Virus record (IMG/VR): IMGVR_UViG_3300018426_000209
Coordinates: 1-20,300 of that record
Length of the DNA: 20,300 nt
Reading direction: 5' to 3' (one strand)
DNA from: a virus
Part shown: positions 1 through 20,300 of the stretch, piece after piece
Layout of the letters: each line of letters starts with the position of its first letter
Numbering within the stretch: the first letter of the stretch is position 1
Program-made: the position numbers and the translations under genes
Notes under the pieces: model-generated
Database searches by the model: none
What the model saw: the letters and a program-made list of their open reading frames with translations, nothing else
Told to the model about the DNA's origin: nothing

Positions 1-522
1 GTGGCTTCTGTCGGTACGGAGGTTTTCTACGAGGTGACTAAAAGACCTTTTAGCGGTTCAGAAGAAGATAAAGTCATTATGATGGACATCATGAAAGCGG
101 TCTACGCTCAGATTCAGGCAGCAAAGATCGAAAAAAATATGCTAAGCGCTCGACAAGATCTTCAAATGGCTGCATCTGATAATTTAATGGGCAGATCTAG
201 TCTCGAGGCTATGATCCAGGCCGCACAAAGTAAAATTGATAGATCTTTAGAAGGCGAAGACGTGTTCTGGGGAGATGAATCTCGAGGAAGATCAAGTGCA
301 CAAGAGGCTATTGATAAAGCAAGACAAACGCTTGCCACGCTTGAGCAAAATGCACGTACAATGGCAGCGGATTACATTGAAAGAACCGGAGACGTCGAAG
401 GTGCTGCACAGATCCTAAACATTGATAACTCCACAAATAACTCCGGCAATGTCACCACTGCCGGAGGTAATAGTTCTTATAATAACGATGTAGTGGTAAC
501 TACTGATCCGTTTAACTATTAA
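1..522 (+). CDS. 3' part of an unknown phage gene (5' end outside window)
   Basis: An open frame runs from the first base to a TAA at 520-522, giving 173 residues. It begins at a GTG at base 1, but no upstream sequence is available to judge a ribosome site, so it is best treated as 5'-truncated. The middle is helical and rich in Ala, Gln and Glu, with possible coiled-coil stretches, and the last 35 residues are Asn/Ser/Thr/Gly-rich and low in complexity. This composition would suit a virion or fibre-associated protein, but no motif is recognised. Its stop codon overlaps the gp32 stop on the other strand within a shared TTAA, so the two genes converge with no room for a terminator between them. 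Confidence 0.6.
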   Translation: MASVGTEVFYEVTKRPFSGSEEDKVIMMDIMKAVYAQIQAAKIEKNMLSARQDLQMAASDNLMGRSSLEAMIQAAQSKIDRSLEGEDVFWGDESRGRSSAQEAIDKARQTLATLEQNARTMAADYIERTGDVEGAAQILNIDNSTNNSGNVTTAGGNSSYNNDVVVTTDPFNY

Positions 523-1457
523 CCGCCTGAGGCGAGCTTAGCAAAGTAAGACAAAGTATCCTCAGGATCTTCTTCTGCAGAAGAGGTGTCATTCGATTCA
601 TTAAAGCGATCGAATGGGATTTCGTCATCCAATTCGACACTCTCTGCACGTAGCTCACGAGGAGCCTGTTCTTCACCAAGCTTGGACTCTTGTGCCATAG
701 TAGGTGTACCACCACCGGCACCTTCTCCGAGTACAGCCATTAGACGTGCTTTCAGTTCATCGTATGACTTATACTTCGAAGGATCAGTAAACTCTCGAAG
801 GTCATGAAGTTTATTGTAGATGCTCTCTAGCTCTTCATCGTCCTCTGAAAGTGCTTTCGGTGAAGCAAACTCCGATTTATCATAGTTCACCCAACCATCG
901 ACAATGCGAGCCTTTAGTTTAAAGTCCGCACCTGTCCAAAAGTCAAATGGGTTCAAAGGTTCTTCATCTTGAAACTCTGGCTTCATTGCATCCATAAGTT
1001 TGTCGAAGATCTTTTTACCGAACTGATAGATCATGATCTTGCCTTCGTTCTGTGGATTAGCTGGATCACTAATAACAAGAACATTAGCAACATAATGAAG
1101 TCGACGCTTCTGCTTACGAGCTTTCTCCTTATCTGCCTCGATACCAGAATTCCATAGCCGACCGTTTAGCTGACCAACTGGATCTTCTTGACCGATAGAT
1201 GTAAGGGAATTTTCGATGTACCATTGACCAGTTGGTCCTTGGAAGCCGTGATCCCAATAGCGGTTCCACGGAAGCTCGTTACCTTCAGCGGCAGGAAGGA
1301 ACCGAAGTACGGCGTAACCGTTACCCTGCTTATCCCGCTGCAATTTCCAAATGCGGGCATCACCGTAGCTTTTCTTTTCACCCCCAACAGCTTCAGCAGC
1401 TGCGGTAAGTTTCGAGATGGACGATTGACGCCGCTTTTTAAGATCTGCAAATGACAT
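519..1457 (-). CDS. 32: gp32-like single-stranded DNA-binding protein
   Basis: This is the T4 gp32 homologue, which coats ssDNA cooperatively in replication, recombination and repair. The protein has 312 residues, close to T4 gp32 (301). Residues 7-13 (KKRRQSS) match the basic LAST motif used for cooperativity. The core has the family signatures GQWYIEN (78-84), HYVANVLVISDP (121-132) and GKIMIYQFGKKI (139-150). The C-terminus is acidic and ends in an aromatic tail, the part that binds partners in T4. No cysteine occurs anywhere: the T4 zinc ligands (His-Cys-Cys-Cys) are replaced in the segment around residues 84-98 (NSLTSIGQEDPVGQLN), so the zinc subdomain appears lost or metal-free. The start has an upstream CGGAGAAT ribosome site. 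The gp33-like gene lies 69 bp upstream. Confidence 0.95.
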   Translation of the reverse strand: MSFADLKKRRQSSISKLTAAAEAVGGEKKSYGDARIWKLQRDKQGNGYAVLRFLPAAEGNELPWNRYWDHGFQGPTGQWYIENSLTSIGQEDPVGQLNGRLWNSGIEADKEKARKQKRRLHYVANVLVISDPANPQNEGKIMIYQFGKKIFDKLMDAMKPEFQDEEPLNPFDFWTGADFKLKARIVDGWVNYDKSEFASPKALSEDDEELESIYNKLHDLREFTDPSKYKSYDELKARLMAVLGEGAGGGTPTMAQESKLGEEQAPRELRAESVELDDEIPFDRFNESNDTSSAEEDPEDTLSYFAKLASGG

Positions 1458-1526
1458 TGTATTCTCCGTATATTGTTGTGTAAATGAGTATTGTATCGTA
1501 TATTTTAGTATTTGTACATAATAAAA

Positions 1527-1739
1527 TTACTCGAAGATCAAAGTATTTTGACGGGGCAAAAAGTTTAAACGAATTGCTTCCGCTTCGAGCTTATCCTTGA
1601 TCACAGGAGAAATGAATTTCTTCGAATCTTCTGGATCAATTTCTTGATTCTCACACACGTGCACTACCGCATCGATGTATGACAATTTCTTTTTAAAGAC
1701 TGCTTCCTCCACCATCTTAGTGAAGGAAGCTCTGTTCAT
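1527..1739 (-). CDS. 33: gp33-like late-transcription coactivator
   Basis: This 70-residue protein resembles the small late-promoter coactivators of T4-like phages (the Trans_coact family). T4 gp33 bridges host RNA polymerase carrying sigma gp55 and the sliding clamp gp45. Recognisable features are the pattern SYIDAVVHVCE (20-30), the acidic DPEDSKKFISPVIKDKLEAEA stretch that follows, and a short hydrophobic tail ending LNFLPRQNTLIFE, where T4 gp33 carries its clamp-binding epitope. The position beside gene 32 matches T4 order (33-59-32), though no gp59 is recognised here. The two exact TATAAATA late promoters in this window imply that such a coactivator is needed. Identification rests on recognition of the pattern, not on a database search. 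Confidence 0.75.
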   Translation of the reverse strand: MNRASFTKMVEEAVFKKKLSYIDAVVHVCENQEIDPEDSKKFISPVIKDKLEAEAIRLNFLPRQNTLIFE

Positions 1740-1749
1740 GAATTTCTGT

Positions 1750-2217
1750 TCAATTATATTCTACTCCCGAGTAATCTGTCCCGAATGCTTTAATCATATT
1801 CCCATCCTTATCATAAGACGGATGAGTGCATTTCCACCGGACAATGGAAGTACCTTCTGGACCATAGAACCCAGAAACATATGTGCCATTTTTAAGATAG
1901 TAATCTAATTCTCGAATGTATGCTTGGGCATTGGCGAGCTTTGCATCAGCACCCTTTACATTCTGTTTCACCTGCTTCCTCTGGAAAGACACCTCTTCCT
2001 TTTGTCTCTTGATCCATTCCATTACATTCTTACGACTAAAAACGTTATCGTCATCGAGAGCAACAACTGAAGGATCGAGGCTTTTATATTGGGGAGGATT
2101 TGTTGCAGCTCGTTTCGCTCGAGCTTTTTCAAGTGCTTTAACCGCTTTCTCCTTTTGTTCAGGAGTCATAGGCTTCCGAGGTTTACGTGGCTTTTTCACT
2201 ACGGGCTTTCTAGTCAT
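1750..2217 (-). CDS. unknown basic, lysine-rich protein
   Basis: A 155-residue protein with no family that I recognise. The first 40 residues are extremely basic and Pro/Lys-rich (MTRKPVVKKPRKPRKP, then an Ala/Lys helix), like a nucleic-acid-binding tail. The middle (about 65-110) is a charged, probably coiled-coil helix. The end (about 110-155) has aromatic and glycine residues suggesting a small folded domain. It sits between a membrane-anchored gene and gp33 in the same tightly packed unit, and its start overlaps the end of the upstream gene by 8 bp. A role in replication or transcription is possible from location and charge but is only inference. Confidence 0.8.
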   Translation of the reverse strand: MTRKPVVKKPRKPRKPMTPEQKEKAVKALEKARAKRAATNPPQYKSLDPSVVALDDDNVFSRKNVMEWIKRQKEEVSFQRKQVKQNVKGADAKLANAQAYIRELDYYLKNGTYVSGFYGPEGTSIVRWKCTHPSYDKDGNMIKAFGTDYSGVEYN

Positions 2218-2422
2218 TCAGATCATTCCACTTCAAAATCTCAATCTCACCGTTTTCATCGTGCTTATATCGAAGGTAACCTCCACTGATCAAAGAATTG
2301 ATTGTTTCTTCGATAACGTCTTCCATCTTATCTTGTAGCAGACTTTTTCCGTACCAAACCCCCATTACAAAGATGCCGACCGAGATAAGGATAGTGTATA
2401 CGAGCGGCTCAGTACCAGTCAT
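2210..2422 (-). CDS. small single-pass membrane protein, unknown function
   Basis: A 70-residue protein. Residues 6-25 (LVYTILISVGIFVMGVWYGK) form a clear transmembrane segment, followed by a charged cytoplasmic-type domain of about 45 residues ending with EIEILKWNDLND. The start overlaps the stop of the upstream gene by ATGA, so the two are translationally coupled. Similar short anchored proteins occur next to replication genes in marine T4-like phages, but no function is known to me. The C-terminal part (helix, then a GGYLRYKH turn and a short strand) looks like a small winged or beta-hairpin fold; this is impression only. Confidence 0.8.
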   Translation of the reverse strand: MTGTEPLVYTILISVGIFVMGVWYGKSLLQDKMEDVIEETINSLISGGYLRYKHDENGEIEILKWNDLND

Positions 2423-2658
2423 GAAATTTCCTTTACAGAATCAACTCGAAAGGACCTCCAACCTTTCTTTTCAACATCCCACACCGCACACACTTCATCA
2501 TTCTTCTTACGAGAAATATATTCCTCGACATCAGTTTGGTCAGGAAGATGAGAGTCCATAAGCGTGCATTTCATAACGCGCTCAGTTCCATCGGCTTTAG
2601 TAAACGTGACTGTGTGCACGTTCTCTCGAAGCATTTGATTGATCTCTTGTTTAGTCAT
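2419..2658 (-). CDS. small SH3-like (WYL_2/DUF2693-type) phage protein
   Basis: A 79-residue protein starting at the ATG at 2656-2658 (MTKQEINQML). It has the beta-rich pattern TVTFTKADGTERVMKCTL, then DEVCAVWDVEKKGWRSFRVDSV, typical of the short Sm-like SH3-barrel proteins common in T4-like cyanophages. Function in phages is unknown; the fold often binds nucleic acid or protein. The frame stays open upstream to 2919, but that longer version overlaps another real gene, and the internal start follows that gene's stop by one base. It ends in an ATGA overlap with the membrane-protein gene. Confidence 0.85.
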   Translation of the reverse strand: MTKQEINQMLRENVHTVTFTKADGTERVMKCTLMDSHLPDQTDVEEYISRKKNDEVCAVWDVEKKGWRSFRVDSVKEIS

Positions 2659-2659
2659 A

Positions 2660-2926
2660 TCAGTCCCAATCATTATCGTATTTCGTGGTATAGTGCAGGG
2701 TCTCCCCATAGTATTCTTTTGCATACTTGGAAGAGTCCGTGTAAGCGTAGATATTCGACTCAGTGGGAATATCCATGAATTCACGCTTAACCTTCGTACG
2801 CGCGGACCGACGCGCCCGAGAGGAAGAGGCTTTTGCAGCCTTACGCATCTTTGTCCGAGAATTGTACTTCGGAGCAAGAGAATCGATAAGAGCCATACGT
2901 TCTTCGTAAGTGGTAGCAATAGTCAT
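2660..2926 (-). CDS. unknown small basic protein
   Basis: An 88-residue protein. The N-terminal 50 residues are strongly basic with many Arg/Lys/Ala/Ser (for example KMRKAAKASSSRARRSART), and the last 35 residues are acidic and tyrosine-rich (SNIYAYTDSSKYAKEYYGE). The split charge suggests nucleic-acid or protein binding, but no family is recognised. It overlaps the upstream gene by 4 bp (ATGA) and is followed one base later by the SH3-like gene, so it sits inside a coupled chain of five small genes. The competing frame on the same strand (to 2919) gives a sequence without protein character and is not annotated. Confidence 0.75.
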   Translation of the reverse strand: MTIATTYEERMALIDSLAPKYNSRTKMRKAAKASSSRARRSARTKVKREFMDIPTESNIYAYTDSSKYAKEYYGETLHYTTKYDNDWD

Positions 2927-3129
2927 TGGGCAGTCCTTTTCGAAATGAAATCTTTCCAGTCAGCGCGTTCGAAGTAGTAAGGATCGTGGTTCAAAATATC
3001 CGCGGTAGCCTTAGCTTCTTCTTCCGTTCTACATACAGTGTATCTTATAGTACGACCGATGTAAACGCCCCATAGTGTCACACCCTTCCGCTCATATTCG
3101 CGGTAGGAGAAATCTTTCCTTCGAATCAT
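2923..3129 (-). CDS. unknown small protein
   Basis: A 68-residue protein without a recognised family. Features are an N-terminal basic stretch (MIRRKDFSYREYERKG), a probable beta-hairpin (VTLWGVYIGRTIRYTVCRTEEEA) and a C-terminal helix. It resembles the small proteins with a strand-strand-helix pattern often seen in phage early regions. The start has a strong ribosome site (AAGGAG, 10 bases upstream) and lies about 28 bp below the -10 of the early promoter at 3157-3190, so it is probably the first gene of the transcription unit leading to gp32. Confidence 0.8.
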   Translation of the reverse strand: MIRRKDFSYREYERKGVTLWGVYIGRTIRYTVCRTEEEAKATADILNHDPYYFERADWKDFISKRTAQ

Positions 3130-3156
3130 ATACCTATCTCCTTATTCGATAGTATC

Positions 3157-3190
3157 AATATAAGGGTCTTACGTGTAAATGTAAATCCCC
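3157..3190 (-). promoter_or_regulatory. T4-type early promoter
   Basis: Read on the minus strand: GGGG, then -35 ATTTAC (3181-3186), an 18-nt spacer, -10 TATATT (3157-3162), then GATACTATC near the start site. Five further intergenic or gene-end copies in the window share the same spacing. The box overlaps the stop codon of the 29-aa gene by one base and drives 2923-3129 and the genes below it. Confidence 0.7.
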
Positions 3191-3279
3191 TAGTCGCTCT
3201 TTTTTGTATTTTTTTCTAGATCATCAATCTCTCGATACTTACGGAGAATCCAATCATGGTATCTTTCTTGATCGCTCAT
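3190..3279 (-). CDS. very small gene (29 aa), unknown
   Basis: This ATG frame of 29 codons plus TAG encodes MSDQERYHDWILRKYREIDD and a lysine-rich end. The start overlaps the stop of the upstream gene in an ATGA arrangement (3276-3279), the same coupling seen throughout this genome, which is the main reason to accept it. The peptide is a single amphipathic charged helix with no membrane segment or known motif. A T-run on the plus strand near 3201-3217 corresponds to its AAAAAATACAAAAAAG coding sequence and is not a terminator for this strand. Confidence 0.55.
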   Translation of the reverse strand: MSDQERYHDWILRKYREIDDLEKNTKKSD

Positions 3280-3536
3280 GATTGGTAGATCGATAGTAGG
3301 TGAGCTTCGAACTGCTCGACCTTTGCAAGACGATCGGGCCAAAGGATATATTCTTTTTCCGGGTTCTTTTTGAGATTGGTAATCAATCCTTGTATGCTGT
3401 TATAGAGCCGATCCAATTTTTCTTGGGTAACTTCTGCAGTCGATGTTACCTCGGTAGCAGTAGCCTTTGCTGCTTGAACCGCTTGGAGTTCATCTTCATC
3501 TACAGCTGTGAATCCAAAATCAAAGATATCAGACAT
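3276..3536 (-). CDS. conserved T4-like phage protein, unknown function
   Basis: The 86-residue protein starts MSDIFDFGFTAVDEDELQAV and continues with an Ala/Thr/Val-rich linker, then a helical C-terminus containing NLKKNPEKEYILWPDRLAKV. This pattern is common in cyanophage-type myoviruses, where the protein is unassigned. The frame remains open upstream to 3665, but the ATG at 3534-3536 has the ribosome site AGAGGAAA and lies just below an exact late promoter, so the longer form, which would span the terminator, is rejected. A late promoter suggests a morphogenesis or late-stage role (inference). Confidence 0.88.
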   Translation of the reverse strand: MSDIFDFGFTAVDEDELQAVQAAKATATEVTSTAEVTQEKLDRLYNSIQGLITNLKKNPEKEYILWPDRLAKVEQFEAHLLSIYQS

Positions 3537-3556
3537 ATATATTTCCTCTTTAACAT

Positions 3557-3564
3557 TATTTATA
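3557..3564 (-). promoter_or_regulatory. T4-type late promoter (TATAAATA)
   Basis: The exact octamer TATAAATA on the minus strand, 21 bases upstream of the ATG at 3536 with the ribosome site AGAGGAAA in between. In T4 this is the -10 recognised by gp55 with gp33 and gp45. It sits directly after the terminator at 3570-3604. Confidence 0.85.
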
Positions 3565-3569
3565 CGAAA

Positions 3570-3604
3570 ACAAAAAAGGGACAAGAGCGATAGCACCTGT
3601 CCCC
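3570..3604 (-). terminator. intrinsic terminator
   Basis: On the minus strand, GGGACAGGTGC-TATC-GCTCTTGTCCC (3603-3578) forms a hairpin of about ten pairs with one T-T mismatch and one G-U, followed by TTTTTTG. It begins 15 bases after the stop codon of the gene at 3619-4260 and ends the tRNA/ncRNA transcription unit that starts at 5781. Confidence 0.85.
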
Positions 3605-3618
3605 TACAGTATTCTAAA

Positions 3619-4260
3619 TTAATCCCAAAGGTTTCCGTAATACTTACCAAAGAGGCGGAAACCATTTATCATACGTTTGTGATGCGCTTTACGACCTTCA
3701 TCATCTGTATTTTTAAATGAACCGCCAAAAGTCTTATCTTTGTCTGGTACCCAGTCACCGAAATATTGCTCTTCCCAGGAATACGTCTTCTGCTCAAATG
3801 CCCAAATCATTTCATCCATAACCCAATCCCAACGTTTCTCAAAATTGCTATCAGGATCCCATTCATTTTTTACAGGAGGGGCTGAAGTGGAACGAAATTC
3901 TTCTGGAACATCTTCATCATCTACCATAGGTGAACCATGCCTTGTATCTTTCAGCTGCTTCAGCATAGGCACGATGATATAAGCAAGAGTATGATCCATA
4001 GACCAAGTATCATACTTGTCAATACGAATCTTCATCTTCTGACCAGAGCGTCTGTCTAGAATCAGATTGATAGTATGATTGTATATCCATTGAAGAGCTT
4101 CCTCTAGCTTACGGAGAACTAATTCTTTGGATGGTTCATGAGTACTGTTCAATCCCTTTTGCCCATACTCGGGCCAATCCCAACCATACTTTTTATTCAT
4201 ATGCTTGTCGTGAACATAACTTACCCATCGGTCACTATAAGGTCCAATATAGATTTTCAT
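3619..4260 (-). CDS. conserved phage protein of unknown function
   Basis: A 213-residue protein of a type widespread in tailed phages. It begins MKIYIGPYSDRWVSYV, and the central signature is KIRIDKYDTWSMDHTLAYI (77-95) followed by a charged segment and DWVMDEMIWAFEQ (145-157). No catalytic motif is evident. The conserved Asp/Trp/His pattern (DTWSMDHTLA) and the acidic segments could bind metal or nucleic acid, but this is not established. It overlaps the cytidylyltransferase-like gene by ATGA and is the last gene before the terminator. Confidence 0.85.
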   Translation of the reverse strand: MKIYIGPYSDRWVSYVHDKHMNKKYGWDWPEYGQKGLNSTHEPSKELVLRKLEEALQWIYNHTINLILDRRSGQKMKIRIDKYDTWSMDHTLAYIIVPMLKQLKDTRHGSPMVDDEDVPEEFRSTSAPPVKNEWDPDSNFEKRWDWVMDEMIWAFEQKTYSWEEQYFGDWVPDKDKTFGGSFKNTDDEGRKAHHKRMINGFRLFGKYYGNLWD

Positions 4261-4670
4261 TCTTCTCTCTTCAATACTCTTCGCCGCAAATCACTTGAGC
4301 TAAATCTGTGGTCCCGTTTGTTAAAATAAATGCCTATCTCTCGACTAGCACATATTGCACGACCCGTAAAGGTTTTTTCTTTATACTCTGCACCGATTAT
4401 TCTAACATCAATATTGTACATTGTTAGGATATCTTCTAAATCCTGCTCTGTATCATACGGGATAATTTCATCCACATAACGAACAGCTTTTAGTTGTGTA
4501 TATCTTTCCACTATAGTTTGTATAGGAGAATTCTTTTCAGGTCGATCCTTACTAGGGTCTATCTGTAACCCAACAATAAGATAGTCACATTGTTCTTTCG
4601 CTTCACGTAGCATTTGTACGTGACCAGCATGAAGTAAATCAAAGCTACTCGCAGTAAATCCTATTTTCAT
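4257..4670 (-). CDS. cytidylyltransferase-like (TagD/RfaE type) nucleotidyltransferase
   Basis: A 137-residue member of the HxGH nucleotidyltransferase family, normal length for TagD-type enzymes that make CDP-glycerol or other nucleotide-activated polyols. Motifs are FTASSFDLLHAGH (5-17) with the HAGH nucleotide-binding turn and the C-terminal RFSSSDLRRRV (122-132), which replaces the usual (R)-x-I-S-S/T-x-L-I. The third region, IIGAEYKEKTFTGR (91-104), matches the substrate loop. The true substrate is not deducible. It lies in the tRNA transcription unit, well apart from the glycan island that has its own homologue (14567-15007). Confidence 0.88.
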   Translation of the reverse strand: MKIGFTASSFDLLHAGHVQMLREAKEQCDYLIVGLQIDPSKDRPEKNSPIQTIVERYTQLKAVRYVDEIIPYDTEQDLEDILTMYNIDVRIIGAEYKEKTFTGRAICASREIGIYFNKRDHRFSSSDLRRRVLKREE

Positions 4671-4699
4671 TCTTCATAATACTCTTCAAAACCGACAGT

Positions 4700-4936
4700 T
4701 TATTTCTTAATATTTAGTTGAATTAGTTCATCGACAATCTGACAAACAAACTCTACATCAGACTTATTCATAGCGGGTAGTTCACCTTTATATACCCCGT
4801 CCAGAATACCGTCTTCTACATTTTCTCTGTTACACTGGCCGTCTTTAATCGGACGATGAAGATCGTTGCGGATTACATCAAACGCAATAATTCCAAGTTG
4901 ATCAGGGGTGTTCCAACATTCCATCACTTTAGTCAT
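4700..4936 (-). CDS. small conserved protein, paralogue of 6382-6606
   Basis: A 78-residue protein starting at the ATG at 4934-4936, preceded by GGAG. An in-frame ATG four codons earlier (4948) would leave no ribosome site, since the GGAG would then be coding. The signature ENVEDGILDGVYKGELPAMN is shared with the gene at 6382-6606; about 41 of 74 aligned residues are identical by eye. Both copies lie just downstream of a tRNA array. Such acidic, helical small proteins are found in cyanophage-type myoviruses; the function is unknown. Confidence 0.85.
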   Translation of the reverse strand: MTKVMECWNTPDQLGIIAFDVIRNDLHRPIKDGQCNRENVEDGILDGVYKGELPAMNKSDVEFVCQIVDELIQLNIKK

Positions 4937-4947
4937 AGATATCTCCA

Positions 4948-5033
4948 TTATAAATCTTGTTGCCAGTCTTTCCTGGCAGTCACCGCTTTAGGTATGCATC
5001 CCAACGCTGCGGTTTGCGTCTCGAGATGTATTA
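4948..5033 (-). other. start-less open frame between tRNA-Thr and gene 4700-4936
   Basis: On the minus strand an open frame runs from the tRNA-Thr 3' end to TAA (4948-4950). It reads IIHLETQTAALGCIPKAV, then TARKDWQQDL, which looks protein-like but has no ATG. A TTG at about 4997 could start an 18-residue peptide, but no ribosome site precedes it. It ends in a TAATG overlap with the upstream ATG of the next gene. It may be a gene remnant cut by the tRNA array, a micro-gene with an unusual start, or chance. The segment also holds a 6-bp hairpin (TGCCAG/CTGGCA, 4961-4978). Confidence 0.25.
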
Positions 5034-5109
5034 TGGTGCCGCTTGAGGGACTTGAACCCCCGACCCACTGATTACAAATCAGTTGCTCTACCAGCTGAGC
5101 TAAAGCGGC
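5034..5109 (-). tRNA. tRNA-Thr (TGT)
   Basis: A 76-nt cloverleaf with encoded CCA. Acceptor GCCGCTT/AAGCGGC with A73, anticodon arm ACTGA-TTTGTAA-TCAGT giving anticodon TGT, and a T arm with TTCAAGT. The D arm, anticodon stem and variable loop are nearly identical to tRNA-Asn at 5384-5459, suggesting duplication and anticodon change. It is the last tRNA of the first array. Confidence 0.96.
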
Positions 5110-5127
5110 GTTATTCTATTTAACTGT

Positions 5128-5203
5128 TGGAGCGGGCGACCAGGTTCGAACTGGCGACATTTAGCTTGGAAGGCTAACGCTCTACCAACTGAGCTACACC
5201 CGC
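5128..5203 (-). tRNA. tRNA-Gly (TCC)
   Basis: A 76-nt cloverleaf with encoded CCA. Acceptor GCGGGTG/CGCCCGC with T73 (the usual glycine discriminator), anticodon arm TTAGC-CTTCCAA-GCTAA giving anticodon TCC, T arm GCCAG-TTCGAAC-CTGGT. It reads GGA and GGG codons. Confidence 0.96.
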
Positions 5204-5210
5204 ATTTATT

Positions 5211-5294
5211 TGGAGTTAGCGACTGGACTCGAACCAGCATAGTCCTAAGACACGGATTTGCAATCCGTTGCATAACCAATTCTGCCACGCTAAC
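5211..5294 (-). tRNA. tRNA-Cys (GCA) with long variable arm
   Basis: An 84-nt cloverleaf with encoded CCA. Acceptor GTTAGCG/CGCTAAC with T73, the cysteine discriminator, and anticodon arm ACGGA-TTGCAAA-TCCGT giving anticodon GCA. The T arm is GCTGG-TTCGAGT-CCAGT. Between anticodon stem and T arm lie 13 nt (GTCTTAGGACTAT) in which GTC and GAC can pair, so the variable region is class II-like, whereas tRNA-Cys is normally class I with 4-5 nt. The D arm is also Leu/Ser-like, with a three-pair stem. Confidence 0.93.
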
Positions 5295-5300
5295 GTTATT

Positions 5301-5376
5301 TGGCAGAGGTGGAAGGAGTCGAACCCTCTCTGACGCGGTTTTGGAGACCACCGCTCTACCATTGAGCTACACCCCC
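5301..5376 (-). tRNA. tRNA-Trp (CCA)
   Basis: A 76-nt cloverleaf with encoded CCA and G73, the tryptophan discriminator. Anticodon arm GTGGT-CTCCAAA-ACCGC gives anticodon CCA. The acceptor GGGGGTG/CACCTCT carries G1-U72 and G3-U70 wobbles; G3-U70 is the classic alanine identity pair, so this is unusual for a tRNA-Trp. The variable loop appears to be 6 nt and the D loop short. Confidence 0.94.
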
Positions 5377-5383
5377 ATTATTT

Positions 5384-5459
5384 TGGCTCCCAAGGACGGG
5401 CTCGAACCGCCGACCCACTGATTAACAGTCAGTTGCTCTACCTACTGAGCTACTTGGGA
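5384..5459 (-). tRNA. tRNA-Asn (GTT)
   Basis: A 76-nt cloverleaf with encoded CCA. Acceptor TCCCAAG/CTTGGGA with G73, anticodon arm ACTGA-CTGTTAA-TCAGT giving anticodon GTT, T arm GGCGG-TTCGAGC-CCGTC. It is the first tRNA of the array and follows the structured leader RNA directly. Confidence 0.96.
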
Positions 5460-5461
5460 AT

Positions 5462-5774
5462 AATTTTGTGTCACCTTGAGGCAAATTTATCAGAAGTCCC
5501 CCGGGTAGATAGTAGCCATTATTTAGTATCTCAACACTATTGATACCGACTCTATCTTTGAAGCTCTGCTTTCAGATACGCATCAGTCACTGTTTGGTCC
5601 CTCACCAGGATTTTACGGGTTCAGCCTCGCGATGCCTACCTACCTGTTACGTTTCTTCACTCGTGATACGTACCTGAAAACAGAGCGAATCTGTTTCCAA
5701 TCTATTATCGGGTTACCCCTAAGACAAAACCAAATTTTCAAAAAGCTGGAAGAAGTGATCTTCCTTTTGTTGAT
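5462..5774 (-). ncRNA. candidate structured non-coding RNA upstream of the tRNA array
   Basis: About 310 bases between the early promoter (5781-5814) and tRNA-Asn hold no credible gene on either strand but fold strongly on the minus strand. Elements 5' to 3': hairpin GGAAGA-TCACT-TCTTCC (5764-5748); GGG-GTAA-CCC with a GNRA loop (about 5719-5710); a 22-bp helix of 5686-5665 with 5584-5563 enclosing an 80-nt loop; and a second domain with AGATAGAGTC (5557-5548) pairing to GGCTACTATCT (5517-5507) through one bulge, capped by an inner hairpin (5546-5526). The three non-Watson-Crick pairs in the long helix and the one in the second helix are all G-U on the minus strand but would be A-C on the plus strand, so the minus-strand RNA is the conserved form. 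CCCG near 5709 can pair with CGGG near 5503 to close the domain. RNase P cleavage at tRNA-Asn would release it. I do not recognise it as tmRNA, RNase P RNA or 6S RNA. T4 also encodes small stable RNAs (C and D) beside its tRNAs. Confidence 0.65.
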
Positions 5775-5780
5775 AGTAGT

Positions 5781-5814
5781 AATATAATGTATGTACCAAG
5801 GTTTGTAAACCCCC
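5781..5814 (-). promoter_or_regulatory. T4-type early promoter of the ncRNA/tRNA unit
   Basis: Minus strand: GGGG, -35 GTTTAC (5805-5810), 18-nt spacer, -10 TATATT (5781-5786), then ACTACTATCAAC. Transcription should start near 5774 and run through the ncRNA and five tRNAs to the terminator at 3570-3604. The -35 lies in the near-palindrome GGTTTACAAACC, also present at 18105-18137. Confidence 0.75.
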
Positions 5815-5840
5815 TATGTGAACTTTTTTTGAGCTTTTTT

Positions 5841-5848
5841 CATAAATA
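5841..5848 (+). promoter_or_regulatory. possible late promoter (CATAAATA) of the lysin gene
   Basis: CATAAATA differs from the late consensus TATAAATA by one base and lies 6 bases before the ATG at 5854. In T4 the start site is about a dozen bases below the box, which would place it at or within the start codon, so either the mRNA is nearly leaderless or the match is incidental. Confidence 0.35.
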
Positions 5849-5853
5849 TTAGT

Positions 5854-6312
5854 ATGAGGTGTCTATTAACAGCGATATGTATCTTTTTTGTAACACCAAC
5901 TTGGAGTGCCGGACATGTTGACAGTATAATACTTAATGCTGAGAAGTACGTTGGAATGAACGAATTTGATCATACCAATATACTCCAAGAGTTGATGGAC
6001 GTAGATCCCATAACAACGCCGTGGTGTGCAGCATTTGTCAATTCCGTATTAGAAGAATCTGGCATACAAGGAACTGATTCTCTATTAGCAAGATCCTTTT
6101 TAAAATTTGGCGAACCCGTCGACGAACCGATCTATGGTGATCTTGTAATCTTTCCAAGAAACCTATCCTGGCAAGGACATGTTGGATTCTTCCTCGTCTC
6201 TTATATAGAGGATGGCATCGAGTACTATGCTATAATTGGTGGCAATCAGGATGATGAAGTCAGCTACAAATTATTTAGAGCAGACGAAGCAATAGGCATA
6301 CGTCGCTACTGA
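5854..6312 (+). CDS. exported TIGR02594-like cell-wall hydrolase (lysin)
   Basis: A 152-residue protein resembling the TIGR02594 family of CHAP/NlpC-like peptidoglycan hydrolases found in phages. Residues 1-19 (MRCLLTAICIFFVTPTWSA) form a Sec-type signal peptide, so the mature enzyme would act in the periplasm. The family signatures are PWCAAFVNSVLEESG (56-70) with the likely nucleophile Cys58, SLLARSFLKFG (76-86), YGDLVIF (94-100), GHVGFF (108-113) with the likely catalytic His109, and IIGGNQDDEV (127-136). Length is normal for the family. It is the only complete plus-strand gene in the window and has no clear ribosome site. It probably serves as an endolysin that needs no holin for export, or as a virion-associated hydrolase. 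Confidence 0.88.
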   Translation: MRCLLTAICIFFVTPTWSAGHVDSIILNAEKYVGMNEFDHTNILQELMDVDPITTPWCAAFVNSVLEESGIQGTDSLLARSFLKFGEPVDEPIYGDLVIFPRNLSWQGHVGFFLVSYIEDGIEYYAIIGGNQDDEVSYKLFRADEAIGIRRY

Positions 6313-6336
6313 TTTATCACTCAGTTTTTTCAGTTA
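6307..6336 (+). terminator. possible intrinsic terminator after the lysin gene
   Basis: ACTGA-TTTATCAC-TCAGT followed by TTTTT, overlapping the stop codon of the lysin gene. The stem has only five pairs, so it is weak, but the three T-rich repeat copies that follow add further T-runs. Confidence 0.5.
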
Positions 6337-6408
6337 GTATAGTGTTTTTTCAATTTCAGTTAGGATAGTGTTTTTTCAACTTCAGTTAGTATAGTATTTT
6401 TTCAAAAA
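6331..6408. repeat. three tandem copies of a 26-bp repeat
   Basis: Copies at 6331-6356, 6357-6382 and 6383-6408 share CAGTTAGTATAGTGTTTTTT and CAA with one or two changes each. On the minus strand the copy at 6383-6408 encodes the last residues (LKKYYTN) and stop of the gene at 6382-6606, and the other two repeat that gene end beyond its stop. This looks like slippage duplication of a gene 3' end. Confidence 0.9.
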
Positions 6409-6606
6409 ATCGTCTATAATATCACAGACGTAATCTACATCCGCTTTATTCATAGCTTCAAGTTCACCTTTATAGACAGCATCAAGAATGCCGTCTTCGA
6501 TATTTTTTCTATTAGCCTTACCTTTTACCAAAGGCCTATGGAATTCGTTAAAAAGCACATCGTAAGCGATAACCCCAAGTCGAGTTTTGGTGTTCCACCT
6601 TTCCAT
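6382..6606 (-). CDS. small conserved protein, paralogue of 4700-4936
   Basis: A 74-residue protein starting MERWNTKTRLGVIAYDVL, with the shared core KNIEDGILDAVYKGELEAMN. About 41 of 74 positions equal those of the gene at 4700-4936. The start has AAGGAAG upstream. The final seven residues and stop come from the 26-bp repeat unit. It is the last gene of the second tRNA unit. The duplication next to both tRNA arrays suggests that tRNA blocks and neighbours were copied or exchanged together; the function is unknown. Confidence 0.85.
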   Translation of the reverse strand: MERWNTKTRLGVIAYDVLFNEFHRPLVKGKANRKNIEDGILDAVYKGELEAMNKADVDYVCDIIDDFLKKYYTN

Positions 6607-6618
6607 TATTGTGCTTCC

Positions 6619-6687
6619 TTATCTACCAAACCAATGTGTACAATCATCACAAGGATCATCCCAACGCTCGGGAATGTCTACTTGCAT
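6619..6687 (-). CDS. micro-gene (22 aa) with a CxxC pair
   Basis: An ATG frame at 6685-6687 encodes 22 residues starting MQVDIPERWDDPCDDC and ending THWFGR, then TAA. The ribosome site AAAAGGAAAAC lies just upstream and the frame fills the gap between two accepted genes with 12-15 bp spacers. CxxC followed by His could bind a metal, but the peptide is too short to be sure. Confidence 0.55.
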   Translation of the reverse strand: MQVDIPERWDDPCDDCTHWFGR

Positions 6688-6702
6688 ATGTTTTCCTTTT
6701 AG

Positions 6703-6849
6703 TTATTTATCTTCTAACTCTTTTATCCTTTGTCTAAGGTATGCTGCAATTTTGTCCAGGTCTTGTATTTTCGATTTTTGATGTAAGAGATGTGACAAGG
6801 TGATTCTCAAACCAGCAAGTTCTACATATTCTATACTCGATTTTGACAT
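6703..6849 (-). CDS. small helical protein (48 aa), unknown
   Basis: A 48-residue protein, MSKSSIEYVELAGLRITLSH, continuing as a long amphipathic helix with heptad character and ending RQRIKELEDK. The ribosome site TAGAGGGG precedes the ATG. It lies between tRNA-Met, 19 bp upstream, and the 22-aa micro-gene, within the second tRNA unit. Probably a coiled-coil protein; no family recognised. Confidence 0.72.
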   Translation of the reverse strand: MSKSSIEYVELAGLRITLSHLLHQKSKIQDLDKIAAYLRQRIKELEDK

Positions 6850-6868
6850 ACGGACCCCTCTAATCAAT

Positions 6869-6944
6869 TGGTGGTTCCACTAGGACTTGAACCCGGACCT
6901 GAAGCGTTATGAGCGCTTTGTGCTAACCATTACACCATAGAACC
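6869..6944 (-). tRNA. tRNA with anticodon CAT (Met, or Ile2)
   Basis: A 76-nt cloverleaf with encoded CCA. Acceptor GGTTCTA/TGGAACC with A73 and one T-G wobble; anticodon arm AAGCG-CTCATAA-CGCTT. The T stem CCGGG/CCTAG has a C-A mismatch and a wobble. CAT may be elongator Met or, with lysidine, Ile for AUA codons; sequence alone does not settle this. It lacks initiator features. Confidence 0.9.
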
Positions 6945-6948
6945 ATAT

Positions 6949-7025
6949 TGGTGCGGGCGGTGGGACTCGAACCCACAGAACCGACATTTTAAGTGTCGTA
7001 TGTATACCAATTCCATCACGCCCGC
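6949..7025 (-). tRNA. tRNA-Leu (TAA) with short variable loop
   Basis: A 77-nt molecule with encoded CCA and A73. Acceptor GCGGGCG/CGCCCGC, anticodon arm CGACA-CTTAAAA-TGTCG giving anticodon TAA, T arm GTGGG-TTCGAGT-CCCAC. The variable region is only 5 nt (GTTCT), although bacterial tRNA-Leu normally has a long class II arm. The D arm (AATTGGTATACAT) is Leu-like. An 11-bp direct repeat (TGAAAGTTTAA twice) precedes its 5' end. Confidence 0.92.
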
Positions 7026-7047
7026 TTAAACTTTCATTAAACTTTCA

Positions 7048-7284
7048 CTAATCTTTAGATTCCCCGTGGGAGTGCTTATGATCATGACCTTCATTAAAGA
7101 TTTGTTGGTTAGCGTAGAAAGATGAGTGAGCTCCAGATAGCTTTAGAATAGTAGTATCATTCTGCTGAATCCTCTTTTCAAGAATAATAATGTTATCCTG
7201 TAGCTGTAAGATCTCTTGATCGTTTGCTTTGATTTCTTCACCCATTGCAACGAATGTTAAAAACCATATCAGTATAAGTTCCAT
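7048..7284 (-). CDS. membrane-anchored coiled-coil protein with His-rich tail
   Basis: A 78-residue protein starting at the ATG at 7282-7284 behind the ribosome site AAGAGGA. The frame is open further upstream but only by crossing tRNA-Pro. Residues 1-15 (MELILIWFLTFVAMG) are a hydrophobic anchor, the middle is a coiled coil (NDQEILQLQDNIIILEKRIQ), and the end has five His in a row of 10 (GHDHKHSHGE), suggesting metal binding. It lies between tRNA-Pro and tRNA-Leu in the same transcript. Function unknown; a small spanin-like or envelope role is possible but unsupported. Confidence 0.8.
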   Translation of the reverse strand: MELILIWFLTFVAMGEEIKANDQEILQLQDNIIILEKRIQQNDTTILKLSGAHSSFYANQQIFNEGHDHKHSHGESKD

Positions 7285-7304
7285 ATAGAAATCCTCTTTA
7301 TAAT

Positions 7305-7381
7305 TGGGCTCGGTAGCTGGATTCGAACCAACGACCTCTTGTATCCAAAACAAGCGCACTACCAGACTGTGCTATACCGAG
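7305..7381 (-). tRNA. tRNA-Pro (TGG)
   Basis: A 77-nt cloverleaf with encoded CCA. Acceptor CTCGGTA/TACCGAG with C1-G72 as in bacterial tRNA-Pro, anticodon arm CTTGT-TTTGGAT-ACAAG giving anticodon TGG, T arm GTTGG-TTCGAAT-CCAGC. The discriminator is C73 instead of the usual A73 for proline. Confidence 0.95.
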
Positions 7382-7383
7382 AT

Positions 7384-7460
7384 TGGCGACCCCGGAAGGA
7401 CTCGAACCCTCGACCTAGTGATTAGAAGTCACTTGCTCTATCCAGCTGAGCTACGGAGTC
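7384..7460 (-). tRNA. tRNA-Arg (TCT)
   Basis: A 77-nt cloverleaf with encoded CCA. Acceptor GACTCCG/CGGGGTC with G73, anticodon arm AGTGA-CTTCTAA-TCACT giving anticodon TCT for AGA/AGG codons, T arm GAGGG-TTCGAGT-CCTTC. It is the first tRNA of the second array, two bases from tRNA-Pro and 8 bp below the -10 of the promoter. Confidence 0.96.
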
Positions 7461-7468
7461 ATTATTGT

Positions 7469-7501
7469 AGTATATATTACTATTTCGTGAATGTAAACTC
7501 G
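7469..7501 (-). promoter_or_regulatory. T4-type early promoter of the second tRNA array
   Basis: Minus strand: -35 GTTTAC (7493-7498), 18-nt spacer, -10 TATACT (7469-7474). The -35 and most of the spacer lie inside the last codons of the glycine-zipper gene, whose stop is at 7480-7482. The GGGG found before other -35 boxes is absent here (GA instead). Confidence 0.7.
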
Positions 7502-7944
7502 TAAAATTCACCATCAATAGAAAAAGTAATAATAGAGTAATCATATACAACTTCTTCTTCACGGCGATAACGAGTTACATCTGTGCATCGTTCCTCCTGG
7601 CGATATCCAGTAACAACCTGTTCGGTTCGAGTGGAGTTTTGTGCACGGTCTGCGCCAATGACTCCACCGATTATAGCACCAGCTGCAGCACCGTCATTTT
7701 GTCCGGTGATTGCTTTACCGCCAATTCCACCAATAATCATACCAAGAATAGCACCTTCAGCCGCACTACCTTGTCGCAGATGAGTACCATAAACTGGTAC
7801 ATTCACCATGAAACAACCACGCTCGATGTATGGCACATCTCGAGATGTTGTAGTAAAGATATCTTGTACCTTTGCATCTACGCTTTCAGCGTATGAAGCT
7901 GTAGCAAGAATAGATGCTACAATAGAGGTTGTAAATAATTTCAT
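7480..7944 (-). CDS. exported glycine-zipper (17-kDa surface antigen-like) protein
   Basis: A 154-residue protein. Residues 1-19 (MKLFTTSIVASILATASYA) are a Sec signal peptide. Residues 60-98 form a glycine-zipper 2TM region (AAEGAILGMIIGGIGGKA, then GAAAGAIIGGVIGADRAQ), as in the Rickettsia 17-kDa surface antigen family of outer-membrane-associated proteins. There is no lipobox cysteine. The remaining part has a Cys pair (C44, C118) and a charged C-terminal beta-type tail. Proteins of this type occur in several marine phages, presumably acquired from hosts, and may modify the envelope or oppose superinfection (inference). The gene overlaps the upstream 50-aa gene by ATGA and carries the promoter of the tRNA array in its end. 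Confidence 0.9.
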   Translation of the reverse strand: MKLFTTSIVASILATASYAESVDAKVQDIFTTTSRDVPYIERGCFMVNVPVYGTHLRQGSAAEGAILGMIIGGIGGKAITGQNDGAAAGAIIGGVIGADRAQNSTRTEQVVTGYRQEERCTDVTRYRREEEVVYDYSIITFSIDGEFYEFTFTK

Positions 7945-8093
7945 CGACTGATCTTTCTGATTGGTTGTTTTTCTAAATCATACTGTTCATTCCAAAACTT
8001 TTTAGTATCTTCTTCTTCATATAACAAATAGCCCTTTTCGATCATGTCATCTGCAACCATGTTTTCAAGGTCACCTAGAACTTGTTTTTCCAT
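7941..8093 (-). CDS. small gene (50 aa), unknown
   Basis: An ATG at 8091-8093 with an excellent ribosome site (AAGGAG, 8 bases away) opens a 50-codon frame, MEKQVLGDLENMVADDMIEK, with an acidic middle (GYLLYEEEDTKKFW) and a basic end, KKISR-like. It ends in an ATGA overlap with the glycine-zipper gene and starts just below the early promoter at 8120-8153. No family recognised; the two-helix layout resembles small phage regulators, but this is only impression. Confidence 0.8.
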   Translation of the reverse strand: MEKQVLGDLENMVADDMIEKGYLLYEEEDTKKFWNEQYDLEKQPIRKISR

Positions 8094-8119
8094 AGTGTAT
8101 CTCCTTTTTTGATACTACT

Positions 8120-8153
8120 AATATAATGTCTACATAAAAGAAAGTAAACCCCC
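8120..8153 (-). promoter_or_regulatory. T4-type early promoter in the end of gene 8130-8489
   Basis: Minus strand: GGGG, -35 GTTTAC (8144-8149), 18-nt spacer, -10 TATATT (8120-8125), then AGTAGTATC. The -35 and spacer are the codons for the last residues (GLLSFM) of the upstream gene. It drives the 50-aa and glycine-zipper genes. Confidence 0.75.
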
Positions 8154-8489
8154 TTCTGAGGATTTTTTCTTTCTTTTTTCAAATTTCTTAGTATTGGTGT
8201 AGATTTTACGAAGACTATCAAGACCACCTGATACTCTCGAGGGATAATTTCCTAGATAGGTACCAGCCTCTAACATGTCTTTAGACAAACGATCTTTGTG
8301 GAAGTGATCTATGTCCTCCCAATGGTTCAACATCTTCCTTCCTAGTCGATCAAACACTTGATCTGTAAGTATAGGATTATCTTCAACGTAGTATGCATAT
8401 GATGCCATAAGGTACCATGGTACCAACATATTGGGATTCATATCACAACAATCCAAACATTCCTCGTCAAGGATTATCTGTTTAGTCAT
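8130..8489 (-). CDS. conserved small phage protein, ligase-domain-Ia-like pattern
   Basis: A 119-residue protein. The core, VPWYLMASYAYYVEDNPILT (23-42) followed by DQVFDRLGRKM, resembles the YY-x2-D-x-P-x2-(S/T)-D-x3-(Y/F)-D pattern of domain Ia of NAD-dependent DNA ligase, though no ligase catalytic domain is present. Similar stand-alone proteins are common in cyanophage-type myoviruses with no assigned role. The C-terminus is basic (KKFEKRKKKSS). It is preceded by both an early and a late promoter, so it is probably expressed throughout infection. The N-terminal CLDCCD cluster may bind metal. Confidence 0.82.
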   Translation of the reverse strand: MTKQIILDEECLDCCDMNPNMLVPWYLMASYAYYVEDNPILTDQVFDRLGRKMLNHWEDIDHFHKDRLSKDMLEAGTYLGNYPSRVSGGLDSLRKIYTNTKKFEKRKKKSSEGGLLSFM

Positions 8490-8519
8490 ATTGGTTGTCC
8501 GTTTAGTTTCGGGTAATAT

Positions 8520-8527
8520 TATTTATA
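8520..8527 (-). promoter_or_regulatory. T4-type late promoter (TATAAATA)
   Basis: The exact late octamer on the minus strand, 31 bases upstream of the ATG at 8489, sharing one base with the early -10 box at 8527-8532. This arrangement gives gene 8130-8489 both early and late start sites. Confidence 0.8.
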
Positions 8528-8560
8528 TAATAGACCATTTTTAGGAGGATGTAAACCCCA
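8527..8560 (-). promoter_or_regulatory. T4-type early promoter, tandem with a late promoter
   Basis: Minus strand: GGGG, -35 GTTTAC (8551-8556), 18-nt spacer, -10 TATTAT (8527-8532). AGGATG and CATCCT around the -35 form a 6-bp inverted repeat just after the stop codon of the glycan operon's last gene; it has no T-run, so it is not a good terminator. Confidence 0.65.
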
Positions 8561-8562
8561 TC

Positions 8563-9183
8563 CTATCTTTTTTTACCCTTTGGCACAACTACAATCTCAA
8601 CATTTTTCGAGACAGGCGGGGTCTTAATGTTGCTATGGTGATGATACAATATGAACTTAGTGTCAGGAGACTCTTTCCACATCCTATGCCATATGGGTCT
8701 CCAGTTACCGCTTAGACGCGTGTTGTTCATAGTACCACGATCAGAATTTAGATAAAAGTCAGTGCAGCTTCTTAGATCCAGGTCAAAGATAGAATCGAAC
8801 CCGTACATGTGTACCTCTTCCGCCTTTAACTTATGTGCAGCATAGTGAACCGATGTATGACCGCAGTTGAAGTCAGTGTAGCTCCGAACCCAGGTTGGTT
8901 TATCTAAATAGAACTCCTTGATCTGTGGTGCATATTTGAGGTAGAATCTAGGATTCACCTCTGTCCATTTCTTCGGTCGGAATCCTAGAATCCATTCTCC
9001 TGGAACAGTAACACTTCCATCAGTTATAGCCTTCATCATCTTAAAGTCGACCATAAAGGTTGCCTTTGCTTCAGGAACAGAAAATGGAGGAAGGTTACAT
9101 GTGTATTTCAATCCTTTTACGGAGGGATTGTAAGTCAGCCCAGCCGAAGGCCCATTTCCAATAATATGAACTACTTTACCCAT
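8563..9183 (-). CDS. GNGPS-type glycosyltransferase-like protein (GT42/DUF115-like)
   Basis: A 206-residue protein. It starts with VVHIIGNGPS (4-13), the nucleotide-sugar binding turn seen in GT42 sialyltransferases and DUF115/MAF-type proteins. The other conserved block, NCGHTSVHYAAHKLKAEEVH (106-125), followed by MYGFDS, matches the usual helix and strand of this fold; HHH (181-183) lies near the end. It is probably a CMP-sugar or related transferase, but the donor and acceptor are unknown. It is the last gene of the glycan operon; its start overlaps the previous gene by 8 bp, with GGAG upstream. Confidence 0.7.
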   Translation of the reverse strand: MGKVVHIIGNGPSAGLTYNPSVKGLKYTCNLPPFSVPEAKATFMVDFKMMKAITDGSVTVPGEWILGFRPKKWTEVNPRFYLKYAPQIKEFYLDKPTWVRSYTDFNCGHTSVHYAAHKLKAEEVHMYGFDSIFDLDLRSCTDFYLNSDRGTMNNTRLSGNWRPIWHRMWKESPDTKFILYHHHSNIKTPPVSKNVEIVVVPKGKKR

Positions 9184-9802
9184 TCATCATTCTCCGAATT
9201 TCATCTTTTCCTTTTGCCCCAGTCCAATGCATAATGCTAATATTATCTGGAGCAGTATCATCTAACAGATCTAGCCTTAGAGTGTTGTACTTTCTTGGTA
9301 GATCGTGAATATGTATCATTCTTCGCATGCCCTCGCGTACGAGCCTGTGAAGCACCTCTTGGTCACCAATTTTCGGGTTTATAGCAACAGCTGATGCCCA
9401 CTCGTCCAATATATTCGGACGATCCTCGAATGCAACTACTCCACTATTGTGCCACTTCTCTCCTCGTCTTTTCGTCCAGGGTTTATCCTCTACCATCATC
9501 AACTTATTTGGTTCTGTTAAATCGAAAATATCTTCGATGTTTGCTTTCACGTGACAGTCGGTGTCTAACCAGCATACCTTCTTTGCAATCCTTGATGCAG
9601 AGATCATTGCTGCTGGCTTCTTAAACCAACCTTTGTCTTGATTGCCTCGAAGAGACTTACGGAGTTCGGGAAAATGACTACCTTCCATGCCGAAATCGAA
9701 GATCATAAGTTTAGCGTTCGGATTATGCTTACGAAAGTTTTCTACAAACCAGGGAAGCATCCATTCAGTGTTAACGTCACATCCAGTAATAAACAAGTTC
9801 AT
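9176..9802 (-). CDS. glycosyltransferase, GT8-like (DTD motif)
   Basis: A 208-residue protein starting at MNLFITGCDV; a frame extension to 9838 would overlap the upstream gene by 26 bp, whereas the ATG at 9802 follows TAGGGAT. It has WFKKPAAM (59-66), the metal-binding CWLDTDCHV (77-85), NSGVVAFEDRP (119-129), GDQEVLHRLV (146-155) and MHWTGAKGK (191-199). The last is the His-Trp-Thr-Gly type motif of GT8 retaining transferases. It probably transfers a hexose to a glycan. It is shorter than most GT8 proteins (about 270-340) but has all core motifs. Confidence 0.85.
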   Translation of the reverse strand: MNLFITGCDVNTEWMLPWFVENFRKHNPNAKLMIFDFGMEGSHFPELRKSLRGNQDKGWFKKPAAMISASRIAKKVCWLDTDCHVKANIEDIFDLTEPNKLMMVEDKPWTKRRGEKWHNSGVVAFEDRPNILDEWASAVAINPKIGDQEVLHRLVREGMRRMIHIHDLPRKYNTLRLDLLDDTAPDNISIMHWTGAKGKDEIRRMMNG

Positions 9803-9812
9803 ATTCTTATCC

Positions 9813-10454
9813 CTAAAGTATTTCGTATGTCTCGCCATAGTTGTGTTTGGCTAAACATCCTTTTTCATTCTGAATAGTAGTAAAGCTATCATTTGCTATA
9901 ACCGGCCACGGATAGTATTCTTGCAAAAACGGGAACGTATCTCTATGCAAGAACACGTCAGTCGGCTTCGCTTTAATCTTGGTCTGGTCAATCATCTTCT
10001 TTGCGCCAGATGGCGAAACTTTATATGCATGGGCACCTGGAAAGTATGCTTTACTTACCAAAGGTCCTGCACCAAGAGCAGTCGGGGTATTAAACTTTCC
10101 ATATGAAGGCGTACCATAGGAGATGCATCCAGCAAACGGTACATCTGGTATTTCGGATTTTACTACTGCATCGTGTTCGAAGATTAAAATGTCTTCGTTC
10201 GTTTTAACAGATTTTTCCCATAATGTGTAATGAGAAAGGAACGCTGCGATGCAGTTTGGGGTTCGCGAATAAACTTCACGAAAGTCTTGATCAGAGATTC
10301 CTCTATCGATCAGCATCTGTGTAAGGTTCGACTTTGGCGTAATAGCATGAAATTTTTTCACATCCAATCCAAACCTTGCTGCAGATCGAATACATCTCTC
10401 TGCGGCTTGTACGGACCGCTCGTGGTCCATAATAGTAATAACATAAGCTTTCAT
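9813..10454 (-). CDS. glycosyltransferase family 25-like protein
   Basis: A 213-residue protein starting at the ATG at 10452-10454 (MKAYVITIMDHERS). A 27-codon longer frame exists but would overlap the upstream gene; the chosen start overlaps its stop by ATGA. Family 25 (LPS glycosyltransferase) signatures are an N-terminal YVITIMDHERS, a conserved AFLSHYTLWEK (71-81), the metal-binding IFEHDA (91-96) and the helical GAHAYKVSPSGAKKMI (140-155). It likely adds a sugar to an LPS-like glycan. The upstream gene is a diverged paralogue. Confidence 0.87.
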   Translation of the reverse strand: MKAYVITIMDHERSVQAAERCIRSAARFGLDVKKFHAITPKSNLTQMLIDRGISDQDFREVYSRTPNCIAAFLSHYTLWEKSVKTNEDILIFEHDAVVKSEIPDVPFAGCISYGTPSYGKFNTPTALGAGPLVSKAYFPGAHAYKVSPSGAKKMIDQTKIKAKPTDVFLHRDTFPFLQEYYPWPVIANDSFTTIQNEKGCLAKHNYGETYEIL

Positions 10455-11128
10455 AGTGTAGTAGTACTCCGCGTACCTTGTACCTTTGTATAATATCTGG
10501 TAGTTACACCCAACTTGGGAACTAACTGTCGACACATGATTGCATCATTTGGCCATAGACCATAATCTTTCACCAGCTGAATCATCTTCTTCGCTCCTGC
10601 CGGTTTAATTATATATGCAGAATTTCCAGCAAGACCTTGAGGAATGGTATCATCATCAATCTTTGGAACACGGATAAATCGATCGGGGGATGCCTGTACA
10701 ATATTATTAAATTTACGGGAAAGACGAGTAGCTCCAATTGGATTATTAATACCGATTATATCAAACGGCGCTTCGCTCGGATCAAAGTCAATCTCCTTTA
10801 TAAAATAAGAATCATGTTCTAGGATAACGATCGGTTCATCTAAAGTAATACACATCTTCCATAGAACATAGTGACTGAGCGCCGTAGCGATCCGTGCATC
10901 GCGGTTTCGTGTCTGATATGGGCTTTTCTTTAATCCTGATTGCATATCAAGTACTGGCTGATTCCATGGATAGTTCCATTTCAAATCAAACATCTTAAGC
11001 TTCTCTTGTACCTCATCAGGAGTAATCGCATCAAACACCATAACCTTCTGAGAGGTGCTTGACTGTAATTTCCTATAAGCAGATTCAGAGATCTTATTGT
11101 TTTTTATTACGATGGCATAACGTTTCAT
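10451..11128 (-). CDS. glycosyltransferase family 25-like protein, paralogue of 9813-10454
   Basis: A 225-residue protein. It shares the family layout with its neighbour: ATALSHYVLWK (81-91), VILEHDSYF (101-109) with the Asp acting as metal ligand, and AGNSAYIIKPAGAKKMI (167-183). The N-terminus (MKRYAIVIKNNKISE) has a different substrate region, so the two probably make different linkages. It overlaps the sulfotransferase gene by ATGA. Confidence 0.85.
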   Translation of the reverse strand: MKRYAIVIKNNKISESAYRKLQSSTSQKVMVFDAITPDEVQEKLKMFDLKWNYPWNQPVLDMQSGLKKSPYQTRNRDARIATALSHYVLWKMCITLDEPIVILEHDSYFIKEIDFDPSEAPFDIIGINNPIGATRLSRKFNNIVQASPDRFIRVPKIDDDTIPQGLAGNSAYIIKPAGAKKMIQLVKDYGLWPNDAIMCRQLVPKLGVTTRYYTKVQGTRSTTTL

Positions 11129-11637
11129 TTTTTCAACTTATTCAGATTCGGAAATTCTTTCAGATCAGTAGTAACCCCCAGAAACTCAGCAAGCTTCTGC
11201 GGAGAATCACCACCTACGATATTTATTATAAACAAGTTATCTCTGTTTGTAAAATAATTTTTTACATCCTGATCGTGTTTATTCCATGCCACTTCAGCCT
11301 CGAAGCGGTTCGGAAAATCCGCACCATACACTTTTCTTCGGGTTATAACCTGTGAGCTATTCATCGACGTCCAATTTCTTTTTCTTTCGAAGTAAGGAAC
11401 AATCGAATCTAACCATTGTTCCTTGTCTCGAATGGTGTAGATGAACTTCGATCCTGGGAACTCTTTGTCGAGCTCTTTATATACAGGAATTACTGGAATA
11501 TCATTTGCCCCATCGTTATCTGGATCCCATAACTGACTTGGCTGTGGATAATGTATCGTATTGAATCCCCACTCGCGGAGAACGTGGTTTAGCGTTGTTG
11601 TTCCAGTCCGGGATAGACCGATCCCAAAGATTTTCAT
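11125..11637 (-). CDS. PAPS-dependent sulfotransferase-like protein
   Basis: A 170-residue protein of the sulfotransferase P-loop-like fold. GLSRTGTTTL (7-16) is the 5'-phosphosulfate loop of the Sulfotransfer_4 type and PGSKFIYTIRDKEQWL (61-76) carries the 3'-phosphate binding Arg of the second motif. It likely sulfates a sugar hydroxyl in the glycan made by neighbouring genes, using host PAPS. The length is short (families are often 200-300), so it may be a minimal form. It overlaps both neighbours by 4 bp. Confidence 0.88.
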   Translation of the reverse strand: MKIFGIGLSRTGTTTLNHVLREWGFNTIHYPQPSQLWDPDNDGANDIPVIPVYKELDKEFPGSKFIYTIRDKEQWLDSIVPYFERKRNWTSMNSSQVITRRKVYGADFPNRFEAEVAWNKHDQDVKNYFTNRDNLFIINIVGGDSPQKLAEFLGVTTDLKEFPNLNKLKK

Positions 11638-12449
11638 ATGTCATATCCCCATTGATCTCGAGGAAGGTTTACTACTTTCAATAACTGCTCCTCGTTCATA
11701 TTATCGGCACCAGGAAACTGGCAATGAACAAATTTTGTTTCAGGTGTACGCCAATCCATAATTCTTCTTTTCGGCTGAATCTTATCACGAGTACCATGAA
11801 CATAACTATTCCAGTTATTATCCATCTCCATCACCTTCATGTTAGTAGCAAACATCATGGCATGTAGATAAGGCTGATCACACGTGTAAAAAGAATCTAG
11901 CCCAATACTTCTAACAAGGTTTACATACTCATCGAATGAAGCCCAGTTATTTCGAGCATGTTCCATACCTTTATCACTGTAAAGAACCACACCAGTGTTA
12001 TAGACTTTTACTAAACCCTCTTCAGTTCTTGGTACCTCCGTTCCCCATTTATCTTTCACCATTCTTGCCCATTGTTCATCGCGGGCGGATGTGATTCTAC
12101 CGGTGGTGATCTGTCTCTGCTTTGGTTGAAAAGGTTCAGTGCATATACCGATATCAGCTGAATGATCGAAATACTCAAATATATTCTCTTGAAGATTGTC
12201 TACAGGAAAGACGTCGGTGTCTGCAAAAAGAATAAAGTCATAGTCACGATACGGTTTTTCAAATACAGGTTTAAAGGCTCCATAATGTGCGGAGTAGTTT
12301 CCGAATCTTCTATCACGGATGTACCGCGGATTATCCTCAAAAAGGTAATCAGCACCAATCCTTTCAGCATACGTCCTCATAGCATCGACACCCGCCTTCA
12401 CAGAAGGCTTAACCGGTCCATCCCAATATTGATATATCAAAGTCTTCAT
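11634..12449 (-). CDS. glycosyltransferase with DTD motif (A), paralogue of 12446-13117 and 16513-17292
   Basis: A 271-residue protein beginning MKTLIYQYWDG. Residues 72-80 (FILFADTDV) hold the DxD metal/nucleotide-sugar site, 150-158 (YNTGVVLYS) the usual NxG acceptor loop and 189-196 (TCDQPYLH) the Asp-Gln following helix. The N-terminal pattern YAERIGADY is shared with the two paralogues. It would add a hexose or similar residue; the donor is unknown. It overlaps the next gene by ATGA. Confidence 0.85.
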   Translation of the reverse strand: MKTLIYQYWDGPVKPSVKAGVDAMRTYAERIGADYLFEDNPRYIRDRRFGNYSAHYGAFKPVFEKPYRDYDFILFADTDVFPVDNLQENIFEYFDHSADIGICTEPFQPKQRQITTGRITSARDEQWARMVKDKWGTEVPRTEEGLVKVYNTGVVLYSDKGMEHARNNWASFDEYVNLVRSIGLDSFYTCDQPYLHAMMFATNMKVMEMDNNWNSYVHGTRDKIQPKRRIMDWRTPETKFVHCQFPGADNMNEEQLLKVVNLPRDQWGYDI

Positions 12450-13117
12450 TCTATCAATCCCCTTTCGACCAAGGATCTGTAGTTTTCAATCTTCGGTCTT
12501 TTCGGTCCACCTGGTGCAACCTTTGGTCTTATATGAATAATATACGCATCTTCGACACCCTCATCGAAGCTACTGTAGTTCCATTGTTGCCTGTCCATAT
12601 ATGTATTCTCATTCTCTTCCAGCTTCTCCATAGTAGCTAAATGGTGCATGATGCCTTCGTCTACCATGTTGGAGTTAAATTTCAGCATGTTGAAATGTAC
12701 AATGTGGCGACGTAGTCTCTTCCTCATATCTTTCTCGAATCGGTATATAGATCCGCCCCAGTAAGGATACTTGGGGTTACATAGATCCGGAAGTCGTCTG
12801 CCAATGCTTTTTCTTAGATGCGGTTGGACCTTATAATGTCTACCCATACCCTTTTCATCTTTAAAGATATTTTTCGTCATTCCCTTTCGGGTGAACATGT
12901 CCATATCCATCATAACTACTGTATCGTAGTCGTCGAATTCTTCAGACAACATGTGAACCTTTTGGCATTCACTTTTAAGATTCGGATTGAAGATGAGGCC
13001 TCTTAGCAGTTTATATTCAGCGCCACAGAATTCAGCATATCTTTGTATGTTCTCCATGGACAACTTTTCAAGCTCTCTTAGATTACCATTCCAATGTTGT
13101 AGTATGATATTCTTCAT
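12446..13117 (-). CDS. glycosyltransferase with DMD motif (B)
   Basis: A 223-residue protein beginning MKNIILQHWNG. Residues 65-74 (DTVVMMDMDM) contain the DxD site; YAEFCGAEY (27-35) corresponds to YAERIGADY of paralogue A. YPYWGGSIYRF replaces the usual acceptor loop. The C-terminus is basic, with many Arg/Lys (PKVAPGGPKRPK), possibly for membrane or lipid-linked acceptor contact. It overlaps its neighbours by 4 bp. Confidence 0.83.
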   Translation of the reverse strand: MKNIILQHWNGNLRELEKLSMENIQRYAEFCGAEYKLLRGLIFNPNLKSECQKVHMLSEEFDDYDTVVMMDMDMFTRKGMTKNIFKDEKGMGRHYKVQPHLRKSIGRRLPDLCNPKYPYWGGSIYRFEKDMRKRLRRHIVHFNMLKFNSNMVDEGIMHHLATMEKLEENENTYMDRQQWNYSSFDEGVEDAYIIHIRPKVAPGGPKRPKIENYRSLVERGLIE

Positions 13118-13857
13118 TTCTTTTTACCTAGTAGGAATCTATTGTTTTTAAAGTAAGGACATTTCGTAATTTTCAATTCATGAGAAGAATCGAGATTATC
13201 CATTAGTGTTTCAAAGTAAGGTAAATTATCTACCCCGAAATTTGCATTGTCTTTAAAAGCAATCAACATAAAGTCATACATGTGATAAAAGGATTCGAGC
13301 TTACTTCTTTCAGACATTGGCATTTCATTAATACTAAAAGTTCCAATGATTAAACTCTTTTCATTTGATGGTAAAAGATTCTGAGGAGTCATCTCTCCAA
13401 TGTTATAATCGTGACCTTTTCCCAAAGTGTTATCTAGCCACTTCTTTTGCATTTTTCCCATGATAGGGAAGTCTATAGCTTGATATCTACCAGCAAATCC
13501 CGTCTTATAGAACGATCGACATAGGTTACCGTATCCTGCTCCTATATCTGTAATATGACTTAGAGTCTCTGGACCATACCCTTCTTTTTTTAGAATATCG
13601 ATATAGTAGGCAGACTGGATTGTAGAAATGCTGTACTGGTTATCAAATCCTAAATGAGGCTTACCAAATGCAGGATCTTTCAAGTTCTCAAAGAAATCAA
13701 GCTTCAACATATCTCGATAAATTGGAGATGACATGACATTACCGGAAAAATTCGGATGAACCGTATATGATATAGTTTTCTGAGATAGGAAATCAACCGG
13801 GTGGGATCTTAACTCGATTTCAATCTTTTTTAAAAATTCTTGCCAATCTTTACTCAT
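13114..13857 (-). CDS. sugar O-methyltransferase-like (SAM-dependent) protein
   Basis: A 247-residue protein with the class I SAM-binding motif ITDIGAGYGNLCRSF (102-116). The downstream AIDFPIM is motif II, and SLIIGTFSINEMPMSER the motif IV-type strand. The arrangement with LGFDNQYS (69-76) fits the putative sugar O-methyltransferase family (TIGR04371-like). It probably methylates a glycan made by this operon. It overlaps both neighbours by 4 bp. Confidence 0.78.
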   Translation of the reverse strand: MSKDWQEFLKKIEIELRSHPVDFLSQKTISYTVHPNFSGNVMSSPIYRDMLKLDFFENLKDPAFGKPHLGFDNQYSISTIQSAYYIDILKKEGYGPETLSHITDIGAGYGNLCRSFYKTGFAGRYQAIDFPIMGKMQKKWLDNTLGKGHDYNIGEMTPQNLLPSNEKSLIIGTFSINEMPMSERSKLESFYHMYDFMLIAFKDNANFGVDNLPYFETLMDNLDSSHELKITKCPYFKNNRFLLGKKK

Positions 13858-14570
13858 TTCTTTCTTCCACCAGTTTGGGAGAGAGTAAGAACTCCTCCGA
13901 GATATCCTTTATGGTCTTCTCTACCGTTTACCAGAACCTGATACCATCCCCATTCAGCTGGTAGTAGGTTCCCGCTTTCATGTAAATCATTTACCCTCTT
14001 ACAATCCCAATACTCTGGACGATGCATGATCATTGCCTCAGGACTAATCATTTTATACCATCGAACGTTATTCTTGTTCTGTTCACCTAAATGGGGTGTC
14101 GGGTTATTCAGTACTTTTTGATTCCAATCCCAATACCCCATTCCTATAGGACCTTCATTATAAGATTTTTCAAACCACCTATTATAATCTAGTTCCCGAG
14201 AAAAGTAAACATCCCATCTACAACGAACGATCAGATCATACTCTTTATCGAGTCTGGATACAAGAGTGTTGTGAGCCAGAATTTGTTTTGTCCCTTGGAA
14301 AAGCTTAAGACTTGGTCCACCGTTATTTCTTTTTGTTTGGAAATATTCACCAGCAAATTCAGTCGTATCGAGTACGGGATGATAATGTATCTCTGGCTCA
14401 GGCTCTATAATTAGATCCTCATATGCATGTATCACACTGTTGTCCCAAGTGTGTCGAAAGATATCTACGTCGACATTACGGAATGCATAAAGGAGATTAT
14501 CATCCATCTCACTTCGATCAGCCCAAGGGTTCATCCTTTGCTGTCCGCTTATACAAACCGCAATCTTCAT
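13854..14570 (-). CDS. unknown glycan-island protein, possible glycosyltransferase
   Basis: A 238-residue protein starting MKIAVCISGQQR, the beginning of a family seen in phage and giant-virus glycan clusters. A YDLIVRCRWDVYFSREL segment provides an Arg-x-Arg-x-Asp type motif typical of that family. The rest is aromatic-rich, including WDNS, GYWDW and AEWGWY. The reaction is not established; glycosyltransferase is inferred from context. An exact early-promoter match lies inside the gene at 14181-14215. Confidence 0.7.
   Translation of the reverse strand: MKIAVCISGQQRMNPWADRSEMDDNLLYAFRNVDVDIFRHTWDNSVIHAYEDLIIEPEPEIHYHPVLDTTEFAGEYFQTKRNNGGPSLKLFQGTKQILAHNTLVSRLDKEYDLIVRCRWDVYFSRELDYNRWFEKSYNEGPIGMGYWDWNQKVLNNPTPHLGEQNKNNVRWYKMISPEAMIMHRPEYWDCKRVNDLHESGNLLPAEWGWYQVLVNGREDHKGYLGGVLTLSQTGGRKK
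14181..14215 (-). promoter_or_regulatory. possible internal early promoter
   Basis: Minus strand: -35 GTTTAC (14205-14210), 18-nt spacer, perfect -10 TATAAT (14181-14186), preceded by GGGAT as in the other early promoters. It lies in coding sequence (SRELDYNRW region). If active it would give the downstream half of the glycan operon a second start site. Confidence 0.5.
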
Positions 14571-15007
14571 TTATCTTTGTAGGCTTTTGAGATCTTTTCT
14601 TTGATAAGAGTCGAACTGATATTCGCAGTATAAGGAAGATAGACTAATATGATATTTCTAATATCCAACCACTCCTGACTGAATCCCATCTGTGCATAGT
14701 AATCCTTTGCTGCCCAGTCTGTACCGATTGCAATGATATGAGGAGCAACATTTTCGATTGACTGAGTGCTATCTTGTCCACCAGTATTCGATACTACTCG
14801 ATCGACATATTTGCATGCCAGGAGGATTTCTCTTCGCTGTTCAAATGTATGGAACGGAGTGAAGCCTTTATAATCTTGAATGAATTCATCTGTATTCAAA
14901 GATACTACGACTTCATCAGCAAGCTGTGTACACATTCGAAGAAAATTTACATGCCCAGCATGAAAGAGATCAAAGGTACCGCCTGTGTATAAAACTTTTT
15001 TCGTCAT
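14567..15007 (-). CDS. TagD-like glycerol-3-phosphate/sugar-1-phosphate cytidylyltransferase
   Basis: A 146-residue protein of the HxGH family. Motifs are GGTFDLFHAGHVNFL (9-23) with HAGH at 16-19, FEQRREILLACKYVD (55-69) with the RxxxL region, GTDWAAKD (95-102) and NISSTLIKEKI (129-139), the nucleotide-binding RxxxxxSST-like end. It most resembles TagD-type cytidylyltransferases of about 130-145 residues, which make CDP-glycerol for teichoic-acid-like or other polyol-phosphate glycans; sugar-1-phosphate nucleotidylyltransferase is an alternative. It lies between the methyltransferase and CISGQ-family genes, overlapping each by 4 bp. Confidence 0.9.
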   Translation of the reverse strand: MTKKVLYTGGTFDLFHAGHVNFLRMCTQLADEVVVSLNTDEFIQDYKGFTPFHTFEQRREILLACKYVDRVVSNTGGQDSTQSIENVAPHIIAIGTDWAAKDYYAQMGFSQEWLDIRNIILVYLPYTANISSTLIKEKISKAYKDK

Positions 15008-15576
15008 TTCGTTAACCTCATATCATATTGATATACTTTATTACGCTTTACGTGCTCTTTCTCTATAGTGCTATTCACGAAACCATGACTTCGGAAGAAA
15101 TCCATATACTCTTCATAGCTCGGTGCACCCTGGTTATAGATCTTACCTGGAGCAGGTACTTCAGTATATATTACTTTACAATTGGTAAGTATTTCGTCAC
15201 AATCAGATAGTATATCCAACTCTGATCCCTGCGTGTCAATCTTAATAATATCAGGTAGAGGAATATCAAAATCTGTGAGATGCTGTGTGTCTCGTATCTG
15301 TAATTCATATGATTGAGGGTTTGTATAGACCCCAGTCATATCAGTTTCTTTATAATAGGAATCTCCTGTACCACCTCTGTAAAAGAAATTAACCACGGAC
15401 TTATCTTTCGAAGAAAGTACACAATTAAACCAATGGTGATCTTTTAAATCGGTCGGTTTCGATAAACCTCTATTTGCCTCGAACATATAAGAAACTGTTT
15501 CCGGGTTTTCTTTTAACATGTTACGGGTGAACACACCCTTATGTGCACCGATATCATATAGAATAGTTTTAGTCAT
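15004..15576 (-). CDS. FkbM-family methyltransferase
   Basis: A 190-residue protein starting at ATG 15574-15576 (MTKTILYDIGAHKGVF), placed after GGAAGAA; earlier in-frame ATGs exist but overlap the upstream gene more. The SAM motif is YDIGAHKG (7-14), and the FkbM signature KIDTQGSELDIL (112-123) holds the conserved Asp-x-x-Gly-Ser-Glu. FkbM enzymes methylate hydroxyls, often on sugars. It is the second methyltransferase of the island. Confidence 0.9.
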   Translation of the reverse strand: MTKTILYDIGAHKGVFTRNMLKENPETVSYMFEANRGLSKPTDLKDHHWFNCVLSSKDKSVVNFFYRGGTGDSYYKETDMTGVYTNPQSYELQIRDTQHLTDFDIPLPDIIKIDTQGSELDILSDCDEILTNCKVIYTEVPAPGKIYNQGAPSYEEYMDFFRSHGFVNSTIEKEHVKRNKVYQYDMRLTK

Positions 15577-16516
15577 CATTTCTTCCATAGTAATTTCGAT
15601 ACCATTGTAAAAAGTTCTCTACACCCTTCTCGATCGGAGTATCAGCTTTATAACCAAGAGCTTGGAGTTTAGTCGTATCAGACCACGTCTCAAGAGCATC
15701 TGCTGGGTGTCGAGGCGCAAATTCTTTCGTTGCAGTTTTACCCAGATTCTTTTCAATGCAAGAGATAAAGTCCATTAGTTGAACTTGTTGGCCGTTGCCA
15801 ATACAGTACGTTTCACGTTCAGACATATTACGAGATACAATTTCTATTCCACTTACAATATCATCTACGTAGGTGAAATCGCGAATCATGTTACCATTAT
15901 TGTATACTGTAATTGGCTTATCGTTCATGATATTTTGGGTGAACGAATAAAGAGCCATGTCAGGTCTACCCCAAGGACCATACACTGTAAAGAAGCGAAG
16001 GCATACTGCATTTTTAATCTTAGAGATATGGAACTGATTCTCATTCGTTTGTTTACTGAATCCGTAAGGGCTCAGTTGTTTTCCGAGCTTTTCATCAGGA
16101 GACCATGGTAATGGATTCCCTTCCATAGTACAAGACGTAGATGCATATATGACGTTATCGATACCAAGACCCTCACACACTTTTATTAGGTTCTGAGTGC
16201 CAGAGATGTTATTCGAGATATATTCTCCAGGAATATCCATCGACACTCGTACGCCCGCGTGAGCAGCCAAATGTATTACGAGATCCGGATTCTCAGACTC
16301 TATGTACGGTCGAAGCGCTCCGATATACGCCATATCCATATTTCGAACTTTGAGCCCGAACTTCTGTAGATCTCTTGCTCTAGCAAACTTGATCTCTCTA
16401 TCGTAAACTACAGAATTGTAGTTGTCAAAGCCACATACATCATGGCCTTCCCTCATGAATCGAATAGCGGTATGGTATCCGATGAATCCTGCCATACCCG
16501 TAATCATTACTTTCAT
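15569..16516 (-). CDS. NAD-dependent epimerase, UDP-glucuronate 4-epimerase-like
   Basis: A 315-residue extended SDR enzyme. Motifs: GMAGFIG (7-13) Rossmann binding site, HLAAHAGVR (82-90), STSCTME (126-132) with the catalytic Ser/Thr, YGFSK (151-155) with catalytic Tyr and Lys, and FFTVYGPWGRPDMALY (175-190), which is typical of UDP-glucuronate 4-epimerase (GAE/CapI). It would interconvert UDP-glucuronate and UDP-galacturonate, supplying an acidic sugar for the glycan. Length is slightly below the family norm of about 335. It overlaps the FkbM-type gene's start by 8 bp. Confidence 0.92.
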   Translation of the reverse strand: MKVMITGMAGFIGYHTAIRFMREGHDVCGFDNYNSVVYDREIKFARARDLQKFGLKVRNMDMAYIGALRPYIESENPDLVIHLAAHAGVRVSMDIPGEYISNNISGTQNLIKVCEGLGIDNVIYASTSCTMEGNPLPWSPDEKLGKQLSPYGFSKQTNENQFHISKIKNAVCLRFFTVYGPWGRPDMALYSFTQNIMNDKPITVYNNGNMIRDFTYVDDIVSGIEIVSRNMSERETYCIGNGQQVQLMDFISCIEKNLGKTATKEFAPRHPADALETWSDTTKLQALGYKADTPIEKGVENFLQWYRNYYGRNDD

Positions 16517-17292
16517 TGGACTGCCTCCATAAGCTTCTCTACATCTTCTCCAGCATTGGGGAGTTTATCCTTTAAAAAGAAATGTACAAATTTACAGTGC
16601 TGGATCTTTCGATTCGCAGTATACAGACCGTTCCACTTCCAATGGAGATTTTGAATATTCATTTCTTCTTTACGAATCCACCAATTTAAAAGAGTTTGAT
16701 CTGTTGACCATTTCCATGGACCCATACCATCATCAAACGCTTTAAACTCTTGGCGGCTTAAGAACTCTTTTGGTGTCTGACCTTTGAGATACTTTAGGAT
16801 GGATTTGTTTAGAACCATTACTCCCATATTCATAAACTCATAACCAAGATGATTCGGTTTGAAGTCAACCTTTGGATGTAATGGCTTATATTGCATTGAA
16901 GAGTAGTTTAGGATCTTCTTTTGATATTGTTCCGTGATCGGCATCTCACGCTCAACCACAGCAGCAAAATCTACATTTGGATCTACATCATCAAAGATAC
17001 TACCTGCATCGGGACGAATCCACACATCACTATCAATGATCGCAATCTGATCGTACTGATCAAGATACTCAAACGCATTTTCTTTTTCGAAGATAGGTAA
17101 GGGGAGAGGTCGGGACTGACATTCTTGTGATCGATTTGAAACAAATGGATCCGGCCGAATCCATAGCTTGGGGGTTGTTTGCTTTATGTAATCGATACCG
17201 TGACGATCAGCATATTCTTTCACACTTGTTGTGCAATGATTATAAAGCTTCGATTGCTTACCGACAGCAACCTGATAGATCAATCTTTTCAT
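16513..17292 (-). CDS. glycosyltransferase with DSD motif (C)
   Basis: A 259-residue protein beginning MKRLIYQVAVG, with the YADRHGIDY segment (27-35) aligning with YAERIGADY and YAEFCGAEY of the paralogues at 11634 and 12446. IAIIDSDVW (83-91) is the DxD site, FMNMGVMVLNKS the acceptor loop and STDQTLLNWW the Asp-Gln helix. It begins the sugar-assembly part of the operon; its ATG overlaps the previous stop (TAATG). Confidence 0.86.
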   Translation of the reverse strand: MKRLIYQVAVGKQSKLYNHCTTSVKEYADRHGIDYIKQTTPKLWIRPDPFVSNRSQECQSRPLPLPIFEKENAFEYLDQYDQIAIIDSDVWIRPDAGSIFDDVDPNVDFAAVVEREMPITEQYQKKILNYSSMQYKPLHPKVDFKPNHLGYEFMNMGVMVLNKSILKYLKGQTPKEFLSRQEFKAFDDGMGPWKWSTDQTLLNWWIRKEEMNIQNLHWKWNGLYTANRKIQHCKFVHFFLKDKLPNAGEDVEKLMEAVQ

Positions 17293-17483
17293 TATACACC
17301 TTTTAAAATCGTTTCGGCTATATCTATAGCCTTATCAAAGCCAGGACGGAATCGGTTCTTCCTGGCTCCGTTCTTTACGAAATCATCTAGAGAATCAACG
17401 GTTCCATTTTGATTAACTCCAACAAAATTCCGAGCGAGATCCTCCCACTCGGTTCTTAGGTTCAATATTCGAAAAATATCCAT
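17292..17483 (-). CDS. small protein, unknown
   Basis: A 63-residue protein starting at ATG 17481-17483 (MDIFRILNLRTEWEDLARN), placed after GGAGAG two bases beyond the upstream stop. The in-frame ATG at 17507 has no ribosome site and would overlap the HAD gene. It is helical and basic near the end, with no motif recognised. It lies between the HAD phosphatase and the first glycosyltransferase. Confidence 0.72.
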   Translation of the reverse strand: MDIFRILNLRTEWEDLARNFVGVNQNGTVDSLDDFVKNGARKNRFRPGFDKAIDIAETILKGV

Positions 17484-17484
17484 T

Positions 17485-18075
17485 TTACTCTCCGGTGATG
17501 TATTCATAGACTTCCTTCCAGTTTTTCATAAGGGGAAATTGCTGATTGTTCATATTGTGACCGTGTTCTATTAGAATGGATTCAAGACCGAGACGATCAC
17601 CCAGTTCAGCGTTTTCTTCCTTATCTTCAATCCAAATATAACCAGAGCCTTTATAAGGTTCTAGAATATCATCCTTATCGGCTCCGGTGTCAGTGAATAT
17701 AAACTTCTCGAAAGCAGTCTCACCGAAAAGCTTTCGAGTGTTTTGAATTCGAAGCTGTTGGGCAGAACTATCCATCGACAGTGAGGTTAGCATATGGAAG
17801 ACGTATCCATGCTTACGATGAAGGAGATCTACGTAATACATAGCATCTCGTAGTGGGGGTAGAAACCCGATAGCAGCGGATTCGTTAAACATCTTGATCA
17901 AATGCTTCTTCAGATCTTTATCGAGGCCATACCGATCACCGATATCGTAGCAATCCTCACCACCGTCAACTAACTCAGATTTGAAGTTATTCTGAATCCA
18001 AACGTTGAAGGCGTATTCCCAATTCATTAGAACGCCATCGCAGTCGGTAAGGATAACCTTTTCAAATTCCATCAT
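17485..18075 (-). CDS. HAD-superfamily phosphatase, 5'(3')-deoxyribonucleotidase-like
   Basis: A 196-residue HAD protein. Motif I is LTDCDGVLMNW (9-19) with nucleophile Asp11 and acid/base Asp13, motif II is HMLTSLSMD (94-102), and motif IV is IWIEDKEENAELG (147-159). The size and the LPPLRDAMYYVDLL cap-side segment suit a deoxynucleotidase or a phosphosugar phosphatase. T4-like phages carry such phosphatases, but its head position in the glycan operon would also suit a sugar-phosphate step. ATG at 18073-18075 has AGGAG upstream; the gene lies below the early promoter at 18105. Confidence 0.82.
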   Translation of the reverse strand: MMEFEKVILTDCDGVLMNWEYAFNVWIQNNFKSELVDGGEDCYDIGDRYGLDKDLKKHLIKMFNESAAIGFLPPLRDAMYYVDLLHRKHGYVFHMLTSLSMDSSAQQLRIQNTRKLFGETAFEKFIFTDTGADKDDILEPYKGSGYIWIEDKEENAELGDRLGLESILIEHGHNMNNQQFPLMKNWKEVYEYITGE

Positions 18076-18087
18076 ATAACAAAACTC

Positions 18088-18291
18088 CTATTCTTGATGT
18101 TGATAGTATACCTCATCAATCCTGGTTTGTAAACCCTCTTTTTCATCTGATTCGAAAAAAGTTTCATCGATCGAATATCGGCGGCGAGCCACTCGCTCCT
18201 CTTCTCGAATCTTTTTGTCCTTAAAAAGTGAAAGGGATTTATGACGACCTTTTTTCTTATTGCGCGGATCGTGACGTGCATACTTAGCCAT
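18088..18291 (-). CDS. small basic protein, conserved in T4-like phages
   Basis: A 67-residue protein (MAKYARHDPRNKKKGRHKSL) with a strongly basic N-terminal half, an RRRYSID segment and an acidic end (DEVYYQHQE). It resembles conserved basic small proteins adjacent to phoH in marine myoviruses. Its start overlaps the stop of the glutaredoxin gene (TAATG). A second frame on the same strand (18072-18281) lacks protein-like composition and a ribosome site. The last codons contain the early promoter at 18105-18137. Confidence 0.8.
   Translation of the reverse strand: MAKYARHDPRNKKKGRHKSLSLFKDKKIREEERVARRRYSIDETFFESDEKEGLQTRIDEVYYQHQE
18105..18137 (-). promoter_or_regulatory. T4-type early promoter of the glycan operon
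   Basis: Minus strand: GGG, -35 GTTTAC (18129-18134), 18-nt spacer, -10 TATACT (18105-18110), then ATCAAC. It lies wholly within the final codons of the upstream gene. The -35 lies in GGTTTACAAACC, as at 5781-5814. It should drive the HAD gene and the whole island to 8563. Confidence 0.75.
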
Positions 18292-18545
18292 TAGAATGTA
18301 CCTTGTCCATAGTTGCCAATGTTAGATTCTTCAATTTCCTTAACGAGGTCAGAATAACCCCCAATGTACTTATCATTCCAAAAGATTTGCGGGATAGTCT
18401 GAAAGTCTTTAACCTTTTCTTTTAACTCTAGATAAACATCTACATCATCTGCGTTTCTCCATTCATAGGATAAACTATAGTTTTCGCAGAGCTCTTTTGC
18501 TGCTAAACAAAAGCCACACCAACCAGCACCGTAAATTGTTACCAT
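18291..18545 (-). CDS. glutaredoxin
   Basis: An 84-residue glutaredoxin. The active site is WCGFC (9-13), a CxxC disulfide pair, with the conserved TIPQIF (50-55, cis-proline) and GGY (62-64) glutathione/fold motif. In T4-like phages a glutaredoxin supplies electrons to the phage ribonucleotide reductase, though none is seen in this window. It lies two bases downstream of the PhoH stop codon, consistent with co-transcription. Confidence 0.94.
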   Translation of the reverse strand: MVTIYGAGWCGFCLAAKELCENYSLSYEWRNADDVDVYLELKEKVKDFQTIPQIFWNDKYIGGYSDLVKEIEESNIGNYGQGTF

Positions 18546-18547
18546 GT

Positions 18548-19234
18548 CTAATATCCTAACATTTCTTTTGTCATGATGTAGTCTCGAACGAAGTCACTTC
18601 GAACGATATCTGCCCATCCGAACTCAACTACTCGGAAGGCTCTCATAGTTTCAATGATAGACAGGAACTTTATAATACCTTCTTTGTCATCATTATACTT
18701 AAAGTCTGTCTGTTTATGGTCGCCACAGAAGATGATACGACAGTCGTTGCCCACACGAGTAATGACAGAATCCAGTTCATGGAAGTTCATATTCTGCATC
18801 TCGTCTATTACAAGAATGGTTTGATCAAAGGTAGCACCTCTGATGTATGAAGTCGTTTCAAATTCTAACCTGCAGGTTGTTGAAAGCTTACCGTATGCAC
18901 CTTCATATCCAAAGATCTGGGCGCATAGGTTCTTATAAGGAAGTTTATACGGTTCTTCTTTTTCCTCTTTTGTACCAGGTAAATGCCCAGCATCTCTTGT
19001 GGGTACAATTGATCGAAGAATCATAACCTTACGATAGGTGGTAGGATTCTCCATCAACTCCTTCAGAGCGAAGTGTAAAGCAAGAAAGGTCTTACCAGTA
19101 CCAGCGCTTCCAACCATTACAAGGTTATGACCATTGTTCCAATCGTTGAAAGCCTTTTGTTGATTCTCGGTATAAGGTTCGATAGGTTCGATTTCATCTG
19201 CCAAGATCAGATGCGAGGAATTTGTTTTTTTCAT
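18548..19234 (-). CDS. phoH: PhoH-family P-loop ATPase
   Basis: A 228-residue PhoH-like protein. Walker A is GSAGTGKT (42-49), Walker B is TILVIDEMQ (139-147), and RSIVPTRDAGHLPG (74-87) is the conserved PhoH segment; IFCGDHKQTDFK is the following motif. The family is common in marine phages and has been linked to phosphate stress and RNA handling, but its role in infection is unproven. The ATG overlaps the stop of the upstream gene (TGATG). Length is typical of phage PhoH. Confidence 0.96.
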   Translation of the reverse strand: MKKTNSSHLILADEIEPIEPYTENQQKAFNDWNNGHNLVMVGSAGTGKTFLALHFALKELMENPTTYRKVMILRSIVPTRDAGHLPGTKEEKEEPYKLPYKNLCAQIFGYEGAYGKLSTTCRLEFETTSYIRGATFDQTILVIDEMQNMNFHELDSVITRVGNDCRIIFCGDHKQTDFKYNDDKEGIIKFLSIIETMRAFRVVEFGWADIVRSDFVRDYIMTKEMLGY

Positions 19235-19467
19235 CAGTCTTTAATTGTGTTGTTTCTACCAGAGGACTTTTTCATTTTAGTTAAGAAGTTTTTCCAGTCC
19301 CCACTTGTTCGACTGAGTGTACCTCCAACCATTGTTACGATTTTTGGCGATGAGACCTTTTGCGTGAGGTCGGAGTTTTCTTGGAGGATTTCTTGGAGCT
19401 CGTCCCAGCTGCAGACGACGTCCCATTCTTCTTCGGTAATTTTGTTTCTGATTGTATACGATGGCAT
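19234..19467 (-). CDS. conserved small phage protein (MPSYTIRN family)
   Basis: A 77-residue protein starting at MPSYTIRN (ATG 19465-19467). An apparent extension begins with TTG four codons upstream and is not needed, since GGAAA precedes the ATG. The pattern TIRNKITEEEWDVVCSWDEL followed by KIVTMVGGTLSRTSGDWKNF occurs in other T4-like marine phages, next to phoH or late genes; the function is unknown. It overlaps the gene at 19335-19679 by 133 bp in another frame, and its own frame looks the more strongly conserved in that overlap. Confidence 0.88.
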   Translation of the reverse strand: MPSYTIRNKITEEEWDVVCSWDELQEILQENSDLTQKVSSPKIVTMVGGTLSRTSGDWKNFLTKMKKSSGRNNTIKD

Positions 19468-19679
19468 AATGATTTCCAACTGTTCCAGTTTTCTTCTACT
19501 TCATATCTACAGTTTGTGTTCCATTGCTTAGACAAGGATGACCACAATTGTATATATGTTGACTTTCCGCTAGGGGAAGCAACCAACCTCATTTTATTAT
19601 CACCAAGGGATAATTCTTCGATGATGGTCAGGTCTTGTTCTTTGAATAGTAGATCCTGATTTTGGGCTGTCGCTTTCAT
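19335..19679 (-). CDS. unknown protein whose 3' end overlaps 19234-19467
   Basis: A 114-residue frame starting at ATG 19677-19679 (MKATAQNQDLLFKEQDL), with TAGGAAGAAA upstream directly after the previous gene's stop. Residues 1-70 look like a folded protein, with GDNKMRLVASPSGKSTYIQL and LSKQWNTNCRYEVEENWNSW segments. The last 40 residues are low-complexity and very basic (KKNGTSSAAG, then repeats of SSKKS) and are encoded in the region also used by the MPSYTIRN gene. The gene may be genuinely overlapping, or its stop may have been lost and the tail be a by-product. No family recognised. Confidence 0.65.
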   Translation of the reverse strand: MKATAQNQDLLFKEQDLTIIEELSLGDNKMRLVASPSGKSTYIQLWSSLSKQWNTNCRYEVEENWNSWKSLCHRIQSETKLPKKNGTSSAAGTSSKKSSKKTPTSRKRSHRQKS

Positions 19680-19686
19680 TTTCTTC

Positions 19687-20259
19687 CTAGGCATAGCTTG
19701 ATTCTTTTACAGTAAACCAATCAGGTACGGAACGCTTGGTCCAATCCATAGAAAAACGATCTTGTTTGGTTTGATAGAATGCACGATAAGAACCTACAGG
19801 ATCAGACTCATTGATGCACTCTGGTGCAGCACCCATAGCAAGTTTGAATGGGGTTTGACCAATGTCTTGCCGAATATTTTTTGGAGGAATAGACAAAGCA
19901 TATTCTAGGTCAACATAAGACTTATGTTTTTTGCCATAACGATATTCGTATTCGATGGCCAAAGCTTCGAAGTGATCATAATGCCATGCATAATTAGACA
20001 GTGATTCCATAGTCCATTGAGTGCAAGGATGTCCAACGTGTACTGCTTTATATAGAATGTTTTCTCGAGAGTCTGGCAACACCCATGCCTTAACCATAGT
20101 CTTACCAGACTTTGATGGAATACGCGTAAGAGTACCGTCAAGAACACGATGGACAGTAGATAGCATCTGTGCTGACTCTAGTACCATTTTAACTACGTGC
20201 TTGTCGCATTGCTGCTGTGCAGCCTTGATAGGATTTTCGTCCAATATAAAAATATTCAT
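19687..20259 (-). CDS. conserved phage protein, possibly pyrimidine-dimer glycosylase-related
   Basis: A 190-residue protein with the sequence MNIFILDENPIKAAQQQCDK followed by HVVKMVLESAQMLSTVHR, a family abundant in marine myoviruses. Databases have linked it to the Pyr_excise (denV) superfamily, but I cannot confirm this; the T4 denV N-terminus (MTRINLTLV) is clearly not present. Conserved His/Lys residues near the start (CDKHVVKM) and Trp/His-rich segments (SLSNYAWHYDHFEAL) are compatible with a nucleic-acid enzyme. The start has TGGAG upstream. The stop overlaps the next frame's early region by 8 bp. Confidence 0.82.
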   Translation of the reverse strand: MNIFILDENPIKAAQQQCDKHVVKMVLESAQMLSTVHRVLDGTLTRIPSKSGKTMVKAWVLPDSRENILYKAVHVGHPCTQWTMESLSNYAWHYDHFEALAIEYEYRYGKKHKSYVDLEYALSIPPKNIRQDIGQTPFKLAMGAAPECINESDPVGSYRAFYQTKQDRFSMDWTKRSVPDWFTVKESSYA

Positions 20260-20273
20260 GTGTGCTCCATTAT

Positions 20274-20299
20274 AAAAGGGTAGAGGCTTGCCCCTACCC
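20274..20299 (-). terminator. intrinsic terminator upstream of gene 19687-20259
   Basis: Minus strand: GGGTAGGGGC-AA-GCCTCTACCC, ten pairs including one G-U, with a very tight loop, followed by TTTTATAAT. It lies at the right edge of the window and would end transcription of a gene outside it. Confidence 0.8.
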
Positions 20300-20300
20300 A

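Follow-up and report, generated by a model that had tools for sequence, protein, structure and literature searches.

A structured RNA in front of phage tRNA genes is a member of a hairpin family, not listed before, with exchangeable payloads

What kind of RNA fills the minus-strand stretch 5774-5460, between an early promoter and tRNA-Asn, in a phage genome fragment related to T4, and what might it do there? The fragment, a 20.3 kb IMG/VR record (IMGVR_UViG_3300018426_000209) that we call the window, encodes a gp32 protein (519-1457) that matches the T4 gp32 families, the best named relatives being T4-like cyanophages and phage C48C1. The initial annotation, made from the sequence alone, had placed a large structured RNA of no recognized class, kept by selection on the minus strand, at the head of the tRNA operon. 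Its position was read correctly, with the promoter and tRNA-Asn on either side (Table 1).

Several other features of the locus lie outside the stretch. The phage-group early promoter, with its nearly fixed start TATATTACTACTATCAACAA, has several uses per genome and was found in L169, L172, L176, L178, L187, L190 and L204 (loci in other contigs are denoted by L numbers) as well as at window positions 8150-8110. The sole clear plus-strand gene near the tRNAs (5854-6312) encodes a CHAP/tail-lysozyme-like protein with many homologues in other phages and diverges from the tRNA operon. A long minus-strand run of glycosyltransferase-like, nucleotidyltransferase-like and sugar epimerase genes (8563-17292) forms an unusual surface-sugar cluster beside the tRNAs, and the intergenic stretches that follow the tRNAs here (5033-4952) and in L087 (2930-3074) appear structured by eye and are located ahead of short early genes.

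Table 1. Coordinates of the features in and around the stretch 5774-5460, and of permuted tRNA cores in other contigs
Feature	Coordinates	Strand	Description
Early promoter	5781..5809	minus	TTTACA 5809-5804, 17-nt spacer, TATATT 5786-5781, then phage-group motif TATATTACTACTATCAACAA
Hairpin 5' of boxA	5748..5764	minus	6-bp GGAAGA-UCACU-UCUUCC; boxB-like by position
boxA-like sequence	5733..5746	minus	GCUUUUUGAAAAUU; family consensus CUCUUUGA[A/C]AAUU
Hairpin 1	5700..5725	minus	GUCU-UAG-GG(GUAA)CC-GAUAAU-AGAU; two short helices, conserved internal loop
Competing hairpin	5676..5698	minus	GGAAACAGA 5698-5690, able to pair with UCUGUUUUC 5684-5676 (helix A 5' arm)
Handle hairpin (helix A)	5563..5686	minus	Pairing and family; leader model R2 ends in the 5' arm
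Helix A, lower stem	5684-5675 / 5574-5565	minus	UCUGUUUUCA / UGAAAGCAGA; 10/10 in both arms against the family
Helix A, GG/UC	5674-5673 / 5576-5575	minus	Pairs, at the position of the family's 2x2 loop
Helix A, upper stem	5672-5664 / 5585-5577	minus	UACGUAUCA / UGAUGCGUA; 9 pairs
Payload	5586..5663	minus	78-nt apical domain; no T-arm; weak fold alone
Helix B	5507..5557	minus	Bulged hairpin AGAUAG-AGUCG ... UGGCU-A-CUAUCU
Hairpin C	5473..5506	minus	ACC..GGGG ... CCUC..GGU around conserved ACUUCUGAUAAAUUUG
tRNA-Asn(GUU)	5384..5459	minus	Leads five tRNAs: Asn, Trp, Cys, Gly, Thr (5459-5034)
Permuted tRNA cores	L257:983, L228:162-269, L245:2785, L231:4131, L278:1336 (minus)		First three inside handle hairpins

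The most prominent element of the stretch is helix A, the longest helix in the window (no plus-strand helix exceeds 14 pairs, and the longest in each of 40 dinucleotide shuffles had 13-19). It had been described as a 22-bp helix around an 80-nt loop; the location stands, and the helix proves to be one pair longer, with 23 pairs (5686-5664/5585-5563) enclosing 78 nt. The count of four non-Watson-Crick pairs, all of them G-U on the minus strand, holds, with three in helix A and one in the helix B stretch (5557-5548/5517-5507). Folding energy gives the same strand assignment: the minus strand reaches -93.1 kcal/mol (z -4.09; none of 100 shuffles was as good), whereas plus-strand folding is ordinary (z -0.88). 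The notion of one large fold fared less well. The minimum-energy structure joins the two ends of the stretch (5732-5724/5469-5461 and 5722-5715/5497-5490), and these long-range pairings have no homologue support; homologues show local hairpins in their place, and much of the predicted global fold is unsupported. The RNA is structured, as proposed, and consists of separable modules, namely a leader, a handle hairpin and a helix B/hairpin C domain.

Searches of Rfam and of named phage records gave no credible relative. At the gathering threshold, Rfam 15 reported only tRNA, and at E<=10 (521 nt searched) only two meaningless chance matches to eukaryotic families, in keeping with the earlier view that the RNA belongs to no known class; ten loci with family members likewise had no Rfam match over the handle coordinates. 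Searches with blastn, using the RNA alone and 15 members jointly as queries against 50,697 named phage records, yielded nothing credible. When the flanking CHAP protein and an 82-aa protein were used as anchors, only identical copies of the RNA were recovered, and gp32 as an anchor led only to close relatives without the RNA. No covariance-model match supports GOLLD, ROOL or any Rfam family, and the same holds for tmRNA. A group I intron can be set aside as well, with no group I match at E<=10; the P7-like look-alike AAGAUAGAGUC lies in helix B, which is a covarying hairpin. A protein-coding gene finds no support, for there is no conserved frame (the longest overlapping frames, of 45 and 51 codons, are on the opposite strand) and conservation in the homologue comparison tracks pairing, with insertions and deletions. 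Retron and integron attC readings were set aside, as neither a supporting gene nor a strand-neutral pattern was found.

Relatives emerged through the shared early promoter. A scan of IMG/VR with its initially transcribed motif TATATTACTACTATCAA returned 42 stretches. Where the promoter itself is present it mostly drives proteins; in L186, however, it reads into non-coding RNA ahead of tRNA-Asn, and beyond this tRNA come two hairpins with helix A-like arms (UCUGUUUUCACAUGCAC...GUGCAGUUGAAAGUAGA). A second conserved non-coding RNA (GAUGUUGAGUGGUUGUCGAACCCCUGGUUCUNAAGUUCC...), distinct from the window RNA, immediately precedes tRNA-Asn in two different phages, L186 (11343-11461) and L262 (4308-4427). 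A scan for UCUGUUUUCA followed at 80-110 nt by UGNAAGYAGA found 25 stretches, about 10 of them real, and a tighter pattern, UCUGUUUUCACAU...UGAAARYAGA, was present in 59 stretches of IMG/VR as opposed to only 5 in 84,980 bacterial and archaeal genomes. The resulting family comprises 71 hairpins at 43 loci, against one hit in reversed control sequence, and all of them are located in the tRNA arrays of uncultured phages, many of them giant. Wherever an assignment was possible, these phages fall into the T4 superfamily (gp32 was present in 9 of 33 contigs, one case being marginal, on a 518 kb contig, and the prohead protease in 5; the contigs reach 518 kb in length). The window RNA is a real structured RNA and a member of a family not listed before.

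The common anatomy of these handle hairpins includes a 10-bp stem UCUGUUUUCA/UGAAARYAGA, mostly a 2x2 internal loop CA/GY, a covarying 7-bp stem in fixed register and a variable payload of 34-127 nt. Because pairing was a criterion in compiling the 71 members, a less biased test of the upper stem used sets chosen solely through the lower stem and the first loop, with the 3' strand of the upper helix left unconstrained in the tighter scan. All 7 positions pair in 33 of 40 distinct arm sets and 6 in the rest (partner shuffles: mean 3.6, maximum 10), with 24 different helix sequences among them. The lower stem shows compensatory change as well (UUUUCA/UGAAAA, UUUUGA/UCAAAA, UUUACA/UGUAAA, UUUUUA/UAAAAA), and G-U intermediates occur in the covarying arms. 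All 62 tested members with a tRNA within 3 kb share its strand; 26 of the 71 lie 2-8 nt 5' of a tRNA and none stands directly 3' of one, and in L228 handle units follow each other in tandem, some with gaps of only 1-2 nt. Selection on helix A, previously inferred from the orientation of the wobble pairs, is thereby supported by covariation; the strand and position of the family are shown as well.

The window copy possesses the lower stem (10/10), an upper helix of at least 7 pairs (9), the strand of the tRNAs and a place about 100 nt before tRNA-Asn. It lacks the CA/GY loop; several other members also deviate from CA/GY, so that the 2x2 loop is common and not universal. The RNA recurs unchanged in one further contig of the same phage and is absent from the close gp32 relatives L087 (86% identical, the nearest sequenced) and L088 (78%). 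In L087, the early promoter is the same as that of the window and leads into a small protein gene instead, which indicates that the RNA module is optional and dispensable.

Helix B and hairpin C recur together, after a handle in L262 and immediately 5' of tRNA-Lys in L219 and L233. Both partners have changed in three of the 10 basal pairs of helix B (L262 and L219/L233), so that this helix covaries in homologues as helix A does within the 71 hairpins; in L262 the same is true of two pairs of hairpin C. Over three distinct sequences, 97% of the cells are paired with five double changes, and the agreement has a sharp optimum at zero slide. This covariation as local hairpins argues against the end-joining minimum-energy fold. 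L262 also carries a permuted alphaproteobacterial tmRNA gene (11042-11405; RF01849, 124.6 bits), suggesting an alphaproteobacterial host for a phage with a close relative of the window RNA.

Upstream of the handle, the leader has several conserved parts. The hairpin that precedes boxA has a predicted pairing probability of 0.99 and also scores as a weak terminator-like site; hairpins of other sequence occupy this place in L262, L291, L266, L237 and others, although not in every member, with a mean energy of -5.1 kcal/mol in the family against -3.2 for shuffled sequences (-8.1 against -1.7 in the window). A boxA-like sequence (at most 2 mismatches) is found 5' of about two thirds of the members, where 0.76 would be expected by chance in total; no recognizable copy lies near the remaining third, some of which are later units of an array. 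In DNA form, the family consensus CTCTTTGA[AC]AATT is close to the gammaproteobacterial rRNA boxA consensus GYTCTTTAANA (PMC5725501). The window copy deviates at position 4 (C4T), as does L291 with the same variant, and L219, L212 and L235 also differ at this position; in the boxA of E. coli suhB, the C to U change at position 4 is one of two that jointly abolish function (PMC5725501). Hairpin 1 is paired in 113 of 120 outer and 66 of 72 inner cells across 24 sequences that include the window (shuffled means 82 and 50). In 15 homologues it is 100% paired, with changes on both sides in 4 of 5 and 2 of 3 pairs, and the leader class of the window has a conserved UAG/GAURAU internal loop and often a GNRA- or UUCG-type tetraloop. 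The competing hairpin is paired in 97.7% of cells in the 15 homologues, with C-G replaced by U-A in three. A covariance model of the leader built from 15 sequences with the window excluded recovers the window with a score of 78 bits and an E value of 1.3e-12, as well as, with the training sites counted in, 50 sites across 83 loci.

Although the payloads differ, many are structured, and nearly unchanged payloads recur across phages (L186/L212/L235, L219/L233/L275 and L234/L240). In 21 of 69 distinct payloads, a T-arm with a canonical loop abuts the 7-bp upper stem (0.02 expected from shuffles), so that this stem often appears to act like an acceptor stem lengthened by the handle; a T-arm occurs anywhere in 30 of the 69 (0.25 expected), two or three T-arms are present in five, and more than half have no canonical T-arm. 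Circularly permuted tRNA cores, in which a T-arm comes first and is followed by the acceptor 3' strand, a short loop (UACG, GGAAA or UUAG), the acceptor 5' strand and a D-arm, occur at the places given in Table 1; in L257, L228 and L245 they make up the payload, with the handle at the anticodon stem. In L278 (5861-5956, minus), a predicted tRNA-Cys sits inside a handle helix and may connect ordinary tRNA genes with the handle RNAs. Of 18 handle-bearing contigs, 8 encode a T4-type RNA ligase (PF09511). Mimicry of tRNA is likely for the members with a T-arm. The window payload has neither a T-loop motif nor similarity to any other payload of the family, and as its T-arm beside a 7-bp acceptor-like stem is missing, the window copy cannot be identified as a tRNA-like RNA.

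The explanation toward which we lean, with some reserve, is that of a modular leader, built on the plan of rRNA operons, that lets polymerase transcribe the non-coding tRNA operon processively and from which a small RNA sealed by a stem is released. The stretch would be the 5' non-coding head of the operon, composed of exchangeable RNA modules. By analogy with rRNA operons and CRISPR arrays, the small hairpin, the boxA-like sequence and hairpin 1 would recruit Nus factors of the host (NusB and S10 at boxA), so that a long, untranslated and structured RNA could be transcribed to its end without being cut short by Rho; neither Nus binding nor Rho resistance has been shown. The basal stem of the handle would seal the ends of differing payload RNAs, and the hairpin may be excised as a small stable RNA in the manner of the pre-16S leader-trailer helix, RNase P making the cut on the 3' side, at tRNA-Asn. 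Excision would need host enzymes, since none of 37 contigs was found to encode a phage RNase III. Helix B and hairpin C constitute a second conserved module directly before a tRNA. The 5' arm of helix A may pair first with GGAAACAGA and later with its true partner, a strand exchange that might time folding. In the absence of transcript data, antitermination, excision or other processing and stability are all inferences. Counting against the model are the C4T change in the window boxA, although L291 shares it, the members without a recognizable boxA, the lack of the RNA in L087, and a window copy whose internal loop is paired and whose payload has no relative.

The model draws on likeness to the E. 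coli rrnB leader, which consists of a hairpin, ACUG, CUCUUUAACAAUUUA, UCAGACAA and UCUGUGUGGGCAC, the last part building the pre-16S leader-trailer helix (PMC10250234). Both have the order promoter, hairpin, boxA (boxA-like in the phages) and a strand starting with UCUGU, whose pairing encloses the product RNA in a helix, and in both a short upstream strand is able to pair with UCUG. The spacing from boxA to UCUGUUUUCA is 16-24 nt in short-type phage leaders, and that from boxA to boxC is 18-19 in Enterobacteriaceae (PMC10250234). The differences are that the phage product is a payload of 34-127 nt and not 16S rRNA, that the phages often have an extra conserved hairpin between boxA and the helix, and that the boxC sequences are unlike, with UCUGUUUUCA in place of UCUGUGUGGG. 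At exact spacing and under strict patterns, the boxA-UCUGU arrangement was not found in sampled bacterial genomes, which probably often lack rRNA operons. Another parallel comes from CRISPR arrays, where a boxA 5' of the array raised precursor RNA about ten-fold; they too are long and untranslated with a leader boxA that aids transcription (PMC7862264), whereas the phage arrays consist of hairpin RNAs and tRNAs instead of repeats and spacers.

The processive leader with a released RNA has to be weighed against readings that assign a narrower role to the same modules. One is that the hairpins act in cis only, serving transcription or maturation of the tRNAs (through antitermination, access of RNase III or RNase P, or 5' protection), and that the payload is a degraded spacer. 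The location of the module directly 5' of tRNAs, in the layout of an rRNA leader, and a window payload that folds weakly alone and has no relative agree with this; we nevertheless regard it as fairly unlikely, since a spacer would not need the structure, near-unchanged recurrence in different phages or tRNA elements that many payloads display, and the tandem units of L228, 1-2 nt apart, also speak against it. Less favored still is the possibility that the UCUGUUUUC strand, with its two alternative pairings, works together with the pre-boxA hairpin as an attenuator or switch that gates polymerase entry into the tRNA genes. In its favor are the conservation and covariation of the GGAAACAGA strand (in L255:66, the change is matched by the upstream strand alone) and the terminator-like score of the first hairpin, but the U-run there is short and interrupted, terminator-like sites occur at chance level in the stretch (2 against 1.3 expected) and the competing strand is missing from many members, making this reading quite improbable.

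Two further readings concern what the hairpin is rather than what its leader does. Handle RNAs might be decoys or tRNA mimics that bait enzymes acting on tRNA, such as host anticodon nucleases or modification or decay enzymes, and so protect phage translation. The T-arms abutting an acceptor-like stem, the payloads with two or three of them, the permuted cores capped by tetraloops, the handle around a predicted tRNA-Cys and the RNA ligase in 8 of 18 contigs all fit such bait, and yet no interaction partner is known, the canonical T-arm is missing from over half of the payloads and the window payload has none, which leaves the decoy an unlikely account of the window RNA. For the family as a whole, tRNA mimicry or decoy activity remains the leading idea, with no payload function known. 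It is scarcely credible, finally, that the inverted repeat is a DNA element, the end of a mobile or recombining unit with no RNA involved. Integron attC sites have exchangeable inserts between conserved inverted arms, a resemblance that no result of the analysis supports; against it, the wobble pairs are conserved in one orientation, the arms covary through G-U intermediates, plus-strand folding is ordinary and all placeable members have the orientation of the tRNAs.

Among known RNAs, the nearest in kind is T4 rnaC, whose 3' end is a T-arm next to an acceptor-like stem. Like its companion RNA D, it is (as species 1 and 2) one of the small stable RNAs in a tRNA cluster of the T4 superfamily; both differ in having no UCUGUUUUCA handle and no 2x2 loop and in their position at the downstream end of the cluster. 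Bacterial Y RNAs (YrlA), in which both ends form a stem that carries a variable and sometimes tRNA-like domain, are another parallel, and an identity as a Y RNA or Ro RNP was rejected because no Ro/TROVE protein was found in 37 contigs (incomplete as these are) and there is no Rfam match. GOLLD and ROOL are large structured phage RNAs near tRNA islands, of unknown function (PMC12286853); they span about 600-800 nt compared with 315 for the window RNA, and neither shared modules nor a sequence match were seen. We found no description of phage tRNA-array RNAs of this kind, of boxA in phage tRNA operons or of permuted tRNA in phages in the open-access literature (subscription papers were not covered).

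Structured RNAs next to phage tRNAs, such as T4 RNAs C and D, GOLLD and ROOL, have for decades lacked an assigned function. The handle family adds widespread RNAs with a short recognizable signature and exchangeable payloads, so that members can be listed automatically in metagenomes and expressed and tested one by one. The permuted and multi-T-arm payloads are unusual forms of tRNA that should be of interest to tRNA biologists. It is possible, although we would sooner expect otherwise, that large T4-superfamily phages carry a modular RNA-cassette system that copies how rRNA operons are transcribed and matured (hairpin, boxA and leader/trailer helix) and makes arrays of swappable small RNAs; many of these would be altered or circularly permuted tRNAs that counter host functions or stand in for them, and the window, with one handle RNA and one helix B/hairpin C RNA, would be a minimal version. 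If the likeness to rRNA operons is functional, it would show how phages transcribe very long tRNA arrays despite Rho.
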